DNA of 64,000 nucleotides from Natronomonas gomsonensis (GTDB lineage: Archaea; Halobacteriota; Halobacteria; Halobacteriales; Haloarculaceae), in contig NZ_CP101323.1 in the NCBI RefSeq assembly GCF_024300825.1, positions 1,736,001 through 1,800,000 on the forward strand, in the 5' to 3' direction. Position numbers and translations under genes: made by a program. Positions 1-64,000 of the stretch are shown piece by piece (positions within the stretch are counted from its first letter, which is position 1; every line of letters starts with the position of its first letter). Below the pieces are notes generated by a model. The model had not been told where the DNA came from, did no database searches, and worked only from the letters and a program-made list of their open reading frames with translations.

Positions 1-1
1 C

Positions 2-1285
2 GACAGCGTTTCGCCGACGAAGACGGCCGAGAACATCGACCTCCTGATTCTCGACGGCGCCTCATACGCGAGACACGAGGAGTGGCTCGCCGACTACAAG
101 AGCGACCCCCGGCGGTCGTTTCAGCCCGTGTTGTTGTTCGTCCCCGAGACGACCAGCACCGTTCCGGACGTTCACGAACGGGTCGACGATGTCGTCTCGA
201 TGCCGACCCAGAAGGAGGTGCTTCAGGCCCGGATTCACGGGCTGTTGGACCGACAGCGACTCTCCCGAGCGGTCGCCGAACGCGAAGACCGGTTTCGAAC
301 GCTGTTCGAGACCGGGCCGGACCCGGCGTTGGTCGTCACCGCCGACGGCACGGTCACCGACTCCAACGTGGCCTTCAGGGAATCCCTCGGCGTTTCGCGG
401 GAGGCGGCCAACGGCCGACGACTCGACGACTTCGAGGCGTTCGACGACGCCGCGGTCGACGCGATGACCGCTCTTTCCGACGACGACGACCGACGAACCA
501 TCTCCTACCAGTCGGCGGACGGGACGCGCCACGCCGAGTGTCGTCTCAGCGGTACGCTCGACGACGGCATCACCGCCGACACCTGCGCAGAACACATCGT
601 GATTCTGCGGGACATCACCGACGAACTCGCCTACAAGCGCGACCTCGAACGACAGGTCGACCGATTGGACGAGTTCGCGTCCATGTTGGCCCACGAACTG
701 CGGAACCCGCTCGGCATCGCCAACGGCTGGCTGGAGGAAGCCGAGGCCTCCGGCGACTCGATTGCGTTCGAGCGCGTCGATTCGGCTCACGACCGGATGC
801 GCTGTATGATAGACGACCTCCTCGCACTCGCGCAAATGGGCGAGGTCATCAGCGACCCAACTGTCGTCTCGGTGCCGGCGGTCGTCGCCGAAGCGTGGGA
901 TAGCGTGGCGACGGCCGAAGCAACGCTGCGCGTCGACGACGACCTCGATGCCGCCATCGTCGACGCGGATGCCGACCGACTGCAGGACGTTTTCGCCAAT
1001 CTGTTCCGCAATGCCGTGGAACACGGCGGAGACGACGTTACCGTGGACGTAGGCCGTTGCTCCGAGAGCTTCTACGTCGAAGACGACGGTCCGGGGTTCG
1101 AATCGACCGACCCCACCCGGCTGTTCGAGTCGGGGTACACGACTAACGCCGACGGCACCGGGTTCGGTCTCGCCATCGTGAAACAGGTCGTCGAGGCCCA
1201 CGGCTGGACCGTCCGGGCGACCGACGGCGACGCCGACGGCGCGCGGTTCGAGGTGACTGATGTCGAAACCCTCCGAGTTGCCTGA
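2..1285 (+). CDS. Sensor histidine kinase, 5' end cut by window edge
   Basis: The frame is already open at base 2, so the N-terminus lies outside the window and an internal ATG at 128 is not the start. Visible order: a degenerate receiver-like segment (about residues 1-85), a PAS domain with RFRTLFE and the DSNVAFRESLG stretch, then HisKA with the phospho-acceptor His in LAHELRNPLG (codon near 692), and a HATPase_c domain with N box NLFRNAVEHGG, G1 DDGPGF and G2 GTGFGLAIVKQV. It has no membrane segment in the visible part, so it is probably cytoplasmic. The stimulus and output are unknown. It closely resembles the kinase at 12918 over the catalytic half. Confidence 0.9.
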   Translation, partial: DSVSPTKTAENIDLLILDGASYARHEEWLADYKSDPRRSFQPVLLFVPETTSTVPDVHERVDDVVSMPTQKEVLQARIHGLLDRQRLSRAVAEREDRFRTLFETGPDPALVVTADGTVTDSNVAFRESLGVSREAANGRRLDDFEAFDDAAVDAMTALSDDDDRRTISYQSADGTRHAECRLSGTLDDGITADTCAEHIVILRDITDELAYKRDLERQVDRLDEFASMLAHELRNPLGIANGWLEEAEASGDSIAFERVDSAHDRMRCMIDDLLALAQMGEVISDPTVVSVPAVVAEAWDSVATAEATLRVDDDLDAAIVDADADRLQDVFANLFRNAVEHGGDDVTVDVGRCSESFYVEDDGPGFESTDPTRLFESGYTTNADGTGFGLAIVKQVVEAHGWTVRATDGDADGARFEVTDVETLRVA

Positions 1286-1312
1286 GATGGCTGGCGGTCT
1301 CGGAGCGTGTCG

Positions 1313-1402
1313 ATGATTCTCCAACGCGCTCTCCTGTGGCTGTACTCGGTCGCCGTTGCGATGCTCGTGCTCGGGTTGCTGGCGTCGCTGTTGGTCCTCT
1401 GA
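1313..1402 (+). CDS. Possible 29-residue single-span membrane peptide
   Basis: An ATG 28 nt after the kinase stop opens 29 codons that are almost entirely hydrophobic (MILQRALLWLYSVAVAMLVL and so on), ending in TGA at 1400. It would form one transmembrane helix. Nothing in it identifies a function. It could be a translated small protein co-transcribed with the kinase, or chance. The uninterrupted hydrophobicity favours a real gene. Confidence 0.35.
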   Translation: MILQRALLWLYSVAVAMLVLGLLASLLVL

Positions 1403-1594
1403 ATCCGCGTCTCACTTTCCGCGGCGTCGACCCGAGCCCGATAATCGGGGTTCATTCCTCGGAATATCTCGTTCGCTACGCTTCTGTAGGGTCGGTTCGC
1501 GCAAACTGATGATGCCTATATGAAACGTATCCGTATCCTGATGGCCCTATACAGCGAACGGTGGCAGTAAGCGAAAATCGGGATACAGAGATGC

Positions 1595-1796
1595 TTACTC
1601 GTCCGGTGAGACGACCACGGTTGCGGTGTGTTTTACATCACCCGTCTGGTAGGTGTAGGCAACGGTCGCGGTGCCGATGGCGTATGTCGCTCGGGGCGAC
1701 CCCGTCTCGGCGTGATACTGCCCGTTATCGACTCGATTCGACGTGAGAACGGTGAGGTCGTAGTCCCCGCGGGCGTGCTCGCCGTTTTCGTACTTG
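1595..1796 (-). pseudogene. C-terminal remnant of a beta-rich protein cut by the TnpB element
   Basis: On the minus strand about 66 codons read out of the right end of the neighbouring TnpB element and end in TAA at 1595. The peptide is acidic and beta-strand-like (ATYAIGTATVAYTYQTG, then HTATVVVSPDE). No start codon belongs to it, and codons upstream come from the tnpB 3' region, so I read it as the tail of a gene whose front was lost when the element inserted. The original family is not recognisable; a pilin or surface protein tail would fit the neighbouring pilin. Confidence 0.45.
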
Positions 1797-1803
1797 ACAT
1801 CCT

Positions 1804-1823
1804 CCCACGGCTTCAGCCGTGGG
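1804..1823 (-). repeat. Right-end hairpin of the TnpB element
   Basis: CCCACGGC-TTCA-GCCGTGGG is a perfect 8-bp stem with a 4-nt loop just inside the TTGAC motif at 1794-1798. IS200/IS605 family ends carry such subterminal hairpins, and the 3' end of tnpB transcripts in this family yields the guide-like reRNA/omega RNA. An RNA spanning the tnpB 3' end and this hairpin is therefore plausible. Confidence 0.75.
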
Positions 1824-1845
1824 ATTCCTCCAGTAGGGATGTTGG

Positions 1846-3159
1846 CTATGCCGTCCCCACGGAGGTAAGTTTCCCGTCGTCGGTACTCCGGTTTGTGCGC
1901 TCCTCGTTGGGACTTGCCCTCACGGGAGAGTGTGGTATCTCCGACCAAGTATGGTCGTCCCACGTGAGGCGCACGGGCCGTGCCATCGACCCGACCTCAG
2001 GTTTGCCAACCTGTCCTTCGAGGAACGTCCGCGAAGCGTCGAGGTCGGCGTGACCTTCGTAGCCACACGGACAGCGAAACACGTCGCCCGCCCGCTCTGT
2101 ATCGTCGCGTTCGCCACACTCCGGGCATTCCGCTGTCGTGTATGCTTCCGACCGGACTTCGACCGTGATGCCGTATTCCTCGGCGGTCATCGCCAGACGG
2201 TCGATGAACGAGCGATACGCCCAAAACTGGTGCGTCTTCTCGTTCACCTCTGCCGACCAGTGTGTCGACAGCACATCGGTGAGGTCGCCTACGTACACAG
2301 TGGCAACCCCCTCGTCGTACAGTCGTCCCATCAGGTCCCGCACGAGCGCCTCCTGTGCGTGGTCGCGCCGTCGTGTCCGGGTTCGATAGAGGCGTCGAAT
2401 CCGGTGGCTACTGTACCGGCCATCGCGGAGTTTCGACTGCAAGCGGGCAATCTCCTCGGTGGTTTCGCGGAAGCGGGCGAACAGGTCGCGACCCTCGTAG
2501 CAGTACTGTTGGCCGGTTGTGGTGGTACAGGCGACGAGGTTGTTCGCGCCCACGTCCAAGGCAGCCGATTCCTCGGCTACTGGTGAATCCCGTCGAGAAT
2601 CAGGCACGGTGACGGGCTGAAAGGCCCTGAACGTGTCGTCGACCTCGTCGTAGGACAGTTCCAACCGGCCCTGTTCGCCCTCACACTTTGGGTCGCCAGC
2701 GACTTCGAGGCGCAGCCGGTCGTGATAGCCAAGGCCGTACTCGTCTTTGAGGTCTTGGCCGACCGGGATTTCCACTCGCGACCGCTCGCCGGTTTCGAGG
2801 GTGTACTGGTCGTTGCGGATATACGTCCGCAACTCCCGCCCCTCATCCTCGTTGCCCCAATAGCCGGGCGGGGCGGTGTCCTCGCCGTCCTCTCGGGCAG
2901 CGAAGAACGAGCGCCACGCTTCGCTGTTCTTGCGGATGAGTTGTTGGGCGGTGGCAGAGCCGAGGACGCCGACGTACTGCTTGCGGTAGTCGGCAGTATC
3001 CCACACCGATTCGCCCTCGAAGAACTGCTGGCGACGTTCGTAGGTGAGCTCGTTCCAGAGGCTGGCGGAGGCGTCCAACAACTCTCGGAGCAGTTGCTTG
3101 TCCTGCGCGGAGAGCGGACGTACCGCGAACGTGTTGGTTCGCCTCACGACAACAGACAT
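1846..3159 (-). CDS. tnpB: TnpB/IS1341-type protein with altered RuvC motif
   Basis: This is a 437-residue TnpB homologue. RuvC-I is [11 protein letters not shown] with Asp202. RuvC-II reads [11 protein letters not shown], so Gly291 sits where the catalytic Glu is expected. A zinc ribbon is formed by Cys345, Cys348, Cys363 and Cys365, and RuvC-III is HADLDAS with Asp372. The second start, ATG at 3159, is chosen because [11 protein letters not shown] begins the family's usual N-terminus; an upstream ATG at 3192 would add 11 residues and overlap the palindrome. TnpB proteins are RNA-guided nucleases. With D-G-D instead of D-E-D this copy may be cleavage-defective. No tnpA accompanies it. Confidence 0.9.
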
Positions 3160-3170
3160 TAGTGACCCTA

Positions 3171-3191
3171 TGTCTAAATGCCTTTTGGACA
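3171..3191. promoter_or_regulatory. Candidate operator between tnpB and the RHH gene
   Basis: TGTCTAAA (3171-3178) and TTTGGACA (3184-3191) form an inverted repeat with 7 of 8 positions matching and a 5-nt spacer. It fills most of the 38-bp gap between the divergent tnpB (ATG 3159) and RHH (ATG 3198) starts. That is where an autoregulatory RHH dimer would block both promoters. Confidence 0.45.
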
Positions 3192-3197
3192 CAAACG

Positions 3198-3341
3198 ATG
3201 CGACCGAACATCGATATTTCGCACACGCTTAACGGGCGCGTGAAAGACTACGCCGAACAGCAGGACAAGAGCCTCGAAGAAGCCTATCAGGAGATTATCG
3301 AAGCGGGGTTGGAAGCGGTGGAACATCCAGACGGGCCGTAG
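3198..3341 (+). CDS. Small ribbon-helix-helix-like protein, divergent to tnpB
   Basis: This 47-residue protein begins [20 protein letters not shown]. The pattern is a short strand (NIDISHTL), a helix ([11 protein letters not shown]) and a second helix ([17 protein letters not shown]). It matches the CopG/Arc ribbon-helix-helix fold, whose dimers bind operator palindromes through the N-terminal strand. The gene lies inside the element, 38 bp from the tnpB start and facing away. I infer a DNA-binding partner or regulator of tnpB. The alternative is a domesticated antitoxin-like gene, but no toxin gene is adjacent. Confidence 0.6.
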
Positions 3342-3374
3342 CGCGTGGACTGCTGAGCTATGTTGTCGCTTACA

Positions 3375-3394
3375 CCCACCCCTGAAGGAGTGGG
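3375..3394. repeat. Left-end hairpin of the TnpB element
   Basis: CCCAC (3375-3379) pairs with GTGGG (3390-3394) around an almost paired CCCTGAAGGA loop. It marks the left side of the element, 34 bp past the RHH stop. Confidence 0.5.
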
Positions 3395-3481
3395 CTTTCG
3401 CCTCGCTACCTCGTCATCTACGGTTGGAACCCTCCAGCGTGACCGCGTTCGGATTTAGATCCCCGTGGTCACGCCCCCGCC

Positions 3482-4024
3482 TCAGACCGTGAACTCGGCG
3501 ATTTTGTAGGAGTCTTCGCCCTCGACAGTACCGGGGTTGTACCCCTCGACGGGGCGAGTGGTCCAGTAAATCTTGACCGTGACACCGTCGGCACTGTGTC
3601 CTTCCGGGTCGAGATACACCGTCTCACCGGAGTCCCACGTCTCGCCGATGCCGACCTGTGGATCGCCGCTTGCGGCTTCCGTGAACTTCTCCCGTTCGCT
3701 GGCGTGGTCGTCGTTTGCGGGCTTGGAACTGTCAGGTGCGCCGCCGATGTCGAGTTTCTTCGACCCGATGACGTAGAGGTTCTCCGTCTCGATGGCGGTT
3801 CCGGATTCGAGCGTGACGGCGATGATATCGTCGTCGTCGGGGCCAGCGTCGTCAAGAATCGCGTGTGATATCGATGCCTGTGGCGCCGGCGGTGATGGCG
3901 AGGGACCGAGACCGAAGACGAACGCACCGACGACGGATGAGAGAATGACGACGACAGCGACCATCAGAATCGTCCCCGTCACCGTCGATGCCCCCCGAAG
4001 ACCCCCCTGAAATGTTCTTTTCAT
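3482..4024 (-). CDS. Type IV pilin-like protein (archaeal pilin N-terminal domain)
   Basis: About 180 residues. The N-terminus has a short basic leader (MKRTFQGGLRG) followed directly by a hydrophobic helix (STVTGTILMVAVVVILSSVV), the class III signal processed by archaeal prepilin peptidase and used in pilus cores. The rest is an acidic beta-rich head. ATG at 4024 is preferred over ATG at 4039 because the TATA box centred near 4059 predicts a transcript starting near 4033, downstream of the longer start. The protein should be membrane-anchored or assembled into a surface filament. No pilus assembly genes are adjacent. Confidence 0.75.
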   Translation of the reverse strand: MKRTFQGGLRGASTVTGTILMVAVVVILSSVVGAFVFGLGPSPSPPAPQASISHAILDDAGPDDDDIIAVTLESGTAIETENLYVIGSKKLDIGGAPDSSKPANDDHASEREKFTEAASGDPQVGIGETWDSGETVYLDPEGHSADGVTVKIYWTTRPVEGYNPGTVEGEDSYKIAEFTV

Positions 4025-4053
4025 ACGCAGTTCTCTCACAGTATGGAGTGGCG

Positions 4054-4065
4054 GTATTTAAATAA
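4054..4065 (-). promoter_or_regulatory. TATA box of the pilin gene
   Basis: TATTTAAATAAT (both strands AT-only) stands out in GC-rich surroundings. It sits 30-40 nt upstream of the ATG at 4024 on the minus strand, the right distance for a transcript with a leader of roughly 9 nt. Confidence 0.6.
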
Positions 4066-4138
4066 TGAGAAAATTTCCGTGAGTGAGGGCCTACTGCGGG
4101 AGGAATCGGAATCAGGGTGGCAGTGAACCGTCCGGCCC

Positions 4139-4400
4139 TCACCGCTCGGTGTCGCCCCACCGACGGGACACCTCGGCGGTCTCTTTGTTGCTACCCAACA
4201 GCCACGGACTGTCGATGGCTCGGACAATCACAGTCAGGGCGTTCGGTGCCGCTACCGTCACATTGGCGCCGTTGACGACGATTCGAAATCGAATCGGCAA
4301 CCGAACTCCAGCTGTAGCCGTTCAGTGGGCGACTCGAACAGGTCCGAAATCGTCCCCTCGTCGGGAGTCCAGCCGACGAATTCGACGGACAGGCGTCGTT
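4139..4400 (-). pseudogene. Decayed copy of the 3' end of a YihY/BrkB-family gene
   Basis: From 4141 downward the minus strand reads VRAIDSPWLLGSNKETAEVS then RRWGDTER and stop. It parallels the intact YihY protein at 9997, which ends VRTVDRPWLLGGDKETAEVY then LRWDNSD. Similarity continues inward through RIVVNGANVTV versus RIVVDGADVTV until an in-frame stop at 4322-4324, beyond which the match fades. There is no start codon and no membrane part. This is a gene fragment, duplicated or inherited, that has drifted considerably. Confidence 0.75.
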
Positions 4401-4573
4401 ATCTGGCGGTAGACTAGATACCTGAGTGGGTCTGCGAAGCGGAATCTTCCATTCGCTATTAGTAGGTCCTCCGCCGATAAATGGGTTCTGTCGGTCACTC
4501 TGCCGGACGACCGTCTCACGACGAGGTATATGTCATAAGAGGGTTTTCAACGGAGCCAAACGAAGGCGAACAC

Positions 4574-5056
4574 ATGGAACTCATCTCAGTCGCGGCGGTC
4601 GCGGACAACGGCGTCATCGGCCGGAACGGCGAGTTACCGTGGCCGAGCATCCCGGCCGACAAACGACAGTACCGAAATCGAATCGCGGACTGGCCCGTCA
4701 TCCTCGGCCGGCGAACGTTCGACTCGATGCGCGATGACCTTCCGGGGAGAGTGCAGGTCGTGTTGAGCCGGTCGGCGTCCGACTACGGCATCGAGTCGGC
4801 ACACCACGCGTCGGGCGTCGACGATGCAATCGAAACGGTCGAATCACTCGGGGACGACCGAGCCTACGTCATCGGCGGGGCGGGCATCTACGCCCTATTC
4901 CAACCGGTCGTCGACCGGATGATACTCAGTCGGATTCCAGGCGACTACGACGGCGACGCGTACTTCCCGGAGTGGAATACCGACGAGTGGACCGTCGTCG
5001 ACCGCACTCCCTACGACGAGTTCACCCTCGAGGAGTGGGTTCGAGAGCGGCGCTAA
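4574..5056 (+). CDS. folA: Dihydrofolate reductase
   Basis: 160 residues, the normal length for DHFR. It reduces dihydrofolate to tetrahydrofolate with NADPH. Visible family motifs are the N-terminal [18 protein letters not shown] (Met20-loop region with the conserved W), [11 protein letters not shown] (cofactor-binding GR-T-F), and [10 protein letters not shown] (conserved GG before helix F). The start is the ATG directly before ELISVAAV; an in-frame ATG 93 nt upstream would add an unrelated extension. No thymidylate synthase gene adjoins it, so it stands alone here. Confidence 0.93.
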
Positions 5057-5208
5057 CGAGGGGGCTCCTAGCAAATAGAGAGACATCAGATTTGTCCGCG
5101 GCCGGCGGTTGGGATTTTTGTTCACACGAAGCAACCATGCAGCATGATTAGCCAACTCACCGCCCCGAGATGGGTGACCGACATCTTCTCGGCCTACATT
5201 GACCTCCT

Positions 5209-5228
5209 CCTCCGCGCTCACGCGGAGG
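5209..5228 (-). repeat. Right-end hairpin of the IS200/IS605 element
   Basis: CCTCCGCG (5209-5216), CTCA loop, CGCGGAGG (5221-5228) is a perfect 8-bp stem just inside the TTGAC motif. A second perfect 7-bp stem, AGGCCGA/TCGGCCT, follows at 5248-5266. Together these may be the structured 3' part of the tnpB-associated guide RNA. Confidence 0.7.
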
Positions 5229-5273
5229 AATCCCACCACGGGATTTCAGGCCGAGTGTATCGGCCTGTTGGTT

Positions 5274-6533
5274 TCAAGACGCATACGTTCCACGCGTCGT
5301 CTGCTGGTTTTCAGCATCGGCTTGGCTGTCTTGTGGCCCGGTCAAAGAGGCCCCATCCGTAGCCGAGTCATCGTCACCGGCCTTCTGCCGGGAAGTCCGG
5401 TCGCTTCGGCGGTGACTCTCTCCACTACGGTAGCGGTCTGCAATGTTTATCGCCCCGTTCACGTCGGCTTGATACTCACCGACCCAACAGCCGCCGTTCG
5501 AGCATCTGAACGTCGCCTGTCGTGGTCGATAGCCGTGTTCACCGCAGGCGTGGCACGCCTTCGACGTGTTCCGGGGATTCACCGTCTCGACGGGAATCCC
5601 CGTCTCGGCGGCTTTGTAGCGAATCTGTGCGTGGAGCTTGGCAAAGCCCCACCCGTGCAACCGCCGATTCATATACGCGCCGTAGTCCATATTCTCGCGG
5701 ATGTACGTCAGGTCTTCCAGCACCAATACTGGATTCTCGACGGACTCGGCGTACTCCACGACCTCGCGGGTTACACGGTGGAACACATCGTCAATCTGGT
5801 CCCACAGCGAGTCGCCGTAGGACTCCGCGATTCGCTCACTGCCGCGCTGCTGAAGCCGTCGCTTGGCGGTGAAGTAGGTTTTGCGGAGCCGACGAACGGC
5901 CTTGCCGTCGTCGGCCCACAGGCGGGGGCGAACCGGAGAACCGTGCTCGTCGCGGTGACACACCGTGACGAGACTCGCTTCTCCAATGTCCACGCCGATG
6001 GGCGTCCGCTCGTCGGCGGACGCCGCAGATTGGTCCTCCACGTCGCGGGTAGCGGTGATGTGGAGATACCATGTTCCGTCCCGCTCGAACAGCCGACTTT
6101 CACCCATCTCGGCGTCGTCTGCGTACAACGCTTCGAGCCACTCCCGCTGGTCGGGATTGGCGCGCGCCGGAATCCAGAGGTGGTAATCCTCGTGGTGCGG
6201 GACTTTGACGTACCACTCGATAGCGTTCTGTGGCTGGTGGTCAAGTTGCAGTCCCTCGTTGGTGAACCGTACCGGGTGGTCATCGTGCAGTTCGTCGGCG
6301 TTGTAGCTGTTCCCACAGAGTTGTGGGACGTACTTCTTGAGGGCATTTTTCGCGTAGCCACTCAGGTCGTACTCAACAACCACGTCGTTGGCCGCTGACT
6401 GTGTGTCACAGCCAGCGGCGAAGGCGGCCTGAAGCGCCTGCTGGTAGGCGTCCCGCGTCTCACGAAGCTTCTGCCGCTTGTAGACGTTCGGGTCCACAAG
6501 CTTCAGTTCGAGCGTTTTTGTGAGTTCGGTCAC
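5274..6533 (-). CDS. tnpB: TnpB, RNA-guided endonuclease of IS605 family
   Basis: 419 residues starting at GTG 6533, which overlaps the tnpA stop as GTGA; this coupling decides the start. The nuclease triad is intact: Asp182 in GVDIGEASL, Glu273 in VLVLEDLTYIR, and Asp357 in QADVNGAINIADRY. The zinc ribbon uses Cys327, Cys330, Cys344 and Cys349. In this family the protein, guided by an RNA from the element's right end, cleaves DNA next to a short motif and helps retain the element. The low-complexity acidic C-tail (residues 370-419) probably overlaps the RNA-coding region. Confidence 0.93.
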   Translation of the reverse strand: MTELTKTLELKLVDPNVYKRQKLRETRDAYQQALQAAFAAGCDTQSAANDVVVEYDLSGYAKNALKKYVPQLCGNSYNADELHDDHPVRFTNEGLQLDHQPQNAIEWYVKVPHHEDYHLWIPARANPDQREWLEALYADDAEMGESRLFERDGTWYLHITATRDVEDQSAASADERTPIGVDIGEASLVTVCHRDEHGSPVRPRLWADDGKAVRRLRKTYFTAKRRLQQRGSERIAESYGDSLWDQIDDVFHRVTREVVEYAESVENPVLVLEDLTYIRENMDYGAYMNRRLHGWGFAKLHAQIRYKAAETGIPVETVNPRNTSKACHACGEHGYRPRQATFRCSNGGCWVGEYQADVNGAINIADRYRSGESHRRSDRTSRQKAGDDDSATDGASLTGPQDSQADAENQQTTRGTYAS

Positions 6534-6919
6534 GCTTCGGCCTCCTTGTGTCGGTTGATGTAGTTCTCGACAGTTTCGCTGGAGACGTGGCCGGCTGTTC
6601 CGGCGTAGTAGCCGCGTTCCCACCGGATTTTCTCGTCGTCGTGGTCGGCGTGGCGGTGGTTGTATTTCCGTGAGGAAATGCCCTTGAACCAGTTGGCGAG
6701 CAGTGATGGTCTGTGTTTGGGCGGGCTACTGACGAACAGGTGAACGTGGTCGGGCTGAACAGTCAGGTTTTGAATGTCCAAGCCTTTCTCGTCGGCAATT
6801 TCGTGGAGGATGGATTCCACACGGTCGGCAACTTCTCCCGTCAGTACCGCGTTGCGGTACTTCGGGAGCCACACTATGTGGTAGTTGAGGTTGTAGGTTG
6901 CGTGCCGTGTGGTCTTCAT
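6530..6919 (-). CDS. tnpA: IS200-type Y1 transposase TnpA
   Basis: 129 residues, the usual length of HUH Y1 transposases. The HUH pair is His58 and His60 in PDHVHLFV, and the nucleophile is Tyr120 in SSETVENYI. These enzymes excise and insert single-stranded element DNA through subterminal hairpins without duplicating the target. The gene is translationally coupled to tnpB. An AT-rich TATA candidate lies near 6950-6957 on the minus strand, predicting a very short leader. The element appears intact and may be mobile. Confidence 0.95.
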   Translation of the reverse strand: MKTTRHATYNLNYHIVWLPKYRNAVLTGEVADRVESILHEIADEKGLDIQNLTVQPDHVHLFVSSPPKHRPSLLANWFKGISSRKYNHRHADHDDEKIRWERGYYAGTAGHVSSETVENYINRHKEAEA

Positions 6920-7025
6920 CCGTGCTACACACTATGGTTATATCATAGCAAATATTTTGTGGAAGCGGTGGGAAATCCAGCCCTGCAATAGAACGGTGGA
7001 CTGTCACACTATGCTGTCCGCTCGA

Positions 7026-7093
7026 CCCCCGCCTGTTCGCTCCTCGGTTCCGACAGAGCGTCGGAACACTCGTCACTCACGGGAAGGCGGGGG
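7026..7093. repeat. Left-end inverted repeats of the IS200/IS605 element
   Basis: Outer arms CCCCCGCC (7026-7033) and GGCGGGGG (7086-7093) pair perfectly. Nested inside, GTTCCGAC (7047-7054) pairs with GTCGGAAC (7060-7067) around a 5-nt loop. This is the position expected for the left-end structure recognised by TnpA. Confidence 0.6.
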
Positions 7094-7098
7094 TATGC

Positions 7099-7449
7099 GC
7101 TCGTATCTCTATCACCGAGGAGGTGTACGTCGCCTACGATGAGGACACCGAACGGGCCCTGATGGAACTCCAGCAAATCGCCAGCGACCACGACCCGATT
7201 CACGACGACCCGGCGCCGAACGCGCGCATCGTCGACTTGGGCAAGAACGAAGTCACCGTACAAGCCGAATTTTGGGTCGAAGACCCGATGAAAAGCGACG
7301 TTCCGACGGTTCGCTCCGACTTCCGGCGACTCGTGAAACGTCGCTTCGACGAGGAAGGCATTACGCTGGCTCCGCCGTCCGCACAGTCGCTCTCCGGGGA
7401 ACTCACGGTGGACGAACGTCGATCCGACCCAACCTCGAATGGGTCGTAA
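7099..7449 (+). pseudogene. MscS-family channel, C-terminal fragment only
   Basis: The frame resembles the cytoplasmic C-terminal domain of haloarchaeal MscS channels: VAYDEDTERALMELQQIASD, then VTVQAEFWVEDPMKSDVP, then RRLVKRRFDEEGITLAPP. Family-like sequence (ISITEEVYVAYDEDTE) extends upstream of the first usable start (GTG 7123), right up to the insertion-sequence end near 7098. The transmembrane and pore helices are absent, so the gene was beheaded at the element junction. No matching N-terminal half is seen on the other side of the element. It probably makes no functional channel. Confidence 0.75.
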
Positions 7450-7554
7450 AAAGTGAGTTCGTTCAGCGCAGTGACCGGCGAAGGAGAACCGAGTTCCCGT
7501 GACGGTCGTCCGGTCGCGTCGGGACGTCTACTCTACGGTGGGTAGAGCTGCCGC

Positions 7555-9651
7555 CTAGTTGGTGATTACGTGGGAGACGCAGTCCTCGTCCACGAAGGTC
7601 CCATCGGCGGATAGTCGGGCACAGTTCTGGACGCCGTCGGAGCCACCGGGGAACTGGTTGGCCGGCACGACCTCGACGGTCAACACGAGCGTCGGGAGAC
7701 ACTGACCCGCGCCGAGTCCGCCACTGTTCGGGTGCGTGGCGGTGACCGTTCCACCGCTTGCCGAGGCGCTCCAGCCGCTTCCGGACGCCGAGACGAACGA
7801 GATACCGTCCGGCAGGTCGTCAGTGACGGTAATCTGGCCGTCGCAGGTTTGCTCTTGAAGCATACACACGTCGATTTCGTAGGTCGACTGCTGGCCGTAC
7901 TTGAACTGGCCACCGGTCGTTTTCTCGATGTTGAGGCCGTCACAGGAGCTCTGTGGGGGGTGGACCGGGACGCTGACGCAGCTACGGTTGTTCCTGGCGT
8001 TCGCGTCGTCGGTTTCGATGCTCGCACAGTTGCGAATCGCATCGCCGGTCTCGTCTATCGAGCCGATTTCGACCTCGAGGGTGAGCGTGGGGAGGCAGTC
8101 GCCGGGCGCCAGCCCGCCGCTGTTCTGGTGTTCGGCGGTGACGACGCCACCGCTCACGGAGAGCGACCAGCCGCTGCCGCTGTTGTTGAGGAACGTCACG
8201 CCGTTCGGCAGCGCGTCGACGACCGTGACTCCGCCGCGACAGCGTCCGTCACCCCTGTTGCAGACGGTAATGTCGAACTCGGTGGTGTCGCCCGGCTCGA
8301 CGTGGGTCCCATCGTGGGTCTTCTCGATAGTCAAATCGCACTTACCCTCGATGGCTTCGGTATCGACCGGGACGCTGACGCAGCTCTGGTTGTTGGTCGA
8401 GTCGGCATCGTCGGATTTGATGCTCGCACAGTTGCGGACCGCGTCGCCGACCTCGTCTATCGAGCCGAACTCCACTTCCAGAGTGAGCGTGGGGAGACAG
8501 TCGCCGGGCGCCAGCCCGCCGCTGTTCTGGTGGGTGGCCGTGACGACACCGCCCGTCTCGGTAACCGACCAGCCGCTGCCAGTGCTGGCGAGGAACGTCA
8601 CGCCGTTCGGCAGCGCGTCGACGACCGGAACCTCGCCCCGGCAGAGTTCGTCGCCGACGTTACAGACGGTGATTTCGAACTCGGTCGTACTGCCGGGTGC
8701 GACCGCCTCACCGTCGTGTCCTTTCCGTATCGAGAGGTCACAGACGCCCCCGACGGTTTCGGTATCGACCGGGACGCTGATGCAGCTACGGTTGTTGGTC
8801 GAGTCGGCATCACGGTAGTCGAGACTCGCACAGTTGCGAACCGCGTCGCCGGTCTCGTCTATCGTGCCGACTTCGACCTCGAGGGTGAGCGTCGGGAGAC
8901 AGTCGCCGGGCGCCAATCCGCCGCTGTTCTGGTGTTCGGCGGTGACGGTGCCGCCCGTCTCGCTGACCGACCAGCCACTACCGGTGCCGCCGAGGAACGT
9001 CAGGCCGCTCGGCAGGGCGTCGACGACCGGAATCGGGCCCCGACAGCGCTGGCGCCCTTCGTTACAGACGGTGATTTCGAACTCGCTCGTACTACCGGGC
9101 GTGGCCAAGTCTCCGATGTGTTCTTTCGTTATCGAGAGGTCACACGCACCCTCGCCGGTTCCCGTAACCGGGATGGTGGCACAGTCGGTCTTGTAGGCCA
9201 GGTCCGCATCGCCCTGTTCGACGGTGACACAGTTGCGGATTGCGTCGCCGACCTCGTCCTGCGAGCCGACATCGACCGCCATGGTCAGTGTCGGCAGACA
9301 CTCACCGGAACCCAGGCCGGCCGCGTTGGGGTGCTCGAAGGTCACGACCCCGCCGCTTTCGGTGGCGCTCCAGTCGGTCCCCGTATGCGCGGCGAACGTC
9401 ACGCCGTTCGGCAGGTCGTCCGTAACGGTCACGGCGTCCTCACACGTACCGTCGCCGTCGTTGCAGACTGTAATCTCGAACTCCGTAGCGCCGCCGTACG
9501 AGACGGAGTCGCCGACGCTCTCCTTGGTGACCGACAGGTCACACGGGTTGCCCGAAGGGCCGCCCCAGGAACACCCGGCTATCGAGGCCGCACCACCCGC
9601 AGTGACCACTTGGAGGATACGCCGTCGACTGATTGACTCGTCGTCGGTCAT
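7555..9651 (-). CDS. Tat lipoprotein with five DUF11-like six-cysteine repeats
   Basis: 698 residues. A twin-arginine signal (SRRRILQVVTAGGAASIAGC) ends in a lipobox Cys27, so the protein is exported folded and lipid-anchored outside. Five tandem repeats begin at Cys37, 170, 304, 438 and 570, each about 133 residues, with phrases such as EFEITVCN, LPNGVTFL, SGSGWSV and GDCLPTLTLEVE. They resemble DUF11 (archaeal/bacterial surface beta-sandwich) domains. Each repeat has six Cys, with offsets 0, 26, 33, 81, 104 and 120 in repeats 1-4 and nearly the same in repeat 5. Three disulfides per domain are inferred. No partner gene is adjacent. Confidence 0.85.
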   Translation of the reverse strand: MTDDESISRRRILQVVTAGGAASIAGCSWGGPSGNPCDLSVTKESVGDSVSYGGATEFEITVCNDGDGTCEDAVTVTDDLPNGVTFAAHTGTDWSATESGGVVTFEHPNAAGLGSGECLPTLTMAVDVGSQDEVGDAIRNCVTVEQGDADLAYKTDCATIPVTGTGEGACDLSITKEHIGDLATPGSTSEFEITVCNEGRQRCRGPIPVVDALPSGLTFLGGTGSGWSVSETGGTVTAEHQNSGGLAPGDCLPTLTLEVEVGTIDETGDAVRNCASLDYRDADSTNNRSCISVPVDTETVGGVCDLSIRKGHDGEAVAPGSTTEFEITVCNVGDELCRGEVPVVDALPNGVTFLASTGSGWSVTETGGVVTATHQNSGGLAPGDCLPTLTLEVEFGSIDEVGDAVRNCASIKSDDADSTNNQSCVSVPVDTEAIEGKCDLTIEKTHDGTHVEPGDTTEFDITVCNRGDGRCRGGVTVVDALPNGVTFLNNSGSGWSLSVSGGVVTAEHQNSGGLAPGDCLPTLTLEVEIGSIDETGDAIRNCASIETDDANARNNRSCVSVPVHPPQSSCDGLNIEKTTGGQFKYGQQSTYEIDVCMLQEQTCDGQITVTDDLPDGISFVSASGSGWSASASGGTVTATHPNSGGLGAGQCLPTLVLTVEVVPANQFPGGSDGVQNCARLSADGTFVDEDCVSHVITN

Positions 9652-9996
9652 CGGAGCCTCGATTGCTCAGACAGGAATCTGCCGCTGTCGAGGGGTCGGG
9701 GAGCTTCGCTCCGCGGATTTGCGTGCGCCGTACGGTGTCGGACCTGGGTGACACCGCCAGAACGAATCGGTCTGCAGTCGGGAGAACTGTTTCTGTGGGG
9801 TTGCTGTATTACTATCATAGGCCTAACATGAAATCACACCCCACCGAACCGTCTTTGTAGGAGTATAATCCGTGTATATCAACGCAAGTACAACCACTGT
9901 GTATATATCTCTATGTATAGAATAGTCGGATGAATGTCACTTCATCGTCGCTACCGTGTGGGTGTATTCGACCTCGTTTTCAGGTGGGCGTGAGTG
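9652..9996. other. Intergenic region, AT-rich, no gene seen
   Basis: This 345-bp gap lies upstream of the repeat lipoprotein and downstream of the YihY gene. The part from about 9800 to 9930 is markedly AT-rich (repeated TATA and GTGTATAT motifs) compared with the surroundings. It could hold promoter elements for the lipoprotein with a long leader. I see no coding frame with haloarchaeal character, no tRNA and no long repeat. Confidence 0.5.
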
Positions 9997-11058
9997 TCAG
10001 TCGCTGTTATCCCACCGCAGATACACCTCGGCTGTTTCTTTGTCGCCGCCCAACAGCCACGGGCGGTCGACGGTCCGGACGGTCACGGTCGCGTCGTTCG
10101 GCGCCGGAACCGTCACGTCGGCGCCGTCGACGACGATTCGAACATCACCGTCGAAGGCGACGGTTTCCAGCTCCCGGAGCGGAGTGACGAAGGCGGCGTC
10201 GTCGTGTGTCGGGTCGGCGTCGATGGGTTGTCCCCACGCGATGCTGTCGACGTCCTCCGACCGGCCGGCGAGGACGGCGTTGACTGCGGCACCGAGAAGC
10301 AACACCAATCCGCCGAAGTACAGCCACGTAATGAGCAGGATGATGACGCCGACGAGGCCGTACTCGCTGGTGCTCGAGAGGCTGGTGTACAGCCCGAACC
10401 CGTACCTGAGCGCGGTCCAGCCGGTGCCGGCGATAAGACTTCCCGGGACGACCTCACGGAGACTGACATCCTCGTCGGGAAAGACGTAGTACATCGGATA
10501 GAAGGCAATGGCAAGCGTGAGCGCGGAGACGACTGGTCGGACGACGGCGTCGAGGACGCCGACGGAAGGCGTCCCCACCAGCTGTTCGGCGGCGGTGACG
10601 AGAAACAGCGCGGTCCCGATGGCGACGAAGACGACGACGGCGTCGAGAACCTGGTCGAGGAACGTGTTTGCGGCGTGGGACTCGTAAATGTCGGAGAACG
10701 CCTGGTCGAGGCCGCGAAAGATGCGGAGCGTCCCCCACACGAGGATGGCGAGGCTCAGAAGCGACAGTCCGCGATTCCGTGTTGCGTTGGTCGCCGCCTC
10801 GACGAGCAACGTCGCGAAGTCCCCCGATGCGGTGCTCCCCGTCGGCGTGATGTTCTCCGCTATTGCCTCGATGAACCGCTGGGCGAGTTCGGGTCCGCCG
10901 ACCTGTGAGAGGACGAACAGCACCAACAACAGGAACGGCAACAGGGAGACGAAGGCGTGGTAGGCAATCGAGCCAGCCATGAACGTGATGTTCTCCGCCC
11001 GAATCTCGCGGACGATGGCCCGAGTGACCTGTTTCGAACGCGCTAGTCGTTGGTTCAT
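9997..11058 (-). CDS. YihY/BrkB-family inner membrane protein
   Basis: 353 residues. The N-terminus fits the YihY/BrkB (formerly misnamed RNase BN) family: RAENITFMAGSIAYHAFVSLLP with the conserved AY-xF-SL-P. About six membrane helices follow, including the VGVIILLITWLYFGGLVLLLGAAVNAVL region typical of the family's last helices. A soluble acidic tail of roughly 90 residues ends PWLLGGDKETAEVYLRW; a decayed copy of this tail exists at 4139-4400. The molecular function of the family is unsettled; transport or envelope roles have been proposed. Confidence 0.9.
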   Translation of the reverse strand: MNQRLARSKQVTRAIVREIRAENITFMAGSIAYHAFVSLLPFLLLVLFVLSQVGGPELAQRFIEAIAENITPTGSTASGDFATLLVEAATNATRNRGLSLLSLAILVWGTLRIFRGLDQAFSDIYESHAANTFLDQVLDAVVVFVAIGTALFLVTAAEQLVGTPSVGVLDAVVRPVVSALTLAIAFYPMYYVFPDEDVSLREVVPGSLIAGTGWTALRYGFGLYTSLSSTSEYGLVGVIILLITWLYFGGLVLLLGAAVNAVLAGRSEDVDSIAWGQPIDADPTHDDAAFVTPLRELETVAFDGDVRIVVDGADVTVPAPNDATVTVRTVDRPWLLGGDKETAEVYLRWDNSD

Positions 11059-11108
11059 TGACCGCTGCTTTCGGTGGCCGATAGAAAACCGATGTGGTCG
11101 GTACCGCC

Positions 11109-12452
11109 TTACACCAAACTCGCGCCGTCGAACTCGCTGCGGTCGACGTCCATGTCGAGCAGTTCGAGAATCGTCGGCGCGATGTCGTAGAGGTCGGCAT
11201 CCTGAATCGTCGCGCCGTCGTCGTCGACGAACAGACAGGCGTTGTCGAAACTGTGCATGCCGTTTCGGGGGCCGATGTCGAACACCTTATCGCCGCTTCG
11301 GAAGCCGGACTTGAGGTCGAAGCCGTGGTTCGGGATGACTACGAGGTCCGGCGCGATGTCGGCGTGGTCGCCGCGGAAGGCTTTCTCCTTGGTGACGACG
11401 CGGTCTGCGACCTTCCGGCCGTTCGGGCCTTCGAGGGCTTCGAGCTCCGCTTTCAGCTCGGCGCGGACTTCCTCGTAATACTCTTTGGGGACGCTCCCGC
11501 GGGGCTCCCGCCCCTCGAGGTTGATGTAGAAGCGACCGGGGATGAGCGAGTACGCCTTCGTGTCGTCGGCGATGTCGTCGAGGCTGTCGTGGTCGTCGTC
11601 TTCGTAGGAGAGCCAGCCGTTCTCCTCCAGCCAGACGTTGCACTTGACTTCGTGGTCGAGTTTGGTGAATCCGTGGTCGGAGGCGACGACCATCGTCGTT
11701 CCGTCGCTGAGCATGTCACGCAGTTCGCCGAGATAGCGGTCGACTTTCTCGTAGAACTCGAGGAACTCCTCTTTGTACTCGCCGTCCTCGGCGTAGTGTT
11801 TGAACAGGAAGTGGTTCACCCGGTCGGTGGTCATGAAGACGCCGAAAAAGAGGTTCCAGTCGTCCTGCTGGATGTAGTGTTTGAACGCCTCGAAGCGGGC
11901 GTCGAGCGTCTCGTGGGCATCCTCGACGAACTCGGATTTGTCCTCGTCGTGGCCGAGTTTGGCGTTCACGTCGATTTTGTAGTCCAGCCCTTCGAGCGTC
12001 TCACGGAGTTCGTCGGGGTAGGCGGCCTTCTCGACGCCGGGTGAGAGGAAGCCGCTGACCATCCGCTGGACGTCCCGGTCCGGCGGGAACGTCACGGGCA
12101 CGTTCATCACCGTCGCCTCGCGGCCGGCGTCAGTGACACGGGACCACAGCCGCGTGGCCTGAACGTCCCGACCCATGGGGACGTAGGTGTCGTAACTGCC
12201 GACCTCGCGGTCTTGGAAGCCGTAGACGCCGGTTTCCCCCGGGTTGACGCCGGTGGTCAACGCGGGCCAGCAGGCGCTGGACTCCGGTGGGACGATGGAG
12301 TCGATTGCGCCGCCGGCGCCCTCGTTTGCCATCGCCGTGAGGTTCGGAAACGTCTCCTCGTTGTCGGCGATTAGACTGTACGGCACGCCGTCGATACCGA
12401 AGAAAGCGACTCGCGGACCCTCGCCACCGCGAAGCCGGTCGAACAGTCCCAT
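11109..12452 (-). CDS. Type I phosphodiesterase / nucleotide pyrophosphatase family protein
   Basis: 447 residues of the alkaline phosphatase superfamily. Metal-ligand motifs are visible: FFGIDGVPYSL near the N-terminus, the nucleophile region PESSACWPALTTGVNPGETG, TTDRVNHFLF in the middle, VVASDHGFTKLDH, and a C-terminal GMHSFDNACLFVDD. It has no signal peptide or membrane helix, so it is likely cytosolic. The family hydrolyses phosphodiester or pyrophosphate bonds; the substrate here is unknown. It is separated by about 50 bp from the downstream YihY gene on the same strand. Confidence 0.88.
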   Translation of the reverse strand: MGLFDRLRGGEGPRVAFFGIDGVPYSLIADNEETFPNLTAMANEGAGGAIDSIVPPESSACWPALTTGVNPGETGVYGFQDREVGSYDTYVPMGRDVQATRLWSRVTDAGREATVMNVPVTFPPDRDVQRMVSGFLSPGVEKAAYPDELRETLEGLDYKIDVNAKLGHDEDKSEFVEDAHETLDARFEAFKHYIQQDDWNLFFGVFMTTDRVNHFLFKHYAEDGEYKEEFLEFYEKVDRYLGELRDMLSDGTTMVVASDHGFTKLDHEVKCNVWLEENGWLSYEDDDHDSLDDIADDTKAYSLIPGRFYINLEGREPRGSVPKEYYEEVRAELKAELEALEGPNGRKVADRVVTKEKAFRGDHADIAPDLVVIPNHGFDLKSGFRSGDKVFDIGPRNGMHSFDNACLFVDDDGATIQDADLYDIAPTILELLDMDVDRSEFDGASLV

Positions 12453-12541
12453 AGAGGCGTCTGGGGCAGGCGCCTACAAGAACTTTCGTTTCGACGGGCA
12501 AAAGCGGCGGCGCTCCCGAAAAGCGGCAAGAATCGCTCCCG

Positions 12542-12646
12542 CTATTCGTCGTCGTCGCGGTCGCCGTCCTCGGCGGGCGGCTCGAAGTTCTCCGGTACGA
12601 CCGTCATGTGACGGATGCCCATCGGTTCACGGGGTTCGGCGCTCAT
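12542..12646 (-). CDS. 34-residue acidic small protein
   Basis: An ATG at 12646 opens a 34-codon frame: MSAEPREPMGIRHMTVVPEN then an acidic tail ending DGDRDDDE and TAG. Its composition is like haloarchaeal proteins, and the phrase MGIRHMTVVP looks like a real conserved core rather than shadow coding. It lies upstream of and co-directional with the phosphodiesterase gene. Function unknown. Confidence 0.55.
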   Translation of the reverse strand: MSAEPREPMGIRHMTVVPENFEPPAEDGDRDDDE

Positions 12647-12917
12647 ACTCGAAACTATCGTTCGAACGCACAAGTGTCATTCTATAAGCATACCGTATCG
12701 CCCCGATTTGGCGTATGCACGGTAGGAATAAAGTGGGTGTAAACCGAGGTACTGGACCCTGATAGATCCGAATTACTGAATCGCATTTTGTGCGTCTGTG
12801 CATGCACATTACGAATCTCCGATGGGTTTCGAGCGGGCGGGATATGTGTGGCCCCTGTTACATGCAGCCACGCGGAAACGACAGGTTCTATCACATCGAG
12901 TACGTAGCCCGGAGACG

Positions 12918-13958
12918 GTGAATCCTCCCGACGACTCGATTGGCTCGGAAGCGTTCTATCGAACGCTCGTTGAGAATGCCTCCGAGGGGATGTTGACTAT
13001 CGACACCGACAGCCGCATCGTGTATGTAAACCCGGCTATCGAGCGGATTCTCGGCTATACGCCGGAGGAACTCGTCGGCAGCTCGAAGATGCAACTCATC
13101 CCCGAGCGGCTTCGCCCGGTCCACGCCGCCGCGCTGCAGTCCTACATCGAGAGCGGCGAGGAGAACATCGACTGGAACGGCATCGAGCTGCCGGCACTCC
13201 ACAAGGACGGCCACGAGGTGCCGACGCTGATTAGCCTCCATGAACACGAACACGACGGCGAGCGGTACTTCACGGGCATCGTCCGGGACATAAGCGAACG
13301 ACGCAGCCGCGAGGAGTCGCTCAGAGAGCAGAACGAACGTCTCGACGAGTTCGCCGACGTGCTCTCTCACGACATCAGGAGTCCGCTTTCGGTCGCCCGC
13401 GGGTACACGGAGTTGGCCCACGAGGAGTCCGACGCCCCCGAACTCGAACAGGCCCTGGAGGCGCTGGACCGCATCGATGCCCTCATCGACGACATTCTAG
13501 AATACTCGCGAGAAGGCGGCTTCGTCGACGAGGCCGAGCCGTTCCGACTCGACGACGCCGTCCGGGCGGAGTGGAGCCTCACGGCCGCCGAGGATGCCGA
13601 CCTCCGTGTCGAGGATATCGGCCGAATCGAGGCAAACGAGAGTCGGGTCCGGGAACTCCTGGACAATCTGTTCCGAAACGCCGTGACCCACGGTGGCCCG
13701 GGGGTGACCGTTCGGGTCGGTCCGCTCCCGGACGGCTTCTACGTCGAAGACGACGGCCCCGGAATCCCGGCGGCCGACCGGGAGACGGTGTTCGAGTACG
13801 GGTACACGACACGCGACGGTGGGTCGGGCTATGGGCTCTCCATCGTCAAGCAAATCGCCAACGAACACGGGTGGAACGTCCGCGTCGTCGAGGGGTCCGA
13901 TGGCGGTGCGCGGTTCGAGTTCACAGGTGTCGACTCCCTGGCGCGAGCCGACGGCTAA
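12918..13958 (+). CDS. PAS-domain sensor histidine kinase
   Basis: 346 residues from GTG 12918. Order: PAS domain (about residues 10-130; FYRTLVENASEGMLTIDTDS to the GIVRDISERR exit), HisKA with His151 in DVLSHDIRSPLSVARGY, and HATPase_c with NLFRNAVTHGG, EDDGPGIP and GSGYGLSIVKQ. It is soluble. Upstream in-frame ATGs (12798, 12822) would add a segment without PAS character, so the GTG directly before PPDDSIGSEAFYRTL is preferred; this is not certain. No response regulator is adjacent, as is common for haloarchaeal kinases. Confidence 0.88.
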   Translation: MNPPDDSIGSEAFYRTLVENASEGMLTIDTDSRIVYVNPAIERILGYTPEELVGSSKMQLIPERLRPVHAAALQSYIESGEENIDWNGIELPALHKDGHEVPTLISLHEHEHDGERYFTGIVRDISERRSREESLREQNERLDEFADVLSHDIRSPLSVARGYTELAHEESDAPELEQALEALDRIDALIDDILEYSREGGFVDEAEPFRLDDAVRAEWSLTAAEDADLRVEDIGRIEANESRVRELLDNLFRNAVTHGGPGVTVRVGPLPDGFYVEDDGPGIPAADRETVFEYGYTTRDGGSGYGLSIVKQIANEHGWNVRVVEGSDGGARFEFTGVDSLARADG

Positions 13959-13993
13959 CGGACGCGCTACGCGAAAAACGATGTGCAGACGCC

Positions 13994-14527
13994 TTAGCCG
14001 AAGTGCTCTTCGTAGAGGTCTTGAGCGTGCTCGATGGCGTCGTAGGCCGCTTGCTTGTCCTCCCAGCCCAGCGTCTCGACTTCCTTGCCCTCTTCGAGGT
14101 TCTTGTACGTCGCGAAGAACTCGTCAATCTCGTCGAGTTGCTGTTGGGGGATGTCCTCGAGGTCCTCGATGTGGTCGTATCGGGGGTCCTCGCTGGGGAC
14201 GGCGATGACCTTGTCGTCCTGTTCGCCGTCGTCGTCCATCTTCATGAGGGCGACGGGGCGAGCCTCGATGACACAGCCCGGGAACGTCTGGTCTTCGACC
14301 AACACGAGCACGTCGAAGGGGTCCTCGTCGTCGTAGTACGACTGCGGAATGAACCCGTAGTCGGAGGGGTAGTGGACGTTCGAGTGCAGCACCCGGTCCA
14401 ACACGACGCCGGGGATATCCTTGTCGTACTCGTATTTGTTGCGCTCGCCCTTCAGACACTCCACGACGGCGTATATCTCCTCGGGTGCGTTCGGTCCCGT
14501 TTCGAGGTCTTCCCACAGGTTTGCCAT
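13994..14527 (-). CDS. ppa: Inorganic pyrophosphatase, family I
   Basis: 177 residues, the normal length. The enzyme hydrolyses pyrophosphate to two phosphates with Mg2+ and pulls biosynthetic reactions forward. The signature is YYDDEDPFDVLVL (D-D-x-D-P-x-D metal ligands); other family marks are NKYEYDKD, HYPSDYGFIPQS and KVIAVPSEDPRYDHI. Cytosolic. It is convergent with the kinase upstream and stands as a single transcription unit. The start ATG at 14527 is preceded by about 190 bp of non-coding DNA before the divergent PadR gene. Confidence 0.97.
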   Translation of the reverse strand: MANLWEDLETGPNAPEEIYAVVECLKGERNKYEYDKDIPGVVLDRVLHSNVHYPSDYGFIPQSYYDDEDPFDVLVLVEDQTFPGCVIEARPVALMKMDDDGEQDDKVIAVPSEDPRYDHIEDLEDIPQQQLDEIDEFFATYKNLEEGKEVETLGWEDKQAAYDAIEHAQDLYEEHFG

Positions 14528-14720
14528 ACCCGTGGCTCCTCACCTGCCCCGCAAAGAGCTTTCGACACGCGTCCGTGGAGCCTCGCTGCAGCGGCCGGCC
14601 AGTCAGAGACTGTCAGTCTCGTTGACCCGAAATCGGTCGGTTATATTTAAAAAGTGAGTTATGCACGGCTCTCAAAGATGTTTGATAACTGTTAAGTGGG
14701 TTGACAATGTACCCGTAGAT

Positions 14721-15080
14721 ATGTCAGAGGCCCAAACAGCCGCGACCGACCCAGGCGTGGCCCCCGACCTGACCGCCTTCCAGCAGAACATCCTCACGAT
14801 TCTCGCCGAGGAGCCCCGCTACGGGCTCGCTATCAAGCGGGAACTGGAGACGTACTACGGCAGCGAAGTGAACCACGGCCGACTGTACCCCAACCTCGAT
14901 GACCTCGTCGAGATGGGACTCGTCGAGAAGAGCGAACTGGACAAACGAACCAACGAGTACGCCCTCACCGACGAAGGCCTCGACGCCGTCTTCGACCAGC
15001 TCGCGTGGACGTTCTCGAAGACCGTCACCGACGGCGACCGCGCAGACCGCGTCCGCGACCTCATCGCACAGTTCGAGTAG
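14721..15080 (+). CDS. PadR-family winged-helix transcription regulator
   Basis: 119 residues. The core reads FQQNILTILAEEPRYGLAIK, then LETYYGSEVNHGRLYPNLDD and LVEMGLVEKSELDKRTNEYALT, the PadR winged helix with its RLYP recognition helix and NEYxLT wing. ATG 14721 is taken as the start since MSEAQTAATDPG is a typical acidic leader. A TATA-like TTATATTTAAAAAG at about 14640-14653 gives a leader of about 50 nt. It probably represses a nearby or unlinked target; no obvious target is beside it. Confidence 0.85.
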   Translation: MSEAQTAATDPGVAPDLTAFQQNILTILAEEPRYGLAIKRELETYYGSEVNHGRLYPNLDDLVEMGLVEKSELDKRTNEYALTDEGLDAVFDQLAWTFSKTVTDGDRADRVRDLIAQFE

Positions 15081-15096
15081 GAAAAACGTCGACTTT

Positions 15097-15678
15097 TCAC
15101 CGCGAGCGGGCCACGTCGAAAATCACTTCGAGCGACTGCTCGAGACGCCTTCTCTGTTCGTCGCTCGGCCACGCGTTCCGCGGGAAGTACTCCGTCCGGA
15201 ACTCCTCGCGTTCGCCCTCGGTTGCGGCCTCGATTCGCTTGGCGTAATGGTTGCTCATGAAATCGGCGAACGCCTCGGCGGTTTCGCCGTGGACGTCGCC
15301 GTATTCGTCCCGGACCGCCTCGGCGACCGCCCGGTTGTGGGCGTCGACGGCATCGTAGTCGCCGCCGTCGCCGGTCCCCGAGAGGGTAATTTCGACTGCG
15401 CGGTCGGTGTCGTCGATGCGGTCGATTTGAATCACCCCGTCTTCGGTCCACTCCTCGGGATGACAGACGAGCGTCTCGCCGTCGTCGTCCTCGCGGACGC
15501 GAGCGGTGTAGCCGTACTCGGCGAGCAACGCCCGGCGGTCGCTCCGGTAGGCCTCCCGTTCGGCGGGGTCGACCGCACTCCGCAGCAGTCGCGTCAGTCG
15601 CTCGGCGCGGTCGACGACGCCCTCGGGTAGTTCCGTCGTCGGTTCCTCGGTGTCGGTGTCCGCGTCGCTGTCAGCCAT
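15097..15678 (-). CDS. Conserved haloarchaeal protein, partner of rnhA
   Basis: 193 acidic residues with no membrane segment and no motif I recognise with certainty. Notable stretches are YRSDRRALLAEYGYTARVRE, LVCHPEEWTEDGVIQID and FADFMSNHYAKRIEAA. Its start overlaps the rnhA stop by 8 bp, so the two are translated from one message. The pairing suggests a role linked to nucleic-acid maintenance, but that is inference from context only. Confidence 0.75.
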   Translation of the reverse strand: MADSDADTDTEEPTTELPEGVVDRAERLTRLLRSAVDPAEREAYRSDRRALLAEYGYTARVREDDDGETLVCHPEEWTEDGVIQIDRIDDTDRAVEITLSGTGDGGDYDAVDAHNRAVAEAVRDEYGDVHGETAEAFADFMSNHYAKRIEAATEGEREEFRTEYFPRNAWPSDEQRRRLEQSLEVIFDVARSR

Positions 15679-16261
15679 CGAGTGCCTCGTTTGCTAGTTC
15701 GTCGGCGCGACTGTTTATCTCCCGCGGAACGTGGTCGATGGACCACTCCTCGAAGCGCTCCAACAACTCCCGGACCCGGACCCGCTTTTCCCGAAGCATC
15801 GGGTCGTTGGTGTCCCACTCCCCACGGACCTGCTTGACGATGAGTTGGGAGTCACCCCGGACGACAACCTCGTCGAACCCGAAGTCGGCGGCGACCTCCA
15901 GGGCACGAATCAACGCCCCGTATTCGGCCTGATTGTTGGTCATCTTCCCCATTCGCTCGCTGCCCTCGGTGGCGATACCGTCGCTGGTGACGATTACCCA
16001 GCCGGCGGCGGCGGGCCCCGGATTGCCGCGACTGGCGCCGTCGAAGTACACGTGTGCGCGTCCCCCACCGCCCTCGATGAGTCCGACCAACCGGGCGGAT
16101 TCGTTGCCCTGGACGACGACCTTTTCGTCGTAGGCGACGGCGGTCGCGCCGCCGTGGCTGGCCCGCCACAGTTCGTGGTCGGTGTTTCCCGCCTCGACCC
16201 GGACGCCCGCGGATTCGAGGCGCTCGCGGGCAGTTGCGGGGTCGCAGTCGATGACCGGCAT
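15671..16261 (-). CDS. rnhA: RNase HI
   Basis: 196 residues. It cleaves the RNA strand of RNA/DNA hybrids. The four acidic catalytic residues are visible: Asp74 in VYFDGASRGNPG, Glu113 in TNNQAEYGAL, Asp137 in VVRGDSQLIV and Asp187 in NSRADELANEAL. A roughly 65-residue N-terminal extension precedes the RNase H fold, as in other haloarchaeal enzymes. ATG 16261 is chosen because the frame further upstream runs into the divergent tfb promoter. It is in an operon with the downstream conserved gene. Confidence 0.93.
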   Translation of the reverse strand: MPVIDCDPATARERLESAGVRVEAGNTDHELWRASHGGATAVAYDEKVVVQGNESARLVGLIEGGGGRAHVYFDGASRGNPGPAAAGWVIVTSDGIATEGSERMGKMTNNQAEYGALIRALEVAADFGFDEVVVRGDSQLIVKQVRGEWDTNDPMLREKRVRVRELLERFEEWSIDHVPREINSRADELANEALDG

Positions 16262-16422
16262 CCGTTGGACCCAACCCGACTCGGAATTTATCCCTTCCGA
16301 TATTCGGACGCCACCGAGAACGGAACCAACGGACTGCGGCGGGGCGGTCTCGGATTCGTGTTCGATATTCCAAGGTTTTGGCGAGAGTTTAAGTGGGAAG
16401 CTCGTTTGACTATAAAAATGCG

Positions 16423-17388
16423 ATGACACGGCCCACGCGTCAACGGGAACGCGGCAGCGAGCGTGAGGGGGAGACGACTGACACCGAAACGGGGACGGTG
16501 TGCCCGGAGTGTTCCTCGGACAACATCGTCAAAGACGCCGACAGGGGTGAGATGGTCTGTGACGACTGTGGGCTCGTCGTCGAGGAAGACCACATCGACC
16601 CCGGCCCGGAGTGGCGGGCGTTCAACCACTCCGAGCGACAAGAGAAGTCCCGGGTCGGCGCGCCGACAACTCAGACGATGCACGACAAGGGGCTGACGAC
16701 CACCATCGACTGGAAGGACAAAGACGCCTACGGGCGCTCGATTTCCTCGAAGAAGCGCTCCCAGATGCATCGCCTCCGGAAGTGGCAGGAGCGGATTCGG
16801 ACCAAAGACGCCGGCGAGCGAAACCTCCAGTTCGCGCTGTCGGAAATCGACCGCATGGCGTCGGCGTTGGGCGTCCCCCGTTCCGTCCGGGAGGTCGCTT
16901 CGGTCATCTATCGGCGCGCCCTCGACGACGACCTCATCCGCGGCCGCTCCATCGAAGGCGTCTCGACGGCCGCGCTGTACGCCGCCTGCCGCAAGGAGGG
17001 CATTCCACGGTCGCTCGAAGAAATCAGCGAGGTTTCCCGCGTCGAGCGCAAGGAAATCGGCCGCACCTACCGCTATATTTCCCAGGAACTCGGCCTCGAG
17101 ATGGAACCCGTCGACCCCAAGAAGTACGTTCCCCGCTTCTGCTCGGAGTTGGAGTTGAGCGAGGAGGTCCAGAACAAGGCCCACGACATCATCGAGACGA
17201 CCGCCGAAAAGGGCCTGCTGTCGGGAAAATCCCCGACGGGGTATGCGGCCGCGGCCATCTACGCCGCCTCGCTGCTGTGCAACGAAAAGAAGACTCAACG
17301 CGAAGTCGCCGACGTGGCACAGGTGACGGAAGTCACCATCCGGAACCGGTATCAGGAGCAGATAGAGGCGATGGGGATTCACAGCTGA
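16423..17388 (+). CDS. tfb: Transcription initiation factor TFB
   Basis: 321 residues. TFB bridges TBP-bound DNA and RNA polymerase. The N-terminal zinc ribbon is CPEC (27-30) and CDDC (46-49). The B-finger/linker region is [19 protein letters not shown], followed by two cyclin-fold repeats starting near [18 protein letters not shown] and [17 protein letters not shown]; the second ends in the helix-turn-helix that reads the BRE. ATG 16423 is chosen; an upstream in-frame ATG (16393) falls within the TTTAAG/TATAAAA promoter region. Haloarchaea usually have several TFBs, so this is one paralogue. Confidence 0.95.
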
Positions 17389-17430
17389 GAGCGTCCGCCG
17401 TTTTCACACACTGAAGCCGCGTGAGGGTGT

Positions 17431-17436
17431 CTTATC
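17431..17436 (+). promoter_or_regulatory. CTTATC promoter box of the pilin-like gene
   Basis: CTTATC sits 22-27 nt before the GTG at 17458, the spacing of a TATA element for a leaderless transcript. This supports the GTG start. Confidence 0.5.
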
Positions 17437-17457
17437 CGTCGCGGCCCAACGGCCGGC

Positions 17458-19089
17458 GTGGTCGACTCCGCCCTCCAGAGTGACGACCGTGGGCTCTCAC
17501 CGGTCGTCGGCGTCGCGTTGCTGATAGCCATCGTCGTGGCCGTCGCCGCCGTCTCTGCCGGCCTCATCCTCGGATTGGCCGAACCGAACGACCCTGCCCC
17601 GACGGCGACGTTCGATATCGAGAGCGCCGACGCCGCCGGCGAGGTGGTGATTCGACACGCCGGCGGCGACACCATCGACGGCGACCGTCTCCGCATCGCC
17701 GGCGTCGCCGACTCCGACACCGACGCATTCGCTGGCGACCGCGTCGCCACGGGGACGACGGCGACGGTGGCGCCGACCGACGACGACATCGAACTCGTCT
17801 GGGCCAGCGAAGAACGCGACAACTCCGCCGTCGTCGCGCGTCTGGACACGGCCGTCTCGGTGCCGTTCACCGCCCGCGGCGCCTATCGGTTGCTCTCTGA
17901 ACGCTCCGAACAGGCCGCCCCCACCGGCGGGTCCCGCGGTTTACTGTTCCGCATCGAAAACCCCGCGGGCGAACGGTCGGCCATCACCGGCGTCACCCTC
18001 GAGGTGCCCGAAAACGACACCGTCAGCCACGCCCACAACACCGACGACACTCGCCCAGACCAGTGTGACGGTGCCGACGACCCCACCCGGTTTTGCTCGC
18101 TGGTGCAGGTGACGAACCCAACGGGGGCGACACACGGCTACGTCGCGGGGGCGAGTGCCGGGTCGCTTCCCTACACCGTCGGGTCCGTGCCGGGCGATTC
18201 GACCGACGACGCCGGATGGGTCGAGCCGACGCTCGGACCCGGCGAGACGGCCTCGCTGTCGGTGTATCGATTCCAAACTGGCTCGGATGCCAGCGCCGAC
18301 GACGCCGCGAACATGACCGGGGAAACCGTCGAGATAACCGTCGCCTTCGACACCGGCCAGACGGTCGTCATCCGGCGGTTGCTCTCCGGCGGGCAACCGG
18401 AACCGGACCCCGAGATACTGGAACCCGGCGACCGGGACTTCGGGAGTGATGACTCGGTTGCAGGCGACGTATCCGCCATTGCCGGCGACGTCGACGCCTC
18501 GGGTGACGCCGACATCGCTGGCGACTTGCGGGCCGGTGGCGACGTGTCGCTCAGCGACTCCGCGACCGTCGGCGGCGGTCTCATCGGGTCGGACGTGAGC
18601 CTCGGCACCGATGCCTCCGTCGGCGGTGGCGTCGCCGGGGGCGACGTGGATCTCTCCGGAAACGCGGCGGTGGGCGGCGCAGTCGTCGGGTCGGGCGACG
18701 TAGACGCCGACGGGGACGCGACGGTCGGTGGTCGAATCGAAGGCGAAGACGTTTCGGTCGGCGGCACCGCCAGCGTCGGCGGCATCGACGCCACCGGCGA
18801 CGTGGACGTGGCGAGCGACGCAACGGTCGACGGTTCCATCGCCGCCGGCGGCGATGTCGACATCGACAGCAGTTCGCTATCGAGCGTTGACGGCATCGAC
18901 GCCGCTGGCGACGTGAGTCTGGACACGCCCGGCCTGCGCGTCACCGGTGACGTGCGTTCGGCCAGCGGCACCGTCGACTTCGACGCCGACGACATCGTCG
19001 TGACTGGTGACGTGACGGCCAGTGACATCGACTGCGACGCGGGCAACGTCACTGTCGCCGGCCAGCCCTGTTCGGCCTACGCCGACTGA
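17458..19089 (+). CDS. Pilin-type N-terminus fused to a long beta-solenoid-like repeat tail
   Basis: 543 residues from a GTG. The N-terminus (SDDRGLSPVVGVALLIAIVV) is the archaeal pilin signal: basic/acidic leader, GLSPVVG, then a hydrophobic helix. A middle domain (about 55-325) is beta-rich with a Cys pair near DQCDG and RFCSL. From about residue 330 to 540 there are short repeats of the type GDVSLSDSATVGGGLIGSDV, alternating GD(V/A) with SVGG or TVGG. They resemble the right-handed beta-helix of bactofilins and adhesins. I infer a cell-surface filament or stalk protein. Confidence 0.75.
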   Translation: MVDSALQSDDRGLSPVVGVALLIAIVVAVAAVSAGLILGLAEPNDPAPTATFDIESADAAGEVVIRHAGGDTIDGDRLRIAGVADSDTDAFAGDRVATGTTATVAPTDDDIELVWASEERDNSAVVARLDTAVSVPFTARGAYRLLSERSEQAAPTGGSRGLLFRIENPAGERSAITGVTLEVPENDTVSHAHNTDDTRPDQCDGADDPTRFCSLVQVTNPTGATHGYVAGASAGSLPYTVGSVPGDSTDDAGWVEPTLGPGETASLSVYRFQTGSDASADDAANMTGETVEITVAFDTGQTVVIRRLLSGGQPEPDPEILEPGDRDFGSDDSVAGDVSAIAGDVDASGDADIAGDLRAGGDVSLSDSATVGGGLIGSDVSLGTDASVGGGVAGGDVDLSGNAAVGGAVVGSGDVDADGDATVGGRIEGEDVSVGGTASVGGIDATGDVDVASDATVDGSIAAGGDVDIDSSSLSSVDGIDAAGDVSLDTPGLRVTGDVRSASGTVDFDADDIVVTGDVTASDIDCDAGNVTVAGQPCSAYAD

Positions 19090-19146
19090 CGGGTCGCCGG
19101 CCGCCGCGCCCGAACGGTCTTTACCCTCGCCGACCCAACGCCGAGT

Positions 19147-20424
19147 ATGCGCCTCGACGAGTACGTGGACGGACTCGACCGCGAGGAGTCCGTCGAGTTG
19201 CGGAAACTCGCCGAGGAGAAGTCCTACGCCATCACCGACCACCTCGACGACGCCCGGACGCGCTTCGACGAGACGCTGTCGGGCGATACGATGGTCGGGT
19301 CGACCGCGCCCTCCGTCTTCGTCGGCCGGTCGTCGTACCCCCGCGTTTCGGCCGGACTTCTCGCGCCCGTCGGAGACGAGTCCGACGCCGAATCCTACGT
19401 CACCACCGGCGAGTGGTACCGACAGGGGTACTCAATCGAGGACGTCTTCCAGAAGCGGACGGGCCTGCTCAACTCCACGCGGCGCTCGAACGTCGACGTG
19501 ACCGACGTGTGGGACGGCTTCGTCGGCACCCAACGCGAGGTCGCCATCGCCGACCGCCCGGTCGACGTGGAGTTGGGACTCGACGAGTCGCCGGGATTCG
19601 ACCTCGACGGCTCGCTGGAGGACATCGCCGCGCCACGCGGCCCGCGAGCGTCGGCGGATTCGGCGACGCTGACGGAGAACCCCCACGTCCCCCGTGCCGT
19701 CGAGAAGACGCTCTCGGACGACGACTGGCGGGCGGAGGGCGCGATGACCTACCTCTACCGGCGCGGCTTCGACGTCTACGACATCAACAACGTGCTATCG
19801 GTCGGCGCGCTCGGCCAAGGCGAAAACAGGCGCCTCGTCCCGACGCGGTGGTCGATTACGGCCGTCGACGATACCGTCGGGAAGTACCTCCGCGGCACCA
19901 TCCGCAACGCCTCCAGCATCGACGAAACGCTCGTCTGGCACAATAGCTACGTCGGCAACGACTACTGGATTATCGCCACCCCCGGCGAGTGGGAGTTCGA
20001 GTTGCTCGAACTGAAGGCACCGGGCTCCATCTGGAACCCCGACCCCGAGGGCCAACTGTACATGGCCGCCGACCGCGAGGGCTACGAGGGCCGTACCGAC
20101 TACGTCGACGAAACGTCGGGAGCGTACTACGCGTCCCGACTGGGTGTCCTCGAGGAGTTGGCCGAACGCGACCGACAGGCGAAGGTGTTCGTCGTCCGCC
20201 ACGCCACAAACGAGTACTGGGCACCGGTCGGCGTCTGGCAGATTCGCGAATCGGTTCGCAACGCATTCGATTCCGAACCGGCCGTCGCCGAGACGTTCCA
20301 CAGCGCGGTCCGCCACCTCGTTCCCCAACTCCCCGTCTCGCTTACGGACCTCCGCCGGAAGTCGACGATGGCCGCCGGCATCCAGGCGGACCTCTCGGCG
20401 TTCGGCGGCGGAGCGACGGACTGA
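19147..20424 (+). CDS. nreA: DNA repair protein NreA
   Basis: 425 residues, matching the archaeal NreA family (for example VGSTAPSVFVGRSSYPRVSA, RRSNVDVTD and YLYRRGFDVYDINNVL). The extreme C-terminus QADLSAFG (Gln413, Leu416, Phe419) fits a PCNA-interacting PIP box, known to be characteristic of NreA proteins. Genetic work in Haloferax links NreA to survival of DNA damage; its biochemical activity is unclear. It is cytosolic. The small membrane-protein gene follows 26 bp downstream on the same strand. Confidence 0.9.
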   Translation: MRLDEYVDGLDREESVELRKLAEEKSYAITDHLDDARTRFDETLSGDTMVGSTAPSVFVGRSSYPRVSAGLLAPVGDESDAESYVTTGEWYRQGYSIEDVFQKRTGLLNSTRRSNVDVTDVWDGFVGTQREVAIADRPVDVELGLDESPGFDLDGSLEDIAAPRGPRASADSATLTENPHVPRAVEKTLSDDDWRAEGAMTYLYRRGFDVYDINNVLSVGALGQGENRRLVPTRWSITAVDDTVGKYLRGTIRNASSIDETLVWHNSYVGNDYWIIATPGEWEFELLELKAPGSIWNPDPEGQLYMAADREGYEGRTDYVDETSGAYYASRLGVLEELAERDRQAKVFVVRHATNEYWAPVGVWQIRESVRNAFDSEPAVAETFHSAVRHLVPQLPVSLTDLRRKSTMAAGIQADLSAFGGGATD

Positions 20425-20450
20425 ATACCCGCCGTACCCGTCACCCGACC

Positions 20451-20582
20451 ATGAGCGACCTCCTGGCCGGCCCGGTGCTGTTCGTCGTCCTGCTGTCGGT
20501 GGTCTTTCTCGCCTTCCCGTGTGCGTACCTCTACATGGCGCTGAAAGAGCGGGGCGTCTTGCAGCGCATACTCGGTGATTGA
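20451..20582 (+). CDS. 43-residue single-span membrane protein
   Basis: ATG 20451 opens MSDLLAGPVLFVVLLSVVFL, continuing through a Cys-containing helix end and a charged C-tail (KERGVLQRILGD), then TGA. It has one transmembrane helix. It lies between nreA and the flavoprotein gene, all on the plus strand. Function unknown; the balanced hydrophobic core and charged tail support a real gene. Confidence 0.6.
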   Translation: MSDLLAGPVLFVVLLSVVFLAFPCAYLYMALKERGVLQRILGD

Positions 20583-20646
20583 CGGGACTCCCAACCGTTC
20601 GTACCGCTACGCAAAGCGTCTTTTCGCGCGGCCACGAACGCCGTCT

Positions 20647-21723
20647 ATGAACCTGTTTACTCCCTTCGAGAGCCGCGACGTGACGGCTCGCAATCGGGTG
20701 ATGGTGTCGCCGATGTGTCAGTACTCCTGTGAGGAGGAGGATGGACTGGCGACCGACTGGCATCTCGTCCACCTCGGCAGTCGCGCCTCCGGCGGCGCAG
20801 GCATCGTGATGAGCGAGGCGACGGCCGTCACGCCACGGGGCCGCATCTCGCCGAAGGACCTCGGTATCTGGTCGGACAACCACGCCGAGGCGCTGAAACC
20901 GGTGACGGAGTTCATCGAATCACAGGGCGCGGTGTCGGCCATCCAGTTGGCCCACGCCGGCCGGAAGGCCTCGACGAACCGCCCGAGCGACGGCCACGGC
21001 CCCGTCCACGGCGACCGCGGGTGGACGCCGGTCGGTCCGACTGCCGACCCCTGGCCCTACGCCGACGACGAACCGCTTGCGACCGAACGCCTCGACACCG
21101 ACGGCATCGCTCGCATCGTCGACGCCTTCGCCGACGCCGCCGCCCGCTCTGTCGAAGCCGGCTTCGACATCGTCGAAGTCCACGCCGCCCACGGTTACCT
21201 GCTCCACGAGTTCCTCTCGCCGGTGACGAACACCCGCGATGACGCCTACGGCGGGGACTTCGAGGACCGAACCCGACTGCTCAGAGAAGTCGTCACCGCC
21301 GTCCGCAACACCGTCCCCGAGGGGATGCCCGTCTTCGTCCGCATCTCGGCGACCGACTGGCTGCCGGACCGTGATTCGTGGAGCGTCGGCGATTCCGCAC
21401 GACTGGCGCGGGACCTCGAACGTCTCGGCGTCGACCTCATCGACGTGAGCGCGGGCGGCATCCACCCCGACCAGCAGGTCCCCGATACCGGCGCGCATTA
21501 TCAGGTACCCTACGCCGAACGTGTCGCCGAGGGCGGCGTCCCGGTCGGTGCCGTCGGGAAAATCACTACGCCGGAGGGCGCCGACGCCCTCATCCGCAAC
21601 GGCCGTGCCGACCTCGCCGTCGTCGGGCGTGAACATCTCAAAGACCCCTACTTCGCGGTCCACGCCGCCGAGAAACTGGGCTACGACGCGCCGGTTCCGC
21701 GGCAGTACACGCGGGGATTCTAG
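20647..21723 (+). CDS. Old yellow enzyme-family NADH:flavin oxidoreductase
   Basis: 358 residues, a TIM-barrel FMN enzyme of the YqjM branch. Visible: [19 protein letters not shown] (substrate/FMN pocket with the Cys), [10 protein letters not shown], the [19 protein letters not shown] motif with the catalytic-site HAAHGY, and C-terminal [26 protein letters not shown] for FMN phosphate binding. It reduces activated C=C bonds using NAD(P)H; the physiological substrate is unknown. ATG 20647 is chosen because it begins [12 protein letters not shown], the family's normal N-terminus. It ends tail-to-tail with pth2, overlapping by 3-4 bp. Confidence 0.92.
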
Positions 21724-22058
21724 TACAGCGAGAGGTCGCCGGTCACTTTGTCGACGATGTTCTCCGAACCGGGACCGACCGCGAGCGCCGTCAGCGTCCC
21801 CGGTTCCAGTTGGGTGTGTCCGGCGTCACGAATCAGCGCGTAGGGCAAGCCCTCCCGGCGGGCGGCCTCGGCGAGTTCCTGCAGTTGCGATTCGCCAGAC
21901 CCCTTCAGGACGACTTTCTTCTGGCCGCCGGATTTCCACTCCCGTCGGGCGTCCGGTCCCGCGGACTCGTAGGCTTTCAGCGAGGCGTGGGCGACCTGTG
22001 CGGCGAGTTTCCCCTTGCCCATCCCGAGGTCGGTGCGGGCGACGATGGCCTGTTTCAT
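21720..22058 (-). CDS. pth2: Peptidyl-tRNA hydrolase Pth2
   Basis: 112 residues, the compact archaeal/eukaryotic type. It recycles peptidyl-tRNAs by cleaving the ester bond. Family marks are [21 protein letters not shown] at the start with the conserved [22 protein letters not shown], and the C-terminal [20 protein letters not shown]. Cytosolic. Its stop shares bases with the convergent flavoprotein stop. The start lies 92 bp from the divergent Yip1-like gene. Confidence 0.95.
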
Positions 22059-22150
22059 ACTGTCGCTCGGGCGGAGAGGGACAAAAACCGGGTGGTTGGC
22101 GAGCGTGGCGGTGGCTGATTTTATGTTCGTTCGTCGGAAACCCGACTCCG

Positions 22151-22768
22151 ATGGCTCTCTATGCCCTCCGGGACTTGCTCGTGTCCCCCAGAGAGTTCTT
22201 CGAATCGCGCCGCCCGGAATCGCTCACGTTTCCCGCCCTCGGCGCCATCGTGTTGGTGGCAGTCATCACCGCTGGTGGCCTGTGGGCGGTGATGCAACTC
22301 GCGGTCGTCGACCTCCCGCCCGAGGGACGGCGCGCGTTCCGGCGGGTGTTCGGGACGGTTCTCGTCGTCCTTCCATTCGTCATGCTCGTCAGTTGGGCCA
22401 TCCTCGCGGGCGTCGTCTACCTCCTCGTCCGTGGGGACGCCACCGAGGCGACCTACAGCGGAACCTTCGGGGTGGTCGGCCTCGCGGCGCTTCTCGAGAT
22501 TCCCGCGACTATCATCGGCTTCGTGCGGGCCTACATGTTGTTCGCGTCGGTGTCGTTTTCGGACCCCGAGACTGCCCAGCGGCAACTGGAGGCGGCGGCA
22601 AGCGGCGAGGACCCGCTCGTGTTGCTCGTCTGGATTGGCGTAACGCTATGGAAGGGCTACGTCTGGCGTGAGGGACTGCTCGGCGCCTACGACCTGCCGA
22701 GCGACCGCGCGACGCTCGCGGCAGGCGTAGCCGTCGGCTTCTCGCTTCTCATGGTCTTGTTCGGCTAG
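22151..22768 (+). CDS. Yip1-domain-like membrane protein
   Basis: 205 residues with about five hydrophobic helices. The N-terminus [20 protein letters not shown] resembles the amphipathic lead-in of archaeal/bacterial YIP1 proteins (typically L..P..FF). Helices follow at [73 protein letters not shown] and the C-end. Function is unknown; the family is associated with membrane organisation or transport. Confidence 0.75.
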
Positions 22769-22813
22769 CCAGCATCGTTGACCTTTAAGCCCCTGAGGCT
22801 CCCGTCTCCGGGC

Positions 22814-23407
22814 ATGATACTTTCCGACGGCGACATCCGTCGCCGCCTCACCGACGGCGAGTTGGTCGTCCAACCCCTCGACGACCCCGAACTGCAGATT
22901 CAGCCCGCCAGTATCGACCTCCGTCTCGGCCGCGAATTCCTCGAATTCCGGCGTACCAACATCCCGTGTATCCACCCGAACAGCGAACAGGAGGTCGACG
23001 AGTACGTCGACGAGACCTACGTCGAGGAGGGCGATGATTTCATCCTCCACCCCGGCGATTTCGTCCTCGGGACGACCAAGGAGCGCGTCGAGATTCCGCC
23101 GGACCTCATCGCCCACGTCGAGGGCCGGTCGTCGCTCGGCCGTCTGGCGGTCGTGGTGCACGCCACGGCCGGCCTCTGTGACCCCGGCTACGAGGGCCAA
23201 ATCACGCTGGAGTTGTCGAATCTCGGCACCGCACCCGTCGCGCTCACGCCGGAGATGCGCATCTCGCAGTTGACGTTCACCGAACTGAAGAACCCGGCCG
23301 AACGCCCCTACGGCGCCGAACGCGGGTCGAAGTATCAGGGACAGAAAGGACCGCAGGCCTCCCGAATCCAATCCGACGAGGAGTTCGGGGGCGACCAGAA
23401 GCGATGA
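22814..23407 (+). CDS. dcd: dCTP deaminase
   Basis: 197 residues. It deaminates dCTP to dUTP (some archaeal members also hydrolyse dUTP) and feeds dTMP synthesis, which links it to the DHFR gene at 4.5 kb. Family signatures are [33 protein letters not shown], the active-site [20 protein letters not shown] and [22 protein letters not shown] box about 26 nt before ATG 22814 fits a leaderless start. Its stop overlaps the thiR start as ATGA. Confidence 0.95.
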
Positions 23408-24300
23408 AGTTCATCGAAGAGGTCGTCGTCGAGGATTTCCTCCCGACGTTCCGCTCGATGCTGGCGGGGGAACTCCGCGAGCGCGGCCTCACCCAAAGCG
23501 AAGTCGCGGAACTGCTCGGCATCAGCCAAAGCGCCGTCTCGAAGTACGCCCACGGCGACGTGGACATCAACGACAGCGTCGCCGACGACGAGCGGGTCCG
23601 AGAGACGGTCGAACGGCTGGCCGACGGCCTCGAAACCGGCGACATGAGCCGCGTGCAGGCACTCGTCGAGGCCGAAATCCTGATTCGAAAGCTCGAACGC
23701 GGCGACTTGCTGGCGAACCTCCATGAGGCGGCGTTCCCACCGCTTTCGGAACACGAGGGCCCCCTCGACATCCACGACCCCGAAGGCGACCTGCGGACGA
23801 CCGAGCGGGTACTCTCGTCGGTCCGACGGGGCGTCCGAACGCTGGAGAACACGAGCGGGTTCGCCGCGCTCATCCCGGCGGTCGGGTCGAACCTCGTCGA
23901 GGCGCTCCCGGAGGCCGACGGCATCGACGACGTGGCCGCCATCCCCGGTCGCATCCTCGACATCAAGGGACAGGCGACGGTCCCCGGCGACCCGGAATTC
24001 GGCGTCTCCGAACACGTGGCGTCGGTCCTGCTTGCGGCCAGAGCGGCCGGCAGCGACGCCCGTGCGGCGCTGAACGTCCGCTACGACGAGGACGTCGTCG
24101 CGAAACTCGACGCTGCGGGCTACGAGACGGTCGCATTCGACGCCGAAGCAGACGTCGAGTCGGCTATCGTCGAGGCGCTGGAATCCAACCCCCAACCCGA
24201 CGTGCTGTATCAGACCGGCGGCTTCGGTATCGAACCCGTCGTCTACCTCCTCGGTGCCGACGCCGGCGTCGTCGTCGGAATGGTCCGGGACCTCGCCTGA
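23404..24300 (+). CDS. thiR: ThiR-type regulator: HTH domain fused to ThiN domain
   Basis: 298 residues. Residues 1-75 form a helix-turn-helix ([29 protein letters not shown]). The C-terminal half (from about [20 protein letters not shown] through [19 protein letters not shown] to [12 protein letters not shown]) is a ThiN domain, which in ThiDN binds thiamine phosphate. HTH-ThiN fusions (ThiR) repress thiamine genes in archaea when thiamine phosphates are abundant. thi4 lies 4 kb away, with a palindrome over its promoter. Translation is coupled to dcd through ATGA. Confidence 0.88.
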
Positions 24301-24959
24301 TGGGCGTCGCCGAGTTCTACGGCCGCTGGGCGGCGCTGTACGACCGGGTCGCGACCGCCCCCGGCGTCGCCCGCTGGCGGCGTGCCGCGGCCGCCCACGT
24401 CGCCGACCGCGGCGATTTCGTCGTCGAGATGGGCTGTGGAACCGGTGTGAACCTCCCGTATCTCTCGGAGCAGGTCGGCCCGGAGGGAACCGTCGTTGGC
24501 GTCGACATCACCGGACCGCTGTTGGACCGCGCTCGCGAACGCGTTGTGGAGCTAGACAACGCCTCGGTCGTCCGCGGCGACGCGACCCGCCCGCCGCTTT
24601 CAGACTCGGATGGCGTTCTCGGGACCTTCGTCTGTGGACTCTTCGAGGACCCGGCCGCCGTCATCGACGACTGGTGTGACCTCGTCGGGTCGGGCGGCCG
24701 GGTCGCGTTGATGGACGCGACGGCGACCGAGGAACCCCTCGGCCGGCCGCTGAACCCTCTTTTCAGAGCGTTCGTCGCGGCGGGCGCTCCGGGGTCGACG
24801 CCGAGAGAGGTACTCCGTGCGCCGTTCGCCCGGTTCGACGCGCCGCTATCACGCCGCGTCGAGGCCTCTCGGACGGCGCTTGCCGCACGCACCGAGGACC
24901 GCCGCTACGAGACGTTCGCGGCCGGGTTCGTCGGACTGCTGTCGGGACGAGTCCACTAG
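24300..24959 (+). CDS. Class I SAM-dependent methyltransferase
   Basis: 219 residues. The Rossmann SAM motif is VVEMGCGTGVNLPYLSE (motif I), followed by VVGVDITGPLLDRAR (motif II acidic residue) and DGVLGTFVCGLFEDP. It resembles the UbiE/Coq5-like or small-molecule branch. The substrate is unknown. The start overlaps the thiR stop by one base (TGATG), making a three-gene dcd-thiR-methyltransferase unit. Confidence 0.85.
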   Translation: MGVAEFYGRWAALYDRVATAPGVARWRRAAAAHVADRGDFVVEMGCGTGVNLPYLSEQVGPEGTVVGVDITGPLLDRARERVVELDNASVVRGDATRPPLSDSDGVLGTFVCGLFEDPAAVIDDWCDLVGSGGRVALMDATATEEPLGRPLNPLFRAFVAAGAPGSTPREVLRAPFARFDAPLSRRVEASRTALAARTEDRRYETFAAGFVGLLSGRVH

Positions 24960-25005
24960 CGCGTCGAGTCGGCATCGTTTTCCCCCAATCGGCCGACTGG
25001 TCGGT

Positions 25006-25401
25006 ATGGAGCGACGGGTCTTGGTGGGTGGGTTCACGACGGCGCTCGCGGTGGTCGGGGTGGTTCTCGGCAGTTTCCTCCTCGGGCGAGACCTCGTCGC
25101 GGCCGTGTTGTTCGCGGCGCTGCCGGGCGGTGTCGTCGCCGGACTGTGCTCCCGTGAGTCCGGCCACGTCGGGTCGGGTGCCCGGGCGGGTGCCTACGGC
25201 GGGATTGTGGCCTTTCTCGGGTTCGTCATCGTCGGGGCGGTTCAGACGGTTCTCGGCGGTGACTTCTCGATTCTGTTCCTCGGGGTGCAGACGGTATTGG
25301 TCGCCCTGCTGGTGGTGCCGATTCACGCCGCTATTGGAGCAGTCGGCGCCGTCGTCGGCGTCAGAATACGGAACGCGATGGGACTGGAGACGGCGCTGTA
25401 G
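25006..25401 (+). CDS. Small four-helix membrane protein (DUF5518-like)
   Basis: 131 residues with about four hydrophobic helices (VGGFTTALAVVGVVLGSFLL, AAVLFAALPGGVVAGLCS, GIVAFLGFVIVGAVQTVL, LVALLVVPIHAAIGAVGAVV). Its Gly-rich layout matches the haloarchaeal DUF5518-type family; function is unknown. ATG 25006 is taken over upstream in-frame codons because MERRVLVGG directly precedes the first helix. Confidence 0.72.
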   Translation: MERRVLVGGFTTALAVVGVVLGSFLLGRDLVAAVLFAALPGGVVAGLCSRESGHVGSGARAGAYGGIVAFLGFVIVGAVQTVLGGDFSILFLGVQTVLVALLVVPIHAAIGAVGAVVGVRIRNAMGLETAL

Positions 25402-25404
25402 ACG

Positions 25405-26682
25405 TTACAGCGCCTTCCCGTCCGGCGTCGGCAGCGCTCGCAACTCCCGCGGCGGGACGAGGAAGTTCCCGCGACGCTTCACGAAGATGTACCGGAGGAT
25501 GCCGTTGTTGACGCGCTGGCGAATCGCCGGCGTCTCCTTGGTGATGTCCGCGCCGTTCATCGCCTCACGGACGGACTCAAACGTCGAGATGCCCTCTTGA
25601 AGACTGGGAAAGTGGAGGCTGGCGACGCCGTCGTCGGTCGATTCGACGTGACGCCGGAGCGTCAGGACGTTGCCTTCCTCGTCGCGGTTGGCGCGGGCCA
25701 TCTTCTGGGCGTGGCCGACGGCACCGTGTTCCCGCGCCTGCTCGACGAGCGCTTCGAGGTTCTCGGCGACGACGCCGCTGTGGTCGCCGACGTTGTTGCC
25801 GACGCCCTCGACGTCGCCGATTTGGTGAGTTCCGAACAGTTTCTTCACCATGCTGTCGTGGTCGTTGTCGCCGTACCAGCGGTCGAGTCGCTGGTGGAGC
25901 CGGGAGACGTGTTTCGTCGTGCCACCCTCGAAGGGACCGTCGTCGATGGTGATGAACGCCTCGGAGGCCTGATTGCCGGTGAAGCCGGCGTTGAACCCCA
26001 TGAACAGTTTCGACGCCTCCGGCACCTGCGTCCCCTCGGGAATCCCGTCAACTTCGTCCTGTTTCTCGGCAGGCATGCCGGGGGCAATAAAGCCCGTCCG
26101 CCGGGAGTCGACGGTTCCCGGGAATGACACGGCGTCGACGCCGTTTGCCGTCTCGCGGTCGCCGAACAGCGCCTCGTCGGCCTCCATCACCACGTCGGCG
26201 CGGTCGGAGGCGAGGTGGATGTGGAGGTCTTGGGTGTCGAATTCGGGCTGTTCGAAGTCCGACAGCGCCCGCGGTTGGGGAAGGTCGACGCCCTCGGGGA
26301 CGGCCCCGTAGCGCTCGAAGTACGACGGCGAGTAGCCGACGGAGAAAATCAGCCCCGCGGGCGAGCGCTCGTAGGCGCGGTCGAGGACTGAGAGGGCGTC
26401 TTCGACCTGCTGGCGGTCCGAGTCGGTCGGTTCGCCCTCGGAATCGAGGTTCACGTACAGAAAGATGTGGTGTTTGGGGAGGGCGTGGTTGCCGTGTTCG
26501 TCCGTCTCCAAAACGTCGTTCCAGGCGTGTTGGCGACGCGGCAGCGTCGAGGGGTCCTCGACGCCGGTCGGAACCGGCTCCTCGCCGGCGAAATCCAGAC
26601 ACGCCGAGAGGCCTGCGGTGCCGCCGACGGCGACGGCGGCCTTCAGGAAGTGCCGGCGCGTCGGTGCGTAGCGCTGGGTCAT
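25405..26682 (-). CDS. Tat lipoprotein related to DyP-type peroxidases
   Basis: 425 residues from ATG 26682. The signal TRRHFLKAAVAVGGTAGLSAC is twin-arginine with a lipobox-like Cys28. The C-terminal half follows the DyP order: GFNAG (229-233, where DyPs have GxxDG), GGTTKHVSRLHQRLDRWY, then GHAQKMARANR with a His at 324 in the proximal-heme position, and an F-SLQEGI-TF stretch. The distal catalytic Asp of GxxDG is Ala232 here. I infer an extracellular DyP-fold protein with altered or absent peroxidase activity. Confidence 0.65.
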   Translation of the reverse strand: MTQRYAPTRRHFLKAAVAVGGTAGLSACLDFAGEEPVPTGVEDPSTLPRRQHAWNDVLETDEHGNHALPKHHIFLYVNLDSEGEPTDSDRQQVEDALSVLDRAYERSPAGLIFSVGYSPSYFERYGAVPEGVDLPQPRALSDFEQPEFDTQDLHIHLASDRADVVMEADEALFGDRETANGVDAVSFPGTVDSRRTGFIAPGMPAEKQDEVDGIPEGTQVPEASKLFMGFNAGFTGNQASEAFITIDDGPFEGGTTKHVSRLHQRLDRWYGDNDHDSMVKKLFGTHQIGDVEGVGNNVGDHSGVVAENLEALVEQAREHGAVGHAQKMARANRDEEGNVLTLRRHVESTDDGVASLHFPSLQEGISTFESVREAMNGADITKETPAIRQRVNNGILRYIFVKRRGNFLVPPRELRALPTPDGKAL

Positions 26683-26737
26683 TGGTCGATTTAGTGACCC
26701 GGTGCCAAAGCGGGTTTTGGTTCGAACGACGAACGAC

Positions 26738-27496
26738 TCAGCCGTACCGGTCGGCGTGGAGTTCACAGAAGGCGGGAGAACCCAGTTGAGCGTTCAGGAG
26801 CGCGGGTTGACGATGAGCGTCGTACAGCCGGCAGTCGGGGTCGGCACAGAACGCCTCGCCGGTTTCGAGGTAGTGAGATGCTGCGAGCACGTACCCCTTC
26901 AGCGCGTCGGTCGTCCGAGGGTCGTCGGCGACGAGGAACTCGCCGTCGACCTCGTTTTCGAGTACCTCCCGCGGCGGTGCGTCCCCGGAAACGAGGGCGT
27001 GTTTCTGTTTGGCCTCGTAGTAGGCCTCGGGTTTCGCGGGCGCCTCGTACAGCCCCGGTACCGACAGCATGGCCGGCTGTCCGAGGACGGCAACGCGCTT
27101 GTGCCAGCGGCCGTCGTGGTCGCCCCACGTCCCGAGGACGCGATCGAGGAGGGGAACGTGGAGGTGGCCGAGACCGCTCTCGTCGGGCAGTCGCTTCCGG
27201 AGGGCGTCCTGTATCGCCAGTCCGTCGTAGATGACGCCGCCGGCGCGTTCGGGGTGTTCGAGGGCGCGCTGTTCGTACCGGACGATGCCGAGCATGTCGG
27301 TGCCCGTCTCTCGGTCGTACGGCGACAGCACTCGCGCGGCCGCGAACTCGCGGGCCAGTTCCTCCCCGGCCACGTCGCCGAGCAGGCGGTCGTCGACGGT
27401 CACCTCGGCGTCGATTCGCTCGTCGAGCCACGCCGCGATGGCGTCGGCGTCGGCTTCCGTCGTCGGGGCGCGATACAGCGTAACGCGGTCGACCAT
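26738..27496 (-). CDS. Conserved haloarchaeal protein with C-terminal Cys/His cluster
   Basis: 252 residues, soluble. The C-terminus carries a putative metal site: FCADPDCRLYDAHRQ followed by FCELH (C-x4-C, H, C-x2-H). The middle has GHLHVPLLDRVLGTWGDHDG. I do not recognise a catalytic family with confidence; a putative metallopeptidase-like family (DUF6775/DUF7001-like) is possible. It begins 7 bp after the thi4 stop on the same strand, so it is probably co-transcribed with thi4. Confidence 0.7.
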   Translation of the reverse strand: MVDRVTLYRAPTTEADADAIAAWLDERIDAEVTVDDRLLGDVAGEELAREFAAARVLSPYDRETGTDMLGIVRYEQRALEHPERAGGVIYDGLAIQDALRKRLPDESGLGHLHVPLLDRVLGTWGDHDGRWHKRVAVLGQPAMLSVPGLYEAPAKPEAYYEAKQKHALVSGDAPPREVLENEVDGEFLVADDPRTTDALKGYVLAASHYLETGEAFCADPDCRLYDAHRQPALLNAQLGSPAFCELHADRYG

Positions 27497-27503
27497 TCGT
27501 CGG

Positions 27504-28468
<965 letters not shown>

Positions 28469-28504
28469 CCGTTGTGGTCGGCGACGCTCTCGGTAGCAGG
28501 GCGC

Positions 28505-28969
28505 TCACAGGACGATGAGGGCTTGGGAGAGAAGCGCGACGGCGCTGCCCGCAGACAGCAGCGCCACGTTCGCCCGGGGGTTCGCCGCCGGCGTGAGGTC
28601 GAAACTGTGGTGCCACCCCGACAGCGGAGCGAACGGACGAATGCCCATCGGGGTGACGCTGTCGGCCAGCAGATGCGAGGCAAGCGAGACGCCGACCGCG
28701 GCTCCGAGGACGACCGGGCTGCCGAAGACGCCACCGACAGCGACGCCGACGCCGACGGCGACTGCCGAACACGCGAGGAGAAACCAGACCGTGTGGGTCG
28801 GTCCGCGGTGGTCGATGGGGAGCCGTTCGTCGGCGTCGGGCAGCGTCGCGGTGGCGATGGCGACGGCGAAGCCGACGGCGGCGAGTGTGGGGTCGTCGCG
28901 TGCCGTCAGCGTCGCCCCCACGGGAGCGTACGCCAACAGGGCCGCGCCGAGATGTCCCCAGCGGTACAT
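28505..28969 (-). CDS. YdjM-like membrane-bound metal-dependent hydrolase family
   Basis: 154 residues. Conserved histidine/acid motifs sit between membrane helices: MYRWGHLGAALLAYAP, ATLPDADERLPIDHRGPTHT and SLASHLLADSVTPMGIRPFAP. These are the hallmark of the YdjM/DUF457 predicted membrane metal hydrolases (H-x-G, PD-D, HRGxTH, H-LxD). The substrate is unknown. The gene is separate from thi4, with about 70 bp between the 3' end and the thi4 start. Confidence 0.82.
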   Translation of the reverse strand: MYRWGHLGAALLAYAPVGATLTARDDPTLAAVGFAVAIATATLPDADERLPIDHRGPTHTVWFLLACSAVAVGVGVAVGGVFGSPVVLGAAVGVSLASHLLADSVTPMGIRPFAPLSGWHHSFDLTPAANPRANVALLSAGSAVALLSQALIVL

Positions 28970-29052
28970 GCTTGGACTCCAGCACCGAGGGAACGAATCC
29001 CTTCCGGGAGCGCTTCGTAAGGATTACGACGGGAACCCGCGAAGGCCCTGTC

Positions 29053-29436
29053 ATGAGCGACAACGGCGACGAGGAGGCCGAGGAAGCCGAACCGGCAGTT
29101 CCGCTCGGTGACGGCGAGGCCGTTGAGGGTGCACCGCTGGCGCGGGTCGCCTCCCGGCTACACTACGCCATCGAGAAGAGCGAAGTCGACCGACGCGAGG
29201 GGGAAACGACCATCCGGACGCCCGACGGTCCCCGGGAGTTGGGCGAGATACTCGAAGAGAGCGACGAGGTGTACTTCGACACCCGACAGTCCTTCGAGAC
29301 GGCCGTCCGCGACGTCATCGGGTCGGGTCCGGTTCCGACCGCCGACGGCGGCAGCGACGCCGGGACGGAGACGGACGCCGACGCCAATGCGGAACCCGAC
29401 GACGAGGACGGCGGCTTCGAGTTCTCCGAAGAGTAA
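29053..29436 (+). CDS. Acidic DUF5789-like protein
   Basis: 127 residues, extremely acidic at both ends. The ordered core reads VASRLHYAIEKSEVDRREGE, TTIRTPDGPRELGEILEES, then VYFDTRQSFETAVRDVIGSG. It resembles the haloarchaeal DUF5789 family, of unknown role. It has no membrane segment and no catalytic motif. A second very small ORF follows 43 bp later. Confidence 0.7.
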   Translation: MSDNGDEEAEEAEPAVPLGDGEAVEGAPLARVASRLHYAIEKSEVDRREGETTIRTPDGPRELGEILEESDEVYFDTRQSFETAVRDVIGSGPVPTADGGSDAGTETDADANAEPDDEDGGFEFSEE

Positions 29437-29479
29437 CTCGACGCGAACCCTTTTGCTCGAAGACGACGCAGCAGAATCC

Positions 29480-29623
29480 ATGAGCCTCCCGTTCGGCCCA
29501 CCGGAACTCAGCGCCGAGGACGCAGGCTTCGGCATCCCCGTGGAGTTCTCGCCCTCGGAGTTGCTCAACGGGACGGTCGACGCCGACCGCTCTTCGGTCG
29601 CCGCGGAAAGCAAGACGCTTTGA
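29480..29623 (+). CDS. 47-residue hypothetical protein
   Basis: ATG 29480 opens [20 protein letters not shown], then [20 protein letters not shown] and a short tail to TGA. It is soluble with no known motif. The sequence has normal haloarchaeal composition and lies between two plus-strand genes 20-45 bp away. Function unknown. Confidence 0.45.
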
Positions 29624-29645
29624 CGCCCCGGCCGCAGGCCCGAGT

Positions 29646-30974
29646 ATGCGCGAGTCCCATCCGATAGAGGCCGCCGTCGGCATCGCATACTACGTCTCCG
29701 AGGCCGACGGCGTCGGCGGCCACCTTCGGGACCGCCCCGAGGATTTCCGCGTGCGAGAGCGGGAGGCCTTCGGCGCGGACGTACACTCTCTCGACGCCGA
29801 GACGGGGTCGTACCCGCATCTCGTCTTCCGGGCGACGCTTCGGGGCTGGGACACCAACGACTTCGCCTCGGCGCTGTCGAACGAACTCGGAATCAGCCGC
29901 GAGCGGGTGTCGTGGGCCGGCACGAAGGACAAACACGCGGTCACGACCCAACTGTTTTCGGTGAAACGCCCCGAGGGGAATGACTTGCCGACGTTCGACG
30001 GCGTCGACATCGAGGTGCTGGGACGGGCCGGCCGGCCCGTGCTGTTCGGGGACCTCGTGGGCAACGAGTTCGAACTCGTCGTGCGAGGCGCCGAGCGACC
30101 GGACAACGCCGAGGCAATCGCTGCGGAACTGCGAGCCTTTGCAGCCGACGGCGAGGGCGAAGCCGAATCGGTCGCCGTCCCGAACGTTTTCGGCCAACAG
30201 CGCTTCGGGTCGAAACGCCCCATCACCCACCGGGTCGGCCTCGACATCGTCCGCGGCGACTGGGAGTCCGCCGCGGTCCGGTACGTCTGTGAGGCCGGCG
30301 ACCGCGAACCCGAATCGACACAGGAGGCACGGGAGTACGTCGGCGAGACACGCGATTGGGAGGCGGCGCTGGACAGACTTCCGAGGCGACTCCGCTTCGA
30401 ACGCGCCATCGCCGCACGGCTGGCCGAAGGCGCCGACGCGCCAGCGGACTACCGGGAAGCCCTCGAACGCCTGCCGACGAACCTCCAGCGGATGTTCGTC
30501 AATGCGGCCCAGTCCTATGCGTTCAACCGCATCTGTTCGGAGCGCCTGCGTCGCGGGCTGCCGTTCGGACGCCCGGTCGCCGGCGACGTGGTGTGTTTCT
30601 CCGACGACGACGGACTGCCGGACCCCGGTCGGACGCAACTCGTCGACGAGGGTCGCGTCGAGACGGTGCGGCGACACTGCGAGCGCGGCCGTGCGTTCGT
30701 CACCGCGCCGCTTCTTGGCACCGAAACGGAGTTCGGAAGCGGCGAACCGGCGGCAATCGCCCGGTCGGTGTTCGAGGACATCGGCATCGAACCCGCCGAC
30801 TTCTCCCTGCCGGGGGAGTTCGATTCCTCGGGCACCCGTCGGGCGATTCGCGTCGAGACGACGCTGGACATCGATACCGACCCGCTGACGCTTCGGTTCT
30901 CGCTACCGAAGGGGAGCTACGCGACGGCGGTGGCTCGGGAGTTCCTGAAGACCGACCCCGAAGACTTCTCCTGA
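29646..30974 (+). CDS. truD: tRNA pseudouridine(13) synthase TruD
   Basis: 442 residues. TruD converts U13 of tRNAs to pseudouridine. Family marks are PEDFRVRE near the start, the catalytic Asp95 in [28 protein letters not shown], and the archaeal insertion followed by [17 protein letters not shown]. The C-terminus ends in [20 protein letters not shown], as in archaeal members. Cytosolic. The start MRESHPIE has a short gap after the upstream small ORF. Confidence 0.95.
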
Positions 30975-31056
30975 GGCGCGAATTCTCGTCCAGCGGTCCG
31001 AAACGAACGTTGGGCCGAGCGAGGGAGTCAAGTGGGAGGGGAATTATGTGAACGGT

Positions 31057-32136
31057 ATGTCGAATCAGCCCATCAACCGACCGAACGTCCCCGTGCGTGG
31101 TATCGATGGGTCGTGGGTCGTCGTCGCCATCGGGCTGTGTCTGTCGCTCTTCGGGGGGTGGCACGTCCTCGCATCCGGGATGCCGGGAAGCGTCCTCGAG
31201 TCCGGCTCGACGCTCTTCATCAACGTCGGCCTGCCGGTGGTGGCGGTCGGCGTCATGCTGTATGCGGTGCGAAAGGCCCCCACTCGAGAGTGGACGGTCG
31301 CTCGGTGGATGTTCGGTAGCATCCTCGCGCTCGGAGCGCTCGCGGCGTGGGCCAGCGCCGAATCCCTCATCGCTGGAGAGTTCATGGCCGCCCGGGGGAC
31401 GCTGTTGTTGGGTGCGAACCTCGACATTCTCTTCGGCGTCGTCACCGGTGTCAACCGCGCTCGGGCGAAACAGAACGCCGAACTCGCCGAACGCGAGCGC
31501 GCCCAGCGGGAGGGGATGGCGTTCCTCAATCACCTGTTGCGTCACCACGTCCTCAACGGGATGACCATCATCAACGGTTACACGGACGAACTCCGCGAGG
31601 AGGACGTCTCGCCGGAACACATCGAGGTCATCGAGCGGCAAAGCGAGCGCATCGTCACGCTCGTCGAGAACGTCCAGACGCTCGTCCAGTCGCTGTCCGG
31701 TGAACCGGAGGCGAAACCGGTCGACATCGCCGACGTGGCCGACCGCGCCGTCGCCGACGCCCGCGAGACGTACCCGAACGCGACGGTCGAACTCGAAGCC
31801 GATTCCGCGACCGTCCGGGCCGACGACTTCCTCCGGTCGGTGCTCGACAACCTCATCGCCAACGCCGTCGAACACCACGACGGCGAACCGTCGGTCCACG
31901 TCACCGTCGAGGCTGGCGACCCGACGGTCCTGCAGGTCGAAGACGACGGCCCGGGAATCCCCGACGAGATTCGGCAGTCGTTCACCGAGAAAGACGACAT
32001 GGCGACCGGCGTCGCCGGCGACGGCCTCGGCCTGTATCTCGTCCACACGCTCGTGACGAACTACGGTGGCGAGGTTCGAATCGCCGACAACGACCCCCGC
32101 GGGACCGTCGTCACGGTCGAACTGCCGCGGGCCTGA
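31057..32136 (+). CDS. Membrane sensor histidine kinase
   Basis: 359 residues. Four hydrophobic helices come first (WVVVAIGLCLSLFGGWHV, LFINVGLPVVAVGVMLYAV, WMFGSILALGALAAWASA, GTLLLGANLDILFGVVTGV). A linker leads into HisKA with the His in FLNHLLRHHVLNG, then HATPase_c with NLIANAVEHHDG, EDDGPGIP and GDGLGLYLVHTL. An in-frame GTG at 31048 would add three residues. The ligand is unknown. It lacks PAS and receiver domains, unlike the other two kinases in the window. Confidence 0.88.
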   Translation: MSNQPINRPNVPVRGIDGSWVVVAIGLCLSLFGGWHVLASGMPGSVLESGSTLFINVGLPVVAVGVMLYAVRKAPTREWTVARWMFGSILALGALAAWASAESLIAGEFMAARGTLLLGANLDILFGVVTGVNRARAKQNAELAERERAQREGMAFLNHLLRHHVLNGMTIINGYTDELREEDVSPEHIEVIERQSERIVTLVENVQTLVQSLSGEPEAKPVDIADVADRAVADARETYPNATVELEADSATVRADDFLRSVLDNLIANAVEHHDGEPSVHVTVEAGDPTVLQVEDDGPGIPDEIRQSFTEKDDMATGVAGDGLGLYLVHTLVTNYGGEVRIADNDPRGTVVTVELPRA

Positions 32137-32156
32137 GCGAGTACCGAACCGCCCCG

Positions 32157-32162
32157 CTTATC
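32157..32162 (+). promoter_or_regulatory. CTTATC promoter box
   Basis: CTTATC lies 25-30 nt upstream of ATG 32187, consistent with a leaderless or very short-leader transcript of the DUF2103 gene. Confidence 0.45.
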
Positions 32163-32186
32163 GGCGTTCGTTGCCTTCCGTCCCAC

Positions 32187-32909
32187 ATGGAGTGTCGGTG
32201 CTGTGGAACGTCGCTTGAGCGCCCCGGTGACTACTGTCTGGTCTGCCGGAGCGAGAACGCCGACACCGTCGTCATCGACTGCGAACGCGAGCGTGCGACC
32301 GTCACCGCGCTGTTGGACGACGACATCGTCTCCCAGCGAACCGTCACGACGCGCCCCGAAAACGACCAGCGCTGGGCGCCGACGGAACTCCGCAACTACG
32401 CGGGTCGCATCGCTGACGAGATACGGCGCAAACGTCCCGAAGAGGTGTACGCTACCGGTGACCGCGAAGTCGTCCGGGCGGTTCGAAGCGAAGTTCACTA
32501 TCCCTTCTATCGCGTCGCCGACGACGACCCCATCGAGGCCGTCCGGCGCAAGCGCGGCGAACCGAGTCTGGAGGTCGTCGAAGCCTCCACCGAGGAGAAA
32601 CTCGGCGGCAGCCACTCGACGCTCATCGGCGGCCGCGACGGACGGAAGGTAATCGACACCGTCGCTGGCCATCCTCACGTCAAGAAAATCATCCCCGGCC
32701 CCATCGATGCGGGCGGGTCGGGATCGCGGACCGGCGTCCGGGCGAAGGCCACTCGCGCCGACGACACCGGCAACGTCCGACTGCTCATCCGCGATGGCTC
32801 AAGCGTCCAGGAGAACCGCGTCGTCACGACCGCGAGCGACCGTGAATTGGGCGAACACGTCCGAGCGGACCTCAACGACGCCCTCGTCGAAGCCGAACTG
32901 AAGGATTAA
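32187..32909 (+). CDS. DUF2103 predicted metal-binding protein
   Basis: 240 residues. An N-terminal zinc ribbon (MECRCCGTSLERPGDYCLVC) is followed by a nucleotide-like domain and the family core GGSHSTLIGGRDGRKVIDTV, AGHPHVKKIIPGPI. The family is archaeal; the role is unknown, but it recurs next to translation and transcription genes, as here. It converges with the CC-motif gene, overlapping at the 3' ends. Confidence 0.85.
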   Translation: MECRCCGTSLERPGDYCLVCRSENADTVVIDCERERATVTALLDDDIVSQRTVTTRPENDQRWAPTELRNYAGRIADEIRRKRPEEVYATGDREVVRAVRSEVHYPFYRVADDDPIEAVRRKRGEPSLEVVEASTEEKLGGSHSTLIGGRDGRKVIDTVAGHPHVKKIIPGPIDAGGSGSRTGVRAKATRADDTGNVRLLIRDGSSVQENRVVTTASDRELGEHVRADLNDALVEAELKD

Positions 32910-33223
32910 CTCGGTCCGGCCTCGCTTTGGACGAGCCAGCCCCCCTCGATGTCGCAGGCCTCACGGACTTCGTATTCGATGGTGGTTTCCTCGCCGACCA
33001 CCGAGCCGCCCTCGACGGCCTCGATGCGGAGCGGCACGTCGAGGTTGCTGCCACAGCAGCCGACGCCGACGAACTCCTCGAGAACGTCGCCCAACGCGAC
33101 GCGGTCGTTGGTCTTCCGCAGGTACGCGCGGAACGACGGCTTCTCGACCTGAAATCGGCCCCACTCGCTGAGGTCGGCCGGATACGACACCACGAGTCGG
33201 TCGGCCGTCTCGGTTTTACCCAT
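32906..33223 (-). CDS. Conserved haloarchaeal protein with a CC motif
   Basis: 105 residues, soluble. The notable feature is [20 protein letters not shown], a vicinal Cys pair in a protein with only one other Cys, which could bind metal or undergo redox. I do not recognise the family. It overlaps the end of the DUF2103 gene by 4 bp, converging with it, and is divergent from rpl37ae. Confidence 0.7.
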
Positions 33224-33281
33224 ACTCGGTTTCGGAGACGAGCGTCAAAATCGCTGTCGCCGGCTACCGGGAAACGTGAGA

Positions 33282-33287
33282 CTTATC
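33282..33287 (+). promoter_or_regulatory. CTTATC promoter box of the rpl37ae cluster
   Basis: CTTATC lies 28-33 nt upstream of ATG 33315, the only obvious promoter before the rpl37ae-rpo12-pcc1 group. Confidence 0.45.
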
Positions 33288-33314
33288 CGTCCGCTGGATG
33301 GAGAGTATGGTACT

Positions 33315-33578
33315 ATGGCCAAGAAGGGTACGACCGGGAGCGCCGGCCGCTTCGGCGCCCGCTACGGGCGCGTCGCACGGCGCCGCGTCGCCGACATCGA
33401 AGGCGAGATGGAGAACTCACAGGTCGACGGTGACGACGTCAAACGCGTCGGGACGGGCATCTGGGTGAACGAGGAGACCGGCGAGAAGTTCACTGGCGGC
33501 GCCTACAAGCCGCAGACCCCCGCCGGCAAGACCGTCCGCCGCTCCATCCGCGCGGCGCTCGGCGAAGACGAGGAGTAG
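33315..33578 (+). CDS. rpl37ae: Ribosomal protein L37Ae lacking zinc-ribbon cysteines
   Basis: 87 residues of the large ribosomal subunit protein eL43. The flanking rRNA-binding parts are canonical: [20 protein letters not shown] and [19 protein letters not shown]. The middle, where the family normally has two Cys pairs around GTGIW, reads [20 protein letters not shown] and has no cysteine at all. The protein is therefore a zinc-free variant. It heads a plus-strand cluster with rpo12 4 bp downstream. Confidence 0.93.
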
Positions 33579-33582
33579 GCTC

Positions 33583-33717
33583 ATGAGTTACAAGTGCTCC
33601 CGCTGTAAACGCGACGTCGAACTCGACGAGTACGGTGGCGTCCGCTGTCCGTACTGTGGCCACCGCGTCCTGCTGAAGGAGCGGAGCCGCGACATCAAAG
33701 AAGTCGACGTACAGTAA
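33583..33717 (+). CDS. rpoP: RNA polymerase subunit P (Rpo12)
   Basis: 44 residues. The start [20 protein letters not shown] and the following [15 protein letters not shown] give the zinc-binding pairs CxxC and CxxC of Rpo12/Rpb12, which stabilises the Rpo3/Rpo10 assembly platform. It begins 4 bp after rpl37ae, so the two are co-transcribed. Unlike the neighbouring L37Ae, it keeps all four cysteines. Confidence 0.95.
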
Positions 33718-33723
33718 GCGGCC

Positions 33724-33966
33724 GTGCACGAGGCGGAACTGGTTTTCGACTACGACACGCCCGAAGCGGCCGCGCTAATCGCCGACAGCATCGGTCAGGA
33801 AATCGGCGAAATCGAGGGCGACCGCACGACCGCCGCCATCAGTCGGAACGGCAGCCGACTGCAAATCGACATCGACGCCGACGACCTCGTCGCGCTGCGA
33901 GCCGGGTTGAACACGTGGGAAACGCTCGTCGAAGTCGCCGAACGGAGTATGAAGGCCGGTCGTTGA
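33724..33966 (+). CDS. pcc1: KEOPS complex subunit Pcc1
   Basis: 80 residues from GTG 33724. The pattern is ELVFDYDTPEAAALIADSIG, then NGSRLQIDIDADDLVALRAG and LNTWETLVEVAE, the Pcc1 dimer subunit of the KEOPS/EKC complex that makes t6A37 in tRNA. The gene begins 6 bp after rpo12. The same order is common in archaea, supporting the assignment of this short sequence. Confidence 0.88.
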   Translation: MHEAELVFDYDTPEAAALIADSIGQEIGEIEGDRTTAAISRNGSRLQIDIDADDLVALRAGLNTWETLVEVAERSMKAGR

Positions 33967-34020
33967 ACGCGCGAAAGCCGAAAGCGTGGCTTTTTCAGTA
34001 TTCATCCCGACGGTCGGTGT

Positions 34021-34416
34021 ATGCAGGGTAATCTACCGCCTGAGGCACAGGAGAAAATCGAGGAGCTCCAAGACCTTCAGGAGACCGCACAGCAGGTCGC
34101 ACAACAGAAACAGCAGGCCGAAACGCAACTGCAGGAGTCGAAGACGGCCCTGGAGACCCTCGACGACATCGAGGGTGACACGAAGATGTACCGAGAGGTC
34201 GGCGAACTGCTCGTCGAGACTGGCTACGACGAGGCCTACGAGGACCTCGAAGAGAAGGTCGACAGCCTCGAAGTCCGCACCCAGACCCTCCAGAAGCAGG
34301 AGGACCGCGTCCAAGAGCAGTTCGAGTCCCTCCAAGAGGAACTCCAGCAGATGCTGCAGGGCGGCGCAGGCGGCGGCCCGATGGGTCCCGGCGGCCCGGG
34401 CGCCGGCGGCGCGTAA
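34021..34416 (+). CDS. pfdB: Prefoldin subunit beta
   Basis: 131 residues. Two long coiled-coil helices ([20 protein letters not shown] and the C-terminal [19 protein letters not shown]) flank a beta-hairpin region ([20 protein letters not shown]), the beta-class prefoldin layout. A Gly/Pro tail ends the protein. Prefoldin hands unfolded proteins to the thermosome. It is part of the rpl37ae-rpo12-pcc1 run. Confidence 0.95.
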
Positions 34417-34420
34417 CGAC

Positions 34421-34678
34421 GTGACCGACGAATCGAGCGGCGAGCCGAGCGACGAAGCGGTCGTCGAGGCCGCCTCCGATGCCGCCGAGGGGGTCGTCCT
34501 CTCGCGGTACAAACAATCGGCAGTAACCGACCTCGACGTGACCGTGCGGTTCGAGGAGGGCGTCCTCGAAGTCGACGTGTACCTCAACGCGCCCGAGGAA
34601 CCCGACCCCGAGGACGTGGTTCAGGAGGCCATCGAGGCCGCCGAGGCGGCCGTCGACGAACTGTTCGAGGACGCCTAA
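34421..34678 (+). CDS. DUF3194 family protein
   Basis: 85 residues from GTG 34421, 4 bp after pfdB. The core LSRYKQSAVTDLDVTVRFEE followed by LEVDVYLNAPEEPDPEDVVQ matches the archaeal DUF3194 family, which is habitually located beside prefoldin beta. Function unknown; the position suggests a link to protein folding or translation. Confidence 0.85.
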   Translation: MTDESSGEPSDEAVVEAASDAAEGVVLSRYKQSAVTDLDVTVRFEEGVLEVDVYLNAPEEPDPEDVVQEAIEAAEAAVDELFEDA

Positions 34679-34718
34679 CCTCTCGCTTTTCGCGGTCGCT
34701 ACGTACGTAGCGGTGGCG

Positions 34719-36587
34719 CTATCCGGCCAGCAGGAACACCAGGAGGCTCACCGCCATCGACCCGCCGAGCACCGCGAGCAGCAGCGCACCGCCCATCTGT
34801 ATCATCGCGTTGGCCGTCGAGGCGAGCGTCTCGGTGCGGTCGTTGCCGAACACCGTCACTTCGACGTGTTCGACGGCCATCCCGGCCTCGACGGGTTCAC
34901 AGTCCGCGACGGCCTCCGATACGAGGTCCTCGACGAGGGCGACGAGTTCGTCGGTGTCGATGGCGCCGCCGACCTGATTGTCCGCCTCCATCGTGTTGAC
35001 GATGTGTGTGTCCGTCGTCATCACCTCGGCCGTGTCGGCGTCGACCGCCGCGAGCAGTTCCTCGCGCAGTCCTGGTTCCATGTTGTTGCCGTCGACGAGG
35101 ACGTAGGCGGTGCGCGTTCGGCCGTCGCCGTTTCCGACCTCGAAGACGGCCACGCGGACGCCGAGGGGCCCGATGCCGTCTTTCGGCTCCCAGTCGGTTT
35201 CGTCCCACGCGACGCCGACGCTGAGGGGGCGGCGTTCGGCATCCGAGAGACGCTCGCCGAGCCGGCCCGCCGCCGCCATCATGTCGAAGGAGCGTCGCGA
35301 CCCGGGGACGACGTGGCCGAGGTCATCGCCCGCGAGGCCGTCGTTGCTGTTGTGGGCGTCGACGAGCATGACGTTTCGAACCCCGGAAACGCGTGCCTCC
35401 GCGGCCGTCGAGAGGCCGACGGAGAAGTCGATGTCGTCGGCGAACGCCGGGGCGTGGGTGCCGACGACGAGGGCGTCCTCGCCGATTGCCTGTCCGAGCA
35501 GTTTCGAGTCCCCTTCCTGCTCGCGGAGTCCGGGTGTGGCCTCGCTGGCGTAGTCGATGCGGTCGTGGGCCGTCTCGGCGGCCTCGAGGATAGTGTCGAC
35601 TTCCCGTTCGGTGACGAGGTTGAAGTCGTGGCCGGCGGTGGCATGCGGCGGGAAGGCGAGGCCATCGGTCGAGCGGGCGACGCGCTCGGGGAGGTTGCCG
35701 CCACCGATTTCGCCCATCGGTCCCGGATGTATCATCGGCAGGACGAACCGGGCCTTCTCGGTGCCGTCGGCGCGTCGAATCCCGAGGACGGTGACGGGGA
35801 CGACGGCATCCTCGCCCAACTGGCCGAAGAACTCCTCCAACTCGCGAGAGCCCTCCGCGATGTGGCCGATGAAGCCGCCGACGAAATCCAGCACTGACAC
35901 GCCGAGGTTGCGCCGCCACGGCCGGTCGATGGTGACCAAAAAGAGCTGTACCGCGAGGGCGTACACCACGCAAATAGCACCGAGGACGGCGAAGTCGGCC
36001 GGTCGAACGACGAGCAGTTCCGGCGGCGCGACCGCCGAGCGGGCGAGGTAGGTGTCGACGAGCGGGCCGCCAACGTCGAGATAGCGCGCGGCGCCGCTGT
36101 AGACGAACACGAGGACGGCGGCGACGAGCGTCTGGATGCTCGCGGGAATGGTGGCGACGAGGAGCGACCGCCGTGAGACGGCCATGACGACGAACAACCG
36201 GACGCCGAAGACGACGCCGAGTGCCATGATGAGCGCATCGATGATGAACGCCTGTCCGAATCCCATGAGAACCGCCATGAGTGCCGCGATGACCACGATG
36301 ACGACGACGAGCACCTCACAGGCGAGTGCGAGCAGCGCCGAGCGGTTGTAGGTCAACCGCCCGCCGAGTCGGCGGTCGACCCACGGGGTCGTGAAGGCGG
36401 CGACGACCGTCGGCACGCCGATGTACACCATCCCCTGATAGGCGTTTTCGAGGACGAACTGCGAATCGAAGGCGGCCAATCCGGCGACGGCCGCGACGAG
36501 CAGGGACAGAAAGAGACTGGCCGACCAGTCGGGCGCGCGGAAGACGAACCGCGACAGCGAGGCCAAATCGCCCTGCGTCCGTGTCAT
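34719..36587 (-). CDS. DUF2070 family membrane protein
   Basis: 622 residues. Six or seven helices occupy roughly residues 20-235 (LFLSLLVAAVAGLAAF, VLVVVIVVIAALMAVL, FGVRLFVVMAVSRRS and others), followed by a large soluble domain with FVLPMIHPGPMGEIGGGNLP, VGTHAPAFADD and VMTTDTHIVN, and a final C-terminal helix pair. DUF2070 is an archaeal family of unknown function; the conserved H-PGP and D-H motifs in the soluble part hint at a metal-dependent activity. It converges with the DUF3194 gene. Confidence 0.9.
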   Translation of the reverse strand: MTRTQGDLASLSRFVFRAPDWSASLFLSLLVAAVAGLAAFDSQFVLENAYQGMVYIGVPTVVAAFTTPWVDRRLGGRLTYNRSALLALACEVLVVVIVVIAALMAVLMGFGQAFIIDALIMALGVVFGVRLFVVMAVSRRSLLVATIPASIQTLVAAVLVFVYSGAARYLDVGGPLVDTYLARSAVAPPELLVVRPADFAVLGAICVVYALAVQLFLVTIDRPWRRNLGVSVLDFVGGFIGHIAEGSRELEEFFGQLGEDAVVPVTVLGIRRADGTEKARFVLPMIHPGPMGEIGGGNLPERVARSTDGLAFPPHATAGHDFNLVTEREVDTILEAAETAHDRIDYASEATPGLREQEGDSKLLGQAIGEDALVVGTHAPAFADDIDFSVGLSTAAEARVSGVRNVMLVDAHNSNDGLAGDDLGHVVPGSRRSFDMMAAAGRLGERLSDAERRPLSVGVAWDETDWEPKDGIGPLGVRVAVFEVGNGDGRTRTAYVLVDGNNMEPGLREELLAAVDADTAEVMTTDTHIVNTMEADNQVGGAIDTDELVALVEDLVSEAVADCEPVEAGMAVEHVEVTVFGNDRTETLASTANAMIQMGGALLLAVLGGSMAVSLLVFLLAG

Positions 36588-36633
36588 TGTCTCGACAGGG
36601 GGTCGGAGCGCGGTTAAAAGGCTCGGAGGTGGT

Positions 36634-37188
36634 TCAGACCGACTCGCAAACCGCGAGGAAGTTCTCGAACACCTCTTCGCCGCGTTCGGTGTGGGCGACT
36701 TCGGGGTGCCACTGGACGCCGTAGAGGTTCCGGTCGGTGTCGCTCATCGCTTCGACGCCGCAAACGTCGCTTTTCGCAGTGCGGGCGAAGCCCTCGGGAA
36801 CCTCCGTGACCTCGTCGGCGTGGCTGGCCCACACGCGCGTTTCGGGTGCGAGCGACCCGACGAGCGGGTCGTCGTCGTCGGTTATCTCGACGGTCACGTC
36901 GGCGTAGCCGCCGTACTCGCCGGAGTCGACGCGGCCGCCCAACTCGTCGGCTATCAACTGCATTCCGAGACAGATGCCGAGAACCGGTACGTCGGCGTCA
37001 AGGTAGTCCGTCGAGTGGCCGATGCGGTCCATCGAGGGGCCACCGGAGAGGACGATGCCGTCGGCGTCGACGTCTTCGGGTGGCGTCTCGTTGTCGACTA
37101 TCTCGGTGTCGATGCCCAAATCGCGGAGCGCGCGGTGTTCAAGATGCGTGAACTGCCCGTGGTTGTCGACCACGACGATTCGCGTCAT
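36634..37188 (-). CDS. guaAA: GMP synthase glutaminase subunit
   Basis: 184 residues, the class I glutamine amidotransferase half of split archaeal GMP synthase. It supplies ammonia to the ATP-pyrophosphatase subunit for XMP to GMP. The catalytic triad is Cys73 in LGICLGMQLI, His161 and Glu163 in GVQWHPEVAHTE. ATG 37188 is chosen since MTRIVVVDNHGQFTHLEHRA is the normal start. The partner subunit gene is not in this window. Confidence 0.95.
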   Translation of the reverse strand: MTRIVVVDNHGQFTHLEHRALRDLGIDTEIVDNETPPEDVDADGIVLSGGPSMDRIGHSTDYLDADVPVLGICLGMQLIADELGGRVDSGEYGGYADVTVEITDDDDPLVGSLAPETRVWASHADEVTEVPEGFARTAKSDVCGVEAMSDTDRNLYGVQWHPEVAHTERGEEVFENFLAVCESV

Positions 37189-37199
37189 TGAGTGTGCGT

Positions 37200-37405
37200 A
37201 TCGCGTCGGCGCGTAAAAAGGGTCTGAAAGGCGTGCTATCGTCGCTCGTTGCTGAGGCGGTGCGACCAGTATCCGCGAGCGCCGCTGGCGCGAGCGGTTC
37301 ACCGGACGCTCCCTCCGGTCGCGTCCGGGTTGTTTTTCCCCAAGTTTTTGCGACTGAGTGGTTCCGCGCCTGCGGCGCGGAACCCGAGGGAGTAAAAAGT
37401 GGGTG
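37200..37405. repeat. Intergenic hairpin-rich segment
   Basis: This gap between guaAA and the citramalate synthase gene has two clear GC-rich inverted repeats: CCGGACGC (37302-37309) with GCGTCCGG (37321-37328), and a perfect 10-bp stem GTTCCGCGCC (37361-37370) with GGCGCGGAAC (37374-37383). T-runs (GTTTTTCC, GTTTTTG) lie between them on the plus strand. No coding frame is credible. It may hold the 3' end structure of the upstream minus-strand transcript. Confidence 0.5.
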
Positions 37406-38941
<1,536 letters not shown>

Positions 38942-38957
38942 GGTAGAATCCTCTGTG

Positions 38958-39035
38958 TTAGATGAGCGGTCGAATTTCTCGACCAGCCGCCGCGTGGCGA
39001 CTTACTCTATCCTCTGCCGTATTGGTGTTCGGCAT
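38958..39035 (-). CDS. Candidate 25-codon leader ORF upstream of cimA
   Basis: ATG 39035 opens MPNTNTAEDRVSRHAAAGRE followed by IRPLI and TAA, ending 16 nt before the cimA start. A TATA-like CTTAATC at 39066-39072 predicts transcription from about 39042, so this ORF would be the first one on the message. Its last two sense codons are Leu and Ile. A perfect hairpin (GGTCGA/TCGACC, 38968-38984) overlaps its 3' part. It could be an attenuation-type leader, or chance. Confidence 0.35.
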   Translation of the reverse strand: MPNTNTAEDRVSRHAAAGREIRPLI

Positions 39036-39065
39036 GGGTACAGGAGACACATTGGCGTCGGGGTT

Positions 39066-39072
39066 GATTAAG
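39066..39072 (-). promoter_or_regulatory. TATA-like box for the cimA transcript
   Basis: On the minus strand CTTAATC stands about 27 nt upstream of a predicted start near 39042. That leaves a leader of about 100 nt before the cimA ATG, long for a haloarchaeal gene. Confidence 0.4.
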
Positions 39073-39105
39073 TTGCGGGTTCGCGCACGATTTCGGGCGA
39101 GTCCG

Positions 39106-39456
39106 TCACAGCCCCTCTATGCGGACGCTATCGCCCGCTTCGACACCCTCGGCGGCACCGGCCGGCAACTCGAGGACCGTATCTCCCCTCGCCCGACCGC
39201 GGCCCGTCCACGCCGAGAGCCGCTTTACCGCCTGAACTTCCCCGTCAACGACCCAGACGGCGTCGATGTCGAAGGGGACACACAGCATATGCAGGCCGCG
39301 TTTCGTCGGGCGGCCGAACGGAAACACGAGCGCGTAGTCGTCGGGTATCGACCGCCGGAACATCAACCCGAGTCCCTGCGAGATGAGGCCGTCGGCTACG
39401 TCGACATCGCTGGCGAGGACCCGTTCGATTCCGTCGGTTTCGTGGACGACGCGCAC
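39106..39456 (-). CDS. DUF192 family protein
   Basis: 116 residues. Family pattern: VLASDVDVADGLISQGLGLM (the family's R/QGLM motif), FRRSIPDDYALVFPFGRPT, and HMLCVPFDIDAVWVVDGEV (conserved M-xVPFDI). DUF192 proteins are small beta-barrels of unknown function, often secreted in bacteria; this one has no signal peptide. A single gene between the cimA leader region and a small membrane gene. Confidence 0.88.
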   Translation of the reverse strand: MRVVHETDGIERVLASDVDVADGLISQGLGLMFRRSIPDDYALVFPFGRPTKRGLHMLCVPFDIDAVWVVDGEVQAVKRLSAWTGRGRARGDTVLELPAGAAEGVEAGDSVRIEGL

Positions 39457-39516
39457 GCCCTCGGGTGAGTCGCCATGCGATAAAAAGTCACGCCCGGTTT
39501 CGCGTCCCGACGCCGG

Positions 39517-39921
39517 TCAGCGACCGACGACGCGTTCGACGTTCGGTTCGATTCGGAAGTGCTTCCCGCCGCGAGCGATGTCGAAGCCCATGAAGACGAA
39601 CAGCAGGGCGGTGACACAGGAGACGGCGAACAGCGCGGTTTCGCTCGCCGTCGCGGTGCCGGCAATGACGTGTGGGAGGTAGGTGGCTGGCAGAAGTACC
39701 GCGAACAGCAGGTAGGTCGCGGCAGCAAACCCTCGCCACGGGACGGAAAGGGGACCGACGGACAGTTCTGCGAGGCTTCCCGCGAGCAGGGCGGCGACGC
39801 CCGCGAGTACCATCAGGGCGATTGGCGTCGACCCCAGTGCGCCGACGCCGAACGCCGCGAGGAAGGCGGCGACTAGCACGAGGTCGAAGGCCCCGAGATA
39901 GCGGAAGGAGGACTGTTTCAT
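39517..39921 (-). CDS. Four-helix membrane protein, unknown
   Basis: 134 residues with about four transmembrane helices (LVLVAAFLAAFGVGAL, ALMVLAGVAALLAGSL, FAAATYLLFAVLLPATYL, TALFAVSCVTALLFVFMGF) and a short basic cytoplasmic tail. I do not recognise the family. It is head-to-head with the HNH-like gene, 77 bp away. Confidence 0.7.
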   Translation of the reverse strand: MKQSSFRYLGAFDLVLVAAFLAAFGVGALGSTPIALMVLAGVAALLAGSLAELSVGPLSVPWRGFAAATYLLFAVLLPATYLPHVIAGTATASETALFAVSCVTALLFVFMGFDIARGGKHFRIEPNVERVVGR

Positions 39922-39998
39922 GCCTGCTGGGTTCGGTGGCGGTCGTGTTAGGCCTTTGCCGACCCAAGGTTGAACTCCGACGACGCCTCACTCCGGTC

Positions 39999-40532
39999 AT
40001 GGAGAAGACGCCGAAGGGCACCTCGGTCGGCGTCGAGGACCCCTACGCCGTCGTCGAGCGCTGTGATTTCCTCACCGACGACGGTCGGTGTCGGTACGCC
40101 GCCGAACACGGCCACAACGACCCCGAATTCGCCCGGAAGCGCCACGAAGACGACCTTCGGTGCCCCGCGGCCGACCCGGATGGTGAGTGGACGTGGGGCG
40201 ACTGTCCCCATTTCCGGGCCCGGCAGCGCTCGCGGGAGTGTCTCCGGTGTGGCCTCGAAGAGCGCCGACTCGCCCACGACGACGAGCGGCCGCTGTTGGA
40301 GGAACACCACCTCGAATACCGCGACGACGACCGGCGGGAGACGGCCCACGAAATCACGGTGTATCTCTGCCGGTGGTGTCACGCGAAGGTCCACGACTCG
40401 TGGGCGCGAATCGACGACGATGCCTCGCCGGACCCCGAAGCCATCGCGGAAGCGGAGGGCCGACGCTCGAAAGAGCAGGCGGAGTTCGGCTTCGAATCCG
40501 CCGCCGAGCGCTACGACGGCGACGGCGAATAG
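39999..40532 (+). CDS. Cys/His-rich protein with HNH-nuclease-like motif
   Basis: 177 residues. Three N-terminal Cys-rich segments (RCDFLTDDGRCRYA, LRCPAADPDGEWTWGDCPHF, and the ECLRCG knuckle) are followed by LEEHHLEYRDD and VYLCRWCHAKVHDSW. The C-x2-C, HH, then LC-x2-CH-x3-H arrangement is that of zinc-supported HNH endonucleases. A uniformly acidic tail ends the protein. It may be a haloarchaeal DUF7097-type protein; nuclease activity is inferred from motif only. Confidence 0.72.
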   Translation: MEKTPKGTSVGVEDPYAVVERCDFLTDDGRCRYAAEHGHNDPEFARKRHEDDLRCPAADPDGEWTWGDCPHFRARQRSRECLRCGLEERRLAHDDERPLLEEHHLEYRDDDRRETAHEITVYLCRWCHAKVHDSWARIDDDASPDPEAIAEAEGRRSKEQAEFGFESAAERYDGDGE

Positions 40533-40541
40533 CGCAAGGGG

Positions 40542-40547
40542 CTTATC
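40542..40547 (+). promoter_or_regulatory. CTTATC promoter box
   Basis: CTTATC is 24-29 nt before ATG 40571, fitting a leaderless transcript for the VOC protein. Confidence 0.45.
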
Positions 40548-40570
40548 GGCGGCCGTGACCAACGTTCGGT

Positions 40571-40993
40571 ATGACCCATCTCGGCCACATCCACCTGAAG
40601 GTTCGCGATGTCGAGCGAGCCGTCGGTTTCTACACCGACTGTTTCGACCTCGCCGTCGAGGAGCGCGTCGGGCGATACGCCTTCCTCACCTTCGGCGAGC
40701 ACCACCACGACCTCGCGCTGCAGGGCATCAGCGACGACGCCCCCGACCCACTCTCGGGCGTCGGGCTGTATCACGCCGCCTTCGAACTCGACGACGAGGC
40801 GGCGCTGCGGACACTCTATGAGTCCCTCCAAGAGCGCGGCGTCGCGGTGTCGCCGGTCGACCACGGCATCTCCAAGGCGCTGTACTTCGACGACCCCTCC
40901 GGCAACGGCGTCGAGGCGTACATCGACACGCGCGACGACCACGGGGGCGAGTGGGCGGGCGTCAACGAGCGCTTCGACCCGACTGCGCTGTAG
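40571..40993 (+). CDS. VOC-superfamily (glyoxalase/dioxygenase-like) protein
   Basis: 140 residues. Two beta-alpha-beta-beta-beta modules are evident: HIHLKVRDVERAVGFYTDCF, then GVGLYHAAFELDDEAALRTL and SKALYFDDPSGNGVEAYIDT. Metal-ligand positions (a His in GHIHLKV, a His in LYHAAFE, a Glu in VEAYID) match catechol dioxygenase-like members. The substrate is unknown. Cytosolic, monocistronic. Confidence 0.88.
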   Translation: MTHLGHIHLKVRDVERAVGFYTDCFDLAVEERVGRYAFLTFGEHHHDLALQGISDDAPDPLSGVGLYHAAFELDDEAALRTLYESLQERGVAVSPVDHGISKALYFDDPSGNGVEAYIDTRDDHGGEWAGVNERFDPTAL

Positions 40994-41060
40994 TACCGTC
41001 TCTCGCGACGAACGCTCAGTCAATCAAAAACCGTAACACGACCAGAGACGTGCTGTCCGT

Positions 41061-41237
41061 ATGAATCGGACGGAACTGTTCCTCGCTTTGGTCGTGTTCC
41101 TTCTGGCGGCGCTCGTTTACGAGACCGGGGACGGAAACACGCCGGAGTTCGTCGTGATTCCTGTCCTCTTGATTCTCTTCCTTTTGCCGATATACGTCGT
41201 TGGTGCACTCATCATCGAGAACGCCATCAACCGATGA
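41061..41237 (+). CDS. 58-residue two-helix membrane protein
   Basis: ATG 41061 opens MNRTELFLALVVFLLAALVY, a polar loop (ETGDGNTPEF) and a second helix (VVIPVLLILFLLPIYVVGAL), ending ENAINR and TGA. It is a clear two-span membrane protein of unknown function. It converges with the BFN gene. Confidence 0.65.
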   Translation: MNRTELFLALVVFLLAALVYETGDGNTPEFVVIPVLLILFLLPIYVVGALIIENAINR

Positions 41238-41289
41238 TATCGATGGGCCCTCTATTTCGACAGCCTCGCCGGCATCTTCGCTCACTAAC

Positions 41290-41727
41290 TCACTCGACTT
41301 CGAACTCCTCGGGTGGCCGCCCAGCCTCGTCGAGGACGTCCTCGGAGACGAACACGGGACAGTCGACGCGTAGCGCGATGGCGATGGCGTCACTCGGCCG
41401 GGCGTCGAAGGTCACGTCTGTCCGTTCGCCGTTGACGTAGCGTTCGGCGTCGATTTTCGCGAGGAAGGTGTGTTCGGCGAGGCCGTCGATGCGGACGCGG
41501 TCGATGGCGCCGCCGAACTCCGTGAGCATCTCGACGAAGAGGTCGTGGGTGAGCGGTCGCTCGAACGGCCGGCCTTCGAGCGCGTGAGAGATGGATTTAG
41601 CCTGGTCGGCACTGATGAAGATGGGCAGCGTCTCCTCGCGGGCGCGCAGGAGAACCACCGGTGCACCCTCCTCGCCGCCGTCGTCGACGCTGATGCCGAG
41701 GCCGTCGACGGTCGCCTCGTGTGTCAT
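41290..41727 (-). CDS. Bifunctional nuclease-domain (DUF151/BFN) protein
   Basis: 145 residues. Family marks: VVLLRAREETLPIFISADQA, LTHDLFVEMLTEFGGAIDRV and FDARPSDAIAIALRVDCPVF (the conserved D-RPSDA-A-A-R). Plant BFN1-like homologues have been reported to cut RNA and DNA; archaeal activity is not established. ATG 41727 starts MTHEATVDGLGIS. Divergent from the gene at 41788. Confidence 0.88.
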   Translation of the reverse strand: MTHEATVDGLGISVDDGGEEGAPVVLLRAREETLPIFISADQAKSISHALEGRPFERPLTHDLFVEMLTEFGGAIDRVRIDGLAEHTFLAKIDAERYVNGERTDVTFDARPSDAIAIALRVDCPVFVSEDVLDEAGRPPEEFEVE

Positions 41728-41787
41728 CGTATAACAGTCTCGCAAGCAGGACCAAAACTTTTCGCGTCCCAACGACGACGGAGTTGT

Positions 41788-42072
41788 ATGAGCGACCCCT
41801 ACACCGTCGCGCTGAAGCCCTCCGCACGCCGGGTGAGTTCGGCGGTGGGGAAGTGGGTCGCCGAAGAGGGCCGCTTTCGCGCCTTCGACTCGAAGGCGCT
41901 TGCTCGTGAGTGGGCCCGGGAGGTGAGTCCGCAGGGGCGGACGCTGTGGGTACAGGACGCCCATCCGCGCGACATCGGCCCTGCGGACGGCTACCTGCTG
42001 GCCCGCGCCAGCCACCTGCGGGGCAACGAGACGGAACTGCCGGGCGAACAGCGAGCGCTCTCGGAGTTGTGA
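41788..42072 (+). CDS. Haloarchaeal conserved small protein
   Basis: 94 residues, soluble, more basic than its neighbours. Notable stretches are DPYTVALKPSARRVSSAVGK, AFDSKALAREWAREVSPQG and RTLWVQDAHPRDIGPADGYL. I do not recognise a functional family. It is divergent from the BFN gene with 60 bp between starts, so they may share a control region. Confidence 0.65.
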   Translation: MSDPYTVALKPSARRVSSAVGKWVAEEGRFRAFDSKALAREWAREVSPQGRTLWVQDAHPRDIGPADGYLLARASHLRGNETELPGEQRALSEL

Positions 42073-42195
42073 GATAGAGCCAACCGTTTAGACCGTTTAT
42101 TCCGACGAAAATCGGTCGCTTGAGGCCTGAACGGACTGAACGGCTCGAAACGGTCGTGACGGTACAAGTACCGACGGCAGGTACGAAAGCATGCA

Positions 42196-42441
42196 ATGAG
42201 AGCCAAATCGATACTGCTCGCGGTGCTTGCGGCGAGTGCGCTTCTCGTCGGTGCCGTGGGTGCTGCGGCGGCACAGCCCGACAGCAACGACAGCGACGCG
42301 GGCGAGCGTGGCCCGCCGAGCGACCTGCCCGGACCGGTTCCCGACTTCGTCGGTGATATCCTCGGGTCGGTGAACGACTTCCTGACCGGCGGTATTTCCG
42401 ACCTCGGTGAGGCGGTGTCGGGTATCGCATCCGGCGAGTGA
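42196..42441 (+). CDS. Small secreted protein with Sec signal
   Basis: 81 residues. MRAKSILLAVLAASALLVGA followed by AVGAAAAQ is a Sec-type signal peptide with a likely A-x-A cleavage. The mature part of about 52 residues is acidic and ends GSVNDFLTGGISDLGEAVSG and a short tail, possibly one amphipathic helix. Function unknown. Monocistronic between two unrelated genes. Confidence 0.65.
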   Translation: MRAKSILLAVLAASALLVGAVGAAAAQPDSNDSDAGERGPPSDLPGPVPDFVGDILGSVNDFLTGGISDLGEAVSGIASGE

Positions 42442-42497
42442 CGCACCCGTTTAGCGTTCCCCCTCAGTTTTAACCCCGTTCCCGCGGTGTCGCGGGT

Positions 42498-43286
42498 ATG
42501 GAATCCATCGGCACCGGATTGGCGACGCTCGACACCGACGGCCACCGCGCGGACATCCGACTGGCCCGCCCCGAGAAACGAAACGCGATGAACGAGGCCC
42601 TGATGGGTGATTTGACGAGCGCCTTCGAGCAGGCCAGCGCCCGCGAGGGCGTACGTGCCATCACCCTGCTCGGTGAGGGGCCGGTGTTCTGTGCGGGGAT
42701 GGACCTCCACATGATGCGGGACCGCGTCGAGGAGGACTCGAATATCAACCGAGAGGTGTTCCCCGAACTGCTCGACGCCATCGAGACGGCGCGACAGCCG
42801 GTCGTCGCGGGCATCAAACGCGCCGCGCCCGCCGGTGCCTTCGAGCTGACACTTCCCTGCGATTTCCGAATCCTCGGCTCTGGTGCCACCTACGGCGTCA
42901 TCGAGGTGAAACTGGGGACGTTCCCCCACGGCGGGGCGACCCAACGACTCCCCCGACTCGTCGGACTCTCGAAAGCGAAGGAACTCGTCTTGACCGGGGA
43001 GTTCATCGACCCCGAAGAGGCGCTGGAGTGTGGATTGGTCCACGAGGTGTGTGACGACGAGTCCGTCGACGAACGCGCGAAAGCCTTCGCGGACGACCTC
43101 TGTGAGAACGCACCGCTGGGGCTTCGGAACGCCAAGGAAGCGCTCAACGCGGCGCTCGAAACCCCGCTGCAGCAGGGACTGGAACTGGAGCGCGCGCTCG
43201 GCCGTGAACTCGACGACACCCGCGACTACCGCGAGGGGTTCGAAGCCCGAATCGAGGAACGAGAACCGGAGTTCCGCGGCGAGTAA
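42498..43286 (+). CDS. Enoyl-CoA hydratase/isomerase family protein
   Basis: 262 residues of the crotonase fold. Oxyanion-hole segments are GPVFCAGMDLHMMRD and GAFELTLPCDFRILG, and the catalytic-Glu region is YGVIEVKLGTFPHGGATQRL. It would hydrate or isomerise acyl-CoA thioesters in fatty acid or branched-chain catabolism; the precise substrate is unknown. Cytosolic. No other beta-oxidation genes are nearby. Confidence 0.9.
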   Translation: MESIGTGLATLDTDGHRADIRLARPEKRNAMNEALMGDLTSAFEQASAREGVRAITLLGEGPVFCAGMDLHMMRDRVEEDSNINREVFPELLDAIETARQPVVAGIKRAAPAGAFELTLPCDFRILGSGATYGVIEVKLGTFPHGGATQRLPRLVGLSKAKELVLTGEFIDPEEALECGLVHEVCDDESVDERAKAFADDLCENAPLGLRNAKEALNAALETPLQQGLELERALGRELDDTRDYREGFEARIEEREPEFRGE

Positions 43287-43358
43287 GCGGTGGAATCGCC
43301 CAAATCGAGAAACATAACGGCCAGAAAACACTTGCATCGGACACCGTTTCTAGCGGGT

Positions 43359-43829
43359 ATGCGAATCGCACCGAAAGCGGTCGTACTCGCGGTCGTCCTG
43401 CTCTTCGGGTTGGTCGCGGCACCCGCGGCGGTCGCCGCCCAGTCCGCCGACGGTGACGCCCAATCGGTCGCTCAGGCGTACAACGACAACATCGGCGACG
43501 CGCCGGATGTCATCACGGACCGCTTCGCCGACGAGCGGGTTGCGATGACCGTCGAAGGGGACAACGGCACGGTGACCTACACCGCGGTCACCAACGAGAA
43601 CGCCGAAGTCGTCTCCTTCGAGGAGGGCGAAGACGACCCGACGATTCGGGTCAGGACCGACGAGGGGACCATCAGTGACATCGCCGAGGCCGAGGACACG
43701 GGTGCGGCGGCCGTCGACGCCTACGAGTCCGACGACGTGACCGTCGAGGGTGTCGGTATCACGAACACCGTCACCGTCGAGACGGCGAAACTCGGCTACG
43801 AGGTCGGGTCGGCGCTCGGTCTCCTGTAA
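43359..43829 (+). CDS. Secreted hypothetical protein
   Basis: 156 residues from ATG 43359. RIAPKAVVLAVVLLFGLVAA ending AAQ is a Sec signal peptide. The mature part is acidic and beta-strand-rich (RVAMTVEGDNGTVTYTAVTN, then EDDPTIRVRTDEGTISDIAE) and ends in a helix (LGYEVGSALGLL). No family is recognised. It may be a small exported domain like the one at 42196; the two are not adjacent. Confidence 0.65.
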   Translation: MRIAPKAVVLAVVLLFGLVAAPAAVAAQSADGDAQSVAQAYNDNIGDAPDVITDRFADERVAMTVEGDNGTVTYTAVTNENAEVVSFEEGEDDPTIRVRTDEGTISDIAEAEDTGAAAVDAYESDDVTVEGVGITNTVTVETAKLGYEVGSALGLL

Positions 43830-43995
43830 GCGGTTCGGCGACAGGGCGGTGCCGGTGGGGTGGGTGGGGGAGTAACGATGGCCGGCACCGTTCTTTCGTT
43901 GACTTCGAATCTTATTTACTGTTATTATACCGGAAATTATATCTGGTTGGCCGGCAGAGCGAGGCGCTTTTCTCGGCGGAGACCCAACGGCAGAT

Positions 43996-44244
43996 ATGGA
44001 CGACGAGGGGACCGACGGCGGCGGGTTCAAGAAGGGTCGGAAGGTCGCCGCACTCATCACCATCCCGTTCGTCGCGTTGGGGGTCGGTAATCTGGCACTC
44101 CTCCTCCAGTGGGGGTTGGACCCCCTGTGGGGATTCCTGCTGATGCCGCCGATTCTGTTCGTCTCCGTCATCGGCTGGATAGCCATCCGCGGCGGGTTCG
44201 CCGAGGACCGCACCGGCGAGAGCGACTACGGCGGCGGAGTGTAG
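43996..44244 (+). CDS. 82-residue two-helix membrane protein
   Basis: An acidic N-tail leads into two helices (AALITIPFVALGVGNLALLL and GFLLMPPILFVSVIGWIAI), then an acidic Gly-rich tail. Function unknown. An AT-rich stretch at about 43905-43945 upstream is a plausible promoter region. Its stop lies 3 bp from the end of the convergent PNPOx-like gene. Confidence 0.68.
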   Translation: MDDEGTDGGGFKKGRKVAALITIPFVALGVGNLALLLQWGLDPLWGFLLMPPILFVSVIGWIAIRGGFAEDRTGESDYGGGV

Positions 44245-44246
44245 GG

Positions 44247-44708
44247 CTACCGCACCGGAGCGGGCGCGTACGACTGGTCGCGGGCGACGACGGTTTTCGG
44301 TTCGATGCGCACCAACAGCGCCGTCTCCGTCGGGTCGGCGACGTACCCCGAAAACCGGGGGTCCCAATCCGTCGAATCCGGGCCGAGGTACCGCGCAAGC
44401 AGTCGTTCGGCCAACTCCCGGTCGAACGGCTCGACGGTCCCCCGTCCCCGCAGGCCGACGTGTTGGACGAGGCCGCGTTCGGCGTCGAAATCGACGACGC
44501 CGAGTGAACAGGCGGGCGTCTCCTCGATGCGGGCCGGGAAGGTGTCGGTCGCGGCGTCACCGAGAATCCACGCCGCGTCGTCCTCCCAGAGGTACCAGAC
44601 GGGTGATTCACGGGGGCCTCCGGTGGCCTGTGTCGCGAGGTGGCCGAACAGCGGTCGCGCGAGGAAAGCCCCGATGTCGACACCGAGGGTGTTCTCGACG
44701 ATGTCCAT
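44247..44708 (-). CDS. Pyridoxamine 5'-phosphate oxidase-family flavin protein
   Basis: 153 residues. A split-barrel pattern is seen: FGHLATQATGGPRESPVWYL, WILGDAATDTFPARIEETPA, then LGVVDFDAERGLVQHVGLRG. This family binds FMN or F420 and reduces small substrates or binds heme; many haloarchaeal members are uncharacterised. Cytosolic, probably monocistronic; 62 bp separates it from the DUF58 gene. Confidence 0.82.
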   Translation of the reverse strand: MDIVENTLGVDIGAFLARPLFGHLATQATGGPRESPVWYLWEDDAAWILGDAATDTFPARIEETPACSLGVVDFDAERGLVQHVGLRGRGTVEPFDRELAERLLARYLGPDSTDWDPRFSGYVADPTETALLVRIEPKTVVARDQSYAPAPVR

Positions 44709-44770
44709 ACCGGATGGCCGTGTGACCCGCGCATGAACGTGGCGATATTTGCCACGAGTGGGCCGGTGTG

Positions 44771-45637
44771 TCAGCCGAGCCAGACACTCGCGAAGGCGTC
44801 GAAGTAGTCGGCGCCGGTGTCGACGAGGACGTGGTCGGCACCGAGTGCAGTCACGCGGTTGGAGACGCTGTCGACGTGTGCGTCGAGTCGGCTCCGATAG
44901 GTGTCGGCGAGCGACCCGCTGAAGTACGACCGTCGGGTCTCCTCGCCCTCCGGGTCGGCGAACAGCACGTCCCCGACGACGCCGGGGTCGCGCTCTTCGG
45001 GGGCGACGACACGAACGAGCAACACCTCGATGTCGTTGCGGACGAGCGAGGCGATGCCGGATTCGATGGGTTCGGGGTCGGCGAGACAGTCGCTGAGGAC
45101 GACGACGAGCGACCGCGACCGGATTCGCTCAGCGTATTCGAGGAGAGCGGCCTCGAAATCCACCTCGCCCGACGGGGTGATGCCGTTCAACTGCTCGATG
45201 AGCGCGAGCACCTCCCCTCGGTTCGACCGGCCGGTGTCGAGTCGGTCGACCGACTCCCGGAACGTCGAAAACTGGAACTCGTTGTTCTCCTCGGCGGTGA
45301 GGTACCCAAAGCCCAAGCCGAGTTTGGCGGCGTACTCGAACTTGTGGGCGTCGCCGTCGCCGTAGTCCATCGACCCGCTCGTGTCGACCAGCAGGTGGAC
45401 CGTGAGACTACGCTCCTCTTCGAACTGCTTGATGAAGTATTCGTCCGTTCTGGCGAACAGTTTCCAGTCGATGAGTCGCGTGTCGTCACCCGGCGAGTAG
45501 CGGCGGTAGTCGCTGAACGTCAACCCCTCTCCGACCCGCGGGGACTGCTGGTCGCCCTGCCGGAGTTCGGTGGTCTCGCGGTTCAGCGCCGCACGGAACC
45601 GGCCGAGACCGTCGAGAAACGACGGGTCGATAGTCAC
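44771..45637 (-). CDS. DUF58 protein of the MoxR operon
   Basis: 288 residues. The DUF58 signature is [20 protein letters not shown] followed by [17 protein letters not shown], then a VWA domain with MIDAS motif DTSGSM at residues 85-90. DUF58 proteins accompany MoxR ATPases and VWA proteins and are thought to act in protein complex maturation or metal insertion. It is last in the six-gene minus-strand operon, 37 bp after moxR. The C-terminal half carries the rest of the VWA fold. Confidence 0.9.
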
Positions 45638-45674
45638 GGCCGGCCTCCACTCGTTGACGTGTTCTCGGACATCG

Positions 45675-46616
45675 TCACTCCAACAGCGACTCGATGACGT
45701 CGTCGGCCGTCCGCCCCTCGCGCTCGGTTCGGAAATCGAGGATGATTCGGTGCCGGAGGACGGCCGGTGCCAGCGCGTCGATGTCCTCGCTTGCGACGTG
45801 TGTCCGGCCCTGCAGGAACGCCCGCGCCTTCGCGGTCAACACGAGCGCCATGCTCGCTCGCGGGCTGGCGCCGAACTCGATTTCGTCGGCCTCGCGGGTC
45901 CGACGGACCAACTGAATCGCCCGGTCGCGGAGGTCGTCGGCGATGGGGACTTCCCTGACGAGTTGCTGAATCTCCTGAATCTCCGCCCGCGTGAGCGCCT
46001 GCTCGACCGGCACCTGCGGACGGTCGCCGGTGAACATGTCGACGATTTCCTGCTCCTCGTCGTACTCGGGGTAATCGAGCAACAGTTTCAGCATGAAGCG
46101 GTCGGTCTGGGCCTCCGGAAGCGGGTAGGTCCCGGACTGGTCGATGGGGTTCTGCGTCGCGAGGACGAAGAACGGCTGTGGGAGTTGGTAGGTCTCCCCC
46201 GCCGCAGTCACCTGTTTTTCCTGCATCGCTTCGAGCAGCGCGGCCTGGGTCTTCGGCGTCGCGCGGTTGATTTCGTCGGCCAACACGACGTTGGCGAAGA
46301 TGGGGCCCTTCTCGAAGACGAACTCCCGGCCCGTCTCCGTCTCGCGGATGATTTCGGTTCCCGTGATGTCGGAGGGCATCAAATCGGGCGTGTTCTGCAC
46401 CCGTGAGAACTGGAGGTCGGTCACCTCGGCGATGGTCCGCACCATCGTCGTCTTCCCGAGTCCGGGATTGGATTCGAGCAGCGCGTTCCCGTCGGCGAGA
46501 ATGCAGACGAGTAACCCCTCAAGCACCTCGTGTTGGCCGACGATTCGCTTGCCGATTTCCTCGCGTGCGGTCGCTATCTTCTCCTGTAGTCGGTCGATGT
46601 CGTGGTCCGTACTCAT
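45675..46616 (-). CDS. MoxR-family AAA+ ATPase
   Basis: 313 residues. Walker A is [13 protein letters not shown] (near residues 48-60), Walker B is [20 protein letters not shown], sensor-like [28 protein letters not shown] follows, and the C-terminal lid contains [15 protein letters not shown]. MoxR ATPases are chaperone-like and work with VWA and DUF58 partners. The start overlaps the previous gene's stop as ATGA (46613-46616). Cytosolic. Confidence 0.94.
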
Positions 46617-47542
46617 GTGTTCTCCTCGTCGCGAATGCGGAGGTTGTACTCGCGGATGAGCTCCGCGTCCTCCAGTTGCTCCGGCTCGGCGTAGCCGGCC
46701 TGTTGTCCGTCGGCGCTGTTCGACCCACCCGACGACCCGCGGTCGATGCTGTCGGACGGGAACTGCTGGGTGTCGTCTACGTCCTCGCTGCCGCCGCTGG
46801 AGTCGATTTGGGCATCCAGGTCGTCGTCGCCCGCGTCGATGTCTTCGGGGTCGCCGAGGACCGAATCACCGTCTTTCAGTCCGGTGTAGGGGTTCGGCGT
46901 GTCCTCGCCTGCGTCGGTGTCGCCGTCCGGTCCGACGCTGTCCCCGCCACCGAGGTCGACGGCGGCCAACTGGACGGTCACGAGACTCAACGCCACGACG
47001 ACGACGACGGTGACAGCGATGCGCCGCACGTCGAGCAACGCGACACCCGAGGTGTCACGCAGTCGTTCGAGGACGTCCTCGTACAGCCGAACGGCCATCC
47101 GAGAGTCGCTGTCGCGTGCGACCGTGTCGCGGGCGGTTCGCAGCGCCTCGGCGACGGCGGGGTTTGCGGCTTCGAACCGCTCGACGAGCGGCCGCCGGCT
47201 TCGAAGCCACAACTCCGCGCCGAAAACGGCCACCGCGAGGGCCGTCGCGAGGAGTGCCGATACCGGAACGTCGACCGTCTCGAGCGATTGGCCGAGAAGG
47301 TCCCCGACGGCGTCGGTCACCGACGACGGCACGGTGAGGACCTCCGGTATCGCTGCTGGCTCGACGACGATTACGAGCAGGTTCACAGCGAGAAAGACGA
47401 GCGTCGCGTCGACGGCCGCATAGATGGTCGCGGCCTTCAATCCCTCACGGCGTATCTCGTTGAGTGCCGCCGCCATCCGTTCGCGGGGCCGGTCGTCGGC
47501 CACTTCTGCGCCGGTTTCCGTTTCGCTTTCTTCGTCCGTCAT
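46613..47542 (-). CDS. Membrane protein of the MoxR/VWA operon
   Basis: 309 residues. Three to four hydrophobic helices (DATLVFLAVNLLVIVVEP, SALLATALAVAVFGAELWL, RRIAVTVVVVVALSLVTVQL) precede a long acidic extracytoplasmic tail that is Asp/Ser/Gly-rich, ending EPEQLEDAELIREYNLRIRD. It resembles uncharacterised haloarchaeal proteins of this operon type (DUF7502-like; not certain). It is translationally coupled on both sides: one-base overlap with the coiled-coil gene and ATGA with moxR. Confidence 0.75.
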   Translation of the reverse strand: MTDEESETETGAEVADDRPRERMAAALNEIRREGLKAATIYAAVDATLVFLAVNLLVIVVEPAAIPEVLTVPSSVTDAVGDLLGQSLETVDVPVSALLATALAVAVFGAELWLRSRRPLVERFEAANPAVAEALRTARDTVARDSDSRMAVRLYEDVLERLRDTSGVALLDVRRIAVTVVVVVALSLVTVQLAAVDLGGGDSVGPDGDTDAGEDTPNPYTGLKDGDSVLGDPEDIDAGDDDLDAQIDSSGGSEDVDDTQQFPSDSIDRGSSGGSNSADGQQAGYAEPEQLEDAELIREYNLRIRDEENT

Positions 47543-48162
47543 CAGTACCCCTCACAGACGGTTTCGTTGGCGTTTTTCTCCTTATTACAGAGTTCTTGAA
47601 TGTCACTCTCGAGCTCTTGGTTTCTGGTTTCGAGGTCGTCGTTTCTGTCTTCTAGGTCTTGGATATCATTTTCCAGATTTTGGACATCGTCCTCAAGTTC
47701 CTGGTTTCTGGTTTCTAGCTCGTCGTTTCTGTCTTCCAGGTCCGCGACGGTATCCCGAACGTCTTCCAACTCCGCTCGAACGTCGCCCAACTCGGTCCGC
47801 AACTCTACGACTTGGTCTTGGGACTCCCGGAGGGACTGTCTGGTCCGGGCGAGTTCGTCTTCGGTCGCGTTCAGTTGCTGTTGGGTCGCCTCGAGTTGGT
47901 CGGCCACCTGGTCGACGTCCTGATTCCGGGTGTTCAGTTGTGATTCGAGTTCGTCGACGCGCGCCTGCGTCTGTCGGTATTCGGTTTCGGTCTCGTTCAG
48001 TTCCGTTCGGAGCGCTTCGTTTTCTTCCTGGAGGTTTTCGTTTTTGTCCTGCAGGTCGCCGGTGGCGTTCTGATACAGCACCGTCGCTCCGGCGGTGCCG
48101 GCCAGCGCCAACACGATGAGGAGGACCAATCCGAGATTGATGCTACGGCCCAGCGAACTCAC
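47542..48162 (-). CDS. Membrane-anchored long coiled-coil protein
   Basis: 206 residues from GTG 48162, whose GTGA overlap with the VWA gene stop fixes the start. One N-terminal helix (SINLGLVLLIVLALAGTAGA) is followed by about 160 residues of continuous coiled coil. Two near-identical heptad blocks (DLEDRNDELETRNQELEDDV and DLEDRNDDLETRNQELESDI) lie 28 residues apart. The tail has a Cys pair (ELCNKEKNANETVCEGY). The DNA over these blocks is AT-richer than its neighbours. I infer a spacer or scaffold for the operon's membrane complex. Confidence 0.8.
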   Translation of the reverse strand: MSSLGRSINLGLVLLIVLALAGTAGATVLYQNATGDLQDKNENLQEENEALRTELNETETEYRQTQARVDELESQLNTRNQDVDQVADQLEATQQQLNATEDELARTRQSLRESQDQVVELRTELGDVRAELEDVRDTVADLEDRNDELETRNQELEDDVQNLENDIQDLEDRNDDLETRNQELESDIQELCNKEKNANETVCEGY

Positions 48163-50525
48163 GGGAGACCACTCTCCAGTGAACTGCGTCCGCGATACAC
48201 TTGAACACGTCGGGCAACGACCTCCGTGACAAAGACGAGCAGCGCCGCGAGTACCGCAAGCCAGTCCCACGTCTCCTCGACGGTCCGGACTCGGGTGGAC
48301 TGCTGTCTGGCCTGTGCGGCGATTCGTGAACCCTCATCGAGTTCGAAGGTCCGCCCGTCCGTCGTGTCGACTGCGGCGGGGAGTTCGGGACTCCGGCCGA
48401 AACTGCCGTACTCGACGGGGTAGTTGGCGGCGTACTCGGCGTCGAGTAGTTCGCCGAAGCCCTGCTGTTGGGGCGTGAACTCGCCCCGGTAGCGCTCCTC
48501 GCTCACCTGCCGGAGGGTGACGCCCTCGGCATCGGGTCGAGAGCGTCCGCGGTAGGTGAACTCGGTCGGTCGGCCGACCCGGGCGTCGCCGACCGCCGTG
48601 ACGCCGGTCCGTGTCCGCGCCGGGTCGCCGATGGCGTAGTTGACCGACTTCGTTACGACAAGCGAGTCGGGCGGTTCAAGCAGGCCGCCGAGGGTGCCGT
48701 CCTCGTCGTAGGCGGTGAGCGAGACGACGCGGCCGAGTCCGAACCGCCAGGAGGCGATTGCGGGCGTTCCGTCGGCGGTCGCGACCTGATAATCGGCGCC
48801 GGGTTTGACCGCGACCGCGTTCGCCCGGCCGGGGTTCGCCGTCAACTCCACGCCCGAGGTGATGAACGTGTTCTGGGTGACGATGGTGAGGTTCTCGCCG
48901 TCGAACCGTCGGGAGGTGCCGCCGAACAGCAGTCGCAGGCGGTTCGTCTCGTCGGCCGCGAAGTACGACCCCCCGGAGGCCTCCGCGATGCGGCGCATCG
49001 TCTGCTCGTTGACCCGTTCACCTGCCCCGACGGAGATGACCCGTGTCCCCTCCCGGCCGAGTTGGGTTGCGACCGCCGTCGGGGGGCCGAACTCCGTCTG
49101 GCCGTCGCTCAGGAGGATGATGGTCCCTTCGCGATTGCCGAGCAGTTCGTCGGCACCCCGAAGCCCGTTCGCGATGTCGGTTCCGCCGACGCTCTGCAGT
49201 CGACGGATGCGGTCGGCGGTTCGCTCGCGGGAGGTACTCAACGGCTGGAGGTCGGCGATGCGATAGACGACGTGGCTGAACGCGACGACGCCGACGCGGT
49301 TCTCATCGTCGAGTTGGTCGAGGACGTCCAGGGCGACCGCCTTCTGGATGGATTGACCCTCGCGAGCACTGCCGGAGATGTCCACCAACAGGACGATGTC
49401 GGCGGTGCCACCCGTGGCATTTCCGACGCGGACGGGCAGCGTCGAGGCGATGGGCGATTCGTCGTAGCCGCCGTTCTCGTAGGCGTTTTCGCCGCCGACG
49501 ACGGCGAGGCCGCCACCGTTGATGACGAACTCCTGGAGCGAACTGACGTTGCCGAGGCGGTTCGCCGGCGTGTCCTGGACGACGACCGCCGCGTAGTCGT
49601 CGAGGTCATCGGGCACGGCGGAGGCGTTGGTCACGTCGTACAGCGAGTTCAGATACCCCTCCAGCGGGTAGCCGCCGCCGGAGACGTACAGCACGTCCGG
49701 TTTCTCGACGACGCGAACGCTCCGATAGAAGACGTCGTTTTCGGCGTAGATGTCGTTGCCGGAGATGGTCGCCGTCACGCGGTGGGAGCCGATTTCCTCG
49801 AAGGTGTGAGAAACCGACAGCGACTCGCCCGGGGCGACCGTCTGCGTCTCGACGACTTCGCCGTCGATTCGCATCTCGACCTCGACGGGTGATTCGGCAC
49901 CGACGCCGTCGACGGTAGCGGTGAACTCGGCGGGGATGCCGACGCTGGTCGTCGAGGGACCGGTCATCGAGACCGCCCGCTCGGTGCGACGCGGCGGCAG
50001 TTCGACGGCGTTAATCGTCGCGTTCAACCGACGGGCCTCCTCGGCGGCGACCGACAGCGGTCGCCCCTCCGTCACCTGTCCATCCGAGAGGACGACCACC
50101 GTGCCGTTCTCCCTGAGGTTCGCCGCGATGCCGTCGCCGATTCGTGAATCCGTCCCGCTTCCGACCGTCGCTCTCGTCACCGGGACGCCAGCCGCTTCGA
50201 TGTCGGCGACGAGGTCGTCGGTCACGTTGCCGTACACCGCCATGCTGTCCGATTCGTCGGTCAGAAGCGTCACGCTCGGTTCACCGGGCGTCTCCTGTGT
50301 CTGGACGGTGAACGGCCCCATCGCTGCGCCGACGAGCAACACGACGACGAGCACGCGACTGGCAAAGAGGAGTCTTCGGCTCCGGGCCGATGCCGACCGC
50401 GAATCAGGCGTCCGCCGGAAGACGAGATACGCCAACACGGCGACGGCTATCGGCAGCGCCACGAGCGGCCACAGCTGTTGGAGGCCGACGGTCAGTTCCT
50501 CGCCGATGGTGTAGGACACCGACAT
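48159..50525 (-). CDS. Large VWA-domain membrane protein
   Basis: 788 residues. Two N-terminal helices (LWPLVALPIAVAVLAYLVF and LLFASRVLVVVLLVGAAMG) come before a degenerate VWA-like segment (VTLLTDESDSMAVYG). After a beta-rich section comes a second VWA domain with an intact MIDAS at 382-386 (DISGS), and a final membrane helix (WLAVLAALLVFVTEVVARRV). Similar to BatA/BatB-like aerotolerance proteins, but larger and extracytoplasmic. Overlaps its neighbours by one base and by GTGA. Confidence 0.88.
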   Translation of the reverse strand: MSVSYTIGEELTVGLQQLWPLVALPIAVAVLAYLVFRRTPDSRSASARSRRLLFASRVLVVVLLVGAAMGPFTVQTQETPGEPSVTLLTDESDSMAVYGNVTDDLVADIEAAGVPVTRATVGSGTDSRIGDGIAANLRENGTVVVLSDGQVTEGRPLSVAAEEARRLNATINAVELPPRRTERAVSMTGPSTTSVGIPAEFTATVDGVGAESPVEVEMRIDGEVVETQTVAPGESLSVSHTFEEIGSHRVTATISGNDIYAENDVFYRSVRVVEKPDVLYVSGGGYPLEGYLNSLYDVTNASAVPDDLDDYAAVVVQDTPANRLGNVSSLQEFVINGGGLAVVGGENAYENGGYDESPIASTLPVRVGNATGGTADIVLLVDISGSAREGQSIQKAVALDVLDQLDDENRVGVVAFSHVVYRIADLQPLSTSRERTADRIRRLQSVGGTDIANGLRGADELLGNREGTIILLSDGQTEFGPPTAVATQLGREGTRVISVGAGERVNEQTMRRIAEASGGSYFAADETNRLRLLFGGTSRRFDGENLTIVTQNTFITSGVELTANPGRANAVAVKPGADYQVATADGTPAIASWRFGLGRVVSLTAYDEDGTLGGLLEPPDSLVVTKSVNYAIGDPARTRTGVTAVGDARVGRPTEFTYRGRSRPDAEGVTLRQVSEERYRGEFTPQQQGFGELLDAEYAANYPVEYGSFGRSPELPAAVDTTDGRTFELDEGSRIAAQARQQSTRVRTVEETWDWLAVLAALLVFVTEVVARRVQVYRGRSSLESGLP

Positions 50526-52318
50526 CAGAGGTCCCCCCGTCGGTAGAGATAGCCGATTTCGAGCAACAGCACGGCGAGAGCGCCAAGCGCCACGAACTCG
50601 GTGAGCGGGCGCGGAACGGTTCGCTGCTCTTCGCGCGTCAACTCGCCGACGGACCCCGAGCGGTCTTCGAGCGGGTCGACGGCGGTGTCGGATTCGGCTT
50701 CGTCGAGCAGCGACGCGCTCACCTGCCGGTCGGCCGTCCCGTAGAAGCCGGCACGCTGCAGACTGACGGTCGGCCCCGAAACCGGGCCGTCAGGCCCCGA
50801 GACGGTGTCGACCTGGAAGCGCGCCGTCTCGCCGGTCGCGTAGTTCAGCGCCGGCAGCGTCTCCCGGCCGGCGAGGTGGAACGCGGAGCGCTTCCAGAAC
50901 ACCGGATACTGGTAGTTGAACTTGAAACTCGATGCGTCCTCGATGTAGCCGTAGTACAGCACTCGCCCGGGGCCGCGGTCGGCGGTGGCGACGAGCGGCG
51001 ACCCGTCGCGGAGTTCGACCAGCGACTCGCCCTCTCGGAGTTCGCCGGCGAGGTACTCGTCGGGCGGCTGGAAGTCGATGCCGCGGGTCAACTCCGAATC
51101 GGCACTTCGCCGGACCGTCGTCCCCGCCTGCGGTCCCGAGGATTCGACCAACTGGAGGTCGCCGTACCGTTCGGGCATCTCCCGCTGTGCCTGAACCGCG
51201 ACACCGCCGCCGTCGGCGAGGAGTTCCCGCCCGCTCTCGACGTTCCCCGGCAACAGCGACTCCCGATTGACGTTGCTGTAGACGATGACGTCGTAGCCGT
51301 CGTCGATGGTCGTCGGCGGGCGTTCGACGGTCACGTTCACCGAGTCGACGACCGACAGCGCCGTCGTCAGGTATCGGTTCTCGTCGTTCGTCAACACCAA
51401 CACGTCGACGGTCGGGTCCTCGGGGGCGGCCAGCGAGACGCTGTCGTCGACCGCGAAGTCGTCGCCGGGGGACAACTCGGCGCGACTCCGGCCGGCCGGG
51501 ACCGGGAAGGTTACCGTTTCGGTGTCGCCACCGTCGAGTTCGAGTTCGGTTCGGCGGTCCCCCAGCGTGACCGTCCGACTGACGCTGTCGTCGCCGAAGT
51601 TCCGGACCGACAGGGTCACCTCCGTGCCCGAAAGCCGGCGGTTGACGAAGCCGACGTTGTCCTCGCCGCCGCGGTCGAACTGCCGGAGGTCGACCGAGAT
51701 GTCACGAGCGCGGGCGGTCGTCACCGCATCGCCCCAAGAGTCGCCGGCAAAGTCGCTCACGACGACGATGCGGGCGTTCTCGCCGGCCAACGACGACGCC
51801 TGCGAGATGGCGCCACGGAGGTCTCCCGGGGCATCCGTCGGCGAGAACTCCGCGAGGAGTCCCCGGGCGTCGCTCGGCGTCCCGCGCTGGAGGCGAACGC
51901 GGCCGCCGCCCTCGGTCGTTATCACCGACGTGGCGCTCGTGGCCTCCTCGCGAGCGGCGGCGACCGCGCGGTCGAACCGACTCGCCCCGCCGTCGGTCGT
52001 CGCCATGCTCGCGCTCGTGTCGACGACGAGTACCGTCTCCTCGACGGTTTCGCGCTCCGAAACGGGCACGTACGGCGTCGCCAGCGCCGTCGCCAACAGC
52101 AGTATCGCAAGCAGTTGTATCAGAAGCAGGACGCTTCGCGAAAGCCGTTCGAAAAGCGGGGTGGTCGCCTGCTGGCGCTCCTCGGAGACCAGAAACCGGA
52201 AGGTGGGGAGTTCCACCCGTTCGGGGTCCGGGCGGATGAGGTACAACACGACGATGGGGACGGCGACGAGGAGGGCGGCTAATCCCAGCGGGAAGAGGAG
52301 GACATCCGAGAGGGCCAT
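50525..52318 (-). CDS. BatA-type VWA membrane protein, first gene of the operon
   Basis: 597 residues. The N-terminal BatA domain (LLFPLGLAALLVAVPIVVLY LIRP, then RVELPTFRFLVSEE and a second helix) is followed by a VWA domain with MIDAS DTSAS at 100-104 and a long beta-rich extracytoplasmic region. A last helix lies in FVALGALAVLLLEIGYLYRR. The family shares operons with MoxR. It starts the six-gene unit about 200 bp from the tRNA-Ser gene. Confidence 0.88.
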   Translation of the reverse strand: MALSDVLLFPLGLAALLVAVPIVVLYLIRPDPERVELPTFRFLVSEERQQATTPLFERLSRSVLLLIQLLAILLLATALATPYVPVSERETVEETVLVVDTSASMATTDGGASRFDRAVAAAREEATSATSVITTEGGGRVRLQRGTPSDARGLLAEFSPTDAPGDLRGAISQASSLAGENARIVVVSDFAGDSWGDAVTTARARDISVDLRQFDRGGEDNVGFVNRRLSGTEVTLSVRNFGDDSVSRTVTLGDRRTELELDGGDTETVTFPVPAGRSRAELSPGDDFAVDDSVSLAAPEDPTVDVLVLTNDENRYLTTALSVVDSVNVTVERPPTTIDDGYDVIVYSNVNRESLLPGNVESGRELLADGGGVAVQAQREMPERYGDLQLVESSGPQAGTTVRRSADSELTRGIDFQPPDEYLAGELREGESLVELRDGSPLVATADRGPGRVLYYGYIEDASSFKFNYQYPVFWKRSAFHLAGRETLPALNYATGETARFQVDTVSGPDGPVSGPTVSLQRAGFYGTADRQVSASLLDEAESDTAVDPLEDRSGSVGELTREEQRTVPRPLTEFVALGALAVLLLEIGYLYRRGDL

Positions 52319-52400
52319 TGCCGACTACACACCGCGCAGTCGTATTTTTCTTGTGTTGGCCGATGTCGAGGACGGAGCAATCACTGTCGGGAAGTGGGAA

Positions 52401-52429
52401 ACGAGAGGCGCCGAGGGTGAGATTTGAAC
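52401..52429. repeat. Partial duplicate of the tRNA-Ser 3' end
   Basis: 29 bases identical to 52507-52535 lie 106 bp away. The copy covers the tRNA acceptor 3' strand, part of the T arm and 8 bp of flank. Further in, TTCAAATCTCAC at 52471-52482 is an inverted copy of the T-arm stretch. The geometry (3' fragment downstream of the intact tRNA) is that of an attachment-site scar. Confidence 0.7.
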
Positions 52430-52514
52430 CACGGTCGGACGTGCTCGCTCGCTGCGCGCGACCTCCCTGATTCAAATCTCACGCGCTGCTCGTGAACTGA
52501 AAACGACGAGAGGC

Positions 52515-52599
52515 GCCGAGGGTGAGATTTGAACTCACGTGTCCTGACGGACAGTTGCTCTCGAAGCAACCGCCTTGGCCGGGCTAGGCTACCTCGGCT
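52515..52599 (-). tRNA. tRNA-Ser (anticodon CGA)
   Basis: The acceptor arms GCCGAGG and CCTCGGC (52593-52599 and 52516-52522 on the plus strand) pair fully with discriminator G. The anticodon stem-loop GTTGC-TTCGAGA-GCAAC gives CGA. A long variable arm (GTCC..GGAC) is typical of tRNA-Ser, and the T arm contains GTTCAAATC. No CCA is encoded and no intron is seen. Confidence 0.93.
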
Positions 52600-52620
52600 C
52601 GATTGGACGTGGGCGTGTGT

Positions 52621-52631
52621 CGGTTTTATCG
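52621..52631 (-). promoter_or_regulatory. Promoter box of tRNA-Ser
   Basis: On the minus strand GATAAAAC lies about 25 nt upstream of the tRNA 5' end, the normal TATA position. Confidence 0.5.
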
Positions 52632-52681
52632 GTTTCGGTCCGAGACGGCGGGGCAGTACGCCGTCGCCGTCTGTCGCCCGC

Positions 52682-53107
52682 TCAATCGCTGACGACGACG
52701 ACCGGCACCGGCGCCTCCGAGAGCAGTCGCTCGGTCGTACTCCCCAACACGAGCCGTTTGAACGCCGACCGTCCTGTCGCCCCGAGAACGACCACGTCGG
52801 CGCCGGTTCGGGCGATGGCCTCCAGCAAGCGCTCCGGCGGCGGCCCCTCCTCGATGGTCGTCTCGCAGTCGATGCCGGCTTCCTCTGCGGCCCGTTCGAC
52901 CGCCGCAAGCGCCTCGCGGGCGTCTGAACGGAGGTTCTCCCTGACCTCGTCGGGGTCGACGATGGCGTTGTCGTAGGCGGTTCGGGTTTCGACGACCGAG
53001 ATGGCGTGGACCGTCGCGCCCGTCCCGGACGCCAACGTCAACGCGTGTTCGGTCGCTGCCTGTGAGTCCTCGCTGCCGTCGGCGGCGAGCAGAATGTCAT
53101 CGTACAT
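52682..53107 (-). CDS. Universal stress protein, UspA family
   Basis: 141 residues. It starts MYDDILLAADGSEDSQAATE and ends with the ATP-binding signature region VVLGATGRSAFKRLVLGSTT followed by PVPVVVVSD (G-x2-G-x9-G-S/T). Such proteins bind ATP or AMP and are linked to stress survival. A second, different Usp gene lies 75 bp upstream on the same strand. Confidence 0.92.
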   Translation of the reverse strand: MYDDILLAADGSEDSQAATEHALTLASGTGATVHAISVVETRTAYDNAIVDPDEVRENLRSDAREALAAVERAAEEAGIDCETTIEEGPPPERLLEAIARTGADVVVLGATGRSAFKRLVLGSTTERLLSEAPVPVVVVSD

Positions 53108-53182
53108 GCCGCACGGTACGGCGACCCGGGTGATAAATCCGCGACCGGCCTATCCCTCGACGCGTTCGTCGTTCGGCAATCA

Positions 53183-53602
53183 CTACCGGGGGCGGACGAC
53201 GGTGACCGGCACCGGCGACCGTCGGATAACCGTCTCGGCGACGCTCCCCAACAGGACGCGTGTGATGCCGTCGCGGCCGTGGCTACCGATGACTATCTGG
53301 TCGAGGTCGTGTTCCTCGGCGTAGTCGATAATCGCCCGCGAGGGCCGGCCGACGACCGAGTCGGTTTCGATTTCGACGCCCATCTCTTCCCCGCGTTCGA
53401 CGGCGTCCTCGAGGACGCTCTCGGCGCGCTTCTCGGCGGAGCCGAGCCAGTCTTCGCCCGTCGCCGGTCCCCACGCGGTGGCCCCCTCCACCGGGTCCAT
53501 GACGTACAACGCGGTGATGTCGTCGGCGGCGAACCGCTCGAAGGCGTGGTCGAGAGCGGCCTCGGCCGGTTCGGAACCGTCCGTGGGAACGAGTATGTCC
53601 AT
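53183..53602 (-). CDS. Universal stress protein, UspA family (second copy)
   Basis: 139 residues from ATG 53602. The N-terminus MDILVPTDGSEPAEAALDHA and the IVIGSHGRDGITRVLLGSVA motif with PVPVTVVRPR are the Usp signature. ATG 53602 is chosen over the long upstream frame because it begins the canonical first strand. It differs clearly in sequence from the neighbouring Usp, so this is not a recent duplication. Confidence 0.92.
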   Translation of the reverse strand: MDILVPTDGSEPAEAALDHAFERFAADDITALYVMDPVEGATAWGPATGEDWLGSAEKRAESVLEDAVERGEEMGVEIETDSVVGRPSRAIIDYAEEHDLDQIVIGSHGRDGITRVLLGSVAETVIRRSPVPVTVVRPR

Positions 53603-53671
53603 GTGCTGTGCTATCTCGTCGACATACATAAACCCAGGAGGCCTTTCAACGGCGCCCCCGAGTGACTCGGT

Positions 53672-54634
53672 ATGTACGACGCCGTTCCCTCGCTGGTCGA
53701 ATCCACCGTCCGTGTGGCGGCGTTTCCCGACGGGAGCGTCGACACCTTCCAGCGAGTTCACGCGAAAGACGGCCAGAGGCTTTCGAAGGCAGCCTTCCGT
53801 GAGGCCATCGTCGGGGGCCGCTCACAGGGGTTTCACATCGACACACACGCCGTCGAGGCCGGTGGGCAAGCCGTCAACGCCGCCCAACAGGCCCACGCCC
53901 TCGGCGACGACGTGCGACTCGACGGCTGTCTCGACGACGACCGATTCGCCTTCCCCTTCGAAACACACTCCTTCGGTACTCCCTCCGCGGTCACCATCCA
54001 CGAGTTCTCCGACGGCGACCTCACCTACGCCGACGTCAGCGACGACGTGATCGGATGGAGCCACGAGGCCTTCGAGACCGTCCCCGACGCCGACGCTTAC
54101 GTCTGTGGGAACTGGGCCTCCGTCGACGGGATGACCGACTCGCTGGCCGCACTCGCCGATAGCCTCGACGGCGGCGTGTTCGTCTTCGACCCCGGCGATG
54201 TGACGACCGCACCGGCCGCCGAGATACGCGACTGTCTCGCGGCGCTCGCGACGCTCGACGACGCCATCGACGTGGCCGTCAGCGTCAACGGTCAGGAACT
54301 GGCGGCGATTGCCGACGCCCTCGCCGTCGCGGACGACGTTGGGGCGGTTCGAGACGAAGCAGGGGTGTTCGCGGTGGTCAGACACGAAGCCGACGCCGCC
54401 GCGGCCGCGACCCGAACCGACGACGCCGCCGTCGAGAACTTCGACCCGAACGGCCCCGTCCGCCGAACCGGCGGCGGCGACCGCTTCAGCGCCGGCCTCG
54501 CCCACGGGTTGGCCGTCGGCGGGGACATCGGCCCCGCGGTGGCGCTCGGGAACTGCTGTGCGAGTTACTACGTCGCCACCGGAACGACCGGAACTGCTGA
54601 CGACATCGCGGCGATGGCGGCCGAACAGGCCTAA
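53672..54634 (+). CDS. PfkB-family carbohydrate kinase
   Basis: 320 residues. The ribokinase-fold N-motif EAGGQAVNAAQQAHALGDDV and the C-terminal catalytic GGGDRFSAGLAHGLAVGGDI (the anion-hole GxGD motif with the base Asp) are present. It phosphorylates a sugar or nucleoside with ATP; the substrate is not readable. It is divergent from the Usp gene, 69 bp between starts. Confidence 0.88.
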   Translation: MYDAVPSLVESTVRVAAFPDGSVDTFQRVHAKDGQRLSKAAFREAIVGGRSQGFHIDTHAVEAGGQAVNAAQQAHALGDDVRLDGCLDDDRFAFPFETHSFGTPSAVTIHEFSDGDLTYADVSDDVIGWSHEAFETVPDADAYVCGNWASVDGMTDSLAALADSLDGGVFVFDPGDVTTAPAAEIRDCLAALATLDDAIDVAVSVNGQELAAIADALAVADDVGAVRDEAGVFAVVRHEADAAAAATRTDDAAVENFDPNGPVRRTGGGDRFSAGLAHGLAVGGDIGPAVALGNCCASYYVATGTTGTADDIAAMAAEQA

Positions 54635-54660
54635 GCAGTGGCTGACGGCGTAAAACCAAG

Positions 54661-54745
54661 GTGGGGGTGGGGTCGGGCCGGGCAGACTCGACCCCGACCG
54701 GGTGGGGATACCCGTGTGGGGGCACGCTGGCCTTCCGGCCAGTAC
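54661..54745. other. G-rich intergenic segment with competing hairpins
   Basis: Between the PfkB kinase and the convergent hydrolase gene. GGGGTCG (54669-54675) can pair with CGACCCC (54689-54695), or GGTCGGG (54671-54677) with CCCGACC (54693-54699), but not both. A third stem CTGGCC/GGCCAG (54727-54742, TTCC loop) follows. No ORF is credible. A 3' end structure or small RNA is possible. Confidence 0.4.
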
Positions 54746-54834
54746 CGACGTAGATGTGCGTGTGGTACTTGATGGCATCCTTCGACTCAGTTGTCGATAC
54801 GCCCGGTGCTGTCCGGATGCGTCGACCGACCAGT

Positions 54835-55719
54835 CTACGAGAGGTGGCGGTCGAGGAAGCCCCCCTGCGTCTCGACGGCGCGCTCGAAGGGGCGGCCGTC
54901 GTAGGGGCCGAAGTGCCCACAGTCGAGGCGCAGTACTTCCACGTGGTCGAGGCGGTCGGCCAATCGCTCGGCGGCCGACGGCGGGACGATGTTGTCCTCT
55001 CGGGCGATGGTGAGGAGGACGGGACAGTCGACCTCGCTGGCTCGCGAAATCGGCCGGTACATCGGCACTTGAAGCGCGATTCGCGCCGGACAGGCGTTCT
55101 TCCAGTCGGTGTCTTCCGGGACGATGTCGAGGTACCCCGATTTCGCACCGGGGGTGTTCAGCATCGCGAACTCGTCGGGATCGCCGACGATTGGGACTGT
55201 GTGGGTACTCCGGCGGAACAGTCCACGAACGGCGTCTTTGAGGCCGTGTTTCGTCGCTTCGAGCGGGTAGCCGATTCCCGAGTTCCGCGCGAGATGGAGG
55301 AGGGTCGCGAGGCCGTCGACGAACGGCACCTGTGCGGCGACGGCGTCGACCTCACGTCGGGCGGCCGTCTCGATGACGTGGCCGCCGCTGAACGACGACC
55401 CCCACAGCGCGATGCGGTCGCCGTCGACGGAATCGAGGTCGCGGACGTGGTCGACGGCCGCCATCCAATCGGTGCGATGCCGGAACGGGTCGACGAGTTG
55501 CTCGGTCCCCTCCGAGTCGCCGAACCCGCGGTAATCGAAGACGAAGGCGGCGAGGCCGTGTTCGGTGAACTGCTCGGCGAAGGCTGGCAACCGAAAGGAG
55601 CGCTCGGCGCCGAAGCCGTGGGCCATCACGACGACCGGCGGGTTCTCGGCGTCGGGCAGATACAACTCGGCACTACAGCGCTTGCCGGCGCTTTCGAACT
55701 GCGTCTGGCGTCGATCCAT
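54835..55719 (-). CDS. Alpha/beta hydrolase
   Basis: 294 residues. The family pattern is VVVMAHGFGAERSFRLPAFA (oxyanion HGFG), VFDYRGFGDSEG, the nucleophile elbow ALWGSSFSGGHV, and a C-terminal acid/His region with IAREDNIVPP and LRLDCGHFGPYDG. It is soluble. The substrate is unknown (esterase- or peptidase-like). Its short gap to the HtrA gene on the same strand suggests a common transcript. Confidence 0.9.
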   Translation of the reverse strand: MDRRQTQFESAGKRCSAELYLPDAENPPVVVMAHGFGAERSFRLPAFAEQFTEHGLAAFVFDYRGFGDSEGTEQLVDPFRHRTDWMAAVDHVRDLDSVDGDRIALWGSSFSGGHVIETAARREVDAVAAQVPFVDGLATLLHLARNSGIGYPLEATKHGLKDAVRGLFRRSTHTVPIVGDPDEFAMLNTPGAKSGYLDIVPEDTDWKNACPARIALQVPMYRPISRASEVDCPVLLTIAREDNIVPPSAAERLADRLDHVEVLRLDCGHFGPYDGRPFERAVETQGGFLDRHLS

Positions 55720-55766
55720 ATCGGTTCACTCGGTCGCCAAGCGTATCGGTGTACCGGCGATGTCGT

Positions 55767-56822
55767 TCACTGCTCCGGCGGCGGTCGCGAGCCGATTGGG
55801 ACGCGAATATCGGTGGGTTCGCCGTCGCGGATGACGGTCGCGTCGACGCGGTCACCCGGCGACAACTCCAGTGCCAGCGTCGTCCCGAGGTCGGCATCGG
55901 AGTCGATGGCGTTGCCGGCGAGTTCGACGAGCGTGTCGCCGCCGGTTGGGACGGTTCGGCCGTCGACGGTCGTCTCGCCGTCGGCGCCGCGAAGCGTCTG
56001 GTCTGCGGGCCCGGAGTCGAGCACCTCGACGACGTAGATGCCGCGGGTTTCGGGGAGGTCGTTCGCTTCGGCGATGGCGGGCATGACGGGCAGAAGCGAG
56101 ATGCCGAGGAACGGGTGGCTGTACGTGCCCGTCTGTATCAACTCGGGGAGGACCCGGCGGGCGAGCAGCGGCGACACCGCAAAGCCGACGCTCGTGCCCG
56201 CGCCGGCGACGGCGATGCCGGTCACCTCGTTGTCCATCGTGACCAGCGGGCCGCCGCTGTTGCCGGGGTCCAGTCCGGCGTCCGTTTGGACGGTGTTCGG
56301 AATCGCAAACTCGGAGGGGCTCGAAAGCGAGCGGTTCTTGCCGCTGATGATGCCCGTCGAGACGGAGGATTCGAGGCCAAAGGGACTGCCCAACGCGAGC
56401 ACCTCCGTGCCGACCGGCGGCACGCTGTCGACGAGCGACAGCGGCCGCGCGTAGTCGGGGATATCCGTCGACAGGACGGCGAGGTCGGCGTACACGTCGG
56501 TGGCGGTGACGCCGGCCTCCCGCCACTCGCCGCGTTCGAAGCGAACGTCGACGGTGTCGGCATCGCCGACGACGTGTTGGTTCGTGACGACGTAGTCGTC
56601 GTAGACGAAGCCCGAACCCCCGCCACCGCCGGCGGTCCCGACGAAGGCGACCGACTCGATGGTGGCGTCGTAGACGGCGGTGTACGGCGAGTCGCGGTCC
56701 GATTCGGCTCCCCAAGGGGTGACCGGGTCGGGCGGCGACCGCCGCCCGCTCGAACAGCCCGCAAGCCCCGCGGCCACGCCGGCGGCTCCGGCGAGGAACC
56801 GGCGACGCGTCTGGTTGGTCAT
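55767..56822 (-). CDS. HtrA/DegP-like trypsin-type serine protease, Tat lipoprotein
   Basis: 351 residues. The signal TRRRFLAGAAGVAAGLAGC is twin-arginine with lipobox Cys23. The protease triad is His83 in VTNQHVVGDA, Asp113 in YADLAVL, and Ser189 in DPGNSGGPLV. A C-terminal PDZ domain (GIYVVEVLDSGPADQTLRGA) follows. Surface-anchored quality-control protease by inference. It lies 47 bp before the hydrolase gene and 54 bp after a membrane-protein gene. Confidence 0.93.
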   Translation of the reverse strand: MTNQTRRRFLAGAAGVAAGLAGCSSGRRSPPDPVTPWGAESDRDSPYTAVYDATIESVAFVGTAGGGGGSGFVYDDYVVTNQHVVGDADTVDVRFERGEWREAGVTATDVYADLAVLSTDIPDYARPLSLVDSVPPVGTEVLALGSPFGLESSVSTGIISGKNRSLSSPSEFAIPNTVQTDAGLDPGNSGGPLVTMDNEVTGIAVAGAGTSVGFAVSPLLARRVLPELIQTGTYSHPFLGISLLPVMPAIAEANDLPETRGIYVVEVLDSGPADQTLRGADGETTVDGRTVPTGGDTLVELAGNAIDSDADLGTTLALELSPGDRVDATVIRDGEPTDIRVPIGSRPPPEQ

Positions 56823-56876
56823 ACGGTCCGTTGGGGACGGGTCCGAAAAGTGCCTTCGGCTCCGGTACGGCGGGCG

Positions 56877-57644
56877 CTATTCGACGGACTGTTGCCGCCA
56901 CGTCGTCCGGTCGTACATCCGCTCGACTTCGCCTTCCTGCTGGCGAATGGTGACCGCGGTGTCGAAGAGGAACGCCGCGACGAGGACGGTACCGACGAGC
57001 CACAGCGCGTCGACGGTGCCCGCATCAAGCGGCGCGACGCTGGACAGGAGGTCCGTCATCACGATGGCGACGACACAGACGATGGACGGGAGCAGGTGTC
57101 GCGTCAGCGCCGACAGCGTCGTCCCCTCGTATCGGCGGACGGTCTGGACGGCGTACAGCATCGCCCAGACCGACGCGCCGACCCAGCCGACGGCGACGAC
57201 CGGGCGCGTCCACTCGCCGTCGAGGAGGAAGCCGGCCCACCACGCGACGACGAAGACGCCGACGACGAGGAAGTCGACCCACGTCGGGAGTAGTCGCGAC
57301 GCTCCGTCCGCCGTCCGCTCGGCGAGGTACATCGCGCGGATGCCCAACGCGACGAAGAGGATGAAAAACAGCACGGCCCCCTCGGTGAAGGCATCGAGCC
57401 ACGGGAGGTCGGTTAGTTCGGCGGCGATACCGGAGACGCCGTAGACGACGGCGGCGCCGATGCCGACCGCGAGATACCCCCATTCGTAATCGAACCCCTC
57501 GGCGAGTACGTCCCGGACGTACGTGACGAGGTAACCGAGCAGTATCGCGGCCGCAACCCCGATAGAGCCGTAGGCCAACAGCCGAGCGACGTGGACGGTC
57601 GTCGCCGGGTCACCGCCGCCGACGAAGGTGTACACTGGGTCCAT
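56877..57644 (-). CDS. Polytopic membrane protein, unknown
   Basis: 255 residues from ATG 57644 with about seven hydrophobic helices (for example LAYGSIGVAAAILLGYLVTY, YLAVGIGAAVVYGVSGIAAE, AVLFFILFVALGIRAMYLAE, LLPSIVCVVAIVMTDLLSSV). No transporter signature is seen. It ends 54 bp from the HtrA-like gene start and could share its transcript. The start ATG at 57644 is divergent from the small lipoprotein gene. Confidence 0.72.
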   Translation of the reverse strand: MDPVYTFVGGGDPATTVHVARLLAYGSIGVAAAILLGYLVTYVRDVLAEGFDYEWGYLAVGIGAAVVYGVSGIAAELTDLPWLDAFTEGAVLFFILFVALGIRAMYLAERTADGASRLLPTWVDFLVVGVFVVAWWAGFLLDGEWTRPVVAVGWVGASVWAMLYAVQTVRRYEGTTLSALTRHLLPSIVCVVAIVMTDLLSSVAPLDAGTVDALWLVGTVLVAAFLFDTAVTIRQQEGEVERMYDRTTWRQQSVE

Positions 57645-57726
57645 ACGCGTCGGTCCGACCCCCGAGTGCATAGATGTTGGTTCTCTCGACCGCAAGGCAC
57701 TTCGAGACGACCCCACGATATCGGAC

Positions 57727-58143
57727 ATGGCACCGACGGCACCGACGCGCCGAGGGCTCCTCAAAACGGCGGCACTCGGAACGGTGTTCGGCGTCGCGGG
57801 CTGTCTGGACGCCCCCGGCCGGAGCTGTTCGGGGGCGACGTTTCGGCTGTCGCTGCCGCCGGCGGAACCTGCCGCGGAGCCGCTCGTCCTCGACTCGGAG
57901 GGACTCTCGACGGCCGCGAACGCGGTACTCGACGCCGCCATCGACGGCGAGTACGTCGAACGCTGCGTCGCGTGGACGCCGCAACCCGACGAGACGGGGC
58001 CGTCGGATGGCCTCCGTGCGGTCGGCGAGCGCCTCGAATCCCACACCGGCGTCGACCTCGACGGGCGGACCGAGCCGGTCGCGGCCGACGCCCGCCGCGA
58101 CGGCGAGACCTATCGCCTGCGCCTCGACATCGAGCAGGGCTGA
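57727..58143 (+). CDS. Small Tat lipoprotein
   Basis: 138 residues from ATG 57727. PTRRGLLKTAALGTVFGVAGC is a twin-arginine signal with a lipobox Cys, followed by an acidic beta-rich domain with two more Cys (GRSCSGA, VERCVAW) that may form a disulfide. No family is recognised. It is separated from the DUF2062 gene by 57 bp on the same strand. Confidence 0.75.
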   Translation: MAPTAPTRRGLLKTAALGTVFGVAGCLDAPGRSCSGATFRLSLPPAEPAAEPLVLDSEGLSTAANAVLDAAIDGEYVERCVAWTPQPDETGPSDGLRAVGERLESHTGVDLDGRTEPVAADARRDGETYRLRLDIEQG

Positions 58144-58200
58144 CGGGGGTCGCGAGGGTCGAAGTAGTCGATAGCTTCTTTTCCATATAGCCGAAAGGAG

Positions 58201-58719
58201 ATGGCAATGGGAGGACTGCGGCGCCGACTCCAGCGATACGTCCAGCGCGTCCGTGAGGAACTCCACGACGCGCTTACGGAGGAACACACCCCCAATCAGG
58301 TCGCCTACAGTTTCGCCATCGGCGTGTTCATCACCGCCTTGCCGACGCTCGGAACCGGCGTCATCATGTTCTTCATCATCGCGTATCTCTTCGCGAACGT
58401 CTCCCGTATCGCGCTGTTCGCCTCCGTCCTCGTTCTCAACCCCGTCGCGAAGTGGGGCGTCTACGGGTCGAGTTTCTGGCTCGGCTCGAAACTGCTCGGC
58501 CCCGTCGAATCCATGACCGTCCAAGAGGTGTCGCTGTCGGCGGCCCCCGAGGTGGTCGTCAGACTGGTGACGGGGAACGTCATCCTCGCGGTGATTTTCA
58601 CCGTCATCGCATACCTTGCCGCCTACCGCCTGACGATGGAGTACCGCCGTCGTCGCGGGGAAATCAGCGCCATCGAGGAACGGCTCTCGGGGCTGACCGA
58701 CCGGTTTTCCGGTCGGTAG
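58201..58719 (+). CDS. DUF2062 membrane protein
   Basis: 172 residues. The basic amphipathic start GGLRRRLQRYVQRVREELHD is followed by the family motif EEHTPNQVAYSFAIGVFITA (T-P-x2-A-x-SFAIG), three helices (TLGTGVIMFFIIAYLFANV, ALFASVLVLNPVAKWGVYG, NVILAVIFTVIAYLAAYRL), and a basic tail. DUF2062 proteins are of unknown function. It precedes the MATE gene. Confidence 0.85.
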   Translation: MAMGGLRRRLQRYVQRVREELHDALTEEHTPNQVAYSFAIGVFITALPTLGTGVIMFFIIAYLFANVSRIALFASVLVLNPVAKWGVYGSSFWLGSKLLGPVESMTVQEVSLSAAPEVVVRLVTGNVILAVIFTVIAYLAAYRLTMEYRRRRGEISAIEERLSGLTDRFSGR

Positions 58720-58780
58720 CCGCCCGCGAAAGTGTTCTCCAACGGTTCCTGCCTCCCGTCTCGATTCCGAAGACATTTGG

Positions 58781-58796
58781 CTGACTGACCAGTCAG
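58781..58796. promoter_or_regulatory. TetR-type palindrome before the MATE exporter
   Basis: CTGACTG (58781-58787), AC, CAGTCAG (58790-58796) is a perfect 7-bp inverted repeat with a 2-nt spacer. It ends 10 bp before the TTG start at 58807. The half-site resembles operators bound by TetR-family repressors, which often control efflux genes. No TetR gene is in the window. Confidence 0.55.
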
Positions 58797-58806
58797 TACA
58801 AACACG

Positions 58807-60249
58807 TTGGCCCGCGTTCCGAACCCCTTCCGATTGGCGATACTGGCCGTCGGGTTGCTGTTGGCCCGCTTCGGCCTCATTGGCGAGGAGCGTGCACGCC
58901 GGACGGCCGAACTCGCCTGGCCGCGTATCGTCACGGGGCTGGCGCGGATGTCGAAAAACGCCGTCGACGTGGCGATGGTCGGCGTCGCCGTCGGCGGCGG
59001 CGCCATCGCCGGCGTCGGTATCGCCGGGCCGTTCTGGGGGCTGGCGTTCTCCATCGGCGGGGGCGTCGCCGGCGGCACCATCGCCCTCGTGAGCCAGCGG
59101 TTCGGCGCCGACGCTCACGAGGAACTCGGACTCGCAGTTCGCTCCAGCGTCTTCCTCGTCGTCGCCGTCTCGCTGCCCGTCGTCGCCGTCTTCTGGACGT
59201 TCTCTGCGGAACTCATCGGCCTGCTCAGCAGCGACGCCGAGACCGTCCGCCTCGGCGGCGAGTACCTCCGTGTCGTCGCGTTGGGCGTCCCCTTTGCCGG
59301 TCTCAATCTGGTCGGCAGTCGCGTCCTCGTCGGCTCCGACGACGCCTACACTGCGATGGTACTCCGCGGTGGCGGCGCCGTCGCAAACGTCGCCATCAAC
59401 GCCGCCCTCATCTTCGGCCTCGGGTGGGGCGTCGTCGGCGCCGCAGTCGGGACCGTCCTCTCGAACGTCGGCGTCACCGCCGCCTTCGCCATCGGCCTCA
59501 CGGCCGGACGCTTCCCCGGAGCGGGAGAGTTCCCGGTTACCGTCAACCCCGTCGGAACCTACGTCGACCCCTCGACGGTCGCCGATTTGGTGTCCATCGG
59601 CCTGCCGGTGATGGGCCGGAACCTCGTCTGGACCGTCGCCGAGTTCCCGATGTTCGCCATCCTCGACGTCTTCGGTCAGGACGTGGTGTCGGCGTTCGTC
59701 ATCGCCCGGCGCATCTGGGGGTTGATGAACACGCCCGGCTGGGGCTTCGGGCTCGCATCCTCCAGTCTCGTCGGCCAGGAACTCGGCACCGGCGCCGAAG
59801 AGACCGCCGAGGCCTACGGCCGTGAAATCATCCGCTACTCGGTGGCCGTCTACATCGTCTTCGCGGCGGTCGTCTTCGTCGCCACCGAACCCATCGTCAC
59901 GCTGTTCGTTGCCGACCCGAGCGCCCCCTCGGTCCCGATTGCCGTCGACCTCGTTCGGGTGGCCTGCGTCGCCGTCGTCATGCAGGGGGTCTCCGGGGGT
60001 GCCGCCGGCCCGCTCGATGCGGCCGGCGACACCCGCTGGGCCTTCTTCAGTCAGGCGCTGGGGATGTTCGGCTGTTCGATTCCGCTCGTTTACCTCGGCG
60101 CGACCACGTCGCTGGGCATCTACGGGCTGTATCTCGCCTTCCTCGCGGAGACGACGGTCCCCGCGGTGTTGAACTACTATCGCTTTGCGACGGGGAAGTG
60201 GAAAGCCGTCAGCCGGGAGTATCGCCCGGAGACCGGCCCTGTAAACTGA
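58807..60249 (+). CDS. MATE-family efflux transporter
   Basis: 480 residues with about 12 membrane helices in two similar halves (LARMSKNAVDVAMVGVAVGG opening; VSIGLPVMGRNLVWTVAEFP in the second half). MATE proteins export cationic drugs or metabolites using Na+ or H+. The first start is TTG 58807 (MARVPNPFRLAILAVGLLLA), directly behind the palindrome; a later start is possible but would cut the first helix. It converges with the MMPL transporter gene, ends 1 bp apart. Confidence 0.9.
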   Translation: MARVPNPFRLAILAVGLLLARFGLIGEERARRTAELAWPRIVTGLARMSKNAVDVAMVGVAVGGGAIAGVGIAGPFWGLAFSIGGGVAGGTIALVSQRFGADAHEELGLAVRSSVFLVVAVSLPVVAVFWTFSAELIGLLSSDAETVRLGGEYLRVVALGVPFAGLNLVGSRVLVGSDDAYTAMVLRGGGAVANVAINAALIFGLGWGVVGAAVGTVLSNVGVTAAFAIGLTAGRFPGAGEFPVTVNPVGTYVDPSTVADLVSIGLPVMGRNLVWTVAEFPMFAILDVFGQDVVSAFVIARRIWGLMNTPGWGFGLASSSLVGQELGTGAEETAEAYGREIIRYSVAVYIVFAAVVFVATEPIVTLFVADPSAPSVPIAVDLVRVACVAVVMQGVSGGAAGPLDAAGDTRWAFFSQALGMFGCSIPLVYLGATTSLGIYGLYLAFLAETTVPAVLNYYRFATGKWKAVSREYRPETGPVN

Positions 60250-62757
60250 TTACGCGGCGGTATCGCGCAAGCGCGGAACGACCCGCGTCTCGAGGGCGTG
60301 CCAGACGACGATGGTCGACGGCAACACCAGAAGCGACGCCAGATACGCGTAGAACACGCCGAGTGCCAACAGCAGGCCGAACTCCGCGATGAGCGGGATG
60401 AGCGCGAGATACAGCACGCCGAGCCCACACACCGTCGTCAGCATGCTCCCGGTGAGCGCGCCGCCGGTGCCCTGGGCGGTGGTCCGAAGCGCGGCGTGGA
60501 TGTCCCGGCCGTTCTCGAACTCGTCGACGAAGCGGTGCATGAAGTGGACGGTGTAGTCGACGCCCAATCCGATGGACACCGAGAGGATGGGGGCGTTGAA
60601 CGGCGTCAACGGTACGTCGAAGTACCGCATCGACCCCGCGAGCAATCCGACGGTGACCAACACCGGGACGAGATTGATGAGGCCGTAGACGGCCCGCCCC
60701 TCCAGCCACCGGTAGAACAGCATCAAAAAGCCGGCGGTGAGCAGGAAGGCGACGATGAGACTCCGGAGTGCGGATTCGGTGATGCGGTCGATGACGACCT
60801 GATTGACGACCAACTGTCCGGTCGGAACGGCGTCCATCCGCATCTCCTCGGCGACCTGTTGGGCGGCCTGCGTCGCCTCGGTTTGGTCGGCGTCGACGTC
60901 GACCTGATAGACGATGCGCGTGGCGCTTCGGTCCTCGGTGATGGAGTTCCGTGCCTGGTCGCCGGCCGGCGAGTCGAGCAACGCCGCGTACACGCGGTCG
61001 ACGTCGCGGTCCGGAACCCCGTCGCCGTCGGCGTCGTGCTGTCTGACCAGCGCGGCGAACTCGGGGTCGGCCTCGGCGCGGGAGTCGATGACGCCGAGGA
61101 TGCTCGTCGCGTCGGCTCGGCGGTCGGACTGGACGAACGCCTCGGGAGGGTCGGTCACCGCGCGGTCGATGTCTTCGAGAGCCATGTCCGAGCGGACGGC
61201 CCTGTCTTCGACGTATATCGTGACGCTGCCGATGAACCCCTGCTCGAAGTCCTCTTCGAGGTAGTCGAGGACTGTCATGAACGTGTACTGCGACGGTGCG
61301 AACGGTTCGGGGAGGGTCTGGTACTGCTCGATTCGGTCCTCGTCGGGGAAGAACGCCTCCTGTGAGAACTCGGTGTCGACGCCGGTGCCGTAGGCACCGC
61401 CGACCCCACCGAGGACGAGCGCGGCGACGAGGACGACCGCCGGGGCGATTCGGGCGGCGGTCACGCCGGCCGGGAGGATGGCTCCGAGTATCGACCCCTC
61501 CCGTCCGAGTGGGCTACTGCCGAACTCCGGGAAGCGCGTCCCCTCGCGAAGCCCGTCGAGGCCGACCTTCGCCGCCGGAAGGAACACACCGAAGATGGCG
61601 AAGGTGAACACCATCCCGACTGAGGCGACGATGCCGAAGTCCCGCAGTTGGCTCAGCGAACTGGTGAGGTTCGCCGCGAAGCCGATGACCGTCGTCCCGG
61701 TGACGATGAGAAACGCCGCCGACAACTGCGTCGTCGTGATGCCCATAGACTCACGTATCCCGGTTCCGCGGCCGCGCTCCTCCCGATACCGGTTGATGAT
61801 GTGGATTCCGAAGTCGATGCCGACGGCCAACAGCAGCGGGAAGACCGTCACCAGCGAGTCCGAGAACGGGATACCGGCGTATCCCATGAATCCGAACGTC
61901 CAGACGAGCGTCATCACGAGCGCGACGAAGCCGAGAAACAGGTCTATCGGGTCCCGGTAGGCGACGACGAGGAAGAACGTGATGAGCAGTATCGCCGCCG
62001 GGAACACGACGATTGCCGTGTCGTTCAGCAGTTGCGTGACCTCCTCGTTGATGATGGCGTTGCCGAAGACGATGGCGTTCTCGCCGTGGTCGTACCCCTC
62101 GACGCCGTCGACGACGTCGATGGTTCGCTGCTGGAGGCGCGCGTTGTCGGCATCGTCGGCCATCGGCGGCGTGTCGTAGGTGACGAGAATCTGTGCGACC
62201 GACGCCGATGCCGACCCCGAAGAGAAGTCCGTGCTCACGGGTCCGAGCGAGTTCGCGTCCGCGGCCGACCGGATGGCGCCGTCCAGTTGTCGTTGCGAGG
62301 CGCGTTCGACCGCCCGGTACCACTCCTCGGGCGTCGACGCCTCGGGGTCGAGCTGCCGGGCGATGTTCGAGGCCGGACTCATCGTCGAGGTGACCCGGAG
62401 TCGGTCGTGGGTTTCGAGTCGCTGTTGGGTCTTCAACATCCGAAGCAGGCTCGGCTTCGAGAGGACGTTCCGGTCGTCTTCGATGAACACGTTGGCGTTG
62501 CTGCCGCCTGAGGCCCGTGCCCCGCCGTCGAAGTTCTCCTGCATGTCTTCGAGGGCTTCGGCCTCTTCGAGGTTCTCGGTGAACTGGTCGGTGCCGGCTT
62601 GCTGTTCGCCGCCGCCGCCCAACCCGGCGGCGAAGACGCCCGTCAGGACGATGAAGGCGAGGACGACCCGCAGCGGTCGCTCGGAGACGATGGTGGTGAT
62701 GCGACGGCTCAGCGGGTCGATTCGCTCCGTGTCGTGGGATTCAGGGCCGTCGACCAT
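60250..62757 (-). CDS. MMPL/RND-superfamily transporter
   Basis: 835 residues. Two halves each carry a first helix, a large extracytoplasmic domain and a five-helix bundle: VVLAFIVLTGVFAAGLGGGG, then PAAILLITFFLVVAYRDPID to DFGIHIINRYREERGRGTGI in half one, and VEMRMDAVPTGQLVVNQVV to SIGLGVDYTVHFMHRFVDEF in half two. The paired GxD-(Y/F)-x-(I/V)-H motifs are the proton-relay region of this family. It exports hydrophobic or amphiphilic compounds. The preceding gene on the strand is a COG1361-like protein, 3 bp away. Confidence 0.92.
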   Translation of the reverse strand: MVDGPESHDTERIDPLSRRITTIVSERPLRVVLAFIVLTGVFAAGLGGGGEQQAGTDQFTENLEEAEALEDMQENFDGGARASGGSNANVFIEDDRNVLSKPSLLRMLKTQQRLETHDRLRVTSTMSPASNIARQLDPEASTPEEWYRAVERASQRQLDGAIRSAADANSLGPVSTDFSSGSASASVAQILVTYDTPPMADDADNARLQQRTIDVVDGVEGYDHGENAIVFGNAIINEEVTQLLNDTAIVVFPAAILLITFFLVVAYRDPIDLFLGFVALVMTLVWTFGFMGYAGIPFSDSLVTVFPLLLAVGIDFGIHIINRYREERGRGTGIRESMGITTTQLSAAFLIVTGTTVIGFAANLTSSLSQLRDFGIVASVGMVFTFAIFGVFLPAAKVGLDGLREGTRFPEFGSSPLGREGSILGAILPAGVTAARIAPAVVLVAALVLGGVGGAYGTGVDTEFSQEAFFPDEDRIEQYQTLPEPFAPSQYTFMTVLDYLEEDFEQGFIGSVTIYVEDRAVRSDMALEDIDRAVTDPPEAFVQSDRRADATSILGVIDSRAEADPEFAALVRQHDADGDGVPDRDVDRVYAALLDSPAGDQARNSITEDRSATRIVYQVDVDADQTEATQAAQQVAEEMRMDAVPTGQLVVNQVVIDRITESALRSLIVAFLLTAGFLMLFYRWLEGRAVYGLINLVPVLVTVGLLAGSMRYFDVPLTPFNAPILSVSIGLGVDYTVHFMHRFVDEFENGRDIHAALRTTAQGTGGALTGSMLTTVCGLGVLYLALIPLIAEFGLLLALGVFYAYLASLLVLPSTIVVWHALETRVVPRLRDTAA

Positions 62758-62760
62758 CGG

Positions 62761-64000
62761 TCAGTTCCGGCGCCGCCACCAGAGTCCCGCACCGACGACG
62801 AGAACGGCGACGACGCCGACGGCGATGGGGACGACGGGCGGCCCCTCGTCGGTCGTCTCGGGTTCCTCGACGGAGACTGCCTGCTGGTATGTGTCCGAGA
62901 GCGTGCTCTCGCCGCGGCGGTTGTCGTACTGGAAGTCGAGTTCGACGGGGTAGGTCTTGGCCATCGCGCCGCCGGCCGCCGACAGCGAAAACCGCAACTC
63001 GCCGGACTCGCCGGGCTCCAACTCGGAGATGAACGCCTCGTCGCTCGACGTCGACAGCGGGCTGTTGGCGTACAGTCGGGCGTCGATGTTCGAGAGCGTC
63101 TCCGGGCGCTCGTTCGTTATCGTGACGACGAGGTCACTCGACCCGCCTGCCTCGACGGTGGCGTTCTCGGCCGTGACCGAGAACTCTCCACGGCGTTCGT
63201 CGACGACGACCCGCTCGGAGATGGGCCCGGCGGTGACCGTCGACTCGCCCTCGTTTGCGTACTCGACGCTGAACCGGACCTGTCTCGGGCCGGCCAACGC
63301 CTGCCCGCTCACCTCGGTCGGGAAGGCGAACTCGGCTGCCTCGCCGCTGTCGAGTTCGGGCAGGGCGTATCGGCCCTCCTCGACGAACAGCGAATCGCTC
63401 GCCGGTTCGATGACCAACACGCCGTCGGAGACCGGCCGCGGACCCTCGTTGCGGAGCGTCCCGGTGATGTTGCCGGCGTAGCCGACCGACAGCGTCTCTT
63501 CGAGCCCCTCGATGTCGAAGGACTGCTCGGAAAGCGGGTCGAGGTGGCCGACGACCGGGTCCGATTGGGCCTCGGCGCCGTCGGTGTTCGTGTAGTCGAC
63601 GGTCGCTTCGATGGGTTTGGCGCCGGTCGCGACGCCCTCGGCGACGGCCGCCTCGACCGTCACGGTCACTGACTCGTCGGGTGCGAGGTCGCCGACGAAC
63701 GAGCGGGCTTCGCCGGTGCCGAGCGTCACGCCGCCGCTTCCGCGGAGCGTCACCCGCGTCGCGTTGGCTCGCTCAGAGCCGACGTTTTCGATGGTGACAT
63801 CCGCGTCGCCGGAGGTACCGGGCTGGACGTCGGTGTCGACGTCCGTGATGGCGAACCGCGGTTCGGAGACGACACGGATATCGACGGTGTGTCGCTCCGT
63901 CTCGGTTTCTCGCTGCTGGCCGGACACCGAGGAGGTTTGCTCGACGTAGGAGTACCGCACCTTCACGTCTAGCTCGTAGGTTCCCGGCTCGGTCCCTTCG
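62761..64000 (-). CDS. COG1361-like surface protein, N-terminus beyond window
   Basis: At least 412 residues; the frame is open to the right edge, so the N-terminus is missing and the internal GTG near 63966 is not the start. It consists of consecutive beta-sandwich (NEW3/CARDB-like) repeats, with phrases such as VTIENVGSERANATRVTLRG and GNITGTLRNEGPRPVSDGVL. It ends in a single C-terminal helix (VVPIAVGVVAVLVVGAGLWW) and RRRN. Typical of haloarchaeal surface proteins encoded just upstream of an MMPL/RND transporter, with which it is probably co-translated. Confidence 0.85.
   Translation of the reverse strand, partial: EGTEPGTYELDVKVRYSYVEQTSSVSGQQRETETERHTVDIRVVSEPRFAITDVDTDVQPGTSGDADVTIENVGSERANATRVTLRGSGGVTLGTGEARSFVGDLAPDESVTVTVEAAVAEGVATGAKPIEATVDYTNTDGAEAQSDPVVGHLDPLSEQSFDIEGLEETLSVGYAGNITGTLRNEGPRPVSDGVLVIEPASDSLFVEEGRYALPELDSGEAAEFAFPTEVSGQALAGPRQVRFSVEYANEGESTVTAGPISERVVVDERRGEFSVTAENATVEAGGSSDLVVTITNERPETLSNIDARLYANSPLSTSSDEAFISELEPGESGELRFSLSAAGGAMAKTYPVELDFQYDNRRGESTLSDTYQQAVSVEEPETTDEGPPVVPIAVGVVAVLVVGAGLWWRRRN

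What the first reader, a model, noticed from the sequence alone, without database searches (positions are those of the whole stretch)
1794..3400. Stand-alone TnpB with a D-G-D nuclease triad and a divergent RHH partner
Seen: RuvC-I Asp202 and RuvC-III Asp372 are intact, but the second catalytic position in [11 protein letters not shown] is Gly291. The other TnpB in this window has Glu at the same place in VLVLEDLTYIR. The element lacks tnpA but carries a 47-residue ribbon-helix-helix gene facing away from tnpB. Known: TnpB cleavage needs the D-E-D triad, and RuvC-inactivated TnpB derivatives can act as RNA-guided repressors. Inference: this may be a binding-only TnpB, perhaps with the RHH protein as co-regulator. 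If other haloarchaeal copies share the D-G-D, it would be a lineage rather than a decayed copy.
Basis: partly seen in the sequence, partly recalled or inferred. Interest (0 to 1): 0.78.

Follow-up and report, generated by a model that had tools for sequence, protein, structure and literature searches.

The report
Fanzor-like TnpB with partner regulator gene
A small haloarchaeal mobile element carries an RNA-guided DNA-cutting enzyme that looked broken but has its third catalytic residue in a different place, as eukaryotic Fanzor enzymes do, and beside it sits a small conserved DNA-binding-type gene that probably controls both genes.

Summary
The Gly at residue 291 of this TnpB is real, but the enzyme does not look dead. 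A second conserved glutamate, E338, lies exactly six residues before the zinc-ribbon CxxC: the published 'alternative' RuvC-II position (E_alt) of Fanzors and a TnpB clade. All 96 distinct complete relatives are D-G-E-D; canonical TnpBs carry Glu at 291 and none at 338. tnpB is under purifying selection (dN/dS about 0.15), its 3' end overlaps a conserved guide-RNA scaffold, and the element's ends are intact (1794-3412, TGAC motif). The 'binding-only' reading is not supported; a functional nuclease is expected but was not shown. The second observation is stronger than stated: the 47-residue gene is divergent from tnpB at a 32-44 bp gap in 47/47 paired copies, and the gap holds an 8-bp-periodic AGAC repeat like a ribbon-helix-helix (RHH) operator. 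Other branches instead carry an unrelated small gene with a different palindrome, or a tnpA operon, never both. This suggests exchange of tnpA for a self-regulating RHH module. The nuclease type is known; the archaeal lineage (95 of 96 escape the published signature through a CxC ribbon) and its RHH coupling look like a new variant.

The parts
1794..3412 (-). Whole IS200/IS605-type (IS1341-like, tnpA-less) element, 1619 bp
   Evidence: Flanks diverge right outside the corresponding points in clade copies
1846..3159 (-). tnpB, 437 aa, E_alt-type RNA-guided nuclease
   Evidence: NF040570 guided_TnpB 137 bits over cut-off 100; PF01385, PF07282; fold matches Cas12f, TnpB, Fanzor2
2554..2556 (-). 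RuvC-I catalytic Asp202 codon
   Evidence: Invariant in 24-sequence alignment A1
2287..2289 (-). Gly291 codon at the canonical RuvC-II Glu position
   Evidence: Gly in 96/96 complete relatives
2146..2148 (-). Glu338 codon, alternative RuvC-II glutamate (ExxxxxxCxxC)
   Evidence: Glu in 96/96 complete relatives; follows strand 332-337 in the model
2044..2046 (-). RuvC-III catalytic Asp372 codon
   Evidence: Invariant; start of helix 371-384 in the model
1794..1993 (-). Guide-RNA (omegaRNA) scaffold region, overlapping the tnpB 3' end; exact 5' end not known
   Evidence: Nucleotide conservation through synonymous sites, dS 0.23 vs 0.92 in the core; alignment and consensus fold
1804..1823 (-). 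Right-end hairpin CCCACGGCTGAAGCCGTGGG
   Evidence: Compensatory pairs, e.g. GC:15/CG:13 and GC:16/CG:15 at two pairs
1774..1793 (-). Predicted guide GTACGAAAACGGCGAGCACG, derived from the right flank
   Evidence: Flank begins directly after conserved TGTCAA
3413..3416 (-). Predicted TAM 5'-TGAC at the left end
   Evidence: Present in 26 of 28 copies anchored on the left-end hairpin without requiring it
3375..3394 (-). Left-end hairpin
   Evidence: Conserved in clade copies; similar hairpin in tnpA-bearing relatives
3198..3341 (+). 47-aa RHH-like protein (family A), divergent from tnpB
   Evidence: 47/47 paired genomic hits divergent with 32-44 bp gap; dN/dS 0.16; two-helix model
3160..3197 (.). 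38-bp divergent promoter/operator region with 8-bp-periodic GTC/AGAC repeat (middle repeat changed to AGGC in this copy)
   Evidence: AGAC-N4-RGAC in 44/55 distinct intergenic regions, shuffles at most 2

Best explanation
This is a tnpA-less IS200/IS605-type element encoding an RNA-guided nuclease of the E_alt TnpB type. Its RuvC triad is D202-E338-D372; G291 only marks where other TnpBs keep their glutamate. The 3' end of the tnpB transcript is processed into a guide RNA whose guide is the right-flanking sequence. TnpB then recognises TGAC plus that sequence and should cut DNA lacking the element, favouring its retention. The divergent 47-aa RHH-like protein most likely binds the 8-bp-periodic AGAC repeats in the shared 38-bp promoter and represses tnpB and its own gene. 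Mobilisation, when it happens, probably uses a Y1 TnpA in trans. Shown: residues, conservation, ends, scaffold conservation, gene pairing, repeats. Inferred: cleavage, guide processing, operator binding, mobilisation in trans.
For: G291 and E338 co-occur in 96/96 complete distinct relatives; the canonical TnpBs recovered have Glu at 291 and Pro or Ala at 338. E338 is six residues before CxxC in 96/96, the E_alt definition of PMC10711439. In the model E338 directly follows strand 332-337 before the zinc ribbon, as described for the Fanzor SpuFz1 (PMC11423790). The fold matches Cas12f, ISDra2 TnpB and mimivirus Fanzor2, Z 16.6-21.4. tnpB dN/dS 0.155, RHH 0.164, none above 1 in 276 and 236 pairs. 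Guide-RNA region. Divergent RHH. Operator-like repeats with GAC-GAC spacing of 8 bp in 59 pairs. Partner genes RHH-A, RHH-B and tnpA were never found together in one element.
Against: No activity was measured. Copies share ancestry, so counts are not independent and shuffles overstate significance. The RHH assignment rests on a small low-pTM model (0.60) with insignificant fold matches. Some related E_alt TnpBs, including two in this genome (L002, L003), have no detectable RHH. No RNA data were available.
Confidence: 0.8

Rival explanations
1. [quoted passage not shown]
For: The canonical glutamate is absent in the whole lineage.
Against: An invariant glutamate sits at the published E_alt position. 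Asp202 and Asp372 are invariant. Transposon ends persist and the guide differs between most copies, unlike a domesticated repressor with a fixed target.
Confidence: 0.06
2. A decayed passenger copy with no present function.
For: Some relatives are broken by frameshifts or stops (L014, L052, L055), and the window copy has one operator repeat changed.
Against: This copy is open over 437 codons with all motifs; family-wide dN/dS is 0.155; ends and guide-RNA hairpin are intact.
Confidence: 0.08
3. The RHH-like protein is not a promoter repressor but works in transposition (replacing a tnpA function at the ends) or as a partner of the TnpB ribonucleoprotein.
For: It occupies the place of tnpA in a mutually exclusive way.
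Against: The periodic repeats lie in the divergent promoter, and branches with the other small gene have a different palindrome there. RHH proteins are typically DNA-binding autoregulators (general knowledge).
Confidence: 0.12

Closest known systems
E_alt TnpBs with D-(hydrophobic)-G RuvC-I (Yoon et al. 2023, PMC10711439)
   Same: Glutamate six residues before CxxC, no glutamate at the canonical position, D-V/I-G RuvC-I
   Different: Second half of the zinc ribbon is CxC, so 95 of 96 copies fail the published search pattern; archaeal; tnpA-less with a divergent RHH-like gene
Fanzor1/Fanzor2 and cyanobacterial pro-Fanzors
   Same: Same relocated RuvC-II glutamate; overall fold similar to mimivirus Fanzor2 9b0l (Z 16.8)
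   Different: DVG instead of DPG; IS200/IS605-type ends instead of IS607; prokaryotic
ISDra2 TnpB and other canonical IS200/IS605 TnpBs
   Same: Overall fold, guide RNA from the right end, TAM at the left end, right-flank guide
   Different: Canonical RuvC-II Glu replaced by Gly; no tnpA in this element
IS200-605 element of Sulfolobus monocaudavirus SMV1 and ISDka2 of Hyperthermophilic Archaeal Virus 2
   Same: D-G-E-D signature at the same four positions
   Different: Carry tnpA, about 31-33% identical
TldR (TnpB-like nuclease-dead repressors)
   Same: TnpB-derived, guide RNA
   Different: TldRs have lost RuvC residues and gained non-transposon partner genes and fixed targets (PMC13418256); here the triad and ends are kept

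Membership tests
TnpB RNA-guided nuclease family | Family profile match (NF040570, PF07282) and TnpB/Cas12f fold | tested here: met
   137 bits vs cut-off 100; Z 16.6-21.4 to TnpB and Cas12f
TnpB RNA-guided nuclease family | RNA-guided DNA cleavage | not testable with these tools
   No experiment possible
E_alt TnpB clade | Glu six residues before the first CxxC and non-Glu at the canonical site | tested here: met
   96/96
E_alt TnpB clade | Full published search pattern D{P}G-x(120,160)-E-x6-CxxC-x(12,18)-CxxC-x(4,8)-D (a search tool, not the clade definition) | tested here: not met
   1 of 96 match; 95 have CxC in the second half
E_alt TnpB clade | Position in the published TnpB/Fanzor tree | not tested
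   Published tree not available; own tree only separates these from four canonical copies
Fanzor / pro-Fanzor | DPG at RuvC-I | tested here: not met
   DVG; 0 of 96 match DPG pattern
TldR | Loss of RuvC catalytic residues | tested here: not met
   D202, E338, D372 invariant
IS200/IS605 element | Subterminal hairpins at both ends and a left-end TAM | tested here: met
IS200/IS605 element | Y1 tnpA in the element | tested here: not met
   None in 1794-3412; present in 11 related loci
RHH (MetJ/Arc) DNA-binding superfamily (47-aa protein) | Short N-terminal strand plus two helices, dimeric | tested here: inconclusive
   Helices 11-21 and 26-42, pLDDT 86; top Foldseek hits include CdbA, MatP, TacA2 with E above 1; no HMM hit
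sot0042/sot2652 RNA families (RF02656, RF02657) | Rfam covariance model match | tested here: not met
   No match up to E = 1 in 1-9000

The most novel reading that the evidence does not exclude
An archaeal branch of E_alt (Fanzor-like active site) TnpBs has repeatedly exchanged its tnpA for one of two unrelated small divergent RHH-like genes, each with its own operator, producing self-regulated RNA-guided elements without a transposase.
Probability: 0.5. Interest if true: 0.6.

Novelty: new variant of a known kind. Interest (0 to 1): 0.47.

Why it matters
It corrects a tempting false reading: Gly at the canonical RuvC-II site does not mean a dead TnpB, so screens for nuclease-dead TnpBs must check the E_alt position. 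It points to a large, genetically tractable haloarchaeal pool of nucleases with a Fanzor-type active site that the published search pattern misses. The RHH pairing also gives a testable answer to how tnpA-less TnpB elements limit their own nuclease.

Tried and rejected
Nuclease-dead/TldR reading rejected on E338. Rfam sot families gave no match. A residue-by-residue alignment to Fanzor2 could not be printed because only the top five chains are shown. A shared guide beginning TGGGCGCGATCTGGGC in about ten copies first looked like convergent targeting; several of those copies have the same flanking genes, so shared descent of one locus is simpler. My first TAM count (22/22) was biased because the pattern required TGAC; it was replaced by an unbiased count, 26/28. 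Family A and B small proteins: profile comparison gave probability 8.8%, so common origin is not shown. The one family-A hit beside a canonical TnpB (L012) lies next to that locus's E_alt element and was not counted. Search for the uninterrupted target gene gave only 32-37% identical relatives, so no clean empty site was found.

Full report
The 47-residue gene is at 3198-3341 on the plus strand, 38 bp from the tnpB start. No tnpA lies inside the element; the one at 6530-6919 belongs to the next element.

The nuclease is probably not dead. Yoon et al. (PMC10711439) describe TnpBs and Fanzors whose RuvC-II glutamate has moved from about 50 residues before the zinc ribbon (E_can) to six residues before it (E_alt). 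Here E338 is exactly there ([11 protein letters not shown]). Among 109 distinct TnpB ORFs from fetched loci, 96 members of this lineage are complete at all four positions and all 96 are D-G-E-D. Canonical TnpBs from the same genomes have Glu at the first site and Pro or Ala at the second. The same signature appears in TnpBs of two crenarchaeal virus genomes, so it is wider than haloarchaea. In the AlphaFold2 model (mean pLDDT 80.6) E338 follows strand 332-337 just before the zinc ribbon, and D372 starts helix 371-384. This is the arrangement reported for Fanzor, with SpuFz1 D383/E541/D606 (PMC11423790). The fold matches Cas12f, ISDra2 TnpB and mimivirus Fanzor2. Distances could not be measured because coordinates are not exposed. 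RuvC-I is DVG, not DPG, so this is not a Fanzor or pro-Fanzor. Because the second half of the ribbon is CxC, 95 of 96 members fail the published search pattern.

The element is maintained. Median pairwise dN/dS is 0.155 for tnpB, 0.128 for its core and 0.164 for the RHH gene. Synonymous divergence falls from 0.92 in the core to 0.23 in the last 40 codons, as expected if the guide-RNA scaffold overlaps the end of the gene. The right-end hairpin keeps pairing through changes on both sides. Nearly all copies end in a GGATGTCAA-type motif, after which sequences diverge. The left end is preceded by TGAC in 26 of 28 copies found without requiring it. In the window this gives an element of 1619 bp (1794-3412), a TGAC motif at 3413-3416 and a predicted guide GTACGAAAACGGCGAGCACG.

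The RHH partner is a real, conserved feature. In 292 class-level genomes, 89 have the 47-aa family. In the hits that could be paired with listed TnpBs, 47 of 47 are divergent with gaps of 32-44 bp. Below 76% identity that TnpB list was chosen partly by proximity, but the 39 best TnpBs (76-100% identical) were taken in order and all have it. Of 20 further hits fetched, 18 lie next to an E_alt tnpB gene or remnant, always divergent. RefSeq calls the protein hypothetical. It matches no Pfam or NCBIfam model; its model has helices 11-21 and 26-42, and the best, non-significant, structural matches are mostly RHH proteins.

The intergenic gap looks like an operator. AGAC-N4-RGAC occurs in 44 of 55 distinct family-A gaps (at most 2 in base shuffles), and GAC-GAC spacing is 8 bp in 59 pairs. 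The window copy has one repeat changed to AGGC. MetJ-type RHH repressors bind 8-bp repeats (general knowledge). Copies with a different small divergent gene (family B, no demonstrable homology to A) have an ACACA...TGTGT-type palindrome instead. Eleven relatives have an upstream Y1 tnpA and neither small gene. On the tree the partner states need several changes, at least two each for RHH-A and tnpA and three for RHH-B on well-supported branches. Ends of tnpA-bearing and RHH-bearing elements are similar, so mobilisation in trans is plausible. Haloarchaeal tnpB-only elements have long been noted (PMC3119063), but I found no description of this RHH partner in the searchable library; that library lacks most subscription journals.

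Verdict: the Gly291 is a lineage trait with a relocated catalytic glutamate, a known nuclease type in a new archaeal, RHH-coupled variant. Main uncertainties are the absence of any activity or RNA data, shared ancestry among copies, and the unproven RHH fold.

Noticed in passing
L123 907-2094 (+), L128 490-1548 (-): The RHH-A-like motif (MRPNVDIPWSxHGxIKExA...EEAYIETL) also forms the N-terminal part of otherwise unrelated 350-400 aa proteins in other haloarchaea, suggesting the same DNA-binding domain was recruited elsewhere.
   Followed up: partly
L013, L015, L017, L018, L020, L029, L111, L116 (right flank): About ten copies in different genera share the same predicted guide beginning TGGGCGCGATCTGGGC; several also share neighbouring genes (an SRAP-like MCGRNSLF... 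ORF), so this is probably one inherited locus rather than repeated targeting.
   Followed up: partly
window 1595-1793 (-): Joining the flanks at ATGAC|GTACGAA would give an ATG-started reading frame (MTYENGEHARGDYD...); only 32-37% identical relatives of that frame were found, within larger proteins.
   Followed up: partly
window 5191-6919 (-): A neighbouring IS200/IS605 element with tnpA plus canonical tnpB; its right end gives a weak HgcC-like Rfam match (25.6 bits, below gathering 50).
   Followed up: no
G000:C1:9571-10869 (L002) and G000:C1:1728523-1729821 (L003), outside the window: Two more E_alt TnpBs (66% identical) in the same genome, without a detectable RHH gene.
   Followed up: partly

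Follow-up and report, generated by a model that had tools for sequence, protein, structure and literature searches.

The window analysed here, a 64-kb stretch of the Natronomonas gomsonensis genome, contains a single tRNA gene recognised by ARAGORN, a tRNA-Ser(CGA) on the minus strand. Nothing mobile was recognised by eye among the genes that adjoin it: the reading frame at 50525-52318 (minus strand) presumably encodes a von Willebrand-type membrane protein, and those at 52682-53107 and 53183-53761 (both minus strand) encode what we take, again by eye, to be UspA-like stress proteins. Directly behind the tRNA gene stands a short unit that ends in a second, exact copy of the tRNA 3' end; its parts are listed in Table 1.

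Table 1. Features of the tRNA-Ser(CGA) tail in the window, in the sense of the tRNA.
Feature	Positions	Strand	Description
tRNA-Ser(CGA) gene	52512-52598	-	ARAGORN span; the Rfam tRNA model spans 52514-52598
A1	52514-52533	-	Block that is copied, T-loop to base 73 of tRNA-Ser(CGA), TTCAAATCTCACCCTCGGCG
29-bp repeat, tRNA copy	52506-52534	-	A1 plus G53 and 8 nt of trailer
h1	52479-52513	-	Trailer segment of 35 nt between tRNA 3' end and inverted arm
A1'	52471-52482	-	Local T-loop and T-stem, inverted, GTGAGATTTGAA; T-loop part 52471-52478
Core	52429-52470	-	42 nt, common to units behind other tRNAs in other genera
A2	52409-52428	-	Exact second copy, T-loop to base 73, TTCAAATCTCACCCTCGGCG
29-bp repeat, distal copy	52401-52429	-
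Whole unit	52409-52513	-	105 bp: h1, A1', core and A2

The 29-bp direct duplication of the tRNA 3' end reported in the preliminary description is exact (100% identity), with a start-to-start spacing of 105 bp and a gap of 76 bp, instead of the 106 and 77 bp given there. The inverted T-arm noted between the copies is equally real, positions 52465-52489 being 80% complementary to 52410-52434. Beyond the distal copy, the flank matches the one that directly follows the tRNA in the relative G001. The h1 segment is able to fold on itself through pairing of CTCGT with ACGAG; the whole tail folded as RNA gives z = -3.94, equalled by none of 200 shuffles, and the unit folded as DNA gives z = -3.64.

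The duplication in the window is one member of a family of tRNA-tail units that stand behind tRNA genes throughout the Halobacteriales. Used as a query against 60 relatives, the tail matched the tRNA-Ser gene and, elsewhere and often several times per genome, the A'-core-A2 segment. At 19 of 20 such places the nearest match lies 21-151 bp downstream of a tRNA on the same strand; at the remaining one (L041) an intron-bearing tRNA, missed by the program, was seen by eye. To avoid circularity, a 21-mer from the core alone was scanned over public genomes, yielding at least 120 loci; eight of the 120 listed are non-haloarchaeal by title and were set aside, and the other 112 hold 114 matches. Among the matches listed, a same-strand tRNA lies 0-400 nt upstream of 103 of the 114 and an opposite-strand tRNA within 400 nt of none; the other 11 are mostly at the edge of the locus or beside a visible tRNA-like 3' end. 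The tRNAs that carry units among these listed matches represent at least 14 amino acids.

This spread bears on the preliminary description, which proposed that a larger element had been lost from between the repeats. The same small, gene-less unit recurs across the order, behind tRNA genes for at least 14 amino acids, and the proposal is not upheld; the repeat does occur in distant haloarchaea free of any element, a pattern that the description itself had named as evidence against its reading. The conserved regulatory role that it offered as the explanation of such a spread does not emerge either, as the units turn over fast between sister species.

How often tRNA genes carry a copy was assessed by a census of every tRNA gene detected in two complete genomes, for direct copies of 20 nt with at most 5 mismatches within 350 bp. 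Downstream copies are present at 7 of the 48 tRNA genes of the window's genome (upstream 1/48; reversed query 0/48) and at 26 of 44 in G056 (upstream 0/44; reversed query 0). For tRNA-Ser(CGA), allowing at most 6 mismatches, a direct copy is present downstream in 8 of the 30 genomes and upstream in none of them; the other 22 loci lack a copy at this threshold, which counts against the reading favoured below. As a control we took G067, from another family of the phylum, 30 of whose 50 tRNA matches were covered: it has no unit, and its direct copies, three of 30 downstream and three of 30 upstream, consist of entire tRNA genes in tandem.

The exact core-plus-T-loop pattern is present in 27 of 53 Halobacteriales genomes versus none of 241 others of the phylum. 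A generic pattern, an inverted T-loop and a T-loop separated by 30 to 55 nt, is found 2-18 times in each of 17 out of 19 Halobacteriales genomes and, outside the order, once each in 9 of 101; the reversed pattern occurs in one of 120 genomes. A complete unit also lies behind a tRNA-Val(tac) (L190, oriented position 7217) on a contig of a metagenome-assembled genome labelled Bacteroidetes (QS_9_68_14), which is probably haloarchaeal contamination of that bin. Repeats of a second kind, copies of T-stem and acceptor that lack the T-loop, were seen in the tails at L093, L094, L113, L114, L086 (G056) and L079 (the window's genome); a hairpin of opposite strand sense, GTTCGCAAAC..GTTTGCTCACTCCC, precedes these copies.

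Read in the sense of the tRNA, the units share one order—tRNA (A), h1 hairpin, A' (the inverted T-loop), core hairpin, A—with up to three repeats per parsed array. Their edges lie at T-loops. In 56 first units, found by T-loops only, the identity between A2 and its own tRNA stays close to chance level ahead of G52/G53, is 0.82-1.0 through base 73, and then drops; its variable positions match other tRNAs far less than its own. The inverted arm is equally local: A' tracks its own tRNA at variable position 57 (0.93, versus 0.44 for other tRNAs), and its complementarity covers that tRNA's T-loop and about three T-stem bases, where it stops. The acceptor part has no inverted counterpart, on which ground a fold-back copy of the tRNA end was rejected.

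A wider set comprises 117 units at 92 of 243 tRNA loci, a sample enriched for units, with a spacing of 94-268 bp (median 118) and a perfect A2 in 65. The A'-core-A2 hairpin, h2, has a mean z of -3.95, with 91% of units below -2, and h1 a mean z of -2.21. Folded alone, the core barely beats shuffles (mean z -0.86, 19% below -2), so that A':A pairing supplies most of the structural signal; this, too, counts against the favoured reading. A strand polarity accompanies the structure. With RNA parameters the tRNA-sense strand folds better in 95 of 117 h2 (22 worse) and 85 of 116 h1 (27 worse), and with DNA parameters it is better in 93 h2 and worse in 24. A tandem-GA stem-loop such as CGAGCGAAGCGAG, with inner GCGAAGC, is present on the tRNA-sense strand of 65/117 h1 and 32/117 cores, compared with 3 and 0 on the other strand and 0 in shuffled sequence; it is absent from the core and h1 of the window's own unit, another point against the favoured reading. 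GCGAAGC is an unusually stable DNA mini-hairpin.

Cores are shared between tRNA loci. In 147 pairs of units behind different tRNAs the cores are at least 90% identical and the T-stem and acceptor copies differ; h1 identity in these pairs is 0.605, versus a background of 0.597. The shared module is therefore the core between two T-loops. The T-loops on both sides of a shared core are local even where they are unusual, as for tRNA-His (TTCGATTC with GAATCGAA) and tRNA-Val (TTCAACTC with GAGTTGAA). Arrays are heterogeneous: adjacent units in one array are, with few exceptions, no more alike than random ones (core identity 0.65 vs 0.67; 24 pairs), and tandem duplication was rejected as the general source of arrays since adjacent units are usually not mutual copies. 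Plain tandem growth is seen at L051 (5762-6290), where three near-identical 152-bp units follow a tRNA-Lys(ttt).

Close relatives differ by precise, unit-sized steps. The tRNA-Ser of G001 is an empty site, with 84 of 90 nt from its T-loop onward matching the window from A2 onward, and that of G015 still has the initial part of the unit and a shortened A'. At tRNA-Gly, G000 has an extra 120-bp unit right behind the tRNA that G001 and G015 lack, a difference that could formally represent two losses instead of a gain. At one tRNA-Lys locus G000 and G015 carry different units and G001 carries none; the G001 trailer looks like a relic, and the locus as if a unit had been lost. The unit behind tRNA-Arg(CCT) is common to G000 and G015 and unchanged, so some units are stable, which again speaks against the favoured reading. 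Arrays also have a polarity with respect to the tRNA: of 21 arrays with several units, 10 have more mismatches in the distal A than in the proximal one, 1 has fewer and 10 have equal numbers. This decay fits both growth at the tRNA end and homogenisation of the near copy.

The nearest known kind of repeat is RtT of E. coli. In K-12 three RtT units (RF00391) stand behind tyrV, each with the 3' end of tRNA-Tyr as its last part. Their core opens with GGGGAAGGAT, an inverted 10-nt copy of part of the tRNA-Tyr end, which closes the fold; 3 of 2000 shuffles do as well. RtT core matches are present in 4695 of 5426 E. coli genomes, 1-14 times each (median 3). From the weakest RtT-core match listed we traced an RtT-like core behind tRNA-Pro that is followed by tRNA-Pro's own last 19 nt. 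This proK unit is present, and unannotated in the record, in K-12 MG1655 (L341), where a palindrome just beyond it, after the tRNA-Pro tail, is presumably of the REP/BIME kind; at L340 the proK unit is annotated 'processed from tyrT transcript', a label that does not fit the locus. An isolate that lacks the unit has at its proK the flank that follows A2 in MG1655 (95/100 nt), and 2664 of the 5426 genomes have a match that spans 80% or more of the proK unit used as query. A hairpin followed by TTTTTT, terminator-like, separates the proK tRNA from the core. Short RtT-like units of about 100 bp also stand behind tRNA-Lys at 591-666 and 1086-1161 of L343, an E. coli tRNA-Lys/tRNA-Val cluster, and 18 nt of the tRNA-Lys end recur in each of them. 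In all four E. coli units examined, with a pattern that also allowed a three-pair stem, the tandem-GA stem-loop is confined to the tRNA-sense strand.

RtT and the haloarchaeal units are alike in standing in tandem behind a tRNA, in having a repeat of the tRNA 3' end as the last part of each unit, and in the anatomy A-flank-A'-core-A, with A' pairing with A2 around a structured core; in both, cores are common to several loci—those of tRNA-Tyr, tRNA-Pro and tRNA-Lys in E. coli—and carry the local 3' ends. They differ in that the RtT copy begins 4-5 nt inside the T-loop and takes in CCA whereas the haloarchaeal copy runs from the T-loop edge to base 73, and in that the haloarchaeal units stand behind tRNAs of at least 14 amino acids and mostly form heterogeneous arrays. 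The RF00391 gathering threshold is reached neither by the window tail, in which an Rfam scan places only the tRNA above threshold, nor by the arrays in L100, L036 and L051; the E. coli units at L309 score 134-138 bits. The likeness is one of anatomy and need not imply common descent. A literature search of partial coverage found, by title and start of abstract, nothing on the haloarchaeal units or on RtT behind proK or lysT.

Other known systems share some of these properties. Integron cassette arrays consist of different units, grow in a polar fashion next to an anchor, and have imperfect attC hairpins with inverted outer boxes and a strand preference. The units resemble them in their differing composition, in a putative polar growth at an anchor and, as far as folding goes (h2 mean z -3.95, bias to the tRNA-sense strand), in hairpins with inverted outer boxes, which would be candidate recombination sites, but have no genes (117 units, 94-268 bp spacing) and are anchored at tRNA genes. 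REP/BIME elements are short, gene-less, palindromic and multi-copy. Haloarchaeal PATEs, MITEs and SMRs are described in PMC3119063 as short, gene-less, multi-copy elements that are palindromic or have terminal inverted repeats. The units are likewise short, gene-less, palindromic and multi-copy; unlike all of these elements, they lie in one orientation behind tRNA genes and carry the tRNA's own 3' end. Dispersal of the MITE or PATE type, independent of tRNA genes, is not what we see, 103 of the 114 core matches among those listed being directly behind a tRNA.

The spread of the family, the gain and loss of units between close relatives and the E. coli counterpart together point to an unrecognised route by which DNA is added behind tRNA genes. 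We put at about even odds (roughly 0.5) the reading that recombination at the T-loop, through a putative recombinase, brings in these cassette-like, gene-less units next to the tRNA. A unit would enter at the tRNA-proximal end; with the exchange point in the T-loop, the tRNA would be made whole again, and the former trailer would come to lie behind the new A. The likely substrate would be the folded tRNA-sense strand, with its alternating A:A' hairpins, tandem G-A pairs and GNA loops, for which the folded attC sites of integrons are a model. Units would leave by recombination between A copies. Against this reading stands, besides the points already raised, that the match of A' to the local tRNA exceeds what a simple T-loop exchange explains.

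A rather doubtful alternative dispenses with any dedicated recombinase and attributes the units to template switching at tRNA-tail hairpins, with homologous exchange of whole tails between strains; T-loop microhomology of 8-10 bp would then let cores be copied between tRNA loci. The movement of cores independently of h1 with edges at T-loops is consistent with this, as are the near-universality of T-loops, the complementarity of A' to the local tRNA for only about 3 nt past the T-loop, and the differences by whole units between sister species. It fits poorly with adjacent units that are usually not mutual copies and, as a plain fold-back copy, with an acceptor part that is not inverted, and it leaves the arrival of a unit at a unit-free tRNA unexplained.

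We consider it unlikely that the units are in the main RNA elements, in which a tail transcribed with the tRNA would offer h1, A' and A2 as alternative partners of the tRNA 3' half and so control processing, or the unit would be released as a small RNA, as the RtT unit of E. coli is. The core matches listed do lie downstream of tRNAs and in the tRNA sense, the tRNA-sense strand folds better with RNA parameters, and RtT, the closest family, is filed by Rfam as cis-regulatory. The same strand bias, however, is obtained with DNA parameters; a test for RNA wobble pairs found G-U no commoner than A-C in the A':A2 duplex (31 vs 38); TTTT runs, possible terminators, occur in h1 of 31 of the 117 units, just as the terminator-like hairpin of proK precedes its core; and sister species rapidly lose or replace units.

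The preliminary description had taken the duplication for an integrase-type attachment site. Like attL and attR at tRNA 3' ends, the units have a direct copy of the tRNA 3' end, a restored tRNA and empty sites in relatives, and that part of the description stands: the block copied in the window has the T-loop and the tRNA 3' end as its limits, as T-loop recombination predicts, and G001 has the empty site. The units differ from attL and attR in having no integrase or cargo, a structured conserved core, and an inverted arm matched to the local tRNA. The integrated element expected between the repeats in relatives did not turn up, the 94-268 bp spacing of the 117 parsed units leaving no room for cargo. 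Nor did an integrase near the tRNA: the general Phage_integrase family has 12 matches in the window's genome, none of them within 250 kb of tRNA-Ser(CGA). A search of viral contigs for an attP gave three core matches that look like bacterial chance matches, none with T-loops; the unit has no match in plasmids (PLSDB) and seven weak, short and unrelated ones in phages. No integrase, cargo or attP was thus linked to the units in the searches run; that no recombinase came to light weighs against the recombinase-mediated capture of cassettes as well.

Among 207 downstream copies of tRNA ends around 281 tRNAs, seven lie beyond 600 bp. Two of these (L249 and L265) retain A'-core-A, and two are a duplicated tRNA-Asp pair. 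Plain copies that lack A' and core lie beyond one or two units at L158 (+1096), L176 (+1365) and L244 (+2546), and have the look of genuine attachment remnants. Either an element would have gone into an array copy rather than the tRNA, or units would have been added at the tRNA afterwards; the arrays might act as decoy landing sites. That the units themselves are attL/attR scars of a lost or decayed integrase-borne element is very improbable: the block from T-loop to 3' end is what integrases that target these parts of a tRNA, found among archaeal tyrosine recombinases according to PMC8371274, share with their target, and the empty site in G001 agrees, but no integrase lies within 250 kb, no parsed unit has room for cargo, the family stands behind many tRNA species, a scar would not be expected to contain a conserved core or an inverted arm, and the likely true remnants at L158, L176 and L244 contain neither.

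The gain of gene-less units by T-loop recombination, the reading preferred here, can be extended to a bolder one, which we hold only tentatively and think likelier wrong than right: cassettes captured by folded-strand T-loop exchange, with arms rewritten locally, in both the Halobacteriales and E. coli RtT would represent one mechanism in two domains, and RtT would be mobile DNA rather than mainly a small RNA.

Mobile DNA classically inserts at the 3' ends of tRNA genes, where a short duplication is as a rule taken for an integration scar. The tRNA-end duplications described here are instead an order-wide, structured and fast-changing family, and they caution that not every tRNA-tail repeat is an att site. 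The units constitute a natural record of events at tRNA genes. They also alter what RtT likely is, and connect a puzzle of E. coli with a general phenomenon, open to immediate test in the 2664 of 5426 genomes with a proK-unit match.
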